Assembly: GCF_002283555.1 (NCBI RefSeq)
Contig: NZ_MVOI01000004.1
Coordinates: forward strand, 1 to 64,000
From: Rubrivirga sp. SAORIC476
GTDB taxonomy: Bacteria; Bacteroidota; Rhodothermia; Rhodothermales; Rubricoccaceae
Direction: 5' to 3'
Length of the DNA: 64,000 nt
In this document: piece after piece, positions 1 through 64,000 of the stretch
Numbering within the stretch: the stretch's first letter is position 1
Layout of the letters: each line of letters opens with the position of its first letter
The notes under the pieces: generated by a model
Seen by the model: the letters and a program-made list of their open reading frames with translations, nothing else
Database searches by the model: none
Told to the model about the DNA's origin: nothing
Translations under genes and position numbers: made by a program

Positions 1-235
1 GCGGGCGGGCGGGCCCGATACGCTACGATGCTGCCGGTCGGTCGGAAAGGTGTTTAGACGTGCATCACAGGGTGCGTTTCCGCGATGTACGAATAACAAG
101 TATTGGGCGGCGCGGGGCCGGATAAAACCGGAGCGCCATGTCGCATAACGCGCACAGACTACGATGGCGGCCGTTGCGCGTCAATGACTTACGTTCCAGG
201 CGCGTGTTTATCCGCCAGCGAGCCGCAGAATCCCT

Positions 236-1246
236 ATGGCCACATCGACCCGCTCCCCCTTGCTCGACGCGGTGCGTACCGCCTGCCGCATCCGGCATTA
301 CTCCATCCGCACCGAGAGCGCCTACGTCTCCTGGGTCAAGCGCTTCTGTCTCTTCCACCGCGACGACGAGGGCAGGCCCCGCCACCCCAAGATGCTCGCC
401 GAACCTGAGGTCGTGGCCTTCCTCGCGTATCTCGCCGAAGATCGCAACGTGGCCGCGTCGACCCAGAACCAGGCCCTCGCCGCCATCCTCTTCCTCTACG
501 ACGCGGTCCTGGAGCAGCCCCTCGGCGACGTGCGCGAGTTCCCGCGCGCCAAGCGACCCCGCCGGTTGCCCGTCGTCTTGACCCGTGCCGAGGTCGAGGC
601 GGTCCTGGCCCGCCTCGGGGGCGTCGACCGCCTGATCGTCTCCCTGCTCTACGGGTCCGGGCTGCGGCTGCTCGAAGGGCTCCGCCTCCGGGTCAAAGAT
701 GTCGAACTCGATGCTGGACGCCTCGTCGTGCGAGAGGGGAAAGGCGACCGGGACCGAATCACCATGATCCCGTCGGCTGTCGAGGTCCCCCTCCGTGCCC
801 AGTTGGATGTCGTCCGGGCCCGCCACGCCCGGGACCGGGCCGCCGGATTCGGATCGGTGTACCTGCCCTCGGCACTCGACCACAAGTACCCCGGCGCCGC
901 CACCGAGGTCGGGTGGCAGTACGTCTTCCCGGCCGCGTCCCTCTCCGTCGACCCGCGCACAGGCGAGCGCCGTCGTCACCACCGGACCGAGTCCCCCGTT
1001 CAGCGGGCCGTCCGCAAGGCCTCGCGGGCAGCGGGGATCGAGAAGCCAGTCAGCCCCCACGCCTTCCGACACTCCTTCGCCACCCACATGCTCGAACGTG
1101 GCGCCGACATCCGCACCGTGCAGGAGCTGCTGGGCCATAAGGACGTGCGCACCACCGAGATCTACACGCACGTCCTGAATCGCGGGGTGCGGGGCGTCGT
1201 CAGTCCTCTCGATGGGCTGGCGGTCGGGTCCGCTGCTGTTCGCTGA
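236..1246 (+). CDS. intI: Integron-type tyrosine recombinase (IntI family)
   Basis: A 336-residue tyrosine recombinase. The catalytic set is complete: R144 in the GLR box, K169, H275-xx-R278, H301 and Y310. Between the two C-terminal boxes, residues about 211-232 carry the extra IntI segment (ALDHKYPG, then GWQYVFPA). This segment separates integron integrases, which recombine folded single-stranded attC sites, from XerC/D. The N-terminal SAM-like domain covers about residues 8-95. ATG at 236 is the first start giving the full family N-terminus. The gene points away from the left edge. Integron cassettes normally lie on the side of the intI start, so any array would be at or beyond position 1. 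No cassette or convincing attC is visible here. It converges on gyrA. Confidence 0.93.
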
Positions 1247-1278
1247 GGAGTCGCTGGTATCCCTCGTTCCACCACCTT

Positions 1279-1509
1279 GAGCGCCGTTCTCACAGGCTAG
1301 AGCGCCGTTCTCACGGGCTAGAGCGCCGTTCTCACGGGCTAGAGCGCCGCTCCCACAGCCTGGACGGTCGATCTCACGACCCGAAGCCGCTTTCAAACCT
1401 TCAGACGCTGCGCTCTCACGGTCTGTAGGGCTGTTCTCACGAACGAGAGTCTCGGGATCACGGCGTGATGCACGGCTCCCACGACCCGTCGAGGCGGGGC
1501 CACGACCGG
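1279..1509. repeat. Tandem repeat with 21-bp period, about 11 decaying units
   Basis: Units begin at 1279, 1300, 1321, 1342, 1363, 1384, 1405, 1426, 1447, 1468 and 1489. The first three are nearly identical (GAGCGCCGTTCTCAC followed by RGGCTA) and the fourth is close. Later units drift but keep the column-locked core: CAC occupies unit columns 13-15 in ten of eleven units, mostly as TCTCACG, and the 1384 unit has AAC there. There is no unique spacer between units, so this is not a CRISPR. It fills most of the 330-bp gap between the converging intI and gyrA genes (1247-1576), where no gene is supported. Confidence 0.85.
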
Positions 1510-1555
1510 AAGGCGTCGCGGCGACCGCACCCGCGCCACCGCCCGCCCCGGACCT

Positions 1556-1576
1556 CCCGAGGCGGGCGGATCCAGG

Positions 1577-1591
<15 letters not shown>
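1556..1591 (-). terminator. Hairpin at the gyrA 3' end
   Basis: Perfect 11-bp inverted repeat, CCCGAGGCGGG (1556-1566) and CCCGCCTCGGG (1581-1591), with a 14-nt loop overlapping the gyrA stop at 1577-1579. There is no T-tract, so it may protect or attenuate the transcript rather than act as an intrinsic terminator. Confidence 0.45.
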
Positions 1592-4330
<2,739 letters not shown>

Positions 4331-4556
4331 GGGGGCCGGTGGGGGACGAAAAACGAGGTCGGGGGATCTCAGCGAAGATACCGCCGCCGGGCGTCGCCGA
4401 CCGGCTCCAGACCCCCCTCAGACGCCTCCGTGCACCGGCTTCACCGGCTCCCCGCACTCCCGCAGCGGACATCCGGGATCGGGCACCGGCGACCGTCGAT
4501 TCAGCCCCCCACGAGCCCATCTTCGCCGTATCTCCAGAGCACGCTCAGGCTTCCCG

Positions 4557-4928
4557 ATGATGCGCCACCTGCTCTGGATCGACAGCGCCGCGGGCGCCCT
4601 CGTCGGCACCGTCGTGCTGCTGGCGAGTGAGGAGCTGAGCGGCTGGTACGGTCTGCCGCGCGGCCTCCTGCTGGTCACCGGCGCGGCGAACGTCCTCTAC
4701 GCGGCATACTCGGGCTCGCTGGCCGTGCGCGCGGTGCGGCCCCGTGCCGGGATCGTGGCGCTGGTCGTCGCCAACGCCGCGTGGGCCGTCGTCTGCCTCG
4801 CCCTCGTGTGGGCGTATGCCGGGAGGGGCGGCGGGCTCGGCCTGCTCCACCTCGGTGCCGAGGCGGCCGTCGTCGGCGGGCTGGCGGCGCTGGAGTGGCG
4901 CCACCGCGACGCCCTGCGCGTGGCGTGA
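4557..4928 (+). CDS. Small integral membrane protein, unknown function
   Basis: A 123-residue protein with about four hydrophobic helices (roughly residues 8-25, 33-55, 62-85 and 95-112), separated by short Arg-containing loops. I do not recognise a named family or catalytic residue. The tandem ATGs at 4557 and 4560 are both possible starts; an upstream in-frame extension exists but is not membrane-like and overlaps the gyrA promoter side. The gene lies in the gap between divergent gyrA and the convergent M24 peptidase gene, with 3 nt to the latter's stop. Confidence 0.7.
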   Translation: MMRHLLWIDSAAGALVGTVVLLASEELSGWYGLPRGLLLVTGAANVLYAAYSGSLAVRAVRPRAGIVALVVANAAWAVVCLALVWAYAGRGGGLGLLHLGAEAAVVGGLAALEWRHRDALRVA

Positions 4929-4931
4929 CGG

Positions 4932-6251
4932 CTACGGCCGCGGGATCAGCAGCAGCGCCTCCTGGCGCGGGTCCAGGTAGCGGACCGTCTCGCCGTCGAA
5001 CACCGCATCCTCCTCCAGCATGAAGCGGACCACCCGGTCGCCCCACTCGGGCACCGAGGCGGCCACGTTGAGCTCGATGGAGTGGGCCGTGTTGGGGAAG
5101 AGCGGGTAGTCGCCCCGGCCGGGGACGCCGCCCTGCTGGTCCCACAGGCCGATGGTCGGGCCCGCCCCGTGCCCGTGGAAGCCGATCGGGTGCGTGTAGA
5201 TGGTCGCCGCGAGGCCTTCGGCGCGAGCCGCGTCGAGCGCTGCGGCCAGGATGGCGTTGCCCGTGCGCCCGGTCGCGAACTGATCCGTCAGCAGGTCCTG
5301 GAGCCGGTTGGCGGCGGCCAGCCCGGCGACGAGCCCGGCCGGGGCCTCGCGCTCGCCCGGGCGGAGGACGTAGGCCATCTGCTGGGTGTCGGTCTGGAGG
5401 CCGAGGTACGAGATCCCGAAGTCGACCCAGAGGAGGTCGCCCGGCAGGATGGTGCCCGCGTCGGGGCGGCCCGAGAAGTCGCCGTCGGTGCCCGGCGCGT
5501 CGGCGCGTTGGATGGAGACGCTGGGGTGGAACCACGCGGTCAGCCCGAGCGACCGGACGCGGTCCCGGTACCACCACGACAGGTCGTCGGTGGTGGTGAC
5601 GCCGGGCGTGATCGCGGCCCCGGACAGCCCCTCGTGCAGGATGCCCCGCGCCAGGCGGACGATGGTGGGGTACGTCGCCAGCTCGGCCTCGGTACGGGTC
5701 TCCAGCCAGCCGACGGCGAGACGTTCGGCGGACACCAGCCGGTCGCGGTACGTCTCGGGAAGCGCGGCCCACAGTGCCTCGTACTCGGTGCTGGACAGCC
5801 CGTCGGCCGTCGCGAAGGTTTCGGACCGGTCGACGCCGATGCGCTGCGGATCGCGCTCGGCCACGATCTCGGCGACGCGCGCCCACTGGTCCGGCTGCGT
5901 CTCGGGGTCCCAGGCCCGTGGGAACGGCCCCACGTCGTAGCGGGCGACCGCCAGGCGCTCTACCGTGTCGCCATCGTCCCAGAACACGAGCGTGGTCCGG
6001 CGACGCGCGGCGAGCCAGGTCGCGGGCAGCATCGTCTCGATGACCGGGTCCTCGTCGTACTCGCGCGCCGACACGATCCACAGGTCGATGCCCTCGCGCC
6101 GCATCAGCGCCGGGACGACGGTCTCCAGGCGGTCCGCCAGCCACCGGTCCTGGACCTCCGCGCGCTCGCGCATCGGCAGCACCTCGGGCAGCGAGATCTG
6201 GGCCTGGACGGCCGAGGCGGACAGGACGAGGGCGAGGAGGACGAGGCGCAT
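4932..6251 (-). CDS. Secreted M24-family metallopeptidase (Xaa-Pro aminopeptidase-like)
   Basis: A 439-residue protein with a cleavable signal peptide (residues 1-18, ending VQAQ), so periplasmic or secreted. The pita-bread fold's metal ligands can be placed at D277 (WVDFG), D288 (QTDTQ), H359 or H361 (GFHGHGAGP), E393 (SIELN) and E413/E414 (MLEED). Family members remove N-terminal residues, often before proline. The N-terminal creatinase-like domain covers about 30-180. It is the last gene of the leftward cyanophycin gene run, but its export signal suggests a separate role in peptide scavenging rather than granule turnover. Confidence 0.88.
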   Translation of the reverse strand: MRLVLLALVLSASAVQAQISLPEVLPMRERAEVQDRWLADRLETVVPALMRREGIDLWIVSAREYDEDPVIETMLPATWLAARRRTTLVFWDDGDTVERLAVARYDVGPFPRAWDPETQPDQWARVAEIVAERDPQRIGVDRSETFATADGLSSTEYEALWAALPETYRDRLVSAERLAVGWLETRTEAELATYPTIVRLARGILHEGLSGAAITPGVTTTDDLSWWYRDRVRSLGLTAWFHPSVSIQRADAPGTDGDFSGRPDAGTILPGDLLWVDFGISYLGLQTDTQQMAYVLRPGEREAPAGLVAGLAAANRLQDLLTDQFATGRTGNAILAAALDAARAEGLAATIYTHPIGFHGHGAGPTIGLWDQQGGVPGRGDYPLFPNTAHSIELNVAASVPEWGDRVVRFMLEEDAVFDGETVRYLDPRQEALLLIPRP

Positions 6252-6291
6252 GGTCGGCGGGAAAAGCGGTGCGAGACGGTCCGGCCGTCGG

Positions 6292-6393
6292 CTACGGCCT
6301 CGGGCCGCCGCGAAAAACGACCCAGCCGAGGAGGAGGGCGAGGACCACCATCACGCCTCCGAGGATCGAGGCGACGAGAACGCTGGGCGACAT
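6292..6393 (-). CDS. 33-residue single-helix membrane microprotein after cphB
   Basis: A short open frame starting MSPSVLVASILGG and ending FRGGPRP. One uninterrupted hydrophobic stretch (residues about 4-27) is followed by Arg residues, as in an N-out, C-in single-pass protein. Its ATG lies 5 nt after the cphB stop, consistent with translational coupling, and it stops 40 nt before the M24 gene. No homologue is recognised; size and position are the evidence. Confidence 0.5.
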   Translation of the reverse strand: MSPSVLVASILGGVMVVLALLLGWVVFRGGPRP

Positions 6394-6398
6394 GGCGG

Positions 6399-7265
6399 TC
6401 AGCTCTCGTCGGGGACCGGGTCCTCGTCTTCGTCGAGGTACGGCACGCGGGGCGGGGCAGAGGCCATCCTCGACTCTGTGTCGTAGGTGCAGCCTGCCGC
6501 CAGCACGTGGACGCTCAGGCCGATCAGCGAGACCGGCTCGCCGCGCCGCGCCGAGTCCATCGACGAGTAGATCAGGTCCGACGGGTCCACGACGGTCACC
6601 GTGCCGCTCCCGATGACCTCGAACACGTTGTCCGGATGGAGCACGAGCGCGGTGTCCTCGTCGATGCCGACGCCGGTCGCGAACGGGTTGAACGAGACGG
6701 CCGTCAGCAGGCGCCCGAGGCGGTCGCGCTGGCGGAAGTGCTGGTCAATGATCAGGCGGTTTGTCAGCCCCATGCCTGGTGCCAGCGTGACGCTCTCGGT
6801 GGTGGGCGTGGGGCCGGTGCTGCCGGACGCGATCATGTGCTCCGGGATGACGGCCGCCCCCGCCGACGTGCCCGCGACGACGGCGCCGGAGGCGTTGCGG
6901 CGCCGGATCGCCCGCGCCAGCTCGGTCCCGCCCAGGATGGTCGAGAGCCGGAGCTGGTTGCCGCCTGTCATGAAGATGCCCGTGGACCGCTCGACGGCAT
7001 CGACGGCGCCGGGCACCCGGGCATGGGCTCGCTCGGCGATCTCCAGCACGCGCACCTCGGCCGCGCCGAGGTCCTTGAAGAGCGTCGCGTAGCGGTCGCC
7101 CGTGTCGGGCAGCTCCGAGGCGGTCGGGATGACGACGATCCGGGCGTCCGGGCCGCCGGCCAGCGCGAGCACGCGGCGCAGCACGTCGCGCGTGCCGGTC
7201 TTCGCCTCAGCCCCGCCGATGGGGACGATGGCGCCGCGCGGAGTGTCGGTCGTGGGGGAAGGCAT
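6399..7265 (-). CDS. cphB: Cyanophycinase (peptidase S51 family)
   Basis: A 288-residue serine peptidase that releases beta-Asp-Arg dipeptides from cyanophycin. The nucleophile is Ser134 in AGTSAGAA, preceded by the S51-type GGNQL turn at 101-105. There is no signal peptide, so it acts in the cytoplasm on granules, unlike extracellular CphE. The ATG at 7265 starts at MPSPTTDTPRG just before the first strand. An acidic tail (YLDEDEDPVPDES) ends the protein. It sits 14 nt downstream of iadA, which would cleave its dipeptide product. Confidence 0.93.
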   Translation of the reverse strand: MPSPTTDTPRGAIVPIGGAEAKTGTRDVLRRVLALAGGPDARIVVIPTASELPDTGDRYATLFKDLGAAEVRVLEIAERAHARVPGAVDAVERSTGIFMTGGNQLRLSTILGGTELARAIRRRNASGAVVAGTSAGAAVIPEHMIASGSTGPTPTTESVTLAPGMGLTNRLIIDQHFRQRDRLGRLLTAVSFNPFATGVGIDEDTALVLHPDNVFEVIGSGTVTVVDPSDLIYSSMDSARRGEPVSLIGLSVHVLAAGCTYDTESRMASAPPRVPYLDEDEDPVPDES

Positions 7266-7279
7266 ACGGAAAGAGAAGG

Positions 7280-8491
7280 TCAGGCGGGAGATTCGAACGT
7301 GCCCCAGGCGACCGGCTGGCCGTCGCGGACGTGCCAGCGCCCCCGCGCCATCACGTCGGACGGACGGCCGTCGTCGCCGAGGACGACGAGGTCGGCCTGG
7401 AAGCCCTCGGCGAGGTGGCCGACGCCGGGCAGGCGGAGGTGCGCCGCCGGGGTGGCGGTGAAGGGAGGGAGGGCGTTCTCCAGCGGGACCTCGCGGGCGA
7501 GGAGGTCCGCCAGCAGGTCGGCCAGGGCGCCCGAGGTGGCGAAGTCCATCCGGACCAGCTCGCCGTCGCGGAAGTGCGGCAGGCACCCACCGCCGTCGGA
7601 CGAGACGGTCAGCCGCGCCGGGTCGAGGCCGCTGTAGAGGAAGCGGACGATGGCGTCGGCCGCGGTCACCTCGTCCGACTCGGCGAAGTCGGGCGGGAAC
7701 GCGGTCACGTCGATGGTGACGCCCGCGGCGGCCAGGTCGAAGGCCTCGTCCAGCAGACCGGTGCGGCGGTTGACGTGGGTCGGGTGGAGGGTCCGCGCCG
7801 GGATCTCGGTCTCGGCCAGGATCCGGCGCAGCAGATCGAGGCCGCGCGCGCCGTCGCCGAGGTGGCAGTGGAGGACGCCCGCCTTGCCCGTCATCAGCCC
7901 CGCGACGTGGCAGTCGGCCGCGACGCGAGCAACCTCCTCGAACGTGGGCTGGGACGAGCGGTGGTCGGAGAGCGCCAGCTCGCCGAACCCAATCAGGGGC
8001 TCGACGGTGGCGAGGTCGGTGCGGACCGACCCCGTAAGGGTAGTGGGGGGGAGGTGGTAGCCGCCCGTCCACGCCCAGGCGCTCAGGCCCTCGCGGCGAA
8101 GGCCGTAGACCTGCCGGAGGAGGCCTGCCGTGGTCCGGGTCGTGTCGTCGGTGCCGAGGAGGCCCACCACCGACGTGACGCCCGCCCGCGTGTAGGCTGT
8201 CAGCGCGGGCGCCGGGGCGGCCGTCTCGGGCCCCGCCTCGCCGCCGCCGCCGGTGACGTGGACGTGTGCGTCCACCAGACCGGGGATCAGGCGCCGGCCC
8301 TCCAGGTCGATCACGTCGAGGGGGACCCCCGCGATTTCGGGCCTGGCTTCCAGCAGTGCAGCGACGCGGTCTCCCGCGACGAGCACGTGGCGCCGCCCGA
8401 GGGCCGCGGGCGCGTACACGTCGGCGTTCAGGAGCAGGGTCAGCCGAGGGGGCAGCGAGGCCAGCACGGAGGGTCCGGGAGGGTGGCGCAA
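7280..8491 (-). CDS. iadA: Isoaspartyl dipeptidase (M38 amidohydrolase)
   Basis: A roughly 400-residue binuclear-metal amidohydrolase. The first metal pair is H76/H78 in GLVDAHVHVTGGGGE, a signature of IadA. Further ligands sit in KAGVLHCHLGD and HPTHVNR, and the catalytic Asp in SSDGGG. It hydrolyses beta-aspartyl dipeptides, here probably the beta-Asp-Arg from CphB, to free Asp and Arg. Many cyanophycin users employ the unrelated IaaA for this step. The start is uncertain: TTG at 8491 and GTG at 8467 both precede the first conserved strand (LTLLLNADVYAP). It lies between the Mur-ligase paralogue and cphB. Confidence 0.92.
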   Translation of the reverse strand: MRHPPGPSVLASLPPRLTLLLNADVYAPAALGRRHVLVAGDRVAALLEARPEIAGVPLDVIDLEGRRLIPGLVDAHVHVTGGGGEAGPETAAPAPALTAYTRAGVTSVVGLLGTDDTTRTTAGLLRQVYGLRREGLSAWAWTGGYHLPPTTLTGSVRTDLATVEPLIGFGELALSDHRSSQPTFEEVARVAADCHVAGLMTGKAGVLHCHLGDGARGLDLLRRILAETEIPARTLHPTHVNRRTGLLDEAFDLAAAGVTIDVTAFPPDFAESDEVTAADAIVRFLYSGLDPARLTVSSDGGGCLPHFRDGELVRMDFATSGALADLLADLLAREVPLENALPPFTATPAAHLRLPGVGHLAEGFQADLVVLGDDGRPSDVMARGRWHVRDGQPVAWGTFESPA

Positions 8492-8547
8492 GCTACCGAG
8501 CGCACACCGTCGTGCGTCCGAAGGCCCGGTGAGGTCGGACCGGTGGC

Positions 8548-10242
8548 TCAGCCGCCTGCGTCCTTCACCAGCTGCAGCACCTCGTCACGCTGGGTGAGCG
8601 CGAGCAGGATCACGAGGTCGCCCGCCTCGGCCCAATCGAGGGCGAACGCGGTGCCGGAGGCGGGGTCGGCGCGCTGGACGAAGGCGTCCGAGGGGACGCC
8701 GCGCTCACGCAGGAGGCGTTCGAGCAGGGCCGGCACGGCGCCTGCCTCGCGGCCCCGGAGGTAGCCCGGGATCTCGACCAGCACGTAGCGGTCAGCTTGG
8801 AGGCGGGCCAGCACGTCGCACATGGCCGCGAGGTCGGCATCCGACCGATCGCCCGCGCTGCCGAACAGCACCAAGCGGCGGCGCGCGTCCCAGGTGGTCG
8901 CGAGGTCGGCGAGGGCGCTCAGCCCGTGCGCGTTGTGGGCGTAGTCGATCACCACGCGCGCTCCGTCCACGTCGAACTGGTTGGCGCGGCCGGGGTTGTC
9001 GGTCTCGTCGCTGCGGAAGGCGCGGAGCCCGGCCGCGATGGCGTCGTCGCGGAGTCCCAGCGCCTCGCCGAGCGCGGACGCCGTGAGGGCGTTGCGGACG
9101 ACGTGGCGCGCGGCCCCGCCCAGCGCGGCGGGGATCTCCTCGACGCGGCAGAGAGGGCGCCAGCCGCCGTCGGTCTGCAACGAGATCGCGCCGTCCACGA
9201 CCGAGGCGGCGAGGGGACCGGCGACGGCGTCCGTGGGGTCGAGGGCGGTCCAGCGGATGGCGACACCGCGGGCGGCCAGCGCGTCGGCCTGGCGCCGGAC
9301 GGCGGCGGTGGCCTCTGGCTCGTCGGTCGGGGCGACCAGCACGCCGCCCGGCCCGAGCGCCTTGGCGACGACCAGCTTGGCGTCGGCGAGGGCCGGCACG
9401 GTCTCGACGCCGTAGTCGCCCAGGTGGTCGGCGGCGACGTTGGTGAGCGCGGCGGCGGTCACGAGCGGGACCGGCACGCCGCGCCGGAGCAGCCCGCCGC
9501 GGGCGCTTTCGCAGACGGCCAGCGTCACGCGCTCGTCGCGCATCACGGCGCGGGCGCCGAGGGGACCCGAGAAGTCACCCCGGTCGACCACCTCGTCGCC
9601 TACGGTGACGGCGTCGGTGGTCGAGAAGCCGACCGTGTGGCCGGCCGCCCGCGCCATCCCGGCCAGCATCCGCACCGTGGTCGACTTGCCGTTGGTGCCG
9701 GTCACCAGCGCCGTCGGAATCGGGCCGACGGCGTCCCAGTCGAAGGCGTCCGGGTCGGGGAGGGCATCGGGCGCGAATGTCTTCCCACGGCTCCCGAGGC
9801 CTACCGTGACGGCGTCGTCGTCCCAGACGACGGGCATCCCGCGCGCCTCGGCGGCGGCGAGCAGCGCCTTCAACGGCGGGTCGGCCTCCTCTGCGGCCTC
9901 ACGCGTCAGCCGCTCGACGGTCTCCCCGAGGTCGGGCAGGTCGTTCCCCTCCACCTCGGCGCGCGCGCGGGCCCACGCGGCCTCGTTGACCTCGGTGGCC
10001 GTGTAGAGCAGATCGACTGGCGAGCCGAGCGCGAGCGACAGCCCGCGTGGGAACGGGCGGACCGTGAGCGGGGCGTCGGTCCAGCCGAGCGCGTCGCAGA
10101 GCGTCCGCGCGTGGCGGCGCCAGGCGTCGGCCGCGGCCTCGCGGAGAGGCTCGGGGACGTGCACCTCCAGCGCCGCGCCGGGGCCGTCGAGGAGGGACCC
10201 GGCGCCGGTCTGGCGGCGGCTGTCGTGGGGAGAGGAGAGCAA
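8548..10242 (-). CDS. Stand-alone Mur-ligase protein related to cyanophycin synthetase
   Basis: A 564-residue protein with a Mur-ligase ATPase core: P-loop TGTNGKST (181-188), the CESARGGLLRRG segment also found in CphA, NVAADHLGDYG, then a ligase C-terminal domain with IDYAHNAHG. The CphA ATP-grasp domain is missing; the first 170 residues are unlike CphA and unassigned. CphA's Mur-ligase half adds Arg to the Asp backbone, so an acyl-amino-acid ligation is likely, but substrate cannot be read from sequence. Initiation at TTG 10242 is my best guess. It lies 87 nt downstream of cphA and 56 nt before iadA, so it is probably co-transcribed. Confidence 0.8.
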   Translation of the reverse strand: MLSSPHDSRRQTGAGSLLDGPGAALEVHVPEPLREAAADAWRRHARTLCDALGWTDAPLTVRPFPRGLSLALGSPVDLLYTATEVNEAAWARARAEVEGNDLPDLGETVERLTREAAEEADPPLKALLAAAEARGMPVVWDDDAVTVGLGSRGKTFAPDALPDPDAFDWDAVGPIPTALVTGTNGKSTTVRMLAGMARAAGHTVGFSTTDAVTVGDEVVDRGDFSGPLGARAVMRDERVTLAVCESARGGLLRRGVPVPLVTAAALTNVAADHLGDYGVETVPALADAKLVVAKALGPGGVLVAPTDEPEATAAVRRQADALAARGVAIRWTALDPTDAVAGPLAASVVDGAISLQTDGGWRPLCRVEEIPAALGGAARHVVRNALTASALGEALGLRDDAIAAGLRAFRSDETDNPGRANQFDVDGARVVIDYAHNAHGLSALADLATTWDARRRLVLFGSAGDRSDADLAAMCDVLARLQADRYVLVEIPGYLRGREAGAVPALLERLLRERGVPSDAFVQRADPASGTAFALDWAEAGDLVILLALTQRDEVLQLVKDAGG

Positions 10243-10329
10243 GAGCGTAGGGCGTGGTCCGTGAAACGTGGGATCGGCCGGGGCAGGGAGGTGGGGCCGA
10301 GCCCACGGTCCGCGCCCCGCCGTCCGACG

Positions 10330-13197
10330 CTAATCCGCCTCCTCGTCCGAGGCCAGGTGGACGCCGCGGCTGTCGCGCACGAGACGCTGGCCGTCCGGGA
10401 GCTCGACCACGCGCGGCGCGTCGTCCTCGTCGTCGTCGATAGGGGAGACGACCGGGGTCGCGGGAGTGGACGGCGCCATCGCGGTCGGGTGGTGCGGGGT
10501 CAGCATCGCCTGCCCGTCGCCCCCGGCCTCGCCGTGGTGGATGATCTGCTCCCAGCACCGCGAGATCTGGTCGCCAAAGACGACCACGAGGTCGCCGGGC
10601 TCGGCCAGCGACAGCGCGTGGGCGACCGCCTCGGTCTCGTCCGGGACCAGCTCGATGGCCCCGTCGGCGACGCCCGCCGCGAGGAGCGTGGCCCGCAGCA
10701 TCTCCGGGACCTCCGTCTCGCCGCGCCCGCGGAGTCGGTCGTCGCGCTTGCAGACGAAGTGGTCGAAGTGGCCCGCGGCGGCGCGCGCGATGGCGTCGAT
10801 GTCCTCGTCGCGGCGGTCGCCGGGGGCGGCCAGTGCCAGGATGCGGCGCCCCTGCACCTCCAGCCGGTCCACGAGGTCGGCCATGGCCTCGACGGCGGCC
10901 GGGTTGTGGGCGTAGTCGAGGATGACGCGGAAGGGGTGCCCGTCGAACACGTTGAGGCGGCCGGGGGCCTCGTAGAAGCTCGTCGAGAAGGTCTGCAGGC
11001 CGTGGCGGATCTGGTCGAGCGTCAGCTCGACGGGCCCGTTGCCGAGCGCGTAGGCGATGCCCGCCGCGAACATCGCGTTCTGGACGTTGTGGCGCGCCTT
11101 GCCGTCGATGGTGGCCGGGATCAGGTGGGTCCAGATGAGCGGCAGGTGGCGCCCGCCGTCGTGGATCGTGATCATCTCGCCCGCGACGCCGCGCTCCAGC
11201 ACGACCGCCCGCCCGCCCTCGCGGACGTGCTCGCGGACGAGCGCGTGCTCGCCGTCCATCGTCACGTAGCAGATGTGCTTGGCCTTGGCGTGCTCGGCCA
11301 TCGCCAGCACCAGCGGGTCGTCGGCGTTGAGCACGACGGTGTCCTCGGCGACCTCGATCGGGATGCGCTTGATCTCGGCGAGCTGCTCCAGCGTGTCGAT
11401 GCGGCCCAGGCCGAGGTGGTCGGCGGAGACGTTGAGGCACGCGGCCACGTCGCAGCGGTTGACGCCGAGCCCGGCGCGGACGAGCCCGCCGCGGGCGACC
11501 TCCAGCACGGCGGCGTCCACCATCGGGTCGCGGAGGACGGTGCGTGCGCCCATCGGGCCGGTCATGTCGCCCTTGACGGTCAGCCGCCCGTCCACGAACA
11601 CGCCGTCGGTGGACGTCATGCCGGGCACGAAGGCCGCCATCTGGAGGATGTGGGACACCATCCGCGTGGTCGTCGTCTTGCCGTTGGTGCCGGTCACGAT
11701 GGCGACCGGGATCCGGCCGGGCGAGCCGGGCGGGAACAGCATGTCGATCACGGGCCGGGCCACGTCGCGCGGCGTACCCTCCGACGGCGCCACGTGCATG
11801 CGGAAGCCCGGCGCGGCGTTGACCTCCACGATGGCCCCGCCCACGTCGCGCCACGACTGCGTCACGTCGTCCGACAGGAAGTCGACCCCGCCCACGTCGA
11901 GGCCGACCGCGCGCACGGCGCGGACCGCCATGTCGCGGTTGTCCGGGTGGACCACGTCGGTCAGGTCGATGGCCGTGCCGCCGGTCGACAGGTTGGCGGT
12001 CGAGCGGAGGTAGAAGACTTCGCCCTCGGGCAGGACCGTCTCGGCGGAGTGGCCTGCCTCGGCGAGGAGGCGCTCGGCCTGGGCGTCGAACTGGAGCCGC
12101 GTGAGCACCTTCTCGTGGCCGACGCCGCGCCGAGGGTCCTCGTTGACGATCTCGACCAGCTCCTCGATCGTGTGCTCGCCGTCGCCCACGACGTGGCCGG
12201 GCACGCGCTTGGCGACCGCCACGAGGTGCCCGTCGACGACCAGCATCCGGTGGTCGAACCCGGTCACGAAGCTCTCCACGAGGACGCTCTTGCCGGAGCC
12301 GTGCGCCTGGGCGTGCTCGAAGCCGGTCACCACCTGCTCGTCGGACGTCAGGCGGATCGAGACCCCGCGGCCGTGGTTGGCGTTGAGCGGCTTCGTCACT
12401 ACCGGGTAGCCGATGCTGCGCGCGGCGCGGACGGCGCTCTGGGGGCCGTACACCAGCCGCTGCTGCGGGACCGGCAGGCCGAGCGACTCCAGCAGCGTCC
12501 GCGTGTCCTCCTTGTCGCTCGCGATCTCGACCGCGATGTGCTTCGTCTGGCCCGTGACGGTCGCCTGGATGCGCTGCTGGTACTTGCCGTGGCCGAGCTG
12601 GACGAGCGAGTACTGGTTCAGGCGGATCCAGGGGATGTCGCGCTCGACGGCCGCGTCGATGATCGACTGCGTGCTCGGTCCGAAGGCGATGCGCTGGGCG
12701 CGCTTGATGAACGCGTCGCGCTCCTCCTCCCAGTCGTAGTCGGCCTCCTTCTCCTCGTCGATGCGGGCCTGTACGTCGTCCGGCAGCAGGCGCAGGATGA
12801 GGCGGCGGGCCAGCTCGGAGGCCTCCAGCCCCACGTCCTTCTGCTGGTACTGGAACACCATGTCGTACTCGCCGACGGCGCGGCCGGTCGAGCGCGTCTT
12901 GCCGAACGTGACCTCGTGGCCCGCGATGCTCTGCAACTCCAGGGCGACGTGCTCCCAGACGTGGCCGAGCCACGTCCCCTCGTCCTCGACCATCCGCCGG
13001 ATGAAGCCGCCGGGCGTGCGGTACGAGCAGCCGTGCTCCTGGAGCCCCGGCAGCGCCTCCACGAGTCGCTCGGCGAACCCGTCCAGCTTCGCCGTCGGGT
13101 AGTCCTCCAGCGGGCCGAGGTCGATGGTGTGCCGGATGACCGGGAAGTGGGCGTACGGGTTGGGACCGACGTAGACGTTGGTCGAGACGACGCGCAT
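10330..13197 (-). CDS. cphA: Cyanophycin synthetase
   Basis: A 955-residue enzyme that polymerises Asp and attaches Arg through isopeptide bonds, using ATP. The order is N-domain (1-160), ATP-grasp (about 215-480, with KPLNANHGRGVS) and Mur-ligase module with P-loop TGTNGKTT (502-509), NVSADHLGLG and LDYAHNPAA. The N-domain contains HVWEH (79-83), a possible zinc hydrolase motif. The protein ends with a Pro/Thr- and Asp-rich tail of about 70 residues beyond the usual end. The ATG at 13197 begins at MRVVSTNVYVGPN, the family N-terminus; a longer in-frame extension upstream looks unrelated. It is the first gene of the leftward cyanophycin run. Confidence 0.96.
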   Translation of the reverse strand: MRVVSTNVYVGPNPYAHFPVIRHTIDLGPLEDYPTAKLDGFAERLVEALPGLQEHGCSYRTPGGFIRRMVEDEGTWLGHVWEHVALELQSIAGHEVTFGKTRSTGRAVGEYDMVFQYQQKDVGLEASELARRLILRLLPDDVQARIDEEKEADYDWEEERDAFIKRAQRIAFGPSTQSIIDAAVERDIPWIRLNQYSLVQLGHGKYQQRIQATVTGQTKHIAVEIASDKEDTRTLLESLGLPVPQQRLVYGPQSAVRAARSIGYPVVTKPLNANHGRGVSIRLTSDEQVVTGFEHAQAHGSGKSVLVESFVTGFDHRMLVVDGHLVAVAKRVPGHVVGDGEHTIEELVEIVNEDPRRGVGHEKVLTRLQFDAQAERLLAEAGHSAETVLPEGEVFYLRSTANLSTGGTAIDLTDVVHPDNRDMAVRAVRAVGLDVGGVDFLSDDVTQSWRDVGGAIVEVNAAPGFRMHVAPSEGTPRDVARPVIDMLFPPGSPGRIPVAIVTGTNGKTTTTRMVSHILQMAAFVPGMTSTDGVFVDGRLTVKGDMTGPMGARTVLRDPMVDAAVLEVARGGLVRAGLGVNRCDVAACLNVSADHLGLGRIDTLEQLAEIKRIPIEVAEDTVVLNADDPLVLAMAEHAKAKHICYVTMDGEHALVREHVREGGRAVVLERGVAGEMITIHDGGRHLPLIWTHLIPATIDGKARHNVQNAMFAAGIAYALGNGPVELTLDQIRHGLQTFSTSFYEAPGRLNVFDGHPFRVILDYAHNPAAVEAMADLVDRLEVQGRRILALAAPGDRRDEDIDAIARAAAGHFDHFVCKRDDRLRGRGETEVPEMLRATLLAAGVADGAIELVPDETEAVAHALSLAEPGDLVVVFGDQISRCWEQIIHHGEAGGDGQAMLTPHHPTAMAPSTPATPVVSPIDDDEDDAPRVVELPDGQRLVRDSRGVHLASDEEAD

Positions 13198-13303
13198 GGG
13201 AGAGCGGGGAGGGGAGGAGCGTCCAGAAGTGAACGGGCCGTTAAGGTCCGCACCGCCGGACCGATGGCGCAAGCGCCTCCCGCGGTAGACCGACGTGGCT
13301 CCG

Positions 13304-13336
13304 AAAAAACCCCGCCCGGCGGAAGCCGGGCGGGGC
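13304..13336 (-). terminator. Intrinsic terminator of the DUF5666 lipoprotein gene
   Basis: Perfect 11-bp stem, CCCCGCCCGGC (13310-13320) and GCCGGGCGGGG (13325-13335), with a GGAA loop. On the minus strand it is followed by six T (13309-13304). It lies 46 nt past the stop at 13382 and separates that gene from cphA. Confidence 0.9.
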
Positions 13337-13381
13337 AGTCGCGGACGCGGAGCGGTGGTGGACGCCTCGGGTCTCGGCGTC

Positions 13382-14167
13382 TCAGTCCTCGTCGAGCTTC
13401 ACCTTCTCGGCGGTAAGGACGCCGTCCCGGACCCAGCCCTCGGCCTCGGCGCGCAGGCCGGGGGCGAACGCGTCGCGCGAGATCGGGAGGTTGTCGTCGT
13501 CCAGCCAGCGGGTCGCGGCGGTCGTGGCGAACACGGTTCCGGAGACGGTGATCGAGGTGGGCGAGACCGCGTCGATGGTGCCCTCGACCTCGACCTCGTG
13601 CTCGTCGCCGGCGTCGTCGTCCAGGTCTTCGAGCTTGAGCTTCTTGGCGCGTACCGTGCCGTCGGACTGGAGGTGGCCCTCGGCCTCGACGACGGTGCCG
13701 ACGGCGAACGTCTCGAAGGAGATCGGTTCGTTGTCGCGGCCGAGGAAGCGTGTCGACGCGTCGATCCGGAACACGCGTCCCTGGACGCGCACGCGGTCGG
13801 CGCTCAGGGCCTCAATGGCGCCCTTGACTTCGACTTCGTTCTGGCTCCGCTCACTCGGTCGCGAGTCGCTTCGCGCGCGGAGCCCCTGGTGCGTCGCCAC
13901 CACCCTGCCGTCGATCTCGATGGTGGTGGTCACGGGCTGCCCGTCGGTCGAGACGGCGTCGAGCGACAGCACGTCGTCGGGCCCCGCCGTCAGCCGGGTC
14001 TCCCAGCGCCCGTCCGCGCGGGCGGTCGAGACGTCGTCCGCAGCCTGATAGGTGACGTTCGCCTGACCGTCGACGAGGAAGCGGACCGCGAGGGCATTCG
14101 AGGCGGGTGCCGAGGCGTCGCAGCCTGCCAGGAGGGCGACGAGGAACAGGGAGAGGAGGAGGCGCAT
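13382..14167 (-). CDS. DUF5666-repeat lipoprotein
   Basis: A 261-residue lipoprotein: signal peptide with lipobox LLAGC (Cys16), then a beta-rich region and two DUF5666-type repeats (about residues 112-180 and 188-258). These show the family pattern V-x-G-x-I-(D/E)-A-(L/V), a 'V.(V/I).G..F' strand, a TRFL/TRWL strand and a terminal '(V/L)TAEKVKL'-like strand. DUF5666 domains are small beta-barrels of unknown function in envelope proteins. ATG 14167 gives a compact signal peptide; ATG 14197 is possible but adds ten residues and crowds the promoter. A longer relative with the same upstream region lies at 20816-22714. Confidence 0.85.
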   Translation of the reverse strand: MRLLLSLFLVALLAGCDASAPASNALAVRFLVDGQANVTYQAADDVSTARADGRWETRLTAGPDDVLSLDAVSTDGQPVTTTIEIDGRVVATHQGLRARSDSRPSERSQNEVEVKGAIEALSADRVRVQGRVFRIDASTRFLGRDNEPISFETFAVGTVVEAEGHLQSDGTVRAKKLKLEDLDDDAGDEHEVEVEGTIDAVSPTSITVSGTVFATTAATRWLDDDNLPISRDAFAPGLRAEAEGWVRDGVLTAEKVKLDED

Positions 14168-14203
14168 GGCGGAGAGAGGAACGTGGAAGGTGTTCATCCC
14201 TTT

Positions 14204-14218
14204 CCAATCCGCGTGCCA
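14204..14218 (-). promoter_or_regulatory. Sigma-54-like -24/-12 promoter of the DUF5666 lipoprotein gene
   Basis: On the minus strand, TGGCAC (14218-14213), 5 nt, then TTGG (14207-14204). The sigma-54 consensus is TGGCAC-N5-TTGC, so only the last base of the -12 box differs. It sits 37 nt upstream of the ATG at 14167. The 22.76-kb gene has the same element. Confidence 0.6.
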
Positions 14219-14280
14219 CCCTCCAGAACGACCTCTCTAGCTCGGGAATGGACCGTGGGCGTCGAGGAGAGCGGCACAGC

Positions 14281-14305
14281 GTGCGCGGGTGCGCAGCCCG
14301 TGCGC
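14281..14305 (-). promoter_or_regulatory. Triple GTGCGC element upstream of the DUF5666 lipoprotein gene
   Basis: Three direct GTGCGC copies at 14281, 14289 and 14300 (steps of 8 and 11 bp), 63 bp upstream of the -24 box. Copy number, steps and distance to the -24 box are the same at 22836-22860. This fits a binding site for an enhancer-binding activator. It lies between the promoter and the end of the next gene (14312). Confidence 0.65.
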
Positions 14306-14311
14306 AGGGGG

Positions 14312-15112
14312 CTACCAGCGCGCTCGAACGCGGACGCCCGTCGGGGTGAGCCCGAGCGAGACACCCCCGCTCGGCCGCGTCCGCAGACGCGTTTCGGGCA
14401 CCGTCGGCCCCCCCGACACGAGGGCATCCAGCGTCGCCGCGGTCCACACGGCGGCCGCTCCGATGCGGAACGCCGCCTGGGCCCGCTGCCACCGATTGTA
14501 GGCCGGGTAGCGGGCCACGGCCTCGTCGGGAGTCGTCGCGGCGAGGTAGTCCTCCCGGGCCGCGTCCCGGGCGAGCGTCGCCGACGCCGTGCCGAGGACG
14601 GCCGTCCCGGCGGCGAGCGCGAACACCCATCCTTTGGCCCGATCGCCCTTGTAGAACTGGCCCCAGCCAGGCATGGCCAGCGATCGCAGCGCCGCCGCCG
14701 GGCGCGGATCGTCGAGCACCACGTAGCGGATTTCTGACGGCGTCGCGGGCCGCTCGGTGGGTCCCGCCTCGGCGCGGAGGGTGTCGAAGAACTCGACCGT
14801 CTTGGGCGACACGAGCACCGAGTCGAGGCGGAGGCCGCGGTCGATGGACAACGCAGCCTCGAACTGCCGCCGCGCCTCCACGGGTTGGTTCTGGGTGTGG
14901 AGCAGGATGCCGAGCGTCGAGTGGACCGTGACGAGTTGGTCCGGCGTGAGCGTTTCGAAGCGGCCCAGCGCCTCGCGCGCCCGGGCCTCCGCGGCCTCGT
15001 AGTCGAGGCGGGCCACGGCGTCTGTCATGGCGCGCAGCAGGTCCGCGGCCTCGGTCGTCGGCTGGGCGACCGCGCCGACGGCGAGAAGGGCGCTGAGCCA
15101 GACCGCTCTCAT
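14312..15112 (-). CDS. Secreted DUF5683/TPR-like protein
   Basis: A 266-residue protein: signal peptide (1-16, ending AVAQ), a helical TPR-like segment (about 20-110, with LDYEAAEARAREAL and PVEARRQFEAAL), then SLAMPGWGQFYKGDRAKGW (about residues 145-163), typical of DUF5683-family envelope proteins, followed by one or two hydrophobic helices. A short beta C-terminus (GGVSLGLTPTGVRVRARW) resembles an outer-membrane end. Its ATG overlaps the Kelch gene stop (ATGA, 15109-15112), so the two are probably translationally coupled. Function is unknown. Confidence 0.78.
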   Translation of the reverse strand: MRAVWLSALLAVGAVAQPTTEAADLLRAMTDAVARLDYEAAEARAREALGRFETLTPDQLVTVHSTLGILLHTQNQPVEARRQFEAALSIDRGLRLDSVLVSPKTVEFFDTLRAEAGPTERPATPSEIRYVVLDDPRPAAALRSLAMPGWGQFYKGDRAKGWVFALAAGTAVLGTASATLARDAAREDYLAATTPDEAVARYPAYNRWQRAQAAFRIGAAAVWTAATLDALVSGGPTVPETRLRTRPSGGVSLGLTPTGVRVRARW

Positions 15113-16302
15113 CGGGCCACCGTGACCAGGAGCGTCTCGGAGACGCCGGGAGCCTCCAGCCAGACCCCGTACACGCCGGCGGGAACGTCGGCACGCCACC
15201 CGAGGCGGAGGGGGGCGGGGCTGGCGATGCCGTCCCACAGCACCGCGACCTCTCGGCCGAGGGCATCCAGCACGCGCACGCGGGCGGGGCCTGGAGCGGT
15301 CAGCCGTAGCATCACCGTCGTCGGGCCGGACGTGGGATTGGGGCCTGCGAGCGTCAGCGCCCCGCTCGTGGCGTGCGGGGGCAGGCCGATGGCGACGCCG
15401 TCGATCGGGAGGCGTACCACCGACGCGAGGACACCGCCGAACGCGTCCGAGCCGCCCGCCACGATCAACTCGGTTCCGATGACGGCGGCCACGGCCCCCT
15501 CGCGCGCCACGGGGAGCGAGGGGAGCGTCGTCCATCCACCGCCGACCTGGCCGAGGCGGTCGACCGTCGTCACGACGCCGTCGCTGGCGTCGCGGCCGCC
15601 GACGGCGAAGAGCGCAGCTCCGTCGGTGGCAACCGCGAGGCCCCCCCGAGCGGTCGGCAGTGGGGACAGCGCGGAGGAGGAGGCGCCGTCCGTGGTGAAG
15701 CGGTCGACCCGCTGAAGGGGCCCGAACGCGCTGAAGCCGCCGACGACGACCACGTCGTCACCGACGGTCACCATCCCGAAGCGCGCCCTCGCCGGGTCGA
15801 GGGTCCAGCTGTAGGGCCCCCAGTCGCCGGTGTAGCTCTCCGAGGTCGCGAGCAGCGACCCCTCCTCGTCGGCCCCGCCGAGAGCGATCAGGGTTCCGCC
15901 CAGCGTCGCGAGCCCGTGGCCCTCCCGCTCGGTCTCCAGTCCGTCGAAGGACTCCCAGCGGTCGGCCTCGGGGTCGTAGACCTCGATGTCGTCGGTGGGC
16001 TCGCCGTCGTCGTCGCGGCCGCCGGAGAGCACGATCCGGCCGTCGAGCACGGCCGCGGCGGCGTCGGTGCGGGCGCGGCGCAGGGCAGGCATCGGCGTCC
16101 AGCCCGAGGCGGGGTCGAACGCCTCGGCGGTGGCGAGGGGCGTTCCGGCGGCGTCGCGGCCACCCATCACCACGAGGCGGCCGTCGAGGACGACCGCGGC
16201 GGCGCCCGTCCGGGCCGTCCCCATGGACGGGGCGGCCATCCACGTCTGGGCGTGGACGCCGGCCGTGAGGGCGAGGAAGAGGACTGTGCAGACGGTGCGC
16301 AT
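15109..16302 (-). CDS. Secreted Kelch-repeat protein with C-terminal sorting domain
   Basis: A 397-residue protein with a signal peptide (1-18, ending VHAQ). Six or so Kelch repeats follow (residues 20-300), each with the GG...A.V..YDP..W pattern such as LVVMGGRDAAGTPLATAEAF, forming a beta-propeller. The last 80 residues are a type IX secretion-style sorting domain: GPNPTSGPT, RVRVLDALGREV, LGWRADVPAGVYGVWL and LLVTVAR at the very end. It is therefore expected to be exported and surface-bound or released. The ATG at 16302 is well placed. A -24/-12-like element lies just upstream. Confidence 0.87.
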   Translation of the reverse strand: MRTVCTVLFLALTAGVHAQTWMAAPSMGTARTGAAAVVLDGRLVVMGGRDAAGTPLATAEAFDPASGWTPMPALRRARTDAAAAVLDGRIVLSGGRDDDGEPTDDIEVYDPEADRWESFDGLETEREGHGLATLGGTLIALGGADEEGSLLATSESYTGDWGPYSWTLDPARARFGMVTVGDDVVVVGGFSAFGPLQRVDRFTTDGASSSALSPLPTARGGLAVATDGAALFAVGGRDASDGVVTTVDRLGQVGGGWTTLPSLPVAREGAVAAVIGTELIVAGGSDAFGGVLASVVRLPIDGVAIGLPPHATSGALTLAGPNPTSGPTTVMLRLTAPGPARVRVLDALGREVAVLWDGIASPAPLRLGWRADVPAGVYGVWLEAPGVSETLLVTVAR

Positions 16303-16338
16303 CGGAGACAGGATACTGGCGGGTATCGACCCGATAGA

Positions 16339-16352
16339 CAAGAGCCGTGCCG
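16339..16352 (-). promoter_or_regulatory. Possible -24/-12 promoter of the Kelch gene
   Basis: Minus-strand CGGCAC (16352-16347), 5 nt, then TTG (16341-16339), in the 79-nt gap between the PEGA kinase and the Kelch gene. It is weaker than the two DUF5666 promoters (-24 C for T, T for C after TTG), and I see no GTGCGC triplet upstream. Small inverted repeats (TATCG-ACC-CGATA, 16324-16336; GATAC/GTATC, 16312-16327) lie around the expected transcription start. Confidence 0.35.
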
Positions 16353-16381
16353 TGGCGACCCTGCGTCGGACATCCACGCGG

Positions 16382-18079
16382 CTACTCCGGCCCGTCCATC
16401 CGCACGCGGACGGTCCGCTGCTCGCCCGCGGCGACGCGGAGGCGAACCTCTCGGGCCCCGAACGTGGGGTGCTCGAAGCCGAGCCGGTGGTCGCCGGGGA
16501 TCAGGATCAGCGGTCGGGCCTGCGGCGGGATCGTGTCCCACAGCTCGCCGTCCACCGACACGCGGGCCCACGGGCTGACCTCGATCTGGATGCGCCCGAC
16601 GGTGTCCCACAGCGAGATCACCTGCCTCGCCTCACGGCCGGGCTCGACCTGGACGCGGACCGTGTGCGGCGGGAAGTCGGGGTTGGTGAGGGTGAGGACG
16701 TGCTCGCCTGCCGGGAGCGCGACGCTCTGGAGGGGGGTCGTGCCCACGTCGCGGCCGTCGATCTGGACGCGCGCCCAGGGCTCTACGGCGAGGGCCAGCC
16801 GCCCCGGAGCCGGGGCCGACGGCGGGGGGACCGGCGCGGGCGTCGGTCCGGGAGACGACACGGCCGGTGACTCGGGCGGCGACGCAGAGGGCTCGCGGAG
16901 AAGAGGCGGACGCGCCTCGAAGGCTGGGTCGAGGCGCTGCGGCGGGGCTAGGAAAATGTCGGGAGTGGCCGCCTCGGGAGGTGCCTCGACCGAGGCGGTC
17001 GGCGCGCGGCGGTCGGCGATGGCCACGGCGGGAGCCGACCGGGGCTCGTCGGCGGGCTGGGCCGGGGCGGGATCGGAGGTGGGGCCGCGGAGCGCGACGA
17101 TGGCGGTGACCACGACCAGGGCCAGACCCAGCGCCAGACCCGCCGCGCGCCACCGGACGCGTCGTTGTGGCGTGGTGGGCGCGGAGGGGGGGACAGCCGT
17201 CGGCTCCGGGGGGCGGTACGCCGCCGGGTCGTCGAGGAAGGCGGCGAGGTCATCAGCGTCGATGGGTCCGTACGGACCGAGGACCGCCGTGAACCGCCGG
17301 GCGACGGCCTCAGCGTCCTCGGGGCGGTCGGCGGGGTCTTTGGCGAGCAGCGTGGCGACCACCTCGACCAGCGCGGGCGGAATCCGGGGGTCAGCGGCGA
17401 GCGCGGCGGCGGGGTCGTCGTGGAGGACGGCGTCGAGGGTCGCCGACGGCGCGCCGCCGCCGAAGGCCGGGCGCCCGCTCAGGGCGTGGGCGAGGACGGC
17501 ACCCAGCGAGAACAGGTCGGACCGGGCCGTCGCGGCCTCCCCGCGGACGACCTCGGGGGCCAGCGTGCCGAGCGTGCCCCGGACCTCGGCGTCGGTGGCG
17601 TCGGAGAGGGATGCCAGTCCGAAATCGGCCAGCTTGACGACGCCGTCGGCGCCGAGGAGGAGGTTGGCCGCCGAGACGTCGCGGTGCAGGATGCCCGCGG
17701 CGTGGACGGCGGCGAGGCCCCGCGCGGCCTCACGGGCGACGAAGGCCGCCAGTACGGGGGGCAGCGCGCCCGCCTCGGCGAGGATGCTCGCCAGGTCGGA
17801 GCCCTCGACCCACTCGGCGACCATCGACCCCTCCCAGGCATCCAGCACGCGGACCACGTTGGGGTGGTCCACCTGGGCCGCGAGGCGGGCCTCGTCGGCG
17901 AACCGGCGGCTCCGCTCCGGGTCGTGGCCGCTCAGCGTCTTCAGCAGGACGACCTCGCCGGTGCGCCCGTCCACGGCCTTGAAGACGGTGGCGACGGGGC
18001 CGCGCGCGATCTCGGCGAACGGCCGGATGTCGGAGGACGAGGGGACGATGACGACGTCGGGGGAGCGGGCGAGGGCAAC
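16382..18079 (-). CDS. Membrane Ser/Thr protein kinase with two PEGA domains; start uncertain
   Basis: The Hanks-type kinase has HRDVSAAN (catalytic D99, counted from GTG 17974), DFG at 117-119 and ATP-anchoring Lys in VVLLKTL. A transmembrane helix (276-296) is followed by a Pro/Ala-rich linker and two PEGA domains (about 390-450 and 455-525, each with PWARV.(I/V)DG). The kinase is thus cytoplasmic and the PEGA part outside. The glycine-loop region (EIARGPVATVFKAVD) is encoded upstream of the first ordinary start, GTG 17974; the frame is open only to 18079, directly after the upstream gene's stop. I give that maximal extent; a rare start such as ATC 18049 is possible. Confidence 0.82.
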   Translation of the reverse strand, partial: VALARSPDVVIVPSSSDIRPFAEIARGPVATVFKAVDGRTGEVVLLKTLSGHDPERSRRFADEARLAAQVDHPNVVRVLDAWEGSMVAEWVEGSDLASILAEAGALPPVLAAFVAREAARGLAAVHAAGILHRDVSAANLLLGADGVVKLADFGLASLSDATDAEVRGTLGTLAPEVVRGEAATARSDLFSLGAVLAHALSGRPAFGGGAPSATLDAVLHDDPAAALAADPRIPPALVEVVATLLAKDPADRPEDAEAVARRFTAVLGPYGPIDADDLAAFLDDPAAYRPPEPTAVPPSAPTTPQRRVRWRAAGLALGLALVVVTAIVALRGPTSDPAPAQPADEPRSAPAVAIADRRAPTASVEAPPEAATPDIFLAPPQRLDPAFEARPPLLREPSASPPESPAVSSPGPTPAPVPPPSAPAPGRLALAVEPWARVQIDGRDVGTTPLQSVALPAGEHVLTLTNPDFPPHTVRVQVEPGREARQVISLWDTVGRIQIEVSPWARVSVDGELWDTIPPQARPLILIPGDHRLGFEHPTFGAREVRLRVAAGEQRTVRVRMDGPE

Positions 18080-19600
18080 CTACGCGGTCTCCGGGGCGCG
18101 CTCCCCGCCGTCCCATTCCTTGAGCCGGTACTGGATCCAGCGGCGCGAGACGCCGAGCGTCCGCGCGGTCGCGGAGATGTTGCCGTCGCAGGCGGCCAGC
18201 GTCCGCTCCACCGCAAGTCGCTCGACCTCCTTCATCGTCATGCCCGGCGTCAGGTCGAGCGCGTCGTCGGCGGGGAGGTCGGGCAGGCGGAGGTCCTCGG
18301 CCTGCACTGTGGAGCCGCGCGTGAGCACGACGGCGCGCTCGACGGCGCCCTCCAGCTCACGCACGTTGCCGGGCCAGCGGTACCGGCGGATGGCGTCCAG
18401 GGCCGCCGCCGAGAACCCGTCCACGTGGGCCCGCGAGCCCGTCGCGAAGCGGTCCAGGAAGTGCGTCGCGAGCAGCATCGCATCGGTGCCACGGTGCCGC
18501 AGGGGCGGCATCTCGACTCGGATCGTGTTGAGACGGTAGAGCAGGTCCTCCCGGAACGTGCCGTCCTCGACGAGGTCCGCCAGGGGTCGGTTGGTGGCCG
18601 AGACCACGCGCACGTTGACGCGGCGCGAGACGGTGTCCCCCACGCGCCGCACCTCGCCCGTCTGGAGGACGCGCAGGAGCGCCGTCTGCAGCTTCGGGCT
18701 CAGGTCGCCGACCTCGTCGAGGAAGACGGTCCCGCCGTCGGCGGCCTCGAACAGACCTTTCTTGTCGGTCGCCGCGCCAGTGAAGGCCCCTTTGCGGTGG
18801 CCGAACAGCTCGCTCTCCAGCAGCTCGTCGGGGAGGGAGCCGCAGAACAGCGCGACGAACGGCTGGGCGGCGCGCGGCCCCTCGTAGTGGAGCGCGCGGG
18901 CGACGAGTTCCTTGCCGGTCCCCGTCTCGCCCTCGACCAGGATGGTCGCGTCCGTGTCGAGCACGCGGCGCAGGGTCTCGAACAGGCCTTCCATGGCCGG
19001 GCTGGTGCCCAGGATCTCGGCGAACCCGTGGCGGTCGCGCGCCTCGGCGAGCAGGCGGCGGTTCTCGTCGCGGAGCGCGGTCTCGCGGCGGGCGGCGTCG
19101 AGTGCGATGGCGGCCTGGTCGGCCACGGCGCGCAGGAACGGCAGGTGGTCCCGCGTGAATCGCCCCCGCGTGCGGACCGCGTCCAGGTACACCGCGCCGA
19201 CCTGCCGAGCGCGCAGCCGCAGCGGCACGCACGCGATGGACTGGATGTGCTGCAGCACGACGCTCTCGACGCCGCCGTAGCGCTCGTCGGCCTCGGCCTC
19301 GTAGACCAGCACCGGCTCGCCCGTCCGCAGGACCTCCTGGACGACGCTCGTGGACAGGGGGCGGACGCCCGCGAGGTCGTCGCCCGAGAAGTTGCGGCTG
19401 GCGCGGACCTCGAACGGGGCGTCGCGGCCTCCGTCGCCTTCCAGCAGGACGAAGCCGCGCTCGGCCCCGAGCGCGTCGAGCGTGGCGTCGAGGACGGCGT
19501 CGAGGACGGCCTCGGGCTCGCGCGCCGAGTTGAGGGCGGCCGCGATCTCGGAGAGGGCCGCGAGGGCGGCGGAGGCGTCGTGGGGAGGAGGGGCGGGCAT
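18080..19600 (-). CDS. GAF-domain sigma-54-dependent activator, Fis-type HTH
   Basis: A 506-residue enhancer-binding protein. An N-terminal GAF sensor (about 17-170) replaces a receiver domain. The AAA+ core has Walker A GETGTGKE (224-231), GAFTGA (271-276) for sigma-54 contact, Walker B TVFLDE (291-296) and WPGNVREL (409-416). A Fis-type helix-turn-helix ends the protein (about 456-495, [20 protein letters not shown]). The ligand is unknown. It starts at ATG 19600 and abuts the PEGA kinase. The two DUF5666 promoters on either side are natural candidate targets. Confidence 0.94.
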
Positions 19601-19702
19601 CAGGAGGGGACGGTGGGCGTCTCGTGGGGACGAGGAGATCAGTGAGAGACCGCACGCCGGTCAGGGGGCGTCCGCCTCGGGCGGTCACGCCAGCGGCCTT
19701 CG

Positions 19703-20707
19703 TCAGGGCACGCGGAACCCGGCCTCCTTCGAACGGCTCCGGTTTCCCGCTGCATCGGTCACCCAGATCGTCCAGTAGTAGTCGCCAGGCGCGAGCGCGG
19801 AGGCCAGCGGCAGGGCCGTCGTGGCAGGGGAGAGGCCGTCCGCGGACTGGATCAGGTTGGGAATACCGGCGCCGTCGATCAGGAACACGTCGGCGCGGTA
19901 GGTGAACGCGAACGGGAGCGCGGCCGGACGCCACTCCAGCACGGGCGGGTTGGCGGCGAGCGTCACCAGGCCCTGCGGACTGGCCGTGAGCGGCGTCTGC
20001 TCGATCACGCGGACGAGCGCGAGCGGCGGGCCGAGGGCGACGGCACCCGCGACGTCGGTGACCTCGATGCGGAGCGCCTGGCCCAGCAGCGACTGGACCT
20101 GCCCGCCAGGCAACGCAGCCGCGTCGAGCGCGGCCTCGTAGCGCCCGGGACCGACCTCCGTGAGGGGGGCTCGGAAGCCGAGCGACTCGACGACGAGCGC
20201 GACCGCGTCCACGTCCGACGGCCGGTCGGGGTCGGTCACGTCCGCCTCCACTTCGAGGCGGAACACGGGCGCGTCGGGAAACCAACGTTCGATGTGGACC
20301 GTCCGCGCGGCCTGCGCCGTCACGACCGGCAGCGCGTTCAGCTGGAGGAGCACCTCGGACGTGGACCCCGCCACCACGTCGGTCTCGACGGACGCCTCGG
20401 CCAGCCCGTCCGCCTCGGCGACGACCAGAATCCGCCCGCCCGGGATGCCGTCGAGCGTGAACGTGCCATCCGTCGCCGTCGTCGTGACCCGCTCGGTCCC
20501 GCCCCCCTGCGGCATCACGCGCACGCGGACGCCTCCCCGGCCGTCGAACGGTGGGTAGATGCCCGTCACCCGCCCCGACACCTCGCCCGCCGTCACGGGC
20601 GCGTCCGACAGGGGGTCGAGCGGGTTGCTGTGCGGGGCGTCGCCCAGGCACCCGGCGAGCCCGACCGCGACGACGACGCAGATGGCGAGACGAGTCACAA
20701 AGGGCAC
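19703..20707 (-). CDS. Lipoprotein with carboxypeptidase-regulatory-like domain
   Basis: A roughly 334-residue lipoprotein. The signal segment LAICVVVAVGLAGC ends in a lipobox Cys. It is followed by a carboxypeptidase-regulatory-like beta fold (GEVSGRVTGIYPPF, ATDGTFTLDGIPGG) and Ig/FN3-like strands to the end (DYYWTIWVTDAAGN). Such proteins sit on the outer membrane; role unknown. The start is uncertain: GTG 20707 or GTG 20698 gives a normal signal peptide, whereas ATG 20755 adds 16 unlikely residues. It converges with nothing; its stop lies 102 nt before the activator gene's start. Confidence 0.75.
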   Translation of the reverse strand: MPFVTRLAICVVVAVGLAGCLGDAPHSNPLDPLSDAPVTAGEVSGRVTGIYPPFDGRGGVRVRVMPQGGGTERVTTTATDGTFTLDGIPGGRILVVAEADGLAEASVETDVVAGSTSEVLLQLNALPVVTAQAARTVHIERWFPDAPVFRLEVEADVTDPDRPSDVDAVALVVESLGFRAPLTEVGPGRYEAALDAAALPGGQVQSLLGQALRIEVTDVAGAVALGPPLALVRVIEQTPLTASPQGLVTLAANPPVLEWRPAALPFAFTYRADVFLIDGAGIPNLIQSADGLSPATTALPLASALAPGDYYWTIWVTDAAGNRSRSKEAGFRVP

Positions 20708-20763
20708 GGCGTGGGGGAGAGAAAGGTAGAGCCGATGCAGCGGGGGTCGGGCCAACGGCCAAC

Positions 20764-20792
20764 GGCGGGAACTCCCCGGAGGAGTCCCCGCC
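20764..20792 (-). terminator. Hairpin after the large DUF5666 gene
   Basis: An inverted repeat GGCGGGAACTCC / GGAGTCCCCGCC with one mismatch and a short loop lies 24-52 nt past the stop of the 20816-22714 gene. There is no T-run, so termination strength is uncertain. Confidence 0.45.
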
Positions 20793-20815
20793 GCGGCGTG
20801 CCGCCGTGCGTGGCT

Positions 20816-22714
20816 TCAGCGTGCGACGGTCAGCGCCAGGGGCCCTCCTGCCGCGCGACCGTCGACGACCATGCGGACGAGGTAGACCCCGCTCGGGAGG
20901 CCGCTCAGGTCCAGCGTTGTCGTGTGGGAGCCCGCCGACTGCATGGCCGCGCCGAGGCGGGTGACCTCGCGGCCCAGCGTGCTGAACACCACGATCTCGA
21001 CCTCCGCGGCCGTCGCGAGGTCGTACCGCAGGCGGCCGATCCCCGCCAGGGGGTTCGGGGCGACCGCCAGCGCCGTCACGGTCGCCTCGCGTCCGGTCTC
21101 GGTCGCGACGGCGGTCGCCTCCGAGAGCACGACGACGCGGGTCGCCAGCACGCCGTCGGCCCCGCTGGTCCCGTTCGCGGCGACCGTCTCGCCGGACGCG
21201 ATGGCGGTCCGCGGCGCGCCCGAGGCGGACACGATGCGCGTGGCGGGCGTCACGTGCACCGTCACGCCGCCGACGCGGAAGCCAGTGGGCGTCACGCCGG
21301 TCGCCAGGCCGGTGGCGCGGGCGGTCGCGCGGACCTCGATCCGCGTGGCGAGCCACCCGAGGTCGGTCACGTCGGCCCACACCTCGACCGAGGCGCCGGG
21401 CGAGATGGCGTCGAGCGTCGTCGGCGTGCCGTCACGGCCAACGATGACCGTGGCAGCGTCGACGGCGAAGGGCACCTCGATCACGGCGAGCGAGTCGGTG
21501 CCGACGCCGGTGACGGGGCCGCGCAGCTCGACTCGCGTCGCGGAGCGGTCCTCCCGCTCGATTCGGGTCGCGCGCAGGGCCCCACCGGGCGCGATGACGG
21601 CGTGGAGCTCGACTACGTCGCCCGCTGCGAGACCCGCAGGCATCACGGTCGTCGAGTCGGTCGCGAAGGCGCGTCCGAGGAGCACCACCACGCCGTCGCC
21701 GACGGCATCGAGGACGGCGGTCACCTCGACCTCGTCGTCCAGAACGTCCTCGACCTTGATGTGCGTCGCGCGGCGGACGCCCGAGGCGACCACGTCGGCG
21801 CGGATCTCGACGAACTGGCCGACGACGAGCGAGGCGAACGGGATCGGGAGGCGAGCGTCGTCCAGCACGATCGTCGCGGCGGTCACCTCGAAGCGGAGCC
21901 CTGCGACCGTGAGCGCGTCGGCCTCCAGCGCCTCGATGGCGCCCGTCAGCTCGACCTCGTCGTCCGCGAAGTCCTCGACCTCGATTCGGGTGGCGACCAG
22001 CGACCCGTCGGCGGCGTAGGCCCCGTGGACTTCGACCAGCTGCCCGACGATGAGCGACTCGAAGGCGACCTCGGTCGCGCCGTCGTGGATGCGTGTCGCC
22101 TCGGTGACGGCGAACGTCCGGCCGAGGACGGTCAGTGAGGCCGGGCCGAGGTCCTCGATGGGGCCTTTGACCTCGGCGTCCTCATCGTCGCTGTCGTCGT
22201 CGTCCCGCTCGTCGATCTCGACGCGGTCGGCGACCACCTGCCCGGTGCTGTCGACCGTGCCGCGCACCTCGACGTGGAGGCCGACGAGCAGGTCGTCGAA
22301 CGACGCCGTGCCCTCGTCGTCGCGGATCCGGGTCGCGTCGGTGACGAGGACCCACACGGCCCCGACGCGCACCGCGCTGTCGCCGCGCTCGGTGATGGGG
22401 CCTTCGAGGCGGACCTCGTCGCTGCCGTCGTCTTGGATCTCGATGCGGGTCGCCGTCAGCGTGCCCTCCGCGTCGGCGTCCCCGCGGATCTCGACGGTGA
22501 GCCCGACCGCGAGTGCGCCGACCGTCGTGTCTCCGTCGTCGTCCCGGACTTCGGTGTCCGCGGTGAGCACGAAGGTGAGGCCGTCCACCGAGACCGAGGC
22601 GTCGGACAGCGCCGTGATGGGACCGGCGGCCTCGACGTCGCCGAGGGCGAACGCCGGCGCGGCGGCGACGACGAGCAGAGCCAGGGTAGGCAGAAGGCGT
22701 AGCGAGAGCGGCAT
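20816..22714 (-). CDS. Seven-repeat DUF5666 secreted protein with sorting domain
   Basis: A 632-residue protein: signal peptide (1-23, ending AFA), then seven tandem DUF5666 repeats of about 65-75 residues (around 25-545). Repeats share the 'GPI..L....(V/L)TV.G..F.V...T.I' and '(V)G..VE(V/I)...' patterns and are joined by very acidic linkers such as DERDDDDSDDED. The last 80 residues are a sorting domain (VAPNPLAGIGRLRYDL, FSTLGREVTRL, GLPSGVYLVRM, LTVAR). It is probably exported by a type IX system. Acidic linkers could bind cations, but this is inference. ATG 22714 gives the clean signal peptide. Confidence 0.88.
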   Translation of the reverse strand: MPLSLRLLPTLALLVVAAAPAFALGDVEAAGPITALSDASVSVDGLTFVLTADTEVRDDDGDTTVGALAVGLTVEIRGDADAEGTLTATRIEIQDDGSDEVRLEGPITERGDSAVRVGAVWVLVTDATRIRDDEGTASFDDLLVGLHVEVRGTVDSTGQVVADRVEIDERDDDDSDDEDAEVKGPIEDLGPASLTVLGRTFAVTEATRIHDGATEVAFESLIVGQLVEVHGAYAADGSLVATRIEVEDFADDEVELTGAIEALEADALTVAGLRFEVTAATIVLDDARLPIPFASLVVGQFVEIRADVVASGVRRATHIKVEDVLDDEVEVTAVLDAVGDGVVVLLGRAFATDSTTVMPAGLAAGDVVELHAVIAPGGALRATRIEREDRSATRVELRGPVTGVGTDSLAVIEVPFAVDAATVIVGRDGTPTTLDAISPGASVEVWADVTDLGWLATRIEVRATARATGLATGVTPTGFRVGGVTVHVTPATRIVSASGAPRTAIASGETVAANGTSGADGVLATRVVVLSEATAVATETGREATVTALAVAPNPLAGIGRLRYDLATAAEVEIVVFSTLGREVTRLGAAMQSAGSHTTTLDLSGLPSGVYLVRMVVDGRAAGGPLALTVAR

Positions 22715-22758
22715 GGGAAGGAGGGCGTGGGAGAAAAGGGCGAGACGATCCCTCCCTT

Positions 22759-22773
22759 CCAAGACCGGTGCCA
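22759..22773 (-). promoter_or_regulatory. Sigma-54-like -24/-12 promoter of the large DUF5666 gene
   Basis: Minus-strand TGGCAC (22773-22768), 5 nt, TTGG (22762-22759), followed by AAGGG as at the 14.2-kb gene (AAAGGG). It lies 45 nt upstream of the ATG at 22714. Confidence 0.6.
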
Positions 22774-22835
22774 CACTCGACCTCCCTCATTGGGACCCGT
22801 TTGGGCCTGTTCGTGGACCCGTGGGCGCGTCCGCC

Positions 22836-22860
22836 GTGCGCAGGTGCGCATCCGGTGCGC
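22836..22860 (-). promoter_or_regulatory. Triple GTGCGC element upstream of the large DUF5666 gene
   Basis: GTGCGC at 22836, 22844 and 22855 (steps 8 and 11), beginning 63 bp upstream of the -24 box, the same geometry as at 14281-14305. A further shared string, TGGACC(C)GTGGGCG, lies between it and the promoter at both loci (14249-14261 and 22814-22827). Confidence 0.65.
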
Positions 22861-22872
22861 GGTCGGCCCGAC

Positions 22873-22908
22873 AAAAAAAAGCCCCGCCGGGCCGAAGCCG
22901 GGCGGGGC
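22873..22908 (-). terminator. Intrinsic terminator after the 30-residue ORF
   Basis: Stem GCCCCGCC (22881-22888) and GGCGGGGC (22901-22908), extended inward by GGC/GCC, followed on the minus strand by eight T (22880-22873). It lies 38 nt past the stop of the small ORF and shields the DUF5666 control region from read-through. Confidence 0.9.
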
Positions 22909-22945
22909 AGGGGGGACGCGAGGCGTCGGCCGGGGCGCTCTCGGA

Positions 22946-23038
22946 TCAGCTCCGGGTCTTGGACCGCTCGGGGCGGGCCGCCAGGAGGAGAAGGGCGAGG
23001 AGAGCCGCCGGCACTGCGAGCTGTAGCGCAAGAACCAT
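22946..23038 (-). CDS. 30-residue membrane microprotein
   Basis: A short frame starting MVLALQLAVPAALLALLLL and ending in a basic tail (ARPERSKTRS), i.e. one hydrophobic helix with a positive cytoplasmic end. A strong intrinsic terminator follows 38 nt later, which implies that the stretch is transcribed as its own unit. No relative is recognised. Confidence 0.45.
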   Translation of the reverse strand: MVLALQLAVPAALLALLLLAARPERSKTRS

Positions 23039-23241
23039 GGCGTGCGGCGGCTGGTGGACAGGGACAGGTGGACATTCGTAAAGACGCGCCCGATGTTGCA
23101 GAAGTCACAACAGGTTGGGCGGATGGTCGTCCCCTCTGCCCGAACCGTCTCAGAGGGGGCGCGGCCGGTGCTCGCTTCGACGCCCGGGCGGCGTCGCGGA
23201 CGTGGCGCGCGGTATCCTGGCCGTCTCCTCCCCGCACCCCG

Positions 23242-23595
23242 ATGCCCTACTACTCCGGCAATCTCGACGGCCCGTTGCCCATCACGATTGACCTCACGCC
23301 TGAGTCCAACAGCATGGCGTTCCTGACCGTGTCGGGGTCGGTCTGGAGCGCGGCGACCAGCGTGCAGATCGGGATCGAGGTGACGTGGGAAGGGACCGCG
23401 CTAGGAGCGGCCACGATCTTCTCGAACGGCCCGAGCACGCACCGCGCGGTCGTCCCGAAGACCTTCGCCCTGGCCCTCGACAAGCCCTGGGATCCGAACG
23501 GGGATCCGCCGACGTACACCCTGACGCTGTCCCCGATGAACACGGACACGATCAGCGACCGGAACGACTCCTACCACATCGTCCTCGCCTCCTGA
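23242..23595 (+). CDS. Unknown beta-rich protein
   Basis: A 117-residue protein without signal peptide. It alternates short hydrophobic strands (SMAFLTVSGSVW, SVQIGIEVTWEG, RAVVPKTFALAL, TYTLTLSP, YHIVLAS), suggesting a single beta-sandwich. I recognise no family. ATG 23242 follows a C/T-rich leader. It ends 4 nt before the cupin gene, so the two are probably co-transcribed. An inverted repeat TGTTG-N9-CAACA lies upstream at 23094-23112. Confidence 0.6.
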   Translation: MPYYSGNLDGPLPITIDLTPESNSMAFLTVSGSVWSAATSVQIGIEVTWEGTALGAATIFSNGPSTHRAVVPKTFALALDKPWDPNGDPPTYTLTLSPMNTDTISDRNDSYHIVLAS

Positions 23596-23599
23596 CCCT

Positions 23600-23968
23600 G
23601 TGCCTCGTCACATCACGGCCCCGACCCGCATTCCCGGCCCGGGCGGCAAGACCATCGAAGAGCACGTCGGCCTCGTCAACACCGGGACCGCGAGCCTGTC
23701 GGTCGCCCACATGATCGCGCCGCCGGGATGGGAGGAGCCCGCCCAACAGCCCGCCTTCGACGAGGTGACCATCGTCCTGCGCGGGACGATGCGCGTCGAG
23801 CACGCGGGCGGCCACCTCGACGTGGGGGCGGGCGAGACCGTGCTCTGCGAGGCGGGCGAGCGGGTCCGCTACCTCAACCCGTCGGCTGACGACGAGTGCG
23901 AGTACTGGGCGGTCTGCACGCCCGCCTTCTCGCCGGACTCCGTCCACCGCGACCCCGAGGCGGGGTAG
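23600..23968 (+). CDS. Cupin-domain protein
   Basis: A 122-residue single-domain cupin starting at GTG 23600. The double-stranded beta-helix is visible from about residue 28 to 108, with motif 1 around FDEVTIVLRGTMRVEHAGG and motif 2 around GETVLCEAGERVRYLNP. The usual GxH(x)H metal ligands are not clear: motif 1 has DEV and RVEH instead. Catalytic versus binding role therefore cannot be decided. It follows the beta-rich protein by 4 nt and lies 34 nt before the DUF3095 gene. Confidence 0.82.
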   Translation: MPRHITAPTRIPGPGGKTIEEHVGLVNTGTASLSVAHMIAPPGWEEPAQQPAFDEVTIVLRGTMRVEHAGGHLDVGAGETVLCEAGERVRYLNPSADDECEYWAVCTPAFSPDSVHRDPEAG

Positions 23969-24002
23969 GGCACCGACGCCGGGCAGGGCGCGTTCGGGAG
24001 GC

Positions 24003-25157
24003 ATGTCCGCCGACTTCTACGCGTCCCTCCCCACCGTCGCCCGCTTCGACCGGCTCGTCGACGACGACGCCTACACGCCGCTGCCCGGCGACTGGACGGT
24101 CGTGCTGACGGACGTGATCGGCTCCACGGAGGCCGTGAAGGCGGGGCGCTACCGGGACGTGAACTACGTCGGCGCGGCCTCCATCGCGGCCGTCCTCAAC
24201 GCCGCCGACCGGGCCGACCTGCCGTTCGTGTTCGGCGGCGACGGCGCCACGCTGGTGGTCCCGCCCGGCGTGCTGGATGCCGCGCTGTCGTCGCTGGCCG
24301 CCCTGCAGGAGCACGCCCGCACCCGCCTCGGGCTGCCGCTCCGGGTGGGCGCGGTGCCGCTCGCCGAGGTCCGCGCCGCCGGGCACGAGGTGGCCGTGGC
24401 CCGGTACCAGGCCTCCGACACGTACGCGCAGGCGCTCTTCCAGGGCACGGGCCTGGCGTGGGCCGAGCACCAGGTCAAGGACCCCGCCACCGCCGACCGG
24501 TTCGCCAGCCACGCGTCCCCGACCGACGCCGATGACCCCTACGCGGGGCTGGAGTGCCGCTGGCAGGACGTGCGGAGCCCACGCGGCGAGACGGTGTCGC
24601 TGCTCGTCGAGGCCGTCGGCGAGGACCGCGACGCGACCTACCGGCAGGTGCTCGCGGCCATCGGCGAGATCTACCACGACGACGAGGCCCACCCGGTGGC
24701 CCTCGACCGGCTCCGGCTCGCGTTGTCGCCCGGCAAGTTCAGCCCCGAGGTGCGCCTCCGCCATCCCGAGCGCCGACTCCGCCAGCGGGCGACGCTCTGG
24801 GCGCTCAACGTGATCGGGCGCGTCCTCATCCGGTTCGGCATCGAGACCTCCCAGACCGACTGGGAGCGCTACCCGGTCCTCTTCCGGGCGTCGACCGACT
24901 ACCGCAAGTTCGACGGCGTCCTCCGGATGGTGCTCGCGGGCGGGACTGCGGAGCGCGCAGCGCTCGAGTCTCTCCTGGAGGACCTCCACCAGGACCGGCG
25001 CCTCGCCTACGGCCTCCACGTCTCCGACCGCGCCGTGCTCACGTGTCTCGTCTACGAGCGCATGGGCCAGCAGGTCCACTTCGTCGACGGCGCGGGAGGC
25101 GGCTACACCAACGCCGCGGTCGGCTTCAAGAAGCAACTCAAGGCGCTCGGGGGCTGA
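24003..25157 (+). CDS. DUF3095 protein (nucleotidyl-cyclase-like)
   Basis: A 384-residue protein matching my recollection of the DUF3095 family. Residues 30-75 resemble a class III cyclase core: VVLTDVIGSTEAVKAGRYRD, then NYVGAASI and FVFGGDGATLV. The first Asp and the GGDG turn would be metal- and nucleotide-binding positions in a true cyclase. Activity is unproven for the family. The C-terminal half (about 260-384) is specific to DUF3095. ATG 24003 is preceded by no obvious ribosome site. It lies 89 nt before a GAF histidine kinase in the same direction. Confidence 0.8.
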   Translation: MSADFYASLPTVARFDRLVDDDAYTPLPGDWTVVLTDVIGSTEAVKAGRYRDVNYVGAASIAAVLNAADRADLPFVFGGDGATLVVPPGVLDAALSSLAALQEHARTRLGLPLRVGAVPLAEVRAAGHEVAVARYQASDTYAQALFQGTGLAWAEHQVKDPATADRFASHASPTDADDPYAGLECRWQDVRSPRGETVSLLVEAVGEDRDATYRQVLAAIGEIYHDDEAHPVALDRLRLALSPGKFSPEVRLRHPERRLRQRATLWALNVIGRVLIRFGIETSQTDWERYPVLFRASTDYRKFDGVLRMVLAGGTAERAALESLLEDLHQDRRLAYGLHVSDRAVLTCLVYERMGQQVHFVDGAGGGYTNAAVGFKKQLKALGG

Positions 25158-25246
25158 CGCCGTGGGGCGGCGCTCTGCTGCGGGATCCTGTCGCCTTCAG
25201 GTGACAACCGATCGGCCGATACACCGGGGACGTCTCTCTCTTCCCG

Positions 25247-26518
25247 ATGGTCCTCACCGAGACCCGGCCGCTCGGGCGCCCCGCCGAGGCGCCCGAGGTC
25301 ACCCTCACTCGCCTCCGCCGGCTGCTCGACGTAAGCGTCGCACTCAACGCGTTCGGCGACACCCGCCGCCTGCTCGACTACATCGCGCGCACGACGACCG
25401 AGGTGCTCGCCTGTGAGGCCGCCTCGATCCTCTTGTTCGACGAGGTGACGGGCGCGCTCCGCTTCGAGGCGGCCACGGGCGACGCCGGCGCCTCGCTCGT
25501 CGGCTCGGAGGTGCCGCTGGTGGGCAGCCTCGCCGGGACCACCTTCCGGGACAACCGCATCCTCCACGCGGCCGACGCCGAGGTGGACGCCCGTCGCCAT
25601 CGCGAGAGTGACGAGCGGACCGGATTCGTGACGCGCTCGCTCGTCGGCGTCCCCATGCGCATCGACGGCCAGCCGGTCGGCGTGCTCCAGGCCCTCAACC
25701 CCACCCGCGACGCCTTCGACCGCGCCGACGCCGAGGCGCTGCTCATCATCGCGGCGCAGGCGGCGGTCGCCATCCGCAACGCCCGGCACGAAGAGGCGCT
25801 CCGACGCGCCAACGACCGCCTCGCGGAACTCGACCGGCTCAAGACCAACTTCCTGTCCATCGCCTCCCACGAGCTCCGGACGCCCATCACGGCGGTCCAG
25901 GGCTTCGGCCAGATCCTCGCCGAGGAGGTCCGTGGCGACCTCCACACGTTCGCCGACGCCGTCGTGTCGGCGGGGGCCCGCATGATGGATGTCGTGGAAA
26001 CGATCGACGTGATGGCCGAGGCGCGGGGCGACCTGGGCATCCATCCGGGCTCGCTGATCTCGCTGGCCGCGATCCTCTCGGACGTGGCGGGGGAGGAGGC
26101 TCCCCACGCCGAGGTGACGCTCCCGCCGGGACCACTGCTCGTTGAGGGCGATGCGCGGCGGTTGCGGCTCGCCGTCCGCAACCTCGTCCGCAACGCCATG
26201 CAGTTTTCCGATCCGGGCGGACCGGTCCGCGTGCAGGCGCGCGTGCTCCACGGCGAGGTGCTGTTCGACATCGAGGACGAGGGGCGCGGCCTCTCGACCG
26301 GTGACCTGGAGCGCATCTTCGAGGCCTACGTGCAGGTCTCGGACCCCGACCACCGCGACCACGAGGGCCTGGGGGTCGGGCTGACGGTCGCGCGGGCGAT
26401 CCTGATCCAGCACGGCGGGCGCCTCTGGGCGGAGAGCGACGGACCCGGCCGCGGGGCCACGTTCCACGCACGCCTCCCTCTGGCCTCGGCGGCGCCGGGA
26501 GGGGACGGCGCGCCGTAG
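25247..26518 (+). CDS. GAF-domain sensor histidine kinase
   Basis: A 423-residue soluble histidine kinase with no membrane segment. The GAF domain spans about 35-180. HisKA has the phospho-acceptor H208 in SIASHELRTPITAV. The ATPase domain shows the N box (AVRNLVRNAMQFS), G1 (DIEDEGRGL), F box (IFEAYVQV) and G2 (GLGVGLTVAR). There is no receiver or response-regulator gene next to it, so the partner is elsewhere. The ligand of the GAF domain is unknown. It starts at ATG 25247 after a CTCTCTCTT leader. Confidence 0.93.
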   Translation: MVLTETRPLGRPAEAPEVTLTRLRRLLDVSVALNAFGDTRRLLDYIARTTTEVLACEAASILLFDEVTGALRFEAATGDAGASLVGSEVPLVGSLAGTTFRDNRILHAADAEVDARRHRESDERTGFVTRSLVGVPMRIDGQPVGVLQALNPTRDAFDRADAEALLIIAAQAAVAIRNARHEEALRRANDRLAELDRLKTNFLSIASHELRTPITAVQGFGQILAEEVRGDLHTFADAVVSAGARMMDVVETIDVMAEARGDLGIHPGSLISLAAILSDVAGEEAPHAEVTLPPGPLLVEGDARRLRLAVRNLVRNAMQFSDPGGPVRVQARVLHGEVLFDIEDEGRGLSTGDLERIFEAYVQVSDPDHRDHEGLGVGLTVARAILIQHGGRLWAESDGPGRGATFHARLPLASAAPGGDGAP

Positions 26519-26681
26519 CCATACGCTCGTGTCTCGCTTTGCCGTTCGTGGATGCTACGAGGCTGCAGAAGGGTGGGCGGCTCGTCCGCTCAGGGCACGA
26601 CGACCTCCCGGACGACAGGGTGGAGGCATCATCGAGAGAGGCGGAGAACGCTGGGGGTCAGAGGCGACCTGCCATCGCGGG

Positions 26682-27149
26682 TCACACCGCCCGGCCGGTC
26701 AGGGTGAGGACTTTCTCGTACCACCGATCCGGTGTCATTCGATAGGGCTCCAGTAGCTCCGCCAGCCGGACACTCAGCTTCGAGGAGTACCCGCCTTTCT
26801 CCGTCCACGACGACGTTTCGGTCCACCCCATCGCCTCTGCGACCCTGACCGCCTCGGGGTACGTCAGGGCGAACGTCTCCGCCTCGTCGGGCGAGCGGAG
26901 GTTCCAGACGTATGCGAGGAGGAGACCGGGGAACTTGGCGTACTTCTGGTGGACTCCGAACCGCCTGCCCGAAGCGGCCTTCATCTGGATCGGGCAGGCC
27001 ACGAACTGACCGGCTTGCTCGTCGAGGTCGGCGTAGGCGATGACGTCGACGCCGCGATCGCGGGCGGGGTAGGCGACTTCGAGCCCTGCCATCAGCAACT
27101 CGTCAGCCAGTCGATGTCGGCCGAGCAACTCAATGACTTGACTATCCAT
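26682..27149 (-). CDS. PD-(D/E)XK-superfamily-like protein, unknown role
   Basis: A 155-residue protein. The first 60 residues fit a restriction-endonuclease-like core: Glu17 in HRLADELLM, Asp35 in DRGVDVIAYA, and the Gln-x-Lys tail of the active site in IQMKAAS (Q55, K57). The middle has LLLAYVWNL and the C-terminus is helical. Similar small proteins occur as stand-alone nucleases or in mobile islands, but I cannot assign a system. Base composition is lower in GC than neighbouring genes, suggesting transfer. ATG 27149 is the start. Confidence 0.65.
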   Translation of the reverse strand: MDSQVIELLGRHRLADELLMAGLEVAYPARDRGVDVIAYADLDEQAGQFVACPIQMKAASGRRFGVHQKYAKFPGLLLAYVWNLRSPDEAETFALTYPEAVRVAEAMGWTETSSWTEKGGYSSKLSVRLAELLEPYRMTPDRWYEKVLTLTGRAV

Positions 27150-27309
27150 CGGGCAGAGGTCGAAGGCGGTGGAACAGGGCCCGCTCAGCCGACGAGGGCG
27201 ACTGGCCAGAAGGGTTCGGGCGAGCGACGTAGGCGCCGGAGCCTGGTCGAAGCGAGAGCGCTCACGCTCCGGGGTGGCCTCCGGCGGCGGAGTATGCCGC
27301 GCGGTCGTT

Positions 27310-27504
27310 CTAGCGCTTCAGCGCGAACCCATGCCACAGCAGTCCGGCAGCGATCAGAGCCGGCAGACCCACTTCGGCGAGGTACAGACTCGCGCCGCCG
27401 CCCTCGTCCTGAGCGCTCAGGAACCCGAGAACAGCCATCACGGCCGCGAATCCGGCCAGGAGAAACGCGAAGCTGGGGCGACTGGCGATGGGCTTCGGGT
27501 CCAT
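27310..27504 (-). CDS. 64-residue membrane protein
   Basis: Two hydrophobic helices (about 12-29 and 43-60) separated by an acidic-glycine loop (AQDEGGGASLY), with a basic C-terminus (FALKR). The start is ATG 27504. It is unlike any family I know. It lies in the lower-GC patch between the nuclease-like protein and the NTR protein; the 160-nt gap 27150-27309 contains nothing I can assign. Confidence 0.6.
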   Translation of the reverse strand: MDPKPIASRPSFAFLLAGFAAVMAVLGFLSAQDEGGGASLYLAEVGLPALIAAGLLWHGFALKR

Positions 27505-27573
27505 GGGTCCTAGTGGGTGTGGGCGAGCGGTGCGGTCATGGCAGTAGGACGAAGCTATGACTGGCGGTGCCGC

Positions 27574-28197
27574 TCAGACAGAATGCCCTCCCGGTCGGCC
27601 TGCAGGCGTGGGTTGGCTGGCCCGGGCGCGCCGGTGGGCCAGCAAGAGCAGGAGGGCCACTCCGAGGACCACGTTGAGACCGAGGCTCCACCAGGACGCC
27701 CGGCCTTCCATGCCCTCCTCCGCTGCCACTTCGCCAGTCCGCTGGCTACTCGGGTCGCGCAGGGGGGGGCGGAACGTCGCGGTGTCCGCTACGGCACGAA
27801 CCCGGGCGACGGCCTCCGAGTCGGGGCTGAGGACTTCATTCGGGGCGCAGTAGCCTGACCTTGCGAGCTGGTCGTCCGTCCACCAGGCGAAGACGAGGTA
27901 GCGGACGCCGGGCTCGAATGCGGCGTCGCAGTTGTCCTCGCTGTGGGCGAGCGTGACTCGCCCGGCGTCCCAAGACCTCAGCGCGCTCTTGAACGTCTCT
28001 TCCACCTCGAAAGTGGTCGTCCGCAACCGCCAGCCGGGAACGAGCCACACGTCCGGTGGGGCGATGTCAAGGGCGGTGCCGACAAACACGAGGTCTGCGT
28101 TTTCGAAGCCTTCCTCTATCGTTGCCCCTCCACACGAGCAAGCGGCCGCTGCGGGGACCGATGCGATCAAGAGGACGAAGAGGAAAAGTGACTTCAA
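27574..28197 (-). CDS. NTR/TIMP-like domain protein with C-terminal helix
   Basis: A 207-residue exported protein. The signal peptide (1-18, ending AAAA) is followed immediately by CSCGG, the typical start of bacterial netrin-like (TIMP-like) domains. Other family marks are the ADLVFVGTALDI strand, FEVEETFKS, and later cysteines in EDNCDAAF and GYCAPNEV that would pair with the first two. A transmembrane helix (about 169-190) with basic end (HRRARASQ) anchors it. The start appears to be TTG 28197. GC content is low for the window, consistent with an accessory gene. Confidence 0.78.
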   Translation of the reverse strand: MKSLFLFVLLIASVPAAAACSCGGATIEEGFENADLVFVGTALDIAPPDVWLVPGWRLRTTTFEVEETFKSALRSWDAGRVTLAHSEDNCDAAFEPGVRYLVFAWWTDDQLARSGYCAPNEVLSPDSEAVARVRAVADTATFRPPLRDPSSQRTGEVAAEEGMEGRASWWSLGLNVVLGVALLLLLAHRRARASQPTPAGRPGGHSV

Positions 28198-28356
28198 AGG
28201 TCAGCTACGAGACAAGATGCCGCTCAGCGGCTGGGGCAAAGGGTACGAAGAGTGGTCCGAGCCGTATAGGCGGGGACGGCCGGACGGCGCGAGAACGCGT
28301 ACGCCCGCGCTCGCTTCCGCACGGTGGCCGAGGCCGACCTGCCCGACTGCTCTGCG

Positions 28357-29658
28357 TCATCCCGCCTCGGTCCCCCAGCGAGCCACTAGCGCGTGCGTGT
28401 AGGCGAGCGTCCGCTCCAGGTTCTGGACCGTGTTCCACTCGAAGCGGCTGTGGAAGTCGTAGCCCCCCGTGAACACGTTGGGGCAGGGGAGCCCCTTTTC
28501 GCTGAGCCGCGCCCCGTCGGTGCCGCCGCGGACCGGCTCCAGTTCCAGGTCGATGCCCATCGCCCGCCCGGCGTCGAGCGCCACCGAGATCGCACGCGGG
28601 TCGACGGCCTCGATGTAGCTCCGCATGTTGCGGTAGCTCTCCGTGACCGCCAGGTCCACGGTCGCGCCAGGAAAGCGCGTCGCCACCGTGTTGGCGAGGG
28701 CACGGACGCGAGCCCGTTTGGCCTCCATCCCCGCGTCGTCGAAGTCGCGCAGGAGGACACGAACGGTCGCGTGCTCGGCGGTCCCGGTGATCGTGTGGGG
28801 ATGGAGATAGCCCTCCCGGCCGTCGGTCGTCTCGGGCGCCGGGTCCGTCAGCCCGTCCACGAAGGCTGCGGCGACGCGGGCCGCGTTGACCAGCACGTCC
28901 TTCGCATAGCCGGGGTGGACGCCGACGCCCTCGACCGTCAGCACCGCCTCGGCCGCGTTGAACGTCTCCACGTTGAGGCGGTCCGTGCCCGAGCCATCGA
29001 GCGTGTAGGCGATGTCGGCGCCGAGCCGCTCCAGGTCCAACTCGTCGGTCCCCTTGCCGATCTCCTCGTCGGGTGTGAACAGCAGCCGGAGGGTGGGGCG
29101 CGGGGCGGGGCGCTCACCCCGCGCGACGGCGTCCGCCTCGGCCGCGACGAGGTCGTGGGCGAGTTGCATGATGGCCGCCACCCCGGCCTTGTCGTCCGAA
29201 CCCAGCAGGGTCGTACCATCGCTCGTGATGAGGTCGTGCCCGACGTGCGCAGCGAGCGCGGGCTGGCGGTCGGCGTCGAGGACGAGCGAGGCGTCGGCGG
29301 GGAAGGTGACCGCGGACCCGTCGTAGTTCGGGTGGATCTGCGGGCGGACGTGCTCGCCTGGCGCGTCCGGCGACGTGTCGACGTGGGCCACCAGGGCGAC
29401 GACCGGCAAGGCTGCGGCCTGCTCGCTGGGCAGGGGGGAGGGGAGCGTCGCGAACACGTAGCCCCACTCGTCCATCTCGGCCTCGACGCCGAGCGCGGTC
29501 AACTCGTCCACGAGCAGGCGGCTCAGGTCCTTCTGCCGCTCCGTCGACGGGAAGGCCGAGGCGGACGGGTCAGAGGTCGTGTACACCTCGGCGTACCGGC
29601 AGAACCGCTCGGCGACGGGGGGGAGGGCGGCATCGCGCCAGGGCAGGGGGGACGTCAT
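28357..29658 (-). CDS. pepT: Peptidase T (tripeptide aminopeptidase, M20B)
   Basis: A 433-residue cytoplasmic zinc peptidase removing the N-terminal residue of tripeptides. Metal and catalytic residues lie in VALVAHVDTSPDAPG (His and Asp), LGSDDKAGVAAI (bridging Asp), FTPDEEIGKGT (catalytic and ligand Glu), YTLDGSG and NVFTGGYDFHSRFEW (last His). The dimerisation lid separates them. ATG 29658 begins MTSPLPWRDA, matching the family; a longer frame from 29706 is possible but unneeded. It stands alone between the NTR gene and a lipoprotein gene. Confidence 0.94.
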   Translation of the reverse strand: MTSPLPWRDAALPPVAERFCRYAEVYTTSDPSASAFPSTERQKDLSRLLVDELTALGVEAEMDEWGYVFATLPSPLPSEQAAALPVVALVAHVDTSPDAPGEHVRPQIHPNYDGSAVTFPADASLVLDADRQPALAAHVGHDLITSDGTTLLGSDDKAGVAAIMQLAHDLVAAEADAVARGERPAPRPTLRLLFTPDEEIGKGTDELDLERLGADIAYTLDGSGTDRLNVETFNAAEAVLTVEGVGVHPGYAKDVLVNAARVAAAFVDGLTDPAPETTDGREGYLHPHTITGTAEHATVRVLLRDFDDAGMEAKRARVRALANTVATRFPGATVDLAVTESYRNMRSYIEAVDPRAISVALDAGRAMGIDLELEPVRGGTDGARLSEKGLPCPNVFTGGYDFHSRFEWNTVQNLERTLAYTHALVARWGTEAG

Positions 29659-29736
29659 GGGGCGCAGGGTGGTGCGGGTCAAGCTACGTGGCGCCTCGTC
29701 CGCCACCAGCGTGTTCTGAGTCCACCTGCACGAGGC

Positions 29737-30573
29737 TCAGTCCCACTCGAAGACGGACGCGAAGGCCGCCTGGGAGTCGTAGATGTCCTCCCGGAGTCGG
29801 AGGATCACGGCGTACCGAGCGGGCTCGAACTCAGGCGCCGTGAATGACTCCACGAAGCACTCCTCGGCCGGCCCCTCGGGTCCCGGTCCGGGCGTCAGCG
29901 AGGTCAGCCTTGGGGATGGCGTCGTGACTCCTCGGCACACCATTCGCCAGATCCGACGGCCAGTGGCGGCGGCACGGTTTGCGGTCTCCGCCATCTCGTA
30001 GATCTCGACCTCGTACACGCCACCGAACGTCTCTACGACACTCTGGGGCCAGGAGAAGGTGACCGCGTCGCCCGAGCGCTCGACGCGGACGACGGCCTCT
30101 GGCTCGTTGACCTGGAACGTCGCGGACCGCAAGCGACGGATCGTGTTGCCCGTCGCCTGGACGTTCGCTGCCACCACGTAGGCAGACATCTGCCGCCCCG
30201 GCAAAATCCCGTCGGCCCGGGTGGTCTCCTGGCATCCGTTCGGGACGAATCCATACTCGAGCGATCGTGGGAGCGCCGTCATCTGGTCGCAGTTGAGTTG
30301 CCAGAGCGTCCTCTGCTCGGCATGGGTCTGGTTCGGCAGCCGGGCCGTCTCAACGACCACGGTCGCCCGGTAGCCGTCGAACGGCGCCTCATAGAGATCC
30401 TCCGGAACCGAGAAGCGGAGGTTGCCCGCTGGGCCGAACGCCACGCCGAGCGCGGCACCCTCCTCGACCTCGAGCGGGGGACCGTCGAGCAGTGGAGAGC
30501 CATCGAACAGGTCGCAGCCTGAGAGCGAGAGGAGGACGAGGGCGAGTGGCCAGCGGAGAACGAGACGGAGCAT
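29737..30573 (-). CDS. Lipoprotein of unknown function
   Basis: A 278-residue protein with signal peptide MLRLVLRWPLALVLLSLSGC, a lipobox with Cys20. The rest is beta-rich, with Ig/FN3-like features (RFSVPEDLYEAPFDGYRATV, VVRVERSGDAVTFSWPQS, VYEVEIYEMAE, RYAVILRLREDIYD) and four or more cysteines that could pair. No family is recognised. It is divergent from the TetR gene, sharing a 127-nt intergenic region. Confidence 0.7.
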   Translation of the reverse strand: MLRLVLRWPLALVLLSLSGCDLFDGSPLLDGPPLEVEEGAALGVAFGPAGNLRFSVPEDLYEAPFDGYRATVVVETARLPNQTHAEQRTLWQLNCDQMTALPRSLEYGFVPNGCQETTRADGILPGRQMSAYVVAANVQATGNTIRRLRSATFQVNEPEAVVRVERSGDAVTFSWPQSVVETFGGVYEVEIYEMAETANRAAATGRRIWRMVCRGVTTPSPRLTSLTPGPGPEGPAEECFVESFTAPEFEPARYAVILRLREDIYDSQAAFASVFEWD

Positions 30574-30700
30574 CGCGCATCGGAGGACGAGACAACAGCC
30601 TACCGGCAAGACGTGTCCGACGCTATCCCCCGAGCCGGGGAATCGTCTTCGGGGACGTCTCTGGACCGGGCTACCTTGCTCCTCTCGTTCTCCTGACCTC

Positions 30701-31327
30701 GTGGCCGCCTCCGCCTCCGTTCCTGCCCGTCGCGCCGAGACCGACGCCGACCTTCGGCGCGTCATCCTCGACCACGCCCGCCACCTCCTCGTCGCCGACG
30801 GGTACGATGCGCTCTCGATGCGCAAGATCGCGGGGTCTGTCGGGTGCAGCGCCACCAGCATCTACCTCCACTTCGACAACAAAGACGCGCTCACGCACGC
30901 GCTCATCTCCGAGGGGATGGCCCTCCTGTACGACGCCCTCCAGGCCGCCACCGAGGGGGTGTCCGCGCCCGCGGACCGACTCCTCGCCCTCTCGCAGACC
31001 TACGTTCGCTTCGGCCTCGACAACCCCGAGTACTACGAGGTCATGTTCCAACTCCACCCCGAGCGGATGGCGCGCTATCCCGCCGAGGAGTACCGCCGCG
31101 CGCGGCGCAACATCGAGCGCTTCGGCGAGACCATCGCCGACGGCCTCGCCGACGGGTCGCTGACCTCGCCGAACCCGCCCGATGTCGCCTCGGCAGTGCT
31201 GTGGACGGCCCTGCACGGCCTCGTGTCGCTGCACCTCGCCTCCCGCGTGGACGTCCGGCTCGCGGGCGACGAGTTCGTCGATGCGGCCGTCCGCCAGTCG
31301 CTCGCGCCGTTCGTCCACGCGACCTGA
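30701..31327 (+). CDS. TetR-family regulator, probable controller of beta-oxidation genes
   Basis: A 208-residue repressor-type protein starting at GTG 30701. The N-terminal helix-turn-helix is clear: RRVILDHARHLLVADGYDAL, MRKIAGSVGCSATSIYLHF, DNKDALTHALI (residues about 13-65). The C-terminal ligand domain (70-205) resembles the acyl-CoA/WHG type. It lies immediately upstream of a fadD-type gene in the same direction. By analogy with TetR-type FadR proteins it may repress fatty-acid genes until acyl-CoA binds; the palindromes at 33462 and 53565 are candidate sites. Confidence 0.85.
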   Translation: MAASASVPARRAETDADLRRVILDHARHLLVADGYDALSMRKIAGSVGCSATSIYLHFDNKDALTHALISEGMALLYDALQAATEGVSAPADRLLALSQTYVRFGLDNPEYYEVMFQLHPERMARYPAEEYRRARRNIERFGETIADGLADGSLTSPNPPDVASAVLWTALHGLVSLHLASRVDVRLAGDEFVDAAVRQSLAPFVHAT

Positions 31328-31426
31328 CGGCGCGATCCTGGGGCGCGCGTGGAACCTTCGCGGCCCCTTGACAATAGGTCTCTGTCCCGCGGAAGCCCTT
31401 CCGTTCCACCGGCTCGCCCCCCACCT

Positions 31427-33310
31427 ATGGCCCTCCAGATCCACACCGCTCCGCCCACCACCACGGGCGAGGTCGTCCTCGGCAAAACGATCCCCCAGTT
31501 GCTGGACACCGCCGTCGAGCAGTATCCCAACCCGCGCGCCTTCAACCAGCCGCAGCCGGATGGGTCCTGGGTGACGTGGTCCAACGCCGAGATGCAGGAC
31601 GCCGCCGACGAGGTCGCCCTCGGGCTGCTCGCCAACGGGCTGGAGCGAGGCGACCACGTCGCCTTCTTCATGAACAGCGACATGTACTTCGTCCTGGCGG
31701 ACCTGGGGACGCTGGTCGCCGGAATCGTGAACGTGCCGTTGTACACCACGTACGCGCCCGACAACCTCGTCTTCGTGGCGACCCACGGCGAGGCCAAGGC
31801 CATGTTCGTGTCGAACCCCGAGATGCTGGCCAACTTCGCCACCTGGGCGGGCGACCTGCCCGACGTGACGCTGGCGATCCTGGCCGAGGGCTCGGGCGAC
31901 GGCGTCACCCTCCCCGATCACGTCCGCCTGATGACGCTCGACGAGCTTCGGCAGCAGGGACGCGCGGCACGCGACGAGGCGCCCAACCGCCCCGACGAAC
32001 TCCGGGACCAGATCGAGGCGACCGACCTCGCGACGCTCATCTACACGTCCGGCACGACGGGCCAGCCGAAGGGCGTCATGCTGACGCACCAGAACATCTC
32101 CTCGAACGTGCTCGCTGGGCTCCCCACGCTGGGCGCGCTCAAGAACCAGGAGGAGTCGATCCTGACGTTCCTCCCGATGACGCACATCTTTGCGCGGACG
32201 CTCACCATCGGCCACGTCGCCTGGGGCCAGTCGCTCTACTTCACCGACCCCGACCGCCTCGTCGCCCACCTCGCCGAGGTTCAGCCGACGATGTTCTCGA
32301 CGGTGCCGCGCGTGCTGGAGAAGGTCTACGACAAGGTCTCCCTCGGCGTCGCCGAGGCGAGCGGCCTCAAGCACAAGATCGGTACCTGGGCGCTGGCCCT
32401 CGCGAAGCAGTGGGACCTCGCCAAGATGGACGGCGGCGTCTCCGGCTGGCAACATGCCCTGGCCGACAAGCTGGTCTACTCCAAGCTCCGCGAGAAGCTC
32501 GGCCTGACGCGCGTCAAGACCGTCGCCACCGGCGGCGCCGCGCTCCGGGCTGACCTCGCGCAGTCGTTCACCGCCTTCGGCGTCCCCATCGTGCAGGGGT
32601 ACGGGCTCACCGAGACGAGCCCGATCATCACGATGAACACGCCGACGGAGAACCGCGCCGGGACGGTCGGCCAGCCCATCGCGGGCGTCGAGGTCGCCAT
32701 CGCGGAGGACGGCGAGATCCTGTCCCGCGGGCCCAACATCATGGTGGGCTACTACAAGGCGCAGGACAAGACCGACGAGGTGATCGATAGCGACGGCTGG
32801 TTCCACACCGGCGACATCGGCGAGTTCACGCCGGACGGCTTCCTCAAGATCACCGACCGCAAGAAGGCGCTCTTCAAGCTCTCGACGGGCAAGTACGTGA
32901 TCCCGCAGCCCATCGAGAACGCGCTCACCGAGAGCGCGCTCATCGAGCAGGCGGTCGTGGTGGGCAACAGCCAGAAGTTCTGCACGGCGCTCATCTTCCC
33001 GAACATGGAGCAACTGCCGATCTGGGCCAGCAACCACGGCGTCACGAAGACCGGGGAGGCGCTCCTCAAGGACCCGGCCGTCCAGGCCGAGTTCGAGCGG
33101 CTCGTCGCCGAGGCGAACCAGGGCATGGACCACTGGAGCCAGGTCCAGCGCTTCCGCCTCGTCCCCGAGCTGATGACGGTCGAGAACGAACTGCTCACGC
33201 CGACCATGAAGGTCAAGCGCGGGGCCGTCAACAAGGCCTACACCGACTCCATCGACACGATGTACACGGCGTCGGTCGACACGAGCAAGCACGTCGCCGC
33301 GGTCGCGTAG
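31427..33310 (+). CDS. fadD: Long-chain fatty-acid-CoA ligase
   Basis: A 627-residue AMP-forming ligase that activates fatty acids to acyl-CoA. The P-loop is IYTSGTTGQPKGV; the A5 motif is GYGLTETSPII; A7 is WFHTGDIG; A8 is ITDRKKALFKLSTGKYV. These match the long-chain (FAA1/FadD15-like) subgroup. There is no signal peptide, so it acts at the inner face of the membrane. ATG 31427 lies 99 nt after the TetR stop and may share its transcript. A stem-loop terminator follows at 33320. Confidence 0.93.
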   Translation: MALQIHTAPPTTTGEVVLGKTIPQLLDTAVEQYPNPRAFNQPQPDGSWVTWSNAEMQDAADEVALGLLANGLERGDHVAFFMNSDMYFVLADLGTLVAGIVNVPLYTTYAPDNLVFVATHGEAKAMFVSNPEMLANFATWAGDLPDVTLAILAEGSGDGVTLPDHVRLMTLDELRQQGRAARDEAPNRPDELRDQIEATDLATLIYTSGTTGQPKGVMLTHQNISSNVLAGLPTLGALKNQEESILTFLPMTHIFARTLTIGHVAWGQSLYFTDPDRLVAHLAEVQPTMFSTVPRVLEKVYDKVSLGVAEASGLKHKIGTWALALAKQWDLAKMDGGVSGWQHALADKLVYSKLREKLGLTRVKTVATGGAALRADLAQSFTAFGVPIVQGYGLTETSPIITMNTPTENRAGTVGQPIAGVEVAIAEDGEILSRGPNIMVGYYKAQDKTDEVIDSDGWFHTGDIGEFTPDGFLKITDRKKALFKLSTGKYVIPQPIENALTESALIEQAVVVGNSQKFCTALIFPNMEQLPIWASNHGVTKTGEALLKDPAVQAEFERLVAEANQGMDHWSQVQRFRLVPELMTVENELLTPTMKVKRGAVNKAYTDSIDTMYTASVDTSKHVAAVA

Positions 33311-33319
33311 CGAGCCGGT

Positions 33320-33349
33320 GGGCCTCGGGGCGACGCTGCTCCGGGGCCC
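33320..33349 (+). terminator. Terminator-like hairpin after fadD
   Basis: A 12-bp stem (33320-33331 with 33338-33349, two G-U pairs) with loop GACGCT. The downstream stretch is only weakly T-rich (TCTTGGCTCTTCC). Confidence 0.6.
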
Positions 33350-33461
33350 GTCTTGGCTCTTCCGGTCCTCGCCCTTCGGGGAGGCGCGTCGGAACGGCGG
33401 CGACGGCTGAGCATCCAATCGCCCCCGAGGAGAGCGTGCGTGGCGGCGTGAACCTCGTCGG

Positions 33462-33476
33462 CTTAACAGTGTTAAC
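33462..33476. promoter_or_regulatory. Palindromic TTAAC operator before the acyl-CoA dehydrogenase operon
   Basis: CTTAAC-AGT-GTTAAC, 24 nt upstream of the ATG at 33500. The near-identical GTTAAC-GGT-GTTAAC stands 56 nt before the fadE-type gene at 53635. TTAA-rich words are rare in this high-GC sequence, so two copies before functionally linked genes suggest one shared repressor. Confidence 0.7.
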
Positions 33477-33499
33477 CTCTCGACCCGACCCCGAAACGC

Positions 33500-34873
33500 A
33501 TGGCCCTCCCCACGATCGACTCCGCCCCGAACGGCACCGCCGTCGCGCCCGACGCCCTCTCCGCGCTCGCCGAGAAGGGCGTCGACCTCGACCGCCTCGC
33601 CGCCGCCTTCGGCCAGATGGACGAAGCGACGGTCGCCGCCTCGATGAAGGGGCTGGAGCGCGCCTCCCGTCCGGTCGCGGCCGCCGAGCCGCCCGCGCCC
33701 AACGGTGACTTCTTCGACATCGACGGCCTCATCTCGGACGCCCAGCGCCAGAAGATGTCCGAACTGCGCACGTTCATGGAGACGGAGGTCGAGCCCGTCA
33801 TCAACGAGGCGTGGCTCGGCGACCGGACGCCCCTGGAGGTGCTCGTGCCCGGCTTCCGCAAGCTGGACCTGCTGACCGCGATCTACGGCGAGGACCTCGA
33901 AACCCGCGAGGCCAATGGCTCGGTCATGGAGGGCCTGCTGACGATGGAGATCGCGCGCGTCGACGTGTCGACGGCGACCTTCTTTGGTGTCCACTCGGGC
34001 CTCGCGATGCAGTCGCTGCTGGTCTGTGGCAGCGACGAGCAGAAGGCCGAGTGGCTGCCGGCCATGCGCGCTTGGGACCAGATCGGCGCGTTCGGCCTGA
34101 CCGAGCCCGAGGTGGGCAGCGCCATCGCGGGCGGCGTTACCACGACGGCCCGCCGCGAGGGCGACACCTGGGTCCTCAACGGTCAGAAGAAGTGGATCGG
34201 CAACGCCACCTTCGCCGACCTCGTCATCATCTGGGCGCGTGATGAGGCCGACAATCAGGTCAAGGGCTTCATCGTCCGCCCCAAGAACAACCCCGGCTAC
34301 GCGGTTGAGAAGATCCGAGGCAAGATCGCCCTGCGGGCCGTCGAGAACGGGCTCATCACGCTCACCGACTGCCACGTCCCGGAGTCGGACCGCCTGCAGA
34401 AGTGCGACGGGTTCGCGGACGTCGCCGAGGTGCTCAAGCTGACGCGGGCGGGCGTCGCGTGGCAGGCTGTCGGCTGCGCGATGGGCGCCTACGAGCGGAG
34501 CCAGCGCTACGCGACCACCCGGATGCAGTTCGGCCGCCCGATCGCCCGCTTCCAGCTCATCCAGGACAAGCTGGTCCACATGCTGGGCAGCGTGACGGCC
34601 ATGCAGACGATGTGCTTGCGCCTGAGCCAGCTTCAGGACGCCGGCGAGATGAATGACGCCCAGGCGTCGCTCGCCAAGGTGTTCACCGCCGCTCGGTGCC
34701 GCGAGGTCGTCGCGCTGGCCCGTGACCTCCACGGCGGCAACGGCATCCTGATCGAGAACCACGTCGCCCGCGCCTTCGCCGACACGGAGGCCATCTACTC
34801 GTACGAGGGCACCAACGAGATCAACTCCCTCATCGTCGGCCGCCACGTCACCGGCCTCGGCGCCTTTGTCTGA
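33500..34873 (+). CDS. Acyl-CoA dehydrogenase (glutaryl-CoA dehydrogenase-like subgroup)
   Basis: A 457-residue flavoenzyme. The dehydrogenase core spans about 70-457, with FGLTEPEVGSAIAGG, WVLNGQKKWIGNA and the catalytic Glu in YSYEGTNEINSLIVGRHVTG, whose ending resembles glutaryl-CoA or plant ACX4-type enzymes. An N-terminal extension of about 70 residues (PNGTAVAPDALSALAEKGVD) is unusual and looks helical. It catalyses the first, FAD-dependent step of beta-oxidation; chain-length preference is unknown. First gene of a three-gene operon with fadN and thiolase, behind the TTAAC operator. Confidence 0.9.
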   Translation: MALPTIDSAPNGTAVAPDALSALAEKGVDLDRLAAAFGQMDEATVAASMKGLERASRPVAAAEPPAPNGDFFDIDGLISDAQRQKMSELRTFMETEVEPVINEAWLGDRTPLEVLVPGFRKLDLLTAIYGEDLETREANGSVMEGLLTMEIARVDVSTATFFGVHSGLAMQSLLVCGSDEQKAEWLPAMRAWDQIGAFGLTEPEVGSAIAGGVTTTARREGDTWVLNGQKKWIGNATFADLVIIWARDEADNQVKGFIVRPKNNPGYAVEKIRGKIALRAVENGLITLTDCHVPESDRLQKCDGFADVAEVLKLTRAGVAWQAVGCAMGAYERSQRYATTRMQFGRPIARFQLIQDKLVHMLGSVTAMQTMCLRLSQLQDAGEMNDAQASLAKVFTAARCREVVALARDLHGGNGILIENHVARAFADTEAIYSYEGTNEINSLIVGRHVTGLGAFV

Positions 34874-34880
34874 TTCGGTT

Positions 34881-34947
34881 CGGGGTTCAGGGTTCGGGGC
34901 TCGTCGCCCATGGCTCTGTGCTCCGGCCCTGCGAACCCTGAACCCCG
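34881..34947. repeat. Long inverted repeat inside the fad operon
   Basis: Perfect 16-bp arms, CGGGGTTCAGGGTTCG (34881-34896) and CGAACCCTGAACCCCG (34932-34947), separated by 35 nt, in the 116-nt gap between the dehydrogenase and the fadN-type gene. A degenerate third copy (AACCCTGACCCC) follows. There is no T-run, so mRNA stabilisation or attenuation is more likely than termination. Confidence 0.7.
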
Positions 34948-34989
34948 ACCGCGCCAGCGACGGCGCAGCCAACCCTGACCCCTCGAAGC

Positions 34990-37398
34990 ATGGAAACCCC
35001 GACCCTGACCTCCTCCGGCACGACGCCCGCCTGGGCGCTGAAGCCGTTCCGCACCGCCGCCGTGCTCGGCGCCGGCGTCATGGGCAGCCAGATCGCCGCC
35101 CACCTCGCCAACGCTGGCCTCCACGTCCTCCTGCTGGACGTCACCCCCGAGTCCATCGGGAAGGAGGGCCCCAAGAACAGCCTGGTGGAGGGCGCCTTCA
35201 AGGCGGCCACCAAGATGAAGCCCGACCCGTTTTTCACCGCTGAGGCCCAGAAGCGGATCACGCTCGGCAACTTCGACGACGACTTCGACAAGATCGGCGA
35301 GGCCGACTGGGTGATCGAGGTGGTCGTCGAGCGGATGGACATCAAGCAGCAGGTGATGGCGCGCATCGAGAAGGCCGCCAGCGACACGGCGGTCATCTCG
35401 ACCAATACGTCGGGCCTGCCCATCGGGGAGATCGCGGAGGGCCGCTCGGACGCGTTCAAGGCGCGTTTCCTGGGCACCCACTTCTTCAACCCGCCGCGCT
35501 ACCTCAAGCTGTTCGAGGTCATCCCGACGCCGGACACCGACCCGGCCGTGCTGGACCGCGTCGCGGCGTTCGCCCGCGTCCACCTCGGCAAGGGCATCGT
35601 CATCGCCAAGGACACGCCCAACTTCATCGGCAACCGCATCGGCACGTACGCCATGCTGGGCGCCGTCGAGCAGTTCGAGTCCGGCGACTACTCGATCGAG
35701 GAGATTGACGCGCTGACGGGTCAGTTGATCGGCCACGCCAAGAGCGCCACCTTCCGCACGGCCGACGTGGTCGGACTGGACACACTCCGCCACGTCACGG
35801 CCAACCTCTACGACGCCATCCCGGACGACGAGTCGCGCGACCGTTTCCTGGTCCCGGACGTGCTCCAGCGGCTGGTCGACCTGAAGTACCTCGGCGCCAA
35901 GTCGAAGGCGGGCTTCTACAAGAAGGAGGGCAAGGTCATCAAGTCGTTCGACCCGGCCACCGGCGAGTACGCCGACCCGAAGGAGGTCGGCTTTGACGCC
36001 AAGTCGTTCCGTGGCGGCTCGCTCGCCGAGACGCTCCGCAACCTGTGGGCCGACGACGGTCGCGCGGGCCAGTTCTTCCGTACGACCACGCTCGACCTGA
36101 TCGGCTACACCGCCCGTCGGACGCCCGAGATCTCGGACTCGCCTGCCAACATCGACCGCGCGCTCCAGTGGGGCTTCGGCTGGGAGATGGGGCCCTATGA
36201 GATGTGGGACGTGCTCGGCATCGACACGGTCCGCGACGCACTCGCGGAGCACGACATCGCCGTCCCGGACTGGGTCGCGGACGTGCCTGCCGAGGGCTTC
36301 TACCGCGAGACCGAGGCGGGCATGCCGCAGGTCTGGATGCCCGGCACCGGCGAGGTGGCCGACGACCCGCGCCCGGCCGACGAGTGGGGCCTGACGTTCC
36401 TCAAGCAGGACGAGGCCAACACGCTGTGGCAGAACGACGACGCGGCGCTCCTCGACGTGGGCGATGGCGTGGCCGTGTTCGAGTTCCGCTCGAAGTCCAA
36501 CAGCCTCGGCCAGGAGGTCATCACGGGCGTGATGGAGGCCATCGACAAGGTCGAGAACGACCGCGACCTGCGCGGCATGATCATCGGCAACGAGGGCTCC
36601 AACTTCTCCGTCGGCGCCAACCTCGGCGAGGTCGCGATGGCGGTGATGATGGGCCAGCTCGACGAGCTCGGGCCGTTCATCGAGGCGTTCCAGAAGGCCG
36701 TCTTCAAGATCCGCTACGCCACCAAGCCGGTCGTCGTGACCACGCATCAGCGCGTGCTGGGCGGCGGCTGCGAGATGACGATGGCGTGCCCGAACCCCGT
36801 GCTCGCGGCCGAGACCTACATGGGCCTCGTCGAGCTGGGCGTCGGCCTGATCCCGGCCGGCGGCGGCACCACCATGATGACCGCGCGGGCCGCCGAACTG
36901 GCGACCGACGCGAGCTTCCCGTCCGAGGTGCAGCCGTGGCTGCGTCAGCACTTCGAGCAGATCGCGATGGCGAAGGTGGCCGAGAGCGCCGGGCAGGCGC
37001 GGGCGATGAACTTCGTCGGCGAGGACGCGATCATCGTGATGAACGACGCGCGGCGCTTCCACGTCGCCAAGCAGGAGGTGCTGCGGCTCAGCGAGCAGGG
37101 CTACCTGCCGCCGGCCGTTCGCTCCAACATCATGGTGCTCGGCGCGCCGGGCCGGGCCCAGTTCGACGTCGCGCTGGAGCAGTTCGTCAAGGGCAACTAC
37201 ATCTCCGAGTACGACCGCTTCCTGGCCCAGCGCCTCGCCTGGGTGATGACTGGTGGCGACCTCTCGGCCCCCGCCGAGGTGCACGAGGACTACCTCCTGG
37301 AGCTCGAGCGCGAGGTCTTCCTGTCGCTCCTGGGCGAGGAGAAGACCCAGGCGCGCATCCAGAGCATCCTCACGACCAACAAGCCTCTCCGGAACTAG
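34990..37398 (+). CDS. fadN: Fused 3-hydroxyacyl-CoA dehydrogenase / enoyl-CoA hydratase (FadN type)
   Basis: An 802-residue bifunctional enzyme for the middle steps of beta-oxidation. The dehydrogenase comes first: NAD-binding GAGVMG (27-32), TNTSGLPI, FLGTHFFNPPRY and NFIGNRIGTY, followed by the hydroxyacyl-CoA C-terminal domain. The hydratase/isomerase domain is C-terminal (about 480-800), with FSVGANLGEVAM and GGGCEMTMAC for the oxyanion hole. This order is that of B. subtilis FadN, the reverse of E. coli FadB. Length agrees with FadN (about 790). It is flanked by the dehydrogenase and thiolase genes. Confidence 0.94.
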   Translation: METPTLTSSGTTPAWALKPFRTAAVLGAGVMGSQIAAHLANAGLHVLLLDVTPESIGKEGPKNSLVEGAFKAATKMKPDPFFTAEAQKRITLGNFDDDFDKIGEADWVIEVVVERMDIKQQVMARIEKAASDTAVISTNTSGLPIGEIAEGRSDAFKARFLGTHFFNPPRYLKLFEVIPTPDTDPAVLDRVAAFARVHLGKGIVIAKDTPNFIGNRIGTYAMLGAVEQFESGDYSIEEIDALTGQLIGHAKSATFRTADVVGLDTLRHVTANLYDAIPDDESRDRFLVPDVLQRLVDLKYLGAKSKAGFYKKEGKVIKSFDPATGEYADPKEVGFDAKSFRGGSLAETLRNLWADDGRAGQFFRTTTLDLIGYTARRTPEISDSPANIDRALQWGFGWEMGPYEMWDVLGIDTVRDALAEHDIAVPDWVADVPAEGFYRETEAGMPQVWMPGTGEVADDPRPADEWGLTFLKQDEANTLWQNDDAALLDVGDGVAVFEFRSKSNSLGQEVITGVMEAIDKVENDRDLRGMIIGNEGSNFSVGANLGEVAMAVMMGQLDELGPFIEAFQKAVFKIRYATKPVVVTTHQRVLGGGCEMTMACPNPVLAAETYMGLVELGVGLIPAGGGTTMMTARAAELATDASFPSEVQPWLRQHFEQIAMAKVAESAGQARAMNFVGEDAIIVMNDARRFHVAKQEVLRLSEQGYLPPAVRSNIMVLGAPGRAQFDVALEQFVKGNYISEYDRFLAQRLAWVMTGGDLSAPAEVHEDYLLELEREVFLSLLGEEKTQARIQSILTTNKPLRN

Positions 37399-37486
37399 GA
37401 CGTGGGACGTGGAGCGTGGGCAGAGATCGTTGACCGATGACTGTGCCCTGCTCCCCCTACGCACCACGAACCACGCACTACGAACC
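37399..37486. repeat. CGTGG/CCACG-rich intergenic repeat
   Basis: The 88-nt gap before the thiolase gene begins with repeated ACGTGG words (GGACGTGGGACGTGGAGCG) and ends with their complements (CACCACGAACCACGCAC), so the RNA can fold back on itself imperfectly. It resembles the inverted repeat in the other gap of this operon in position, not in sequence. Confidence 0.5.
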
Positions 37487-38680
<1,194 letters not shown>

Positions 38681-38693
38681 ATCCAGGCGCTCC

Positions 38694-38774
38694 GCCTCGG
38701 TCGCCCCACCGGAGCACCGAGGCAGCTGACCGCAACGCGAGCGGCCCCGCCCCTCCGAGGAGAGGCGGGGCCGC
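38694..38774 (+). terminator. Paired hairpins after fadA
   Basis: The first stem is GCCTCGGT/ACCGAGGC (38694-38701 with 38716-38723); the second GCGGCCCCGCC/GGCGGGGCCGC (38741-38751 with 38764-38774). They separate fadA from the convergent 38827-41031 gene and can act in both directions. No T-run follows either. Confidence 0.65.
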
Positions 38775-38826
38775 TGTGGGTCAGTCTGCAGGACGCGATT
38801 CGGGACGTCCGCGTCGCGTCTGGACG

Positions 38827-41031
38827 CTAGTTGCTGAACGGATACGTGACCGACTCCGAGTAGCTGAGCGTTCCGGTCCACGTCTCGACCACCTCGCCGC
38901 CGCGCCGGAGCGTCACCGTGTAGTCCGCGGGGCCCTGGTCGCACGCCGTGTAGTAGTTGACTCGGATGCCGTAGTCGCCCTGCGGCGCCGTCCCGGTCCA
39001 GACGATGTTCTCGACCGTCTCGGGCGTGGCCTGGCAGGACCGCCGGGCGTCGACGTCGAGGACTCCGCCCGAGGGCACGCTGGTGTTCTGGTAGGAGACT
39101 TCGTCGCCGGCGGGGTCCGTTACGTACAGGTCGAGGTCCACCGGCGTGCTCCACTGGAGCGTGACCTGAACGTCACCGGTCAGGATCACCGTCCCGTCGA
39201 CCTCGATCGTCTCCGACGTACCACCGACGTTGGACCAGAGGCCGTCGCGCTGCGAGCGGAGTTGGAGAACACCCCGGCGGGTCAGGCCGAGTCGTGTCCG
39301 AGCGCCCCCGCCGCTGGTCAGCGCCGACCAGATCACGTTTCCTCCCGAACCGTAGGCCACGAAGTTGCCGTCGGACGTCACGGAGACGCTCGTGATCTGG
39401 CTGTAGCTGGAGGTCACGGACTCGAGTCCCCAGACGTACCCGTTGTCAGCCGTGTAGACGACGACGTTGCCGTCGTCCTGGAAGATCATGTAGTGCGTCC
39501 ACGACTCGTTGTAGTACCGCTGGCCCCGGACGAGATCCGTGCCGGCCAGGAGCGGAAACATCGTCGCGCCGCCGCCGACCATGCCGCCCTCGACGGTCGC
39601 CCCAGCCGTCTGGACCGTCACCTCGGCAGAGACGGCGCTGGCGGTGAACGCCGCGCTCCCGGTCCCGGCGACGTCGAGCGTGCAGCCGCCGAGGAGCGCA
39701 GGCGTGGTGACCCCCGCTGCGACACACGCGGCCCGCGCGCGGTCGCGCTGGGTCGGGTTGAGGTCCGTCAGCAGGAGCGGTTCGGTGGACGTCCCGTTCT
39801 GGTTGTAGGTCGCGGTGCTGGAGCCGCCCGCGTAGCGGAAGAGCGACTCGCTGGCGGTGATGCGCCAGCTGTCACCGAACTGGCTGTACAGGGCCTCGAA
39901 GGCGAGCGGTGACGTGAGGACGCTGCCGCCGCGAACCCGCATGTCGTTGGCGCCATTGCCGTCGAGGTCGCCGATGAGGCCCGAGAAGCCCATCGACCCG
40001 CTGCCGCCGCGGGCCACGCCCACGTCGATGTGCGAGCCCGCGAACGCGCGGACGCCGACGGTGAACCCACTGGCCCACGTGATCCGGTACGACGCCGTCC
40101 CGCCACCGCTGACCTCGCAGATGGAGCCGCCACCTGGCAGCACGGTCGGCGTCCCGGACGCGACCTCGACGCGGGAGTCGCCGACGTAGACGACAGGGCC
40201 GGGCTCCAGGTAAACTCCGACCCGCGTTCCGGCGACGTTCAGCGCGACCGCCTTGTTGACGGTCACGCGCGGGTTGCTTTCCCACGGCTGCTGACGGGAC
40301 TGGACCACCACCTCGCCGTCGTTGGACGCCAGGAGCAAGAACTCGCCCGCGGCCTGGAAATCGTAGACCGTGCCGTCTGGCGTCGAGATGTGGACGTCGC
40401 CCCACGAGTTCGCGCCCGGGAGCGCCGCGCAGGCGTTGGCCGGGGCCTCGGCGGTCGGCTCGGTCTCGACTACTGATCCGTTGAGGACCACCGTGGCGCT
40501 CCGGAGGTTGTTCTGGTTGGCGCAGTCGTCCATCTGCGTCACGACGATTCGGTTCCGGCCCGTCGCGAGGTAGCGGGCGAGGTCGGCCGTGCCGGTGCCG
40601 CCCAGCTTCACGTAGCTGCCCTCGTCCACGATGCCCTGCGGGTGGTCCGCGTTGAACACGGTCACGCGCGACCCGTCGTCCATCCCGTCGAACGCGATGG
40701 TGAACGTGTTGACCTGCCCGTTGGCCGGGACGTCGACGAACGTCTGGAAGTAGGTGAAGTCCACCGCCTGGAAGCAGGCGACGGTCGAGCTCTCACTGAA
40801 GCCGATGGTCTCCGGATTCGGGGCCGGACCCCAGTTCGGGTCGCTCTCCGCTGGAATGGTGGCGAGCGCGTAGAAGGCAGGGTTGCCGTGTTCGTTGCCG
40901 TGGGCGATGCTCGAAGCATCCAGGTGCCCCTGGCCGCGGTTCATCTGCCAGTCGCTGCGCGTCTGAGCGGAGGCAGGCGAGGCCGCGAGGGCGACCGCCG
41001 CGAGGAGGAGAGTAAGTAGGGAAATACGCAT
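38827..41031 (-). CDS. Secreted VWD / B-lectin / DUF2135-like protein
   Basis: A 734-residue exported protein with a signal peptide (1-23, ending ASAQ). Residues about 60-185 form a jelly-roll-like beta region. A von Willebrand D-type domain follows (about 208-400: SWGDVHISTPDGTVYDF, GLIGDLDGNGANDM). Next is a mannose-binding bulb-lectin-type domain (about 496-602) with an intact QxDxNxVxY site at 518-526 and a partial second one at 552-560. The end (about 622-730) resembles DUF2135 (STPVDLDLYVTDPAGDEVSY, GDYGIRVNYY). The combination suggests carbohydrate binding or adhesion. No sorting domain is obvious. It stands alone. Confidence 0.83.
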   Translation of the reverse strand: MRISLLTLLLAAVALAASPASAQTRSDWQMNRGQGHLDASSIAHGNEHGNPAFYALATIPAESDPNWGPAPNPETIGFSESSTVACFQAVDFTYFQTFVDVPANGQVNTFTIAFDGMDDGSRVTVFNADHPQGIVDEGSYVKLGGTGTADLARYLATGRNRIVVTQMDDCANQNNLRSATVVLNGSVVETEPTAEAPANACAALPGANSWGDVHISTPDGTVYDFQAAGEFLLLASNDGEVVVQSRQQPWESNPRVTVNKAVALNVAGTRVGVYLEPGPVVYVGDSRVEVASGTPTVLPGGGSICEVSGGGTASYRITWASGFTVGVRAFAGSHIDVGVARGGSGSMGFSGLIGDLDGNGANDMRVRGGSVLTSPLAFEALYSQFGDSWRITASESLFRYAGGSSTATYNQNGTSTEPLLLTDLNPTQRDRARAACVAAGVTTPALLGGCTLDVAGTGSAAFTASAVSAEVTVQTAGATVEGGMVGGGATMFPLLAGTDLVRGQRYYNESWTHYMIFQDDGNVVVYTADNGYVWGLESVTSSYSQITSVSVTSDGNFVAYGSGGNVIWSALTSGGGARTRLGLTRRGVLQLRSQRDGLWSNVGGTSETIEVDGTVILTGDVQVTLQWSTPVDLDLYVTDPAGDEVSYQNTSVPSGGVLDVDARRSCQATPETVENIVWTGTAPQGDYGIRVNYYTACDQGPADYTVTLRRGGEVVETWTGTLSYSESVTYPFSN

Positions 41032-41299
41032 CGCGATGGGGAAGGGGAGCGTGTGAGCGGGAGGTCACGGGGCGATCCCGGACGAAGCCGGGGCGCACCT
41101 GACGGAGGCGGAAGACCGCCTTCGCTTCTCAATCCGTCAGCGTCGCGTACCGACTGCCACAGGGCCCAAAAAAATGTGCGCCCCCGTCCATCTCGGCGCT
41201 CCTTCGCGGGGGAGCCGACCCGTACCTGGCGAGGAGCGAGCAGGACGTGCTCCCCAGACCTGAGGCCGTTACCTTTTCTGAGCCCCATTCGCTCCCCAC

Positions 41300-41851
41300 G
41301 TGGACGCATCTGACACTCTTGCCCTGATCAACGCCGTCCGAGGCGGTGACGACCGTGCGGCAGATGTCCTGTTCTCGAGGGTGTACGGCGACCTGCGCCG
41401 CATCGCACAGCGCCGCATCTCGTCGCAGAGGGGCCCGGTGACGCTCTCGGCCACCGGGCTCGTCCACGAGGCGTACGTCAAGATGGTCGATGGCGGCGAC
41501 TGGGTCGACCGGTCTCACTTCCTGGCGGTCGCGGCGCGGGCGATGCGCGAAATCCTGATCGATCGCGCGCGGGCGCGGAGCGCGGCCAAGCGAGGCGGCG
41601 GTGCCCGCCCGGTCACGCTCGACGCCGACCTCGTCGGCGCCGAGAACGATGTCCTCGATCAGGTGCTGGCCCTCGACTTCGCGCTGGGGCGTCTCGCCGA
41701 GCGGGACGCCGATCTCGCCCAGATCGTGGAACTGCGCTTCTTCGGTGGCTTGGAGGTGGAGGAGGCCGCCCAGGTGCAGGGGGTGTCCGTGCGGACCGCA
41801 GCGCGCCGGTGGGCGCGGGCCAAGGCGCACCTCCACGCGCTTCTCGCTTGA
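41300..41851 (+). CDS. ECF-type RNA polymerase sigma factor
   Basis: A 183-residue sigma factor of the TIGR02999-like ECF group common in Planctomycetes and Rhodothermota. Region 2 covers about 15-95 (LFSRVYGDLRRIAQRR, LVHEAYVKM, FLAVAARAMREILIDRARAR), region 4 about 125-180 (IVELRFFGGLEVEEAAQ, SVRTAARRWARAKAHL). The start is GTG 41300. The stop overlaps the start of a Ser/Thr kinase gene by one base (TGATG), the arrangement expected when the kinase controls the sigma factor. Confidence 0.92.
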   Translation: MDASDTLALINAVRGGDDRAADVLFSRVYGDLRRIAQRRISSQRGPVTLSATGLVHEAYVKMVDGGDWVDRSHFLAVAARAMREILIDRARARSAAKRGGGARPVTLDADLVGAENDVLDQVLALDFALGRLAERDADLAQIVELRFFGGLEVEEAAQVQGVSVRTAARRWARAKAHLHALLA

Positions 41852-44292
41852 TGTCCGCCCGCTCTGCCGACACCGGTCCCGATTGGGTCGCCCTCGACGC
41901 GGCCCTCGACCAGGCTCTCGACATGAACGAGAGCGAGCGGGACGGCTTTCTCGCGTCGCTCGACCCTGCGCTACGAGCAGCCCTGGACCCACTGCTCCGT
42001 GACGCGCTGCGCGCCGACTCGTTTCTGGAGCGGGCCGAGGCCATGCTCGCCCCCCTGGTGTGCGCACCCGAGGCGGTGGTGGAAGAGGGCGTCCGCGTTG
42101 GACCCTATCGCATCGACGCCCTGATCGGGGAGGGGGGGATGGGGCGGGTGTACCGCGCCCACCGTGCCGACGGTGCCTTCGACCAGACGGTTGCCCTCAA
42201 GGTGGTTCGCCAGTCGCTCGCGCTCGCCGGGACCGACGTGGCCGCCCGGCTCCGGTGCGAGCGCGACTTCCTCGCCACCCTCGATCACCCCGGCATCGCC
42301 CGCCTCATCGACGGCGGCGAGACGAGCGACGGCGTGCCCTACCTCGTCACTGAGTTCGTCGACGGCGCACCGATCACGACCTGGGCCGACGCCCACGCGC
42401 TCGTCGTCCGCGACCGGGTCCGTCTCGTGGCCGAGGTGGCCCGGGCCGTGGACCATGCCCACCGTCGGTTCGTGGTACACCGCGACCTCAAACCGTCGAA
42501 CGTGCTCGTGACGGAGCGTGACGGCGCGCCGCGGCCGGTCGTCCTCGACTTCGGCATCGCGAAGCTGCTGGCGGAGGCCGAGGAAGGGACGGGCGCGTTC
42601 CCGCTCACGCGCACCGGCATGCGGATGCTCACGCCGGCCTATGCGGCGCCCGAGTTGTTCGACTCGACGCTGGGCGTCACGGCCGCTGCCGACGTCTACG
42701 GCCTCGGTGCGCTGCTCTACGAGTTGCTGACGGGGGCGCGCCCTCACGGCGACGCGCCTGTCGTTCCCGTTACGGAGCCGACGCGTCCGTCGCAGGTGGT
42801 ACGCGAAGCCAGGGCGCAGCCGACATCGAGCACGGGGGCGCTCGCCCGCTCGCTGCGGGGCGACCTGGATGTGATCTGCCTGAAGGCGCTCCACCCGGAC
42901 CCGGCCCGGCGCTACCCCAGCGCAGCCGACCTCGCGGTCGACCTGGAGCGCCACCTGGACGGTCGCCCCGTCGAGGCGCGACCGGACTCTCTGTGGTACG
43001 TCGCCGGACGATTCGCGCGGCGCAACCGGGCTGCCGTCGCCGCCGGAGCGCTGGCACTTCTCTTCCTCGTGGGAGGGCTCGTGATTTCGCTGGTCTCACT
43101 CAACGCTGAGCGGGCCGCGCACGCCGAGGCCGAGGCCGAGGCGCGGCGCGCCACCGAGTCGGTCGCCCTGCTCTCCGATGTCTTCCTGGAATCCGATCCC
43201 TACCACGCCGGCCAGGACGTGACCGTCCGCGAGGTCCTCGGTACCGCCCTCGACCGTGTGCGCACCATGAGCACGCCTGAAACGCGGAGCCGAATGCTGG
43301 TCATGTTCGGCCATCTCCACAACCAGTGGGGGGAGTTCAGCCAGAGCGAGGACCTCTACCGCGAGGCCGCCCAGGCTGCCAGCGGCGGGTCGGTGGAGCA
43401 ACAGGCAGAGGCGCGCTACGGCCTCGGGCGCTCGCTCGGAGCGCAGGGGCGGTACCGCGAGGCGCTCCCCCTCTTCGAACAGGTCTACGCCGACCTCGCC
43501 ACCGAGTCCGACCTGGTGCCGCTGCGGTTTCGCGTCCTCCGAGACGTCGCCTGGATTCAGCGCGAACAGGGGAACGTGCAGGGCGCCATCCGAACCGCAG
43601 AGCGAGCCGTAGAGATCGGGCGAGCGCTCGACGAAGAGGAGACGTCGTTGGCCCTGTACGAGTTGGCCTCGACCCTCCTGGCTGCCGGACGCGCCGACGT
43701 GGCGCTGCCGTTCGCCCAGGAGGTCTATGATATCGACACGCGACTGTTCGGGCGCCTGCACGCCGAGTCGGCGCACGCCATCGGACTGCTCGGCGAGGTC
43801 CAGTACCGCCTCAGCCACCTCGACGAGGCGGCGAGGCTCCAGTCGGACGCCCTCGCCATCCAGCGGCGCGCGCTCGGGAGACAGCATCCCTACACGGCGC
43901 AAGCGCACGTGGCGCTCGCCCGGACCCTGCTCGCGGCAGGGGACGCCCGAGGCGGGGTCGCCCAGGCCGACTCCGCCCTGGCCCTCGCGGCGGGTATCCG
44001 CGCCGACTCGTCGTTGTGGCAGTCCGTGCTGGGCATCCGCGCGGCGGCGCTCAACCAGGCCGGGCGGTTCGTCGAGGCGGAGCAGGTGGCCCGCGAAGGA
44101 CTCGGGTGGGTTCCGCAGGAGGACCCCGCCGGCACCGTGGAGTTGGACGCGCACTGGGCACTCGCCCGGCTTGGCCAGGGGAGAGCGGTGTCTCCCTCGC
44201 TCCGCGCGACGATGGAGGCGCTCGACCGGTCCGACCCGCTGCTGAGCCGCCTCCACGCGCGGCTGACCCAACTCCAGGGCGGCTCGCGCTGA
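41851..44292 (+). CDS. Membrane Ser/Thr protein kinase with periplasmic TPR-like region
   Basis: An 813-residue Hanks-type kinase. Glycine loop GEGGMGRVY (93-101), Lys117, HRDLKPSN (210-217) and DFG (233-235) are all intact. One transmembrane helix (about 394-417) separates it from a C-terminal region of about 390 residues rich in TPR-like helices (GEFSQSEDLYREAAQAA, GRYREALPLFEQVYADL). The preceding ECF sigma gene overlaps it, so the kinase probably phosphorylates that sigma or a bound partner. The N-terminal 80 residues look helical. ATG 41851 is the start. Confidence 0.92.
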   Translation: MSARSADTGPDWVALDAALDQALDMNESERDGFLASLDPALRAALDPLLRDALRADSFLERAEAMLAPLVCAPEAVVEEGVRVGPYRIDALIGEGGMGRVYRAHRADGAFDQTVALKVVRQSLALAGTDVAARLRCERDFLATLDHPGIARLIDGGETSDGVPYLVTEFVDGAPITTWADAHALVVRDRVRLVAEVARAVDHAHRRFVVHRDLKPSNVLVTERDGAPRPVVLDFGIAKLLAEAEEGTGAFPLTRTGMRMLTPAYAAPELFDSTLGVTAAADVYGLGALLYELLTGARPHGDAPVVPVTEPTRPSQVVREARAQPTSSTGALARSLRGDLDVICLKALHPDPARRYPSAADLAVDLERHLDGRPVEARPDSLWYVAGRFARRNRAAVAAGALALLFLVGGLVISLVSLNAERAAHAEAEAEARRATESVALLSDVFLESDPYHAGQDVTVREVLGTALDRVRTMSTPETRSRMLVMFGHLHNQWGEFSQSEDLYREAAQAASGGSVEQQAEARYGLGRSLGAQGRYREALPLFEQVYADLATESDLVPLRFRVLRDVAWIQREQGNVQGAIRTAERAVEIGRALDEEETSLALYELASTLLAAGRADVALPFAQEVYDIDTRLFGRLHAESAHAIGLLGEVQYRLSHLDEAARLQSDALAIQRRALGRQHPYTAQAHVALARTLLAAGDARGGVAQADSALALAAGIRADSSLWQSVLGIRAAALNQAGRFVEAEQVAREGLGWVPQEDPAGTVELDAHWALARLGQGRAVSPSLRATMEALDRSDPLLSRLHARLTQLQGGSR

Positions 44293-44575
44293 CTGGGCCT
44301 GCCTCGGTCGGGCTGTGAGGGCACCGAGACGGAGAGGCCGGTCGTCAGTACTGGGCCGTGAGCGGCGCCGCCACCCACCCTGAGGGTCACGTTGACGTCT
44401 GAGGAGCGGCCGACTCGGGCGTCACGTCGAGCCGGAGCGAGTTGGGCAGGGACGGACCGCAGAGGCCCGGAGCCACCCGGACGATCTGGGGGGGCGCGGG
44501 GGAGTGCGTGGGGGAATGGCCGCTCGGAGCGGACGGCGCTAATCTCCGGGTTTCCTATCGCCCCGACCTATACGC

Positions 44576-46156
44576 ATGGACCCCACTGCTGCCCCCGCGC
44601 CCGCGCCCTCTCAGACTGGCATCCTCGGCTGGATCGAGCGCGTCGGCAACCGACTGCCCGACCCGGTCTTCCTGTTCCTCTACCTGATCGGCGGGCTCGT
44701 CGGCATCAGCCTGATCGCGTCGTGGTTCGACTGGTCGGCGCTGCACCCGACGAGCGTCGGGGACGACGGGGCGCCGTTGGTGATCGCAGCGGAGAGCCTC
44801 TTGTCGGCCGCGAACATCCAGCGGCTGTGGGTCGAGATGCCGACGACGTTTACCCACTTCCACCCCCTGGGCTACGTCCTCGTGGTGATGCTGGGCGCGG
44901 GCGTCGCCGAGCGGACGGGCCTGTTCGGGACCGCCATGCGCGCGGCGGTCCGCAACGCGCCCACGCTGCTGCTGACGCCGGTCGTCGCGCTGGTCGCCAT
45001 GATGGGCAACCTGGCGGCCGACGCGGCCTACGTGGTGCTGATCCCGCTCGCGGCCGTGATCTACCACGCGGCCGGGCGTCATCCCATCGCCGGCATCGCG
45101 GCGTCGTTCGCGGGCGTCTCGGGCGGTTTCTCGGCCAACCTGCTGCCGGGCCAACTCGATGCATTGCTGTTCGGCATCACCCAGGAGGCGGTCGAGACCA
45201 TCGTGCCGACCTGGGAGGCCAACATCGCGGGCAACTGGTACTTCATCGCCGCGATGGTCTTCGTCTCGATCCCGGTGATCTGGTACGTGACCGACCGGAT
45301 CATCGAGCCGCGGCTGGGGACCTACGTGCCCGACGCCGACCACGCCGAAGACCCAGACGCCGATCAGGCCATCACGGCCGACGAGTCGAAGGGCCTGCGC
45401 TGGGCGGGGCTCGCCAGTCTCGCTGTGATCGCGCTCTGGGCCTTCTTCACCCTCGGGCCCGGCACGCCGCTGATCGACGAGGCCGCCACCCCCGAGGCGC
45501 GCCTGTCGCCGTTCTACCGGTCTCTCGTCGCCGGCTTCTTCGTGCTCTTCCTCGCGGCCGGGTGGGCCTACGGGCGCGCCGTCGGCATGGTGAAGAGCCA
45601 CCGCGACATCGTCAAGATGATGGCCGGCTCGATGGAGGACCTCGCCTACTACCTCGTGCTCGCGTTCGCGGCCGCCCACTTCGTGGCCATGTTCAACTGG
45701 TCCAACCTCGGCCTGATCGTGGCGGTGCACGGGGCCAACGGCCTGGAGCAGATGGCGCTGCCGACGCCGATCCTGCTGATGCTGATCGTGCTGTTCACCG
45801 GCGTCACGAACCTGTTCGTCGGGTCGGCCAGTGCCAAGTGGGCGCTGCTCGCGCCGGTGCTGGTGCCCATGCTGATGCTCGTCGGCATCAGCCCCGAGAT
45901 GACCACGGCTGCCTACCGCGTGGGCGACGGCGCGACCAACATCATCACGCCGCTGATGGTCTACTTCCCGCTGATCCTGATCTTCTGTCAGCGCTGGGTG
46001 AAGGGCTTCGGCCTGGGAAGCCTCGCGGCCCTCATGGTGCCGTACTCGTTCGGGCTGATGGTCGTCGGGCTCGTGCTCGTCGGGATGTGGGTGGCGTTCG
46101 ACATCCCGCTCGGACCGGGCGCGGCTGTCGAGTACGTGCTGCCGTCCGCCCCGTAG
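44576..46156 (+). CDS. AbgT-family transporter
   Basis: A 526-residue inner-membrane transporter with about 12 hydrophobic segments. Family marks include WIERVGNRLPDPVFLF at the start, GVAERTGLFG, FAGVSGGFSANLLPG, and near the end GDGATNIITPLMVYFPLI. AbgT proteins import p-aminobenzoyl-glutamate or export sulfonamides; the substrate here cannot be told. ATG 44576 is the start. The 283-nt gap before it (44293-44575) holds nothing I can assign. Confidence 0.92.
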   Translation: MDPTAAPAPAPSQTGILGWIERVGNRLPDPVFLFLYLIGGLVGISLIASWFDWSALHPTSVGDDGAPLVIAAESLLSAANIQRLWVEMPTTFTHFHPLGYVLVVMLGAGVAERTGLFGTAMRAAVRNAPTLLLTPVVALVAMMGNLAADAAYVVLIPLAAVIYHAAGRHPIAGIAASFAGVSGGFSANLLPGQLDALLFGITQEAVETIVPTWEANIAGNWYFIAAMVFVSIPVIWYVTDRIIEPRLGTYVPDADHAEDPDADQAITADESKGLRWAGLASLAVIALWAFFTLGPGTPLIDEAATPEARLSPFYRSLVAGFFVLFLAAGWAYGRAVGMVKSHRDIVKMMAGSMEDLAYYLVLAFAAAHFVAMFNWSNLGLIVAVHGANGLEQMALPTPILLMLIVLFTGVTNLFVGSASAKWALLAPVLVPMLMLVGISPEMTTAAYRVGDGATNIITPLMVYFPLILIFCQRWVKGFGLGSLAALMVPYSFGLMVVGLVLVGMWVAFDIPLGPGAAVEYVLPSAP

Positions 46157-46169
46157 CCCATCCGCTCCG

Positions 46170-46205
46170 CCCGCCTCGGTGGCTCCACAGGGGCACCGAG
46201 GCGGG
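46170..46205. terminator. Bidirectional hairpin between converging genes
   Basis: Perfect 12-bp arms, CCCGCCTCGGTG (46170-46181) and CACCGAGGCGGG (46194-46205), with a 12-nt loop, between the AbgT stop and the holin-like gene's stop. There is no T-run. Confidence 0.7.
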
Positions 46206-46211
46206 CCGGGG

Positions 46212-46562
46212 CTACTTCTTTTTCTTGCCGCCGACGAGGCCCTGGATGAACGCGGCGAGGAGGCCGTAGGCGAGCGACCCGATCAGCGCGGCCACCGGGC
46301 CGTCTACGTCGAACCCGTCCACGAACTGGGTCGCGAGCCAGAACAGGACGGCGTTGATGACGAGCGTGAACAGGCCCAGCGTCAGCCAGCGGATCGGGGT
46401 CGTGATCAGCTTGACCACCCAGCCGATGGTGGCGTTGACGAGACCGATCACGAGAGCCGCGATCAGGGCGGCGACGAAGCCTGCGACGACGACGCCGGGC
46501 ACGAGGTAGGAGACGGCGAGCAGGGCGGCGGCACTGGCGAGCCAGCGGAGGAGCAACTTCAT
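46212..46562 (-). CDS. Phage holin family (4_2-like) membrane protein
   Basis: A 116-residue protein with four hydrophobic helices and the family features VNATIGWVVKLITTPIRWLTLGLFTLVINAVLFW. It ends in GGKKKK. Despite the family name, chromosomal members of this group are ordinary small membrane proteins of unknown function; no phage genes are nearby. ATG 46562. It follows the 46617 small ORF in a leftward run with tyrA. Confidence 0.87.
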   Translation of the reverse strand: MKLLLRWLASAAALLAVSYLVPGVVVAGFVAALIAALVIGLVNATIGWVVKLITTPIRWLTLGLFTLVINAVLFWLATQFVDGFDVDGPVAALIGSLAYGLLAAFIQGLVGGKKKK

Positions 46563-46616
46563 GGGCCAGGGGAGGGGGGAGGAGCCGGCTCCTACGGCCG
46601 TCGGCGCCCGCCGGGT

Positions 46617-46790
46617 TCAGTCGACCGGCACGTAACGCATGCGGAGGCCCGTGTCGCCCCGGATGACCGCGCGGAAGCGGGCCACGCGGCCCGACTGGTT
46701 CCTGAGCCGCGCCGATGCCGAGCGACCGCATGTCAGCTGGACGGTGAAGAGGGCGGCCAGCAGGGCGGGAATGGTGAGGTCGAGGGTCAC
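46617..46790 (-). CDS. Small hypothetical protein with N-terminal hydrophobic segment
   Basis: About 57 residues from GTG 46790 (TTG 46811 would add seven). A hydrophobic stretch (TIPALLAALFTVQLTCG) precedes an Arg-rich soluble part (SARLRNQSGRVARFRAVIRG). It could be a short membrane-anchored protein; LTCG could be a poor lipobox. It lies 33 nt after tyrA and 54 nt before the holin-like gene, same strand. Confidence 0.45.
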   Translation of the reverse strand: MTLDLTIPALLAALFTVQLTCGRSASARLRNQSGRVARFRAVIRGDTGLRMRYVPVD

Positions 46791-46823
46791 GGCGGCGGCA
46801 GGTCTGTTCAACCTACCGTCATG

Positions 46824-47930
46824 TCACCGTCGCTCCGCCCGCAGCCCCAGGTTCCGGAGGACCCCGATGGCCGCGTCCGCCGCCGGGCCATCGGCGAAGG
46901 CGAGGCGGAAGGCGCCGCCCTCGTTCTCGCGCACCCGGAGCAACTCCATGTCCTTGATGTTGAGCCGCGCCTCAGCGAGCGCACCCGTCACGGCGGCCAG
47001 GAAGCCGACGCGATCCTCGGCCCAGAGCGTCACCTCGGCGAGCGGCGTCAGGAAGCCTTTCGCGTGCGACGGGATCGCGCTTCGGGTCGCAGCCGAGCGC
47101 TCGAAGGCGACTTCCAGCGCAGACAGGTCCCCCGAGCGCACGGCGTCGTGGAGCGCGCCCAGGCCGTCGGTGTAGGTCTCCAGCATCGCGAGGACCGCGT
47201 CGCGGTTGGCGCCCAGGATATCGCCCCACATGCCGAACGGCGAGCTGGCGATGCGCGTCATGTCGCGGAAGCCGCCCGCGGCGAGCGCCAGCGCGTCGTC
47301 GCCCACCTCGGCCGCGAGGCGGACCAGGGCGACGGCGGCGAGCTGGGGCAGGTGGCTGACGGCCGCGACGACGGCGTCGTGCCGGTCGGGCGCCATCACG
47401 ACCGGGCGGGCGCCCACCGACCGTGCCAGCCAGACCGCCCGCGGATCGGCCTCCGCGCTGCCGGTGGGAGTCAGGACATAGACTGCGTTCTCGAACAGGA
47501 GCGCGTCCGCGTGGGCCATGCCGCCGCGCTCGGCTCCCGCCATCGGGTGCCCGCCGACGAACGTGACGGTCTCGGGCAGGCAGTCGCTCGCAGCCTCCGC
47601 GACGGGGCCTTTGACGGATGCCACGTCAGTGACGAGGGTACCGGGGCGGAGGGCGGGCGCGATCTCGGCGAGAGTGGCGCGCATCGCGCCGGTCGGCACG
47701 GCGAGCACCACGAGGTCCGCCTCGGCGGCGGCGTCGGCGGGGGAGGCGGCGCCGGACGTGGCCGCGGCTCGTTCGATGGCGAGCGACAGCTGGTCGGCGT
47801 CGCGGTCGAAGGCGACGACCTCGACGTGCGGCTGGCGGTCGCGGAGTGCCAGCGCGAGCGAGCCGCCGATGAGGCCGGTCCCGATGACTGCGACGCGGCG
47901 GGACGTGTCAGGCACGGGCGAGGCGGCCAT
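46824..47930 (-). CDS. tyrA: Prephenate dehydrogenase with C-terminal ACT domain
   Basis: A 368-residue NAD(P)-dependent enzyme of tyrosine synthesis. Nucleotide fold GTGLIGGSLA (17-26), active-site region TDVASVKGP and GGHPMAGAERGG, and AAVSHLPQLAA are present. An ACT domain follows (about 290-368, WAEDRVGFLAAVTGALAE), expected to bind tyrosine for feedback control. ATG 47930. The upstream ATPase gene overlaps it by 23 nt, so the two are co-translated. Confidence 0.93.
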   Translation of the reverse strand: MAASPVPDTSRRVAVIGTGLIGGSLALALRDRQPHVEVVAFDRDADQLSLAIERAAATSGAASPADAAAEADLVVLAVPTGAMRATLAEIAPALRPGTLVTDVASVKGPVAEAASDCLPETVTFVGGHPMAGAERGGMAHADALLFENAVYVLTPTGSAEADPRAVWLARSVGARPVVMAPDRHDAVVAAVSHLPQLAAVALVRLAAEVGDDALALAAGGFRDMTRIASSPFGMWGDILGANRDAVLAMLETYTDGLGALHDAVRSGDLSALEVAFERSAATRSAIPSHAKGFLTPLAEVTLWAEDRVGFLAAVTGALAEARLNIKDMELLRVRENEGGAFRLAFADGPAADAAIGVLRNLGLRAERR

Positions 47931-50316
47931 CGGGGCCGCGGCGGAAGGGGACCCATGCGAGGGCCATCTCGGCGACGTGCATGGACGTTTGCGTGGCCTG
48001 GATCTCGACCGTCTCCAGCGGGGCCGACTCGGGGCTCGCGGTCAGGTCGATGTCGTCCATCTCCCGCTGGAGCTGCGCGTCGAGGTCGGCGTAGTCGGCC
48101 TTGAGGGCGTCGAGCTTCTGCTCGGCTCGGGCGACGTCGCTCGACTCCTTAGACATCCGCCCGGCCGATCGCGCGGTGACGCCGATCTGGCTGAGCGTGG
48201 ACCGGCGGGAGCGCCCGCCGAGGAAGGCACCCAGGAGGGTCGTGCCCACGCGGACGAGCGTGTCGGTCTTCCGCTGGCTCGCCTGCGCCGCCTCGCGGTC
48301 GATCGCGTCCTGCGCCGACGCCATCCGCTTTTCGAGGGTCTGAAGCTTGGACGCATACCGGGTCCGGAGGTCCTCCTTCTGGGCGTCGCGCGCTTCGCGG
48401 GCCAGTTGCCCCAGGCGGATCCGGAACGCGCGCTCGTCCTCGCCGGGCTTCGAGGTCGCCTTCAACTCCTTGTTCTGGAGGAGGCGGAGGGGGTGCTCCT
48501 GCTGGAGCCACCGCCTCAGGTCGGCCTCCCAGCGGCCGAAGCGCGACGCATCGGTGCCCTCGGGCAGTGGCGCGAACGTGGCCCCATCGGCGGGTGTCGT
48601 GCGGGTGGCCGGGCGCTCGGCGAGCGGCTCGGCTGCGCCCCACTGCGGGTCGCCGTCGGCGACCTCGATCAGGACGGTAAAGCGCTCCGTGTGGTCCACG
48701 TCGAGACTCTTGCGCTGGTACGGCACCTCCGCGCGAGCCAGCAGCATCGGCACGTAGCGGTCCGCGGGCTCCCCAGCGAGGAACACCTGGGGCACGTCGA
48801 CGCTCGGCGGGCCGGACGCCTCCGCCTCGGACGTGTCCTCGACCGACGCCGGTGCGGTCGATGGGGTCGGCGCGGGCACCGAGGCGGGCGGGGCCGCGGC
48901 CGCCTTGCGGTCGGCCATCAACGTCCCGATCTGCGTGCGTGTGAGCGGACCGGCGAGATAGCTCAGCACCCAGCGCGTCGCCAGCAGAGTCGGCGCCTTC
49001 TCGTGGACGTTGTGGAGCAGGAAGCGCCGCTTGCCGATGCCGGACAGCATCCGGTCGACCTCCGCGCGGTCGAACCCGGTCGCCTGCGACGCCCCCTCTA
49101 GGCCGTCGAGTAGCCGCTCCTTGTCGCGCTCGGTCTGCAACCGTCCGACGAACCAGGTCCCGCAGTTCGAGAGCGCCTTGTAGTCCATGTCGACCGGGTT
49201 CTGGGTCGCCAAGACGACGCCCAGCCCGAACGCGCGGGCCTGCTTCAGGAGCGTCAGCAGGAGCGTCTTGGTGGCCGGGTTCGCGCTCGGTGGCAGGTAG
49301 CCGTAGATCTCGTCCATGTAGAGGATCGCCCGCAGCGAGCCCGTGCCCGACTGGCGGCGCATCCACGCGAGCACCTCGCCGAGGAGGCGCGTGACGAAGA
49401 ACATCCGCTCCTCGTCGCCGAGGTGGGCGATGGACATCACCGAGACCTGCGGCGTGCCGTCGTCGCCGTAGAAGAGGCGGTCGGCGTCGAGCGGCTCGCC
49501 CTGCGCCCAGGCCGCGAAGCCGGGCGAGGCGAGGAGCCCGTTCAGCTTCATCGCCAGCCCGGTTCGGGTCCGCGCCGGGAAGAAGGCGTCGACGGGGAGC
49601 ACACCGATGGTGTCGAACGGCGGGGTCTGGAGCGCGCCGATCAGGTCGGCCAGCGTCAGGCTCCGGCCCGCCGCCCAGGCGTCGCCGACCACCTTGGCCA
49701 GGAAGACGTGCTCCGGGCTCGACATCGCATCCGCCTCGACGCCCAGCAGCGACAGCAGCCCGCTCACGGACGCGTCCACGCGCTCGGTGAAGGCCTCGCC
49801 CGAGCGGGCGTCCGGCGGAGGCGGGTCGAACGACCCGAGCACGGAGACCGGCACCCCGGCATCGGAGCCGGGCGTGTAGAGGGTCACCGCGGCGGCGTCG
49901 CGCAGGCGCTGGATGCGGTCGGCGGGCTGGTCCCACTGCGTGAGCCCATCGCGCCACATGGCGGCGGTGCGCGCGGCGAGGTCGTCGGCCGAGATGCCCT
50001 CGCGGGTGGCCTCGCCCTCGTCCACCCACGGCCGGAAGTCGGACGCCGCGAGGTCGGGGAACTGGAGCGCGAGGTTACCGAGGTCGCCCTTCGGGTCGAT
50101 GGCGATGACGGGGATCTTGTCGAGCGCCGCCTCCTCGATGAGCGAGACCCCCAGCCCGGTCTTGCCCGAGCCCGTCATGCCGACGATGAAGGCGTGGGTG
50201 GTCAGGTCGGCGGAGTCGTAGAGGATCGGGGCGTCGGTGACCTCGGCCGTGGCCGGGTCGACCTCGCGGCCGAGGTAGAAGACGCCGAGGCCTTCGTAGG
50301 GGGCCACGTCGGGCAT
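47908..50316 (-). CDS. HerA/DUF87-like ATP-binding protein
   Basis: An 802-residue ATPase. Walker A GMTGSGKTG (about 46-54), IAIDPKGDLGNL, Walker B ILYMDEIYGYLPP and ATQNPVDMDYKALSNCGTWFVGRL are typical of the HerA/VirB4-like DUF87 group. The C-terminal half contains a coiled-coil stretch (KLQTLEKRMASAQDAIDREAA, ARAEQKLDALKADYADLD) around the family's conserved basic segment. Function is unproven; members are usually encoded alone in chromosomes. ATG 50316. The gene is divergent from the prolyl oligopeptidase gene (148 nt) and overlaps tyrA. Confidence 0.88.
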   Translation of the reverse strand: MPDVAPYEGLGVFYLGREVDPATAEVTDAPILYDSADLTTHAFIVGMTGSGKTGLGVSLIEEAALDKIPVIAIDPKGDLGNLALQFPDLAASDFRPWVDEGEATREGISADDLAARTAAMWRDGLTQWDQPADRIQRLRDAAAVTLYTPGSDAGVPVSVLGSFDPPPPDARSGEAFTERVDASVSGLLSLLGVEADAMSSPEHVFLAKVVGDAWAAGRSLTLADLIGALQTPPFDTIGVLPVDAFFPARTRTGLAMKLNGLLASPGFAAWAQGEPLDADRLFYGDDGTPQVSVMSIAHLGDEERMFFVTRLLGEVLAWMRRQSGTGSLRAILYMDEIYGYLPPSANPATKTLLLTLLKQARAFGLGVVLATQNPVDMDYKALSNCGTWFVGRLQTERDKERLLDGLEGASQATGFDRAEVDRMLSGIGKRRFLLHNVHEKAPTLLATRWVLSYLAGPLTRTQIGTLMADRKAAAAPPASVPAPTPSTAPASVEDTSEAEASGPPSVDVPQVFLAGEPADRYVPMLLARAEVPYQRKSLDVDHTERFTVLIEVADGDPQWGAAEPLAERPATRTTPADGATFAPLPEGTDASRFGRWEADLRRWLQQEHPLRLLQNKELKATSKPGEDERAFRIRLGQLAREARDAQKEDLRTRYASKLQTLEKRMASAQDAIDREAAQASQRKTDTLVRVGTTLLGAFLGGRSRRSTLSQIGVTARSAGRMSKESSDVARAEQKLDALKADYADLDAQLQREMDDIDLTASPESAPLETVEIQATQTSMHVAEMALAWVPFRRGPDGRLARA

Positions 50317-50464
50317 GGACTGCGGAGGTGAGTGCGGGGGGAGTCTACGCGGATGCCGGGCGCGCGGGCCACCCCGCCCGCCCCGCGTGCAAGAGCCCGG
50401 GCCTCGGGAGCGGGGTGGAGGATGCGGCTCGCCGCCTACTTTACCGTCCCTGCCCGTCCGTCCC

Positions 50465-52537
50465 ATGCGTCCCCTCCTCCTGTTGACTGCCCTCGCCGCC
50501 TCTGGCCTCGCCGCCCAGCCTGCCGACGACTTCCTCTGGCTCGAGGAGGTCGAGGGCGAACGCGCCATGGAATGGGTCCACGCCCACAACGCGACCACCG
50601 CTGCTGCGCTCCAGGCCGAGCCCGTCTACGATGCCCTCTACGCCGACGCGCTGGCGGTGCTGACCTCGGACGACCGCATCGCGATGCCGTCGATCCTCGG
50701 CGACGCGATCACCAACTTCTGGACCGACGAGGACAACCCGCGAGGGATCTGGCGACGCGCCTCCTGGGCGAGCTACCTCACCGGCGACCCGGAGTGGGAG
50801 ACGCTTCTGAACATCGACGCGCTGGGCGCGGCGGAAGACGTGCCGTGGGCGTTCAAGGGCGCGACCTGCCTCGCGCCCGACTACACGCGGTGCCTCGTCC
50901 GCCTCTCGCGCGGCGGCGCCGACGCCGTCGAGACCCGCGAGTTCGACCTGACCACGAAGACGTTCCCCGAGGGCGGGTTCTTCCTGCCCGAGTCCAAGGG
51001 CGTCGCGGCCTGGATCGGGGAGGACGACCTGCTGGTGTCGACCGACTTCGGAGAGGGGTCCATGACCGACTCCGGGTACCCGCGCGTCGTCAAACGCTGG
51101 CGGCGGGGCACGCCCCTGGCCGACGCGGAGACCGTGTTCGAAGGCGAGACGTCGGACGTGGGCGCGTGGGCGGCGTCGTACCGCCGGGGCGACGAGATCC
51201 TTCCCGCCGTCGTCCACCGGCCGAGCTTCTTCGAGGGCAGCACCTACGTGCTTCGCGATGGCGACTTCGTCCGCCTCGACGTGCCGCTGGACGCCGACCC
51301 CGGCTTCGTGGGCGACCAGCTGACGCTCTACCTGCGGTCCGACTGGGAGGTCGGCGGGGAGACGTACGCGGGCGGCTCGCTCGTCGCCATCGGCGCGGGC
51401 GCGTTCTTCGACGGCGAGCGGGCCTTCACCACCGTGTTCGCGCCGACGGAGCGGCAGACGGTGGAGGGGACCGCGTCCACCCGCAACACGCTGCTGGTGG
51501 CGCTGCTCGACAACGTGAACGGCGAACTCCGCCGGTTCCGGTACGAGGGAGGCGTGTGGCAGAGCGAGACGCTCGACGCTCCGCCCCTCGGCAGCGTCGG
51601 CATCGTGACCGCTAGCGACGACGACGACCGGTTCTTCTTCTCCTACAGCTCCTTTCTCCAGCCGACGACCCTCTTCCTGGCCGAGGCGGACGGCACGACG
51701 CGGTCGGTCACCCAGCTTCCGCCGTCCTTCGACGGGTCCGGCCTGACCGTCCAGCAGCTCGAAACCACATCCGAGGATGGCACGCGGGTGCCGTACTTCG
51801 TCGTCCACCGCGAGGACGTGACGCTGGACGGCTCGAACCCGACGCAACTCTATGGCTACGGCGGCTTCGAAGTCTCGCTGACGCCGTCGTACAGCGGCAT
51901 CAACGGGTCGCTCTGGTTGGAGCGCGGTGGCGTGTTCGTGCTGGCCAACATCCGGGGCGGGGGCGAGTTCGGGCCGGCCTGGCACCGGGCGGCACAGCGG
52001 GAGAACCGCCAGCTCGCCTTCGACGACTTCCTGGCCGTCGCCGAGGACCTGATCGCGCGCGGCATCACGTCGCCCGAGCACCTGGGCATCCGGGGCGGCT
52101 CCAACGGCGGCCTGCTGACGGGCGCGGCGATGACGCAACGGCCCGACCTGTTCGGGGCCGTCGTGATCTCGGTGCCGCTCCTCGACATGCGCCGCTACCA
52201 CACGCTCCTCGCAGGCGCCAGCTGGATGGCCGAATACGGGGACCCGGACAACCCGGACGACTGGGCATTCATCTCGCAGTACTCGCCGTACCAGAACCTC
52301 CGCGAGGGCGTCGCCTACCCGCGCCCGCTGTTCACCACCACGACGCGCGACGACCGCGTCCACCCGGGCCACGCGCGCAAGATGGCCGCCCGGATGGAGG
52401 CCATGGGCCTGCCGGTCGACTACGTCGAGAACACCGAGGGGGGCCACGGCTCGGGGGTCACGCCGGACCAGCAGGCGACCATGTGGGCGTCCATCTACAC
52501 CTACCTCTGGCGCCAGTTGGGTGGCGCCGAGGGGTAG
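50465..52537 (+). CDS. Secreted prolyl oligopeptidase (S9A)
   Basis: A 690-residue serine peptidase with a signal peptide (1-17, ending GLAAQ). The beta-propeller spans about 70-420; the hydrolase domain follows with the nucleophile in IRGGSNGGLL, Asp in TRDDRVHPGH and His in EGGHGSG. It cleaves after proline in short peptides, probably in the periplasm. The start LLLTALAASGLAAQPADDFLWLEEV at ATG 50465 fits the family. It converges with the SDR gene, stops 4 nt apart. Confidence 0.93.
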   Translation: MRPLLLLTALAASGLAAQPADDFLWLEEVEGERAMEWVHAHNATTAAALQAEPVYDALYADALAVLTSDDRIAMPSILGDAITNFWTDEDNPRGIWRRASWASYLTGDPEWETLLNIDALGAAEDVPWAFKGATCLAPDYTRCLVRLSRGGADAVETREFDLTTKTFPEGGFFLPESKGVAAWIGEDDLLVSTDFGEGSMTDSGYPRVVKRWRRGTPLADAETVFEGETSDVGAWAASYRRGDEILPAVVHRPSFFEGSTYVLRDGDFVRLDVPLDADPGFVGDQLTLYLRSDWEVGGETYAGGSLVAIGAGAFFDGERAFTTVFAPTERQTVEGTASTRNTLLVALLDNVNGELRRFRYEGGVWQSETLDAPPLGSVGIVTASDDDDRFFFSYSSFLQPTTLFLAEADGTTRSVTQLPPSFDGSGLTVQQLETTSEDGTRVPYFVVHREDVTLDGSNPTQLYGYGGFEVSLTPSYSGINGSLWLERGGVFVLANIRGGGEFGPAWHRAAQRENRQLAFDDFLAVAEDLIARGITSPEHLGIRGGSNGGLLTGAAMTQRPDLFGAVVISVPLLDMRRYHTLLAGASWMAEYGDPDNPDDWAFISQYSPYQNLREGVAYPRPLFTTTTRDDRVHPGHARKMAARMEAMGLPVDYVENTEGGHGSGVTPDQQATMWASIYTYLWRQLGGAEG

Positions 52538-52540
52538 GGG

Positions 52541-53467
52541 CTATGCGGAGAGCATCGACACGCCCGTGAGCGTCTCGCAGGCCTCCCACAGCCGCCGGCC
52601 CGCCTCGGTGTCGACGGCCTGGGGCGAGATGGCGGCCGGCGCCGGGTCGCCCCGCATCTCCTGGAACCCATCCGGGCCGATGTAGCCGCCGGGCTGGGGG
52701 TCGTACCCGGCCGCGGCGACGAGCGTCGGCAGCGCGCCCCGCCAGGGGGCCATCGCCACGAGACCCATCACGGGGCCCGCCAGCGCGGAGAGGACCGGCC
52801 GCCCCTCCATCATGTCCGTCGAGAGGTTCGTCGACGCCAGGCCCGGGTGGGCGGCGACGCTGATGGCGGGCTTGTTTTGCGCGCGGAGCCGGCGCTGCAT
52901 CTCGATCGAGAGCACGAGGTCGGCCAGCTTGCTCTGCTGGTAGGCCCGCCAGGGGTCGTAGGCGCGCTCGCTCTGGAGGTCGTCGAAGTTGAGCACGCCG
53001 TTGCGGTGAGCGATGCTGCTCAGCCAAACGACCCGGGCGTCCGGCGCGGCGAGGACGCGGTCGAGCAACCGGGCCGTCAGCGCGAAGTGGCCGAGCACGT
53101 TGGTCCCGAACTGCATCTCGAAGCCGTCGGCCGTCTCGCGGCGCGTCGGAAGCGCCATCACGCCCGCGTTGTTGATGAGCAGGTCCACCGGCTGGTCGAC
53201 GGTCTCGGCGAAGGCTGCGACGCTCCCGAGGTCGGCGAGGTCGAGCTCGCGTACGTCGAGATCGGCGCCGGGGAGGCTCCGCCGGACGTCGTCCGCGGCG
53301 GCGTGGGCCCGGTCGAGGCTGCGGCACGCCATGATCACGCGGGCGCCGAGGGCGGCGAGCCCGCGCGTGGCTTCGAGACCGATGCCGGAGTTGGCGCCCG
53401 TGACGAGGGCCGTGCGGCCCGTCTGGCGGGGAAGATTGCGGAGGGACCAGGAGACGGCGTCGGCCAT
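52541..53467 (-). CDS. Short-chain dehydrogenase/reductase
   Basis: A 308-residue Rossmann-fold oxidoreductase. Cofactor loop TGANSGIG (23-30), NNAG in LLINNAGVMAL, Ser in WLSSIAHRNG and the catalytic YQQSK are present. It resembles the WW-domain oxidoreductase / retinol-dehydrogenase-like group; the substrate is unknown. ATG 53467 follows a long C/T-rich leader. It is divergent from fadE across 167 nt. Confidence 0.9.
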   Translation of the reverse strand: MADAVSWSLRNLPRQTGRTALVTGANSGIGLEATRGLAALGARVIMACRSLDRAHAAADDVRRSLPGADLDVRELDLADLGSVAAFAETVDQPVDLLINNAGVMALPTRRETADGFEMQFGTNVLGHFALTARLLDRVLAAPDARVVWLSSIAHRNGVLNFDDLQSERAYDPWRAYQQSKLADLVLSIEMQRRLRAQNKPAISVAAHPGLASTNLSTDMMEGRPVLSALAGPVMGLVAMAPWRGALPTLVAAAGYDPQPGGYIGPDGFQEMRGDPAPAAISPQAVDTEAGRRLWEACETLTGVSMLSA

Positions 53468-53527
53468 GGGGGCAGAGAGGGGAGAAGGGATGGGAGAGAC
53501 CCGCGCCGCGCGTCGGGGTTCGCTCGC

Positions 53528-53556
53528 TTGCGCCAGGGAGACGGAACGCGTAGACT
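53528..53556 (+). promoter_or_regulatory. Candidate promoter of the fadE-type gene
   Basis: TTGCGC (53528-53533), 17 nt, TAGACT (53551-53556). The expected start point, about 53563, is at the edge of the TTAAC palindrome, the usual place for a repressor site. Matches to the consensus are moderate. Confidence 0.4.
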
Positions 53557-53564
53557 CTTCCCTT

Positions 53565-53579
53565 GTTAACGGTGTTAAC
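53565..53579. promoter_or_regulatory. Palindromic GTTAAC operator before the fadE-type gene
   Basis: GTTAAC-GGT-GTTAAC, differing from the site at 33462-33476 only in the first base and the first base of the spacer. A further shared base pair follows (CC). It lies 56 nt before ATG 53635. Confidence 0.72.
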
Positions 53580-53634
53580 CTGTCCCGAGGCGGCCCCGCT
53601 CCAGGTCCGCAGTCCCCCGAACGCCCCCTTCGCC

Positions 53635-56214
53635 ATGGAAGCCCTTCCGTTCTTCGCCGACGCCCCGCTGTGGGCCGCCGCCCTCGGCGTGCTACTGGTC
53701 CTCTTCGCGCTCGGCTTTACCGGCGCCCCGCTCTGGGCCTGGGCCGCCGCTGGTCTCGTCGCCCTGGTGGGCTTCGGCGCGCCGCTCTGGCTGACGGTCG
53801 CGTTCGGCGTGCTCGCCGCCGTCTTCCTGATCACCCCGATCCGGCGCGTGCTCTCGGGTGCAGTGATGGGGCTGATGAAGAAGCTGGAGTTCCTGCCCGT
53901 CATCTCCAGCACCGAGCAGGAGGCCATCGACGCCGGTACGGTCTGGGTGGAGGGCGAGCTGTTCTCGGGCAAGCCGGACGCCAAGCGCCTCCTCGCGCAG
54001 GACTACGCGGGGCTGACCGACGAGGAGCAGGCGTTTCTGGACGGCCCCGTCGAGGAGCTCTGCCAGATGGTGGACGACTGGGACGTGTGGCAGCGCCGCG
54101 ACCTGTCGCCGGAGACCTGGCAGAAGCTCAAGGACGACAGGTTCTTCGGCCTCATCGTGCCCAAGGCCTACGGCGGCCACGGCTTCAGCCCGTCGCTCAA
54201 CAGCGCGGTCGTCGCCAAGGCGGCCTCGGCGTCCAGCACGCTGGGCATCACCGTCATGGTGCCCAACTCGCTCGGTCCGGCGGAACTGCTGGCGCACTTC
54301 GGCACAGACGCGCAGAAGGACTACTGGCTCCCGAAGCTGGCGACCGGCGAGGTGATCCCCTCGTTCGCGCTCACCGAGCCCGGCGCGGGCTCCGATGCAG
54401 GCGCGATCTCCTCGAAGGGCGTGGTGTTCACCGGCGACGACGGCGAACTCTACCTCCGCCTGAACTGGCGGAAGCGCTACATCACGCTGGCCGCGATCTC
54501 GAACGTGCTCGGCCTCGCGTTCAAACTGGAGGACCCCGAGGAGTTGCTCGGCAAGGGCACCGACCTGGGCATCACGTGCGCCCTCGTCCCGACGACTGCC
54601 GAGGGCGTCGTCCTGGGCAAGCGGCACGACCCGCTGGGCGTCCCGTTCTGGAACTGCCCGACCGAGGGCCACGACGTGGTGGTCAAGCTGGAGGACGCCA
54701 TCATCGGCGGCGCGGCGGGCGCGGGCCGCGGCTGGCGCATGCTGATGCAGTCGCTCGCGGCCGGGCGCGGCATCTCGCTGCCCGCCTCGGGCACCGCGGG
54801 GATCCAGCAGGCGGCTCGCGTCGCAGGCGCGCACGCGCTCATCCGCAAGCAGTTCGGGCTCTCGATCGGCAAGTTCGAGGGCATCGAGGAGCCGCTGGCC
54901 CGCATCGGCGGCTGGGCCTACATCGCCGAGGCGTCGCGGCGTTACACCTGCGGCGCGCTCGACGGGGGCGCGGCCCCGGCCGTGGTCACGGCCATGATGA
55001 AGTACAACATCACCGAGCTGTTCCGGAAGGCCGTCAACGACGGCATGGACGTGCTCGGCGGCAACGCCATCAGCCGCGGCCCGCGCAACCCGCTCGCCCA
55101 CGCCTACATCGGCCTGCCCGTCTCGATCACGGTCGAGGGCGCCAACATCCTGACTCGCACGCTCATGGTCTTCGGCCAGGGGGCCATCCGCTGCCATCCA
55201 TACGCGCTCAAGGAGATGCGGGCGCTGATGACGGGCGACGTGAAGGCGTTTGACTCGGCTTTCTGGCCTCACATCGGGCACGTCGTTCGCAACGCGTTCC
55301 GCGGCGTCGGCCTCTCGCTGACGCGGGGCTGGCTGGCGGGCTCGCCGGTCTCCGGCCCGGCCGCGCGCTACTGGCGCAAGATGGCCTGGACCAGCGCCAC
55401 GTTCGCCTTCCTGGCCGACCTCGCCATGGGCACGCTCGGCGGCGACCTGAAGCGCAAGGAGAAGCTTACGGGCCGTTTCGCGGACATCTTCTCGTGGATG
55501 TACCTCGGCACGGCGGTTCTCAAGCGCTTCGACGCCGAGGGCCAGCGCGAGGAGGACCGCGCCTTCCTGGACTGGTCGATGCAGTACGCCTTCGCCCAGA
55601 TTCAGGACGCCTTCGATGGCCTGTTCGCGAACCTCCAGGTGCCCGGCGCGACGTGGTTCTTCCGCGGCCCGCTCGCGGCCTGGAGCCGCTTCAACCGGAT
55701 CTCTGATCTGCCGTCGGACGCGGTCGGTCACAAGGTCGCAGCGGCACTTCAGGTGCCCGGCGAGCAGCGCGACCGCATCACCCCGACTGTGTTCACGTCG
55801 ATGGACCCTGAGCACGCGTACGGCCGCTTCGACCACGCCATGCGCCTCTGCTACGAGGCGGAAGGCGTCGTGTCGAAGATCAAGGCCGCCATCAAGCGCC
55901 GCGAGCTGCCCCGCCAGCACCCGGCTACGCTCATCCCGCTCGCCATCGAGGGCGGCGTCATCACGCGTGCCGAGGCGGAGATGCTGAAGACCGCCGAGGC
56001 CGCCCGCGCCGATGCCATTCAGGTCGATGCGTTCGACAACGCCGATTACTTCGCCTCGGCTGTGAAGCCGGGAGAGGTGACGTCGGCGACGAGCGGAGAC
56101 GGCTCCGCGGTCGGGGAGGTCGGCTTCGGCGGCCCCGCGTCGACCGAGGCGGGCGCTACGGCCTGGAGCGGCGCGGTCGTCACCGAGGATCCGGCCGCCG
56201 AGCCGACTGCGTAG
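53635..56214 (+). CDS. fadE: FadE-type acyl-CoA dehydrogenase
   Basis: An 859-residue acyl-CoA dehydrogenase of the long FadE class (E. coli FadE is about 814). Two or three hydrophobic helices (residues 10-62) anchor the N-terminus. The core includes LIVPKAYGGHGFSPS, FALTEPGAGSDAG, and EGANILTRTLMVFGQGA with the catalytic Glu; the DUF1974 C-terminal domain follows from about 540. It starts beta-oxidation of long acyl-CoAs at the membrane. A tail of about 60 Gly/Ala/Thr-rich residues is specific to this protein. Control by the upstream palindrome would match the operon at 33.5 kb. Confidence 0.95.
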   Translation: MEALPFFADAPLWAAALGVLLVLFALGFTGAPLWAWAAAGLVALVGFGAPLWLTVAFGVLAAVFLITPIRRVLSGAVMGLMKKLEFLPVISSTEQEAIDAGTVWVEGELFSGKPDAKRLLAQDYAGLTDEEQAFLDGPVEELCQMVDDWDVWQRRDLSPETWQKLKDDRFFGLIVPKAYGGHGFSPSLNSAVVAKAASASSTLGITVMVPNSLGPAELLAHFGTDAQKDYWLPKLATGEVIPSFALTEPGAGSDAGAISSKGVVFTGDDGELYLRLNWRKRYITLAAISNVLGLAFKLEDPEELLGKGTDLGITCALVPTTAEGVVLGKRHDPLGVPFWNCPTEGHDVVVKLEDAIIGGAAGAGRGWRMLMQSLAAGRGISLPASGTAGIQQAARVAGAHALIRKQFGLSIGKFEGIEEPLARIGGWAYIAEASRRYTCGALDGGAAPAVVTAMMKYNITELFRKAVNDGMDVLGGNAISRGPRNPLAHAYIGLPVSITVEGANILTRTLMVFGQGAIRCHPYALKEMRALMTGDVKAFDSAFWPHIGHVVRNAFRGVGLSLTRGWLAGSPVSGPAARYWRKMAWTSATFAFLADLAMGTLGGDLKRKEKLTGRFADIFSWMYLGTAVLKRFDAEGQREEDRAFLDWSMQYAFAQIQDAFDGLFANLQVPGATWFFRGPLAAWSRFNRISDLPSDAVGHKVAAALQVPGEQRDRITPTVFTSMDPEHAYGRFDHAMRLCYEAEGVVSKIKAAIKRRELPRQHPATLIPLAIEGGVITRAEAEMLKTAEAARADAIQVDAFDNADYFASAVKPGEVTSATSGDGSAVGEVGFGGPASTEAGATAWSGAVVTEDPAAEPTA

Positions 56215-56237
56215 AGGGCTCGCGTCGACCGCTTTCA

Positions 56238-56266
56238 AGGGCGGCTCCGCACCGCGGGGCCGCCCT
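56238..56266 (+). terminator. Terminator-like hairpin after fadE
   Basis: AGGGCGGC (56238-56245) with GCCGCCCT (56259-56266), 13-nt loop, followed by GTTCGTGT. It begins 24 nt after the stop. Confidence 0.65.
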
Positions 56267-56333
56267 GTTCGTGTCAGACGACGGTTGACCCTGCGTGTCG
56301 GCCAGAACCTGACGGAGTGGCGCGCCGTCCTCG

Positions 56334-57533
56334 ATGGTGGCACCTTCCGCTCCCGCTTCCGCCTCACTCTTGCCGTACCTCGACCACGCCGCGACGACCC
56401 CGCTCCGCCCCGAGGTACTGACAGCGATGCTGCCGTACCTGCGTGAGCAGCACGGCAATCCGTCGTCGCTACACGGGCCGGGACGGCGCGCGAGGGTGGC
56501 CGTAGACCGGGCGCGCGAACAGGTCGCGGACGTGCTGGGCGCCGAGCCGAGCGAGGTAGTGTTCACCAGTGGCGGCACCGAGGCGGATAACGCGGCGCTC
56601 CGGGGCGTTCTCACGGGTGAGGTCGCGCGCCAGACCGGACGGCGGGGTCTCGTGACCTCGGCGGTCGAGCATCACGCGGTGCTGCACACGGCCCAAGCGC
56701 TCGCGGCCGACGGCCACCCGGTCCTCATTCTGCCGCCCGACGCGCGTGGTGTCCTGACCCCCGACGCACTCGCCGACGCCCTCGACGCCTCGACCGGGCT
56801 CGTGTCCGCGATGCTCGTCAACAACGAAACGGGCAGCGTGAACCCGGTGCGGGAACTGGCCGACGTGGCGCACGCGGCCGGAGCCTTCTTCCATACCGAT
56901 GCCGTCCAGGCGGCGGGCCTGTTGCCCCTCGATGTCGACCGACTGGACGCGGACCTGCTCTCGCTCTCGGCCCACAAATGCGGCGGGCCGAAGGGCGTCG
57001 GCGCCCTGTACGTGCGTGCCGGGACACCGTTCGCGGGCATCCAGACGGGCGGCGCGCAGGAACGCGCCCGGCGGGGCGGCACGGAGAACGTAGCCGGGAT
57101 CGTCGGGTTCGCGGAGGCGCTGGTCCTCGCCGAGGCAGAGCGCGAGGCCACGGGGGCTCGCCTCAGTGCCCTTCTGGGCACCCTCCGCACCGATCTGGTG
57201 GCCGCCTTCGGCGACCGGCTGGTCATCCACACGCCGCCCGATGCGGCGCCCCACATCCTGTCGGTGTCGTTCCGACCCGCCCCGGACCCACTCGACGGCG
57301 AGATGCTCCTGGCTGCGCTCGACCTGGACGGCGTGTCTGTCTCGGCGGGCAGCGCCTGCACCAGCGGTGCGCTGGAGCCGAGTCACGTGCTGCTGGCGAT
57401 GGGGGTCGAGCGCGACAGCGCGGGCGCCACGGTCCGGTTCTCCCTCGGCCACCCCACCACGTCGGCCGACGTCGCCGACGCGGTCGCGTCCCTCACCCGC
57501 ATCGTCGCCCGGCTCGATGCTGTCACCGCCTGA
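56334..57533 (+). CDS. Cysteine desulfurase (NifS/IscS family)
   Basis: A 399-residue PLP enzyme that removes sulfur from cysteine for iron-sulfur cluster or tRNA thiolation. The lysine that binds PLP is in LSLSAHKCGGPKG, the His in SAVEHHAVLH, and the catalytic Cys loop in GSACTSGALEPSHVL. This short loop is typical of the NifS/IscS group. No scaffold (IscU) gene is adjacent. ATG 56334 fits. Its stop lies 1 nt before the histidine kinase ATG, so all three following genes may share a transcript. Confidence 0.93.
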   Translation: MVAPSAPASASLLPYLDHAATTPLRPEVLTAMLPYLREQHGNPSSLHGPGRRARVAVDRAREQVADVLGAEPSEVVFTSGGTEADNAALRGVLTGEVARQTGRRGLVTSAVEHHAVLHTAQALAADGHPVLILPPDARGVLTPDALADALDASTGLVSAMLVNNETGSVNPVRELADVAHAAGAFFHTDAVQAAGLLPLDVDRLDADLLSLSAHKCGGPKGVGALYVRAGTPFAGIQTGGAQERARRGGTENVAGIVGFAEALVLAEAEREATGARLSALLGTLRTDLVAAFGDRLVIHTPPDAAPHILSVSFRPAPDPLDGEMLLAALDLDGVSVSAGSACTSGALEPSHVLLAMGVERDSAGATVRFSLGHPTTSADVADAVASLTRIVARLDAVTA

Positions 57534-57534
57534 C

Positions 57535-59274
57535 ATGCAGATCCTGACGTACGGACCGCCGCCCGCCTGGGCGACTTCCCTCGGGACCGCTACGCCCCTC
57601 TCCGACCTGGACGCCGTCGATGCCGCCACGGCCGACCTCGTGGTCGTCGGCGAAGGGGTCGACCTCGATGCGGTCTCCGACGCGCTCCGGCGTCCGCGGA
57701 CCCGTCCCGCCGTGGTGGTGGTCGCGACGACCGAGGCCGAGGAGGACGCCGCGCTGCGGGCCGGGGCCGAGGGCGTGCTTCCGCCCGATGCCTCGGACGG
57801 CGAAGCACGGCGGGCTGCACGGCAGGCGCGCGCCCGACACATCGGCGTCCGCACCGACGCGGAGCTGTACCGGCTAATGGTCGAGAACGCGACCGACCTC
57901 ATCACCGTCACCGACGTGACCGGCCGGACGATCTATGCCAGTCCGGCGGCGACTCACCAACTCGGGCGCTCCACCGAAGACCTCATCCGCCACACGCCCC
58001 TGGACGCGGTCCACCCGGACGACCGCGAGGTCGTGCTCGCCGCGCTGACGGAAGGGTTCGACTCCGGGGAGCCGCGCGTGCTGCGCTACCGGACGGTGGA
58101 CCCTGAGGGGAAGACGCGGATCGTGGAGAGTCGGGGCCAGGCGGCGATGGGTCCGGATGGGCAACCGGTCGGCATCATCACCACGCGCAACGTGACCGAA
58201 CTGGAGGAGACTGAGCGCGGGCTGCGCGAGTCGCGAGCACGCTACCGGACGGTCGTCCGCTCGCTCCCCGACGTGGTCTCCCGCCTCGCGGCCGACGGGC
58301 TGGTCCTCGATTTCCACGTGCCCGAGGTGTTCCGGACCGAGTTTCCGGCCGAGGCGCTCATCGGGCGTCGGCTCCAAGACGTGATCCCGAAGCCGCTGGC
58401 GACCGAGTTCCTGTCGGCGATGGAGCGCCTGAAGGAGACCGGCGAACGGGTGTCGTACGGCTACGAGGTCGAAATCGCCGGGCGGACCCACCACCGCGAG
58501 GTCCGGATGGCACCCATCGAGGGGGGGGAGGTCATCTCGATCCTGCGGGATGTGACCCGGCTGCGGGAGAACGAGGCGGCCCTGAAAACCTCCCAGGCTG
58601 AGCTCCGCGCCCTCGCGACCCACCTCCAGGACGTCCGCGAGGAGGAGCGGACGCGGCTCTCACGCGAGGTCCACGACGTGCTCGGGCAGCAACTCACCGC
58701 GATCCGGTTCGGGGTCGGGTGGTTCGGGCGCCACTACCCCGACGACGAGGCCGCACAGGCCCGCCTCCAGGACGTGCGCGAGACCATCGACGAGACCATC
58801 CGCCACGTCCGCCAGATCGCGGCCGACCTCCGACCGGGGGTGCTGGACGACTTCGGGCTGGCGAGCGCCGTCGAGTGGCAGATCAAGCGCTTCGAGGAGC
58901 GGACGGGCACGCGCGGGTCCCTGGATGTCCACGGCGCGACCGAGCCTCCGACGGAGGTCGCCACGGCCGCATTCCGCGTGCTCCAGGAGGCCCTCACCAA
59001 CGTCGCGCGCCACGCCGAGGCCCAGGCCGTGGCGGTGACGCTCGTGCTCGGCCCCGAGGTCGTCCGCCTCGTGGTGTCCGACGACGGCCGCGGCTTCGAC
59101 TCCGAGCGGACCGGCCGTAGGCGGTCGCTGGGGCTGCTGGGCATGCGCGAGCGAGCCGGCGCGCAGGGGGGCACCCTGGACGTGCGCGGCGTGCGTGGTC
59201 AGGGGACCGTTGTGGAGTGTACGTTGCCGCACCAGCCCGTCCCGGACGCTCCACCACCCTCCGACTCGCCATGA
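57535..59274 (+). CDS. PAS-domain sensor histidine kinase (NarL-type partner)
   Basis: A 579-residue soluble kinase. The first 100 residues look like a receiver fold without its phospho-Asp (ADLVVVGEG in place of the Asp strand; RAGAEGVLPPDAS as the last helix). Two PAS domains follow (about 108-222 and 230-345). HisKA_3 carries H380 in SREVHDVLGQQL, and the ATPase domain ends with DDGRGFD and SLGLLGMRERA. HisKA_3 kinases pair with NarL/LuxR regulators; the next gene is one, with a 4-base ATGA overlap. The signal is unknown. Confidence 0.94.
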   Translation: MQILTYGPPPAWATSLGTATPLSDLDAVDAATADLVVVGEGVDLDAVSDALRRPRTRPAVVVVATTEAEEDAALRAGAEGVLPPDASDGEARRAARQARARHIGVRTDAELYRLMVENATDLITVTDVTGRTIYASPAATHQLGRSTEDLIRHTPLDAVHPDDREVVLAALTEGFDSGEPRVLRYRTVDPEGKTRIVESRGQAAMGPDGQPVGIITTRNVTELEETERGLRESRARYRTVVRSLPDVVSRLAADGLVLDFHVPEVFRTEFPAEALIGRRLQDVIPKPLATEFLSAMERLKETGERVSYGYEVEIAGRTHHREVRMAPIEGGEVISILRDVTRLRENEAALKTSQAELRALATHLQDVREEERTRLSREVHDVLGQQLTAIRFGVGWFGRHYPDDEAAQARLQDVRETIDETIRHVRQIAADLRPGVLDDFGLASAVEWQIKRFEERTGTRGSLDVHGATEPPTEVATAAFRVLQEALTNVARHAEAQAVAVTLVLGPEVVRLVVSDDGRGFDSERTGRRRSLGLLGMRERAGAQGGTLDVRGVRGQGTVVECTLPHQPVPDAPPPSDSP

Positions 59275-59903
59275 CCCGAATCGCCATCGCCGATGACCAT
59301 GTCCTCGTTCGCCGCGGCCTCGCCGAGTTGCTCCGCGAGATGGACGACTTCCGCGTGGTCGGCGAAGCCTCCTCGGGCGACGAACTGCTCCGGCTCCTCC
59401 GCGAGGACCGCGTCGACGTGATCGTGATGGACATGAACATGCCGGGGCCGAGCGGGCTGGACCTCGTCAAGTCCATCCGCGCCGAGTTTCCCCGGCTGCC
59501 GATCCTCGTCCTCTCGGCACACCCCGAGGACCAGTACGCCGTGCGCGTCGTCCGCGCCGGAGCGATGGGCTACCTCACCAAGGAGAGCGCCGAGGCGGAC
59601 CTCGTGGTCGCGGTCCGGCGTGTCGCCTCGGGCAAGCGCTACCTCACGCAGACGCTCGCCGCGTCCCTGCTCGACGCGCTCGACACCAATCCGGACGAGG
59701 ACCCGCACGCGGCGCTCTCGGATCGTGAGTACCAGGTGCTCCGGCTCATCGCGTCCGGCATGACTGTCGGTGGGATCGCCGAGCACCTGTCGCTGAGCGT
59801 CAAGACGGTCTCGACGTACCGGAGCCGCCTGCTCCAGAAAATGGGCATGTCGAACAACTCCGAGATCACGCGCTACGCGCTGGAAAACGGACTGGTCGAG
59901 TAG
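59271..59903 (+). CDS. NarL/LuxR-family response regulator
   Basis: A 210-residue regulator. The receiver has acidic residues D8/D9 and phospho-acceptor D54 in VIVMDMNMPGPSG, and Lys in YLTKES. The C-terminal LuxR helix-turn-helix is LSDREYQVLRLIASGMTVGGI, then LSLSVKTVSTYRSRLLQKMG. It is certainly the output partner of the kinase whose stop it overlaps. Targets are unknown. Confidence 0.95.
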   Translation: MTRIAIADDHVLVRRGLAELLREMDDFRVVGEASSGDELLRLLREDRVDVIVMDMNMPGPSGLDLVKSIRAEFPRLPILVLSAHPEDQYAVRVVRAGAMGYLTKESAEADLVVAVRRVASGKRYLTQTLAASLLDALDTNPDEDPHAALSDREYQVLRLIASGMTVGGIAEHLSLSVKTVSTYRSRLLQKMGMSNNSEITRYALENGLVE

Positions 59904-60063
59904 CCGGGCGCCCGCCCTCGGCCGGGAGGCTGCCGGGTAGGACGGATGCCGACGCCAGGGGGCGGCCCGCGCTGACGCCACGCTGGGGGATCGGAGGCCG
60001 GTCCGGATGGGTCTCGCCCCCCGGATCTCCGTAGGATGGAGAACCCGTCACAGCCCCGGCCTT

Positions 60064-60453
60064 ATGCCTCTCCGGCCCTCCGTCCGCGTCCTCGTCGCAG
60101 ACGACTCCCCACGCCTCCGCCGCCTCCTCCGCGACGCCATCGAAGAGGTGGACGGTGTGGAGGTCGTCGCCGAGGCCGCCGACGGGCAGGAAGCCCTCCA
60201 CCGCGTCCAGGCCTGCGCGCCCGGGGTGGTGGTGCTGGACCTTCAGATGCCGGTCATGGGGGGGCTGCTCGCGCTCCAGCACCTGCGCGAGGCCGGCCGG
60301 TTGCCGCGCGTGATCGTGCTCACCAACCACGCCGACGTGATGTACCGGGAGGCGTGCCTGGAGGCGGGCGCCGACCACTTCTTCGACAAGTCGGCCGAGC
60401 TGGACCGGGTGCTGGACGTACTCCGCAACCTCGCCGAGACGGGCGAGGCGTAG
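60064..60453 (+). CDS. Single-domain response regulator (CheY-like)
   Basis: A 129-residue stand-alone receiver: D13/D14, phospho-acceptor D59 in VVVLDLQMPVMGG, Thr in VIVLTNHAD and Lys in FFDKSAE. There is no output domain. It lies 160 nt after the NarL-type regulator and may be fed by the same kinase or a different one. ATG 60064. Its stop abuts the stop of the convergent yqgE gene. Confidence 0.92.
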   Translation: MPLRPSVRVLVADDSPRLRRLLRDAIEEVDGVEVVAEAADGQEALHRVQACAPGVVVLDLQMPVMGGLLALQHLREAGRLPRVIVLTNHADVMYREACLEAGADHFFDKSAELDRVLDVLRNLAETGEA

Positions 60454-61002
60454 TCAGTTCAGGCGCGGGTCGTCCGGGAACGTCGAGAGGAGCGCGTACT
60501 CGCCTCCCAACTGGCGGAGGATTTGCCGCCACAGTGCGTCGTCGCCGTCGGCGAAGACGAGGTCGCGGTTGCCGGGGAGCACGATCCAGGCGCCCTCGTC
60601 CACCTCGGCGTCCAACTGGCCCGCACCCCAGCCGGAGTAGCCGACGAAGAACCGGGCCCGGTCGGGGTCGAGGTCCCCCGCAGCGATGGCCGCCCGGAGC
60701 GTCTCGAAGTCCCCGCCGAAGAACACATCCTCCAGGACGGGCAGGCTGCCGTCGAGGTCGCCGAAAGGGTGCAGGTAGTGGAGCGTCTCCGGCTGGACCG
60801 GTCCGCCCATCCAGAGCTCGGCGTCGAACGGCAGCGCCTCGTCGGCCGCCTGGCCGAGCGTGAGCCCCGTGGGACGGTTGAGCACGAGCCCGAACGAGCC
60901 CTCTGTGGTGTGCTCGCAGAGCAGCACCACGGTCCGGCGGAAGTTCGGATCCGCCATGGGCGGCTCGGCGACGAGGACGACGCCTGGGACGGGGGAGGAC
61001 AT
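60454..61002 (-). CDS. YqgE/AlgH family protein
   Basis: A 182-residue protein of the UPF0301 family: LVAEPPMADPNFRRTVVLLCEH, GSFGLVLNRPTGLTL, MGGPVQPETLHYLH and FVGYSGWGAGQLDAEV are all family blocks. Molecular function is not established; alginate regulation was proposed for AlgH. ATG 61002 gives the standard start; a longer upstream reading is a shadow. No operon partner is obvious. Confidence 0.93.
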   Translation of the reverse strand: MSSPVPGVVLVAEPPMADPNFRRTVVLLCEHTTEGSFGLVLNRPTGLTLGQAADEALPFDAELWMGGPVQPETLHYLHPFGDLDGSLPVLEDVFFGGDFETLRAAIAAGDLDPDRARFFVGYSGWGAGQLDAEVDEGAWIVLPGNRDLVFADGDDALWRQILRQLGGEYALLSTFPDDPRLN

Positions 61003-61103
61003 GCGTTGGGGGACGGGCGGTGGGTCAACGGCGAGGGGCCGACACGGTTCGCGTTCGTCCCTCATCCACCTGATGCCTGCGGTCGATGTCCCCGACTGCG
61101 CCG

Positions 61104-61970
61104 TCAGAGGCCCCGTGACCGGAGCGCATCGCAGTGCGCCTCGAAAAATGCCATCGCGTCGTACGTCGCCGACGGCGTCCAGCGGAGCCCGATCTGCCGG
61201 GCGTGGTCGGCGTCCAGCACGCCCAGCCGCTCGCCCCACCAGGCCGAGTCCGTGGGGACGATCCCGTCGTTGAGGCCCGCCATTCCGTAGAGAATGCGGT
61301 TGGGGAGGACCAGCGGCGGGTACATCGGAGTGTCCGTCCCCTTGCCCGCACGCCCTGCGTACGAGGCGCACCACGCGCCGGGGAGGAGATCCTCCTCCGG
61401 GAAGACCGACGCGGTGGCGTCGGGCGTAAGCTCCCGCAGGGCTGCCTCGGCGTGCGGCGGGGCCCCCTCGTAGGCCGCCCGCCCGACGAAGTCCATCAGC
61501 GCGATCGCCCAGTCCCGGAGCCGCTCGGGGCGGTCGAGGACGAACGTCGCAAGGTCGGAGCCGCGGTGGGGCGTGGAGACGGTGACCAGGCTCGCGATCC
61601 GGTCCGCCCAGACCGGGTCCCGCGCCAGCCAGCGCGCATCCAGCCCACCGGTTGAGAAGCCGACCAGGTTGACCCGGTCCGCGCCGGTCTCGGCCAGCAC
61701 CCGCGTCAGGCGCTCCGCCCAGGCCTCGGCACGCACCTCGACGGTGTCGTAGGGGTTGACGTGCGGAGCGTACGCCCAGACGCCGCGCCCGCGGAGGTGC
61801 ATCGCTTCGGCGTGGAGGACGCCGCCCTGCATCAGGTTGGCGAGCGCCCCGAAGCCGTGGAGGAGCACGACCGGGTAGCGCGTCGGGCAGAGGGGGGGCT
61901 GGGGCATGGGCTCCAGTTCCACGGCCCGGCGGGCGACGGCCTCCGCGCGGCGGGACAGCCCGCTCAACAT
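61104..61970 (-). CDS. Lipase-like alpha/beta hydrolase
   Basis: A 288-residue hydrolase resembling the EstA/lipase class: oxyanion strand YPVVLLHGFGALANLM, nucleophile in VGFSTGGLDARWL, Asp in LNDGIVPTDSA and His in DADHARQIG. The lid-like region about 170-210 (LRELTPDATASVFPEED) is compatible with bacterial triacylglycerol lipases. There is no signal peptide. Substrate is unknown. ATG 61970; it lies 22 nt downstream of the polyprenol-kinase-like gene, probably in one transcript. Confidence 0.85.
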   Translation of the reverse strand: MLSGLSRRAEAVARRAVELEPMPQPPLCPTRYPVVLLHGFGALANLMQGGVLHAEAMHLRGRGVWAYAPHVNPYDTVEVRAEAWAERLTRVLAETGADRVNLVGFSTGGLDARWLARDPVWADRIASLVTVSTPHRGSDLATFVLDRPERLRDWAIALMDFVGRAAYEGAPPHAEAALRELTPDATASVFPEEDLLPGAWCASYAGRAGKGTDTPMYPPLVLPNRILYGMAGLNDGIVPTDSAWWGERLGVLDADHARQIGLRWTPSATYDAMAFFEAHCDALRSRGL

Positions 61971-61992
61971 GGCCGAGGGGGGAGGTGCTGAC

Positions 61993-62622
61993 TCACAGGG
62001 CCGCCCACATCGCGAGCCCGGACAGCAGCGGGACCCGGAAGTTGTCGTTGATGGGGATCGGCAGCGCCTCCAGCACCGCGCCGGTCACCGCGCCGATGAC
62101 GCAGACGAGGGGCGTCAGCCCCGCACCCGGCCAGGCCGCGACGGCGAGGCCGGTCCCGAGGGCGGCCACCGCGTAGGCTGAACTTCCCTCCACCGACTTC
62201 GGCGAGCGGGGCCACTTCGTCCGCCCGAGCTTGCGGCCCACGACGGCCGCGGCCCCATCGCCGACCATCAGCATTGCGAGCGCAGCGGCGCCCACTCCGG
62301 GAGGAAACACCCACGCGCACACGGCGGCCGAGAGAAACATCCACACGCCGCCGTTGAACACCAGCGGACCGCCGAACGCGGGGATCTCCTCCGGCCGCAT
62401 CATCCACCCGAACGCGCGTTCGACCAGCACCTCGTGTACGGCCGGGATCCGCTGCCGGGCGATGTCCAGTGCCACGGCCATCACGGCGAGGCTGGTGAGG
62501 ACGATCCGGGCGAGCGGGGTCGGGAGGACGAGCAGCCCCGCCGGGAGCGCGAGCGCGCCCAGGTGGATGGCCTTGCGCTGCAGCTCGGCCGAGTAGGGAA
62601 GGACGGGTGGGGAGTCGCTCAC
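61993..62622 (-). CDS. Polyprenol/phytol kinase-like membrane protein
   Basis: A 209-residue integral membrane protein with about six helices. The conserved block MVGDGAAAVVGRKLGRTKW followed by KSVEGSS matches the CTP-dependent dolichol/phytol kinase (SEC59/VTE5) group, where these residues bind CTP. It probably phosphorylates a prenyl alcohol or diacylglycerol; which one is unknown. Start GTG 62622, VSDSPPVLPYSAEL. It is divergent from the dienelactone hydrolase gene across 54 nt. Confidence 0.83.
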   Translation of the reverse strand: MSDSPPVLPYSAELQRKAIHLGALALPAGLLVLPTPLARIVLTSLAVMAVALDIARQRIPAVHEVLVERAFGWMMRPEEIPAFGGPLVFNGGVWMFLSAAVCAWVFPPGVGAAALAMLMVGDGAAAVVGRKLGRTKWPRSPKSVEGSSAYAVAALGTGLAVAAWPGAGLTPLVCVIGAVTGAVLEALPIPINDNFRVPLLSGLAMWAAL

Positions 62623-62676
62623 GCCGGAACTTACGCGGCGCCCCTCTCCGTTCCGACCCGCCCCACCGATCGATCC

Positions 62677-63537
62677 ATGCGTCTCTCCGCTCTCCTCATG
62701 CTGGTCGCGCTGGCAGCCTGCCAGTCCACCCCCGACGATGCCGCCGAAATGCGCCGCCAGCACGACGGGGACGCGCCGACCGCGTCCGCCGCGACCGACG
62801 GCGCCGGCACGCTCGCGGTCGTCTCCGAGCGGGTGACGTACGCGACCGCGGGCGGGCAGACGGTGACGGGCGTGCTCGCTCGGCCCGAGGGGGCCGAGAC
62901 GGGGGTGCCGGGCGTCGTGGTCATCCACGAGTGGTGGGGGCTGAACGACAACGTCGAGGCGATGGCGCGGCAACTCGCGGCGCAGGGCTACCTCGCCCTG
63001 GCGGTGGACCTGTACGGCGGCGAGGTCGCCACCGACCCCGACGGCGCGATGGCGCTCATGCGGACTGCGATGGGACAGGAGGTCGCGCTCACGGAGAACC
63101 TCGCGCAGGCCGTCGCCTTCCTCGCCGACGACCTGGGGGCACCGCGGGTCGGCGTGATCGGCTGGTGCTTCGGGGGGATGTGGTCGCTCCGGACGGCCCT
63201 CGCCGCGTCCGACCGCGTCGACGCGACGGTGATCTATTACGGCCGTCCCGTCACCGACCCCGCTCGCCTCGGCGTGCTGACGGCCCCCGTGCTCGCGCAC
63301 TTCGGCGGCGCCGACGACTCGATTCCGGCCGACACCGTGGCGGCGTTCGAGGCGGCGCTGGCCGAGTCGGGCGTGCCGCACTCGGTGTACACCTACGCGG
63401 GCGCCCCCCACGCCTTCGCGAACCCGTCCGGGCAGGCCTACGCCCCGGAGGCCGCAGAACTCGCCTGGGACCGGACTACAGGCTTCCTCGCCGACGCCCT
63501 TCAGCCCCCCGCCGCGGCGGACGAGGTCGCCGACTGA
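62677..63537 (+). CDS. Dienelactone-hydrolase-family lipoprotein
   Basis: A 286-residue hydrolase with an N-terminal lipobox (MRLSALLMLVALAACQS, Cys15) and a short linker. The triad is Cys in VGVIGWCFGGMW, Asp in GGADDSIPAD and His in AGAPHAFANP; the Glu in VVIHEWWGLND is the family's helper residue. It is membrane-anchored in the envelope, unlike cytoplasmic dienelactone hydrolases of aromatic degradation, so the natural substrate is uncertain. Its 3' end overlaps the convergent thiE by 37 nt. Confidence 0.9.
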   Translation: MRLSALLMLVALAACQSTPDDAAEMRRQHDGDAPTASAATDGAGTLAVVSERVTYATAGGQTVTGVLARPEGAETGVPGVVVIHEWWGLNDNVEAMARQLAAQGYLALAVDLYGGEVATDPDGAMALMRTAMGQEVALTENLAQAVAFLADDLGAPRVGVIGWCFGGMWSLRTALAASDRVDATVIYYGRPVTDPARLGVLTAPVLAHFGGADDSIPADTVAAFEAALAESGVPHSVYTYAGAPHAFANPSGQAYAPEAAELAWDRTTGFLADALQPPAAADEVAD

Positions 63538-64000
63538 ACCCACGCGTCGATCTCAGCGCGGAAGACGGCCGTCGCCGCGGTCGGGTCGTCGGCCATCGTG
63601 ACTGCGGAGAGTACCGCGACGCCCCAGGCGCCCGCATCGAGGCAGGGGCCGACGCGCGCCGGTGTGATCCCGGCGATCGCGATCACCGGAATGCCCACGC
63701 CCGCGCACGTCTCGGCCAGCCCGTCGAGCCCTTTGACGGACGCGGGATTGGCCTTCGACGAGGTCGGGAAAACCGGCCCGAAGCCGATGTAGTCGGCCCC
63801 CTCGGCCTCGGCGCGGCGGGCGGCGTCGAGCGTGGTCGCGGTGGCGCCGATGACGAATGACTCCCCGAGGCGGTCCGCGAGGCGACGCGCATGCCGGACC
63901 GGCAGGTCGGACTCGCCGAGGTGGACGCCCGCAGCTCCCGTCGCCAGCGCGAGGTCGAGGTGGTCGTCCACGAGGCACGGGACGTTCCCCGTGCGGCAGG
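63501..64000 (-). CDS. thiE: Thiamine-phosphate synthase (partial at window edge)
   Basis: The C-terminal part, about 166 residues, of a TIM-barrel enzyme that joins the pyrimidine and thiazole parts of thiamine; the start is beyond position 64000. Visible blocks: VDDHLDLALATGAAGVHLGE, VIGATATTLD, ADYIGFGPVFPTSSK and PVIAIAGITP. The usual NDR at the start of the first block is replaced by VDD. TenI, a non-catalytic relative, cannot be excluded without the N-terminus. Confidence 0.8.
   Translation of the reverse strand, partial: CRTGNVPCLVDDHLDLALATGAAGVHLGESDLPVRHARRLADRLGESFVIGATATTLDAARRAEAEGADYIGFGPVFPTSSKANPASVKGLDGLAETCAGVGIPVIAIAGITPARVGPCLDAGAWGVAVLSAVTMADDPTAATAVFRAEIDAWVQSATSSAAAGG

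Follow-up and report, generated by a model that had tools for sequence, protein, structure and literature searches.

A predicted exported protein combining VWD and lectin domains, encoded beside an ECF sigma factor-kinase gene pair in Rubrivirga sp. SAORIC476

The sites of MMBL-type lectins are described, in the sections of PMC3585409 and PMC6240691 drawn on here, as binding mannose or related sugars. The same sections attribute a low mannose affinity to LlpA, which has two canonical motifs in its C-domain, while pyocin L1, an MMBL protein, is reported to bind an O-antigen sugar in the form of D-rhamnose LPS (cited section of PMC3916391). For the VWD domain, the relevant section of PMC10880436 reports that the GDPH motif is cleaved between Asp and Pro and that mutations of this motif block cleavage in FCGBP. 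Hanks kinases, according to the section of PMC13147305 used here, can activate ECF factors.

The window, by which we mean the whole 64,000-nucleotide stretch of DNA analyzed (contig NZ_MVOI01000004.1), contains a minus-strand ORF whose product we refer to as P0001 (Table 1); G and L numbers are our labels for compared genomes and loci. Since the third-position G+C of this ORF is 0.91, base composition by codon position supports this frame as coding, and by gene order the gene is apparently monocistronic. The mature protein is ~74 kDa with a pI of 4.4. The N-domain, the VWD block (201 and 305), the C8-like block and the C-domain contribute two cysteines apiece to its total of eight, which fits the expectation for an exported protein. 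Export was also proposed in the initial annotation and agrees with the Sec-type signal peptide that we recognized by eye; we expect P0001 to be Sec-exported and probably disulfide-bonded. That annotation listed VWD, a lectin and a DUF2135-like end, and missed the unnamed N-domain, the insert and the adjoining ECF-kinase pair.

Table 1. Features of the P0001 gene and its surroundings (window coordinates).
Feature	Coordinates	Strand	Details
P0001 gene	38827..41031	-	734 aa, ATG start
Sec signal peptide	40966..41031	-	residues 1-22, cleavage ...ASA|Q, by eye
N-domain, unnamed	40456..40962	-	residues 24-192, two invariant Cys (86, 170)
VWD domain	39925..40404	-	residues 210-369, Pfam; GDPH reads GDVH; loop GLIGDLDGNGANDM
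C8-like region after VWD	39622..39924	-	residues 370-470, alignment with VWD relatives
MMBL-type lectin domain	39226..39552	-	residues 494-602; Pfam, NCBIfam and PDB sequence matches
Intact lectin site QDDGNVVVY	39454..39480	-	residues 518-526
C-domain, DUF2135/PPC-like, predicted beta-sandwich	38830..39222	-	residues 604-734, AlphaFold2 pLDDT 93.4
Insert vs G004 counterpart	39226..40455	-	residues ~193-602, global alignment
G+C-rich inverted repeat	38741..38774	.	between two convergent genes, by eye; possible terminator without T run
Candidate promoter TGGCAG-N17-CGGA	41133..41159	-	first half as in relatives, second half vs their CGCT
ECF sigma factor (Sigma70_ECF, PF07638)	41300..41851	+	E 2e-46, divergent neighbor of P0001 gene
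Hanks-type Ser/Thr kinase with TPR repeats	41809..44292	+	adjoins ECF gene; true start probably later

The VWD assignment held up in the HMM search, in which PF00094 matched above its Pfam cut-off (E 4.2e-07; 30.8 bits vs 22.9). Cys 436 and 450 of the C8-like region are shared with those VWD relatives whose alignment reaches that far, and the FCGBP match in the PDB sequence search covers residues 205-485. P0001 is without the GDPH autocleavage motif, which occurs in many VWD domains, not all, and is therefore not a defining feature; the 11 VWD matches from ten class genomes have GDPH (nine) or GHPH (two), in contrast to the GDVH of P0001. Because of this replacement we infer that its VWD domain stays uncut at Asp-Pro, and the VWD/C8-like block may act as a rigid or self-associating spacer. 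We take the loop GLIGDLDGNGANDM to resemble the calcium-binding loop of VWD domains, making it a putative site of that kind. Among the papers listed in literature searches for VWD in bacteria, none was relevant as judged by titles and the start of abstracts.

The lectin domain is backed more firmly by NCBIfam and PDB sequences than by Pfam B_lectin. The bulb-lectin profile that would match the original domain call, B_lectin (PF01453), remained below its cut-off (residues 515-570, E 0.025, 15.5 bits vs 32.4), whereas the NCBIfam model LLB_putidacin (NF033557) matched residues 494-594 with an E-value of 4.5e-13, and PDB sequence matches were found to pyocin L1 (E 1.4e-07), putidacin L1 (E 7.2e-07) and the 4oit lectin (E 3.8e-06). 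Q518, D520, N522, V524 and Y526 are all present, exactly as first described, and form one intact QxDxNxVxY site. A second repeat at 552 reads TSDGNFVAY, with the Gln replaced, and no third repeat was found in a pattern scan of residues 491-610. Through its single intact site the domain may bind a terminal mannose-like sugar; one canonical site is nevertheless weak evidence for mannose specificity, given that LlpA with two binds mannose weakly.

LLB_putidacin is also the nearest curated sequence family, while among PDB chains pyocins L1 and L2 and putidacin L1 come closest. Both results would be expected if P0001 were a bacteriocin of the lectin-like LlpA/LlpB type that targets competing bacteria. 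We regard this as very improbable, based on the facts that the NCBIfam score of 49.2 bits is far from the whole-protein cut-off of 275, that the one lectin domain lies between other domains rather than in tandem, and that LlpA ends in a short beta-hairpin extension (sections of PMC6240691/PMC3585409 cited here) where P0001 has a 130-aa domain.

Several other lectin-like proteins were observed. A second one in the same genome (L003:1276-2379; C3, ~1672246-1673349) is joined to a CAP/SCP domain (CAP E 5.7e-14). Its lectin part has 27-28% identity to P0001 and sites that by eye appear degenerate, and its gene belongs to the locus whose ECF-kinase pair is the closest paralogue of that in the window. 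In G100, a distant class member, a 742-aa ORF (L116:1080-3305) has B-lectin repeats and a PI-PLC-X domain, and in G169 the C-terminal end of an asparaginase (L117:1171-2751) weakly matches B-lectin.

That the combination is unusual, as already suspected, is borne out by our surveys. A VWD+lectin query matched 11 of 244 class genomes, the ten besides the Rubrivirga genome itself by the VWD part only, and 6 of 395 phylum genomes, with both parts covered only in the Rubrivirga genome; in both surveys there were genomes in which scoring did not extend to every first-look candidate. Nineteen of 72,556 plasmid records matched the query, none over 80% of it, and the best 15 of these covered at most 34%, with one domain each. 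PF01453 at E 0.001 was found in only two of the 244 class genomes, and this profile undercounts because the lectins of the Rubrivirga genome, which was not one of the two, were missed. A scan of genome contigs with P0001 found no relative. VWD and an MMBL-type lectin in one protein is therefore a rare combination.

This architecture can be compared with that in G004 (Rubricoccaceae), which encodes a lipoprotein-like protein whose N-domain runs directly into the C-domain. The global alignment of the two proteins has one large gap, after residue 192 to ~602-606, flanked by 49-51% identity on the N-terminal side and 70% on the C-terminal side, so that VWD and lectin together are, by this alignment, a clean insert relative to G004. 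An architecture that is unique among the genomes searched and has only one intact lectin repeat could have arisen by chance or degeneration, without sugar binding, or as an assembly chimera of unrelated genes. We consider this unlikely, as the edges of the insert fall between two domains and four segments of P0001 share a third-position G+C of 0.89-0.92 and a single open frame.

Other relatives have other modules. G006 encodes a fascin-like domain on a C-domain 74% identical to that of P0001 (Fascin E 4.2e-04, under the Pfam cut-off), and G172, of the same order, has the N-domain with a ricin-type lectin (Ricin_B_lectin E 3.8e-14). The C-domains closest to that of P0001 (74 and 70%) are those in the ECF-kinase neighborhoods of G006 and G004. 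For eight of the 12 P0001-related proteins in the family, the match is confined to the C-domain, at 33-52% identity; their coordinates place them tens of kb from the ECF matches or on different contigs. As the fascin-like domain of G006 is below cut-off and G004 is without a lectin, an exchange of lectins in the strict sense rests on few cases.

The DUF2135-like end of the first domain list is right in kind, although P0001 on its own does not reach the cut-off for DUF2135 (PF09906; E 0.042, 14.4 bits vs 22) or for PPC (PF04151; E 0.009). Among 38 aligned C-domains (the window and 37 of 76 loci, the remaining 39 being left out as mostly shorter or weaker matches), DUF2135 was matched by 17 at E 0.01 (best E 5.7e-08) and PPC likewise by 17, P0001 included (best E 5.6e-06). 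The DUF2135/PPC-like character of the C-domain is accordingly weak for P0001 alone and better supported for the 38-sequence set. AlphaFold2 predicted a beta-sandwich from the 38-sequence alignment; in VIA this model scored best with a TerD-like protein (Z 8.8), against Z 5.8 for Tk-SP. The Foldseek/VIA matches to TerD, DUF4425 and others were near the level that the tool deems common, and Foldseek gave no match at E 0.001. A literature search on DUF2135 found no paper.

We also considered the C-domain as a new type IX tail and rejected this, since the domain is also present in proteins where visual inspection suggests a ubiquitin-like part and a membrane span, and in loci titled Myxococcota, Chloroflexi, Actinobacteria and others. 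Of 76 C-domain loci, 56 were examined; they gave 54 ORFs with a closed end, the C-domain ending within 35 aa of it in 41, and a lipobox-like pattern was present in 12 of the 56 loci. The ubiquitin-like examples are in G002 and G003 (L006 and L007), where by eye an N-terminal ubiquitin-like part and a membrane span precede a C-domain of the P0001 type; the G002 protein matched no Pfam family at E 0.01.

The N-domain had no named Pfam or NCBIfam family above cut-off, so that P0001 yields an unnamed exported domain, found in five proteins (P0001 included) of which at least two have a lectin module. It occurs in 3 of 244 class genomes, in 4 of 395 phylum genomes (a set overlapping that of the class) and in 2 of 395 genomes of the class of G266, both already known. 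A match to Glyco_hydro_2_N in two of the five members (Pfam, E 0.047) is a lead towards a galactose-binding-like fold, rather than a result; the NCBIfam match (E 0.057) is at chance level. Profile searches against the PDB gave no convincing relative (best E 0.33 and 1.2), and because AlphaFold2 of the N-domain alone had a pLDDT of 44, the model was kept out of fold searches. Elsewhere in the phylum, the N-domain is part of two long ORFs: one of 1559 aa in G266, together with HYR domains, Ig-like domains and a type IX sorting tail, and one of 2887 aa in G484, which also has TLDc, Ig-like and cadherin-like domains and matches a C-type lectin just over cut-off.

The gene neighborhood of P0001 is partly conserved. 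On one side lie plus-strand AMP-binding, acyl-CoA dehydrogenase, FadJ-like and thiolase genes, the last convergent with the P0001 gene, and on the other, divergent from it, the genes for the ECF sigma factor, the Hanks kinase with TPRs and an AbgT transporter. G006 keeps both sides around its fascin-C gene, i.e., AMP-binding/ACAD/FadJ/thiolase at 79-88% identity and ECF/kinase/AbgT at 68, 53, and 89%; its interval also includes a regulator-like ORF and an RCC1/cohesin ORF of 850 aa that carries a sorting tail. The gene of G004 is divergent from ECF/kinase (63 and 50%), as in the window, and the thiolase side is not kept. G172 keeps ECF/kinase (65 and 50%), its gene being beyond the kinase and convergent, with one small gene between. 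The second ECF-kinase pair of the Rubrivirga genome (ECF 69%) is followed by genes for a regulator-like protein, for an NHL-propeller protein that has a sorting tail, and for the lectin-like CAP protein. Two ORFs separate the ECF gene from the lectin-like gene, whose lectin part is recognized only by its identity to P0001.

Among 72 ECF matches in nine family genomes, four are at 63% identity or more (the window, the second Rubrivirga locus, G006 and G004), all beside P0001-related genes, and none of the remaining 68 exceeds 51%. Blastp in 10.9-18 kb around each of seven of these more distant ECF genes (G001, G002, G003, two in G005, G007, and G008) found no P0001-like gene. Within the Rubrivirga genome (G000), the ECF sigma factor of the window gave 17 matches.

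Perhaps the ECF-kinase pair controls the P0001 gene. Six upstream regions were compared (P0001, G004, G006, G172, and two from the second Rubrivirga locus, i.e., one locus), and the best shared 6-mer/gap/4-mer, TGGCAG-N17-CGCT, was present in four of the six; none of 300 first-order Markov resamplings reached four (maximum three). The motif was derived from the very loci on which it is scored. The candidate promoter of P0001 matches only half of it, and that of G006 reads TGGCCG-N17-CGCT. TGGCAGWC-N15-CGCT had eight sites in the nine family genomes vs 19 for the reversed control, and thus is not a widespread regulon signal. Three of the eight are in ECF-kinase loci, two precede lipoprotein-like ORFs (one in the Rubrivirga genome, one in G002), and the remaining three have no ORF start within 400 bases. 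At L160:1501, the third Rubrivirga site, an ATG 25 bases on starts an ORF for a lipoprotein-like product of 120 aa, which may be another target of this type of promoter. Within 200 bases of the ECF gene, a GGCAGWC oriented outward from it was found at three of the five close loci (not G006 or G172) and at none of 15 other ECF loci in the Rubrivirga genome. A two-part pattern applied to the window had no site at up to three mismatches. GTGGCAGTC alone was rejected as a specific signal, with four sites in the window vs 0.82 expected and one of 100 shuffles having as many. The shared motif is suggestive of common control, and weakest for P0001 itself.

Where the protein acts bears on two further readings. 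In the Rubrivirga genome a search for the type IX sorting tail (TIGR04183) gave 128 matches, one of them in the window ORF 20816-22774. As P0001 has none (neither TIGR04183 nor PF18962 matched at E 1), its surface exposure is doubtful. The initial annotation is thus supported in its domains and in export, and unsupported in the adhesin role and the algal surfaces. A cell-surface or released adhesin attaching the bacterium to mannose-rich glycans, e.g., those of algal surfaces, would suit the signal peptide and the intact lectin site, as well as the type IX tails in three of four VWD relatives scanned with Pfam (G117, G135, and G206, not G175) and in the G266 N-domain protein. Besides the missing tail, the single site in a single lectin domain speaks against it, as does the G484 N-domain protein, with no sorting-tail match at E 0.001, and no link to algae was found, so that we hold this reading to be rather doubtful. 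Equally tentative is the view that P0001 is a periplasmic or outer-membrane protein, under envelope-signal control, whose lectin fold binds the cell's own glycans (e.g., lipopolysaccharide or exopolysaccharide) while the VWD block and C-domain support the envelope. The missing tail, the adjoining ECF-kinase pair, the lipoprotein-like appearance (by eye) of the G004 counterpart and of a C-domain relative in the Rubrivirga genome, and the LPS binding of pyocin L1 (cited section of PMC3916391) are all consistent with it; the sorting tails of the VWD relatives are not.

Our best explanation, which we put at an even balance, is that P0001 is an exported modular glycan-binding protein whose frame is kept beside one type of ECF-kinase pair, with the recognition module exchanged between or beside the frame domains. 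The frame would consist of the N-domain and the DUF2135/PPC-like C-domain, kept wholly or partly in relatives, and the exchanged sugar-recognizing part would be VWD with the MMBL-type lectin in P0001, a fascin-like domain in G006 and a ricin-type lectin in G172, and would be absent from G004. By analogy, the neighboring kinase may phosphorylate and so activate the ECF factor, which in turn may transcribe the P0001 gene, a candidate target for the pair. A stronger form, in which the ECF-Hanks kinase pair governs the exported protein and these same modules, or none, are replaced as a block in a persisting frame that includes the N-domain, in the family and one same-order relative, we advance only tentatively, as falling short of probable. 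If true, such a locus would give the cell a regulated way to change the glycan that it recognizes; if confirmed, one gene neighborhood would allow the exchange of glycan recognition to be compared across relatives, with gene order guiding orthology.

Compared with known systems, P0001 is closest in sequence to MMBL/B_lectin proteins, especially the LlpA/putidacin and pyocin L1 bacteriocins, with which it shares kinship and one intact QxDxNxVxY site; it differs in falling under the Pfam B_lectin cut-off, in lacking the bacteriocin architecture, and in having its single lectin domain within an exported protein with VWD and two further domains. Bacterial VWD proteins, both of its own class and encoded by plasmids of Deinococcus, Nostoc, and Azospirillum, have a VWD domain, mostly with the C8-like block, at 27-41% identity to P0001, but these matches are without a lectin, and the class relatives differ further in their cleavage motifs and type IX tails, as noted above. 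DUF2135 and PPC domains resemble the C-domain in the matches described and the predicted beta-sandwich, as does the C-terminal region of the Tk-SP protease (profile match E 1.6e-05 over 34 profile positions); unlike them, the C-domain of P0001 scores under both cut-offs and is joined to a VWD-lectin block. In the ECF43 pairs EcfK/PknS and EcfP/PknT the ECF gene likewise adjoins a Ser/Thr kinase gene (cited section of PMC13147305), whereas the ECF factor of the window matches Sigma70_ECF, has an exported lectin gene as its divergent neighbor, and is paired with its kinase by gene order. P0001 therefore appears to be a new variety of modular bacterial lectin, with its recognition module exchanged beside one ECF-kinase type.
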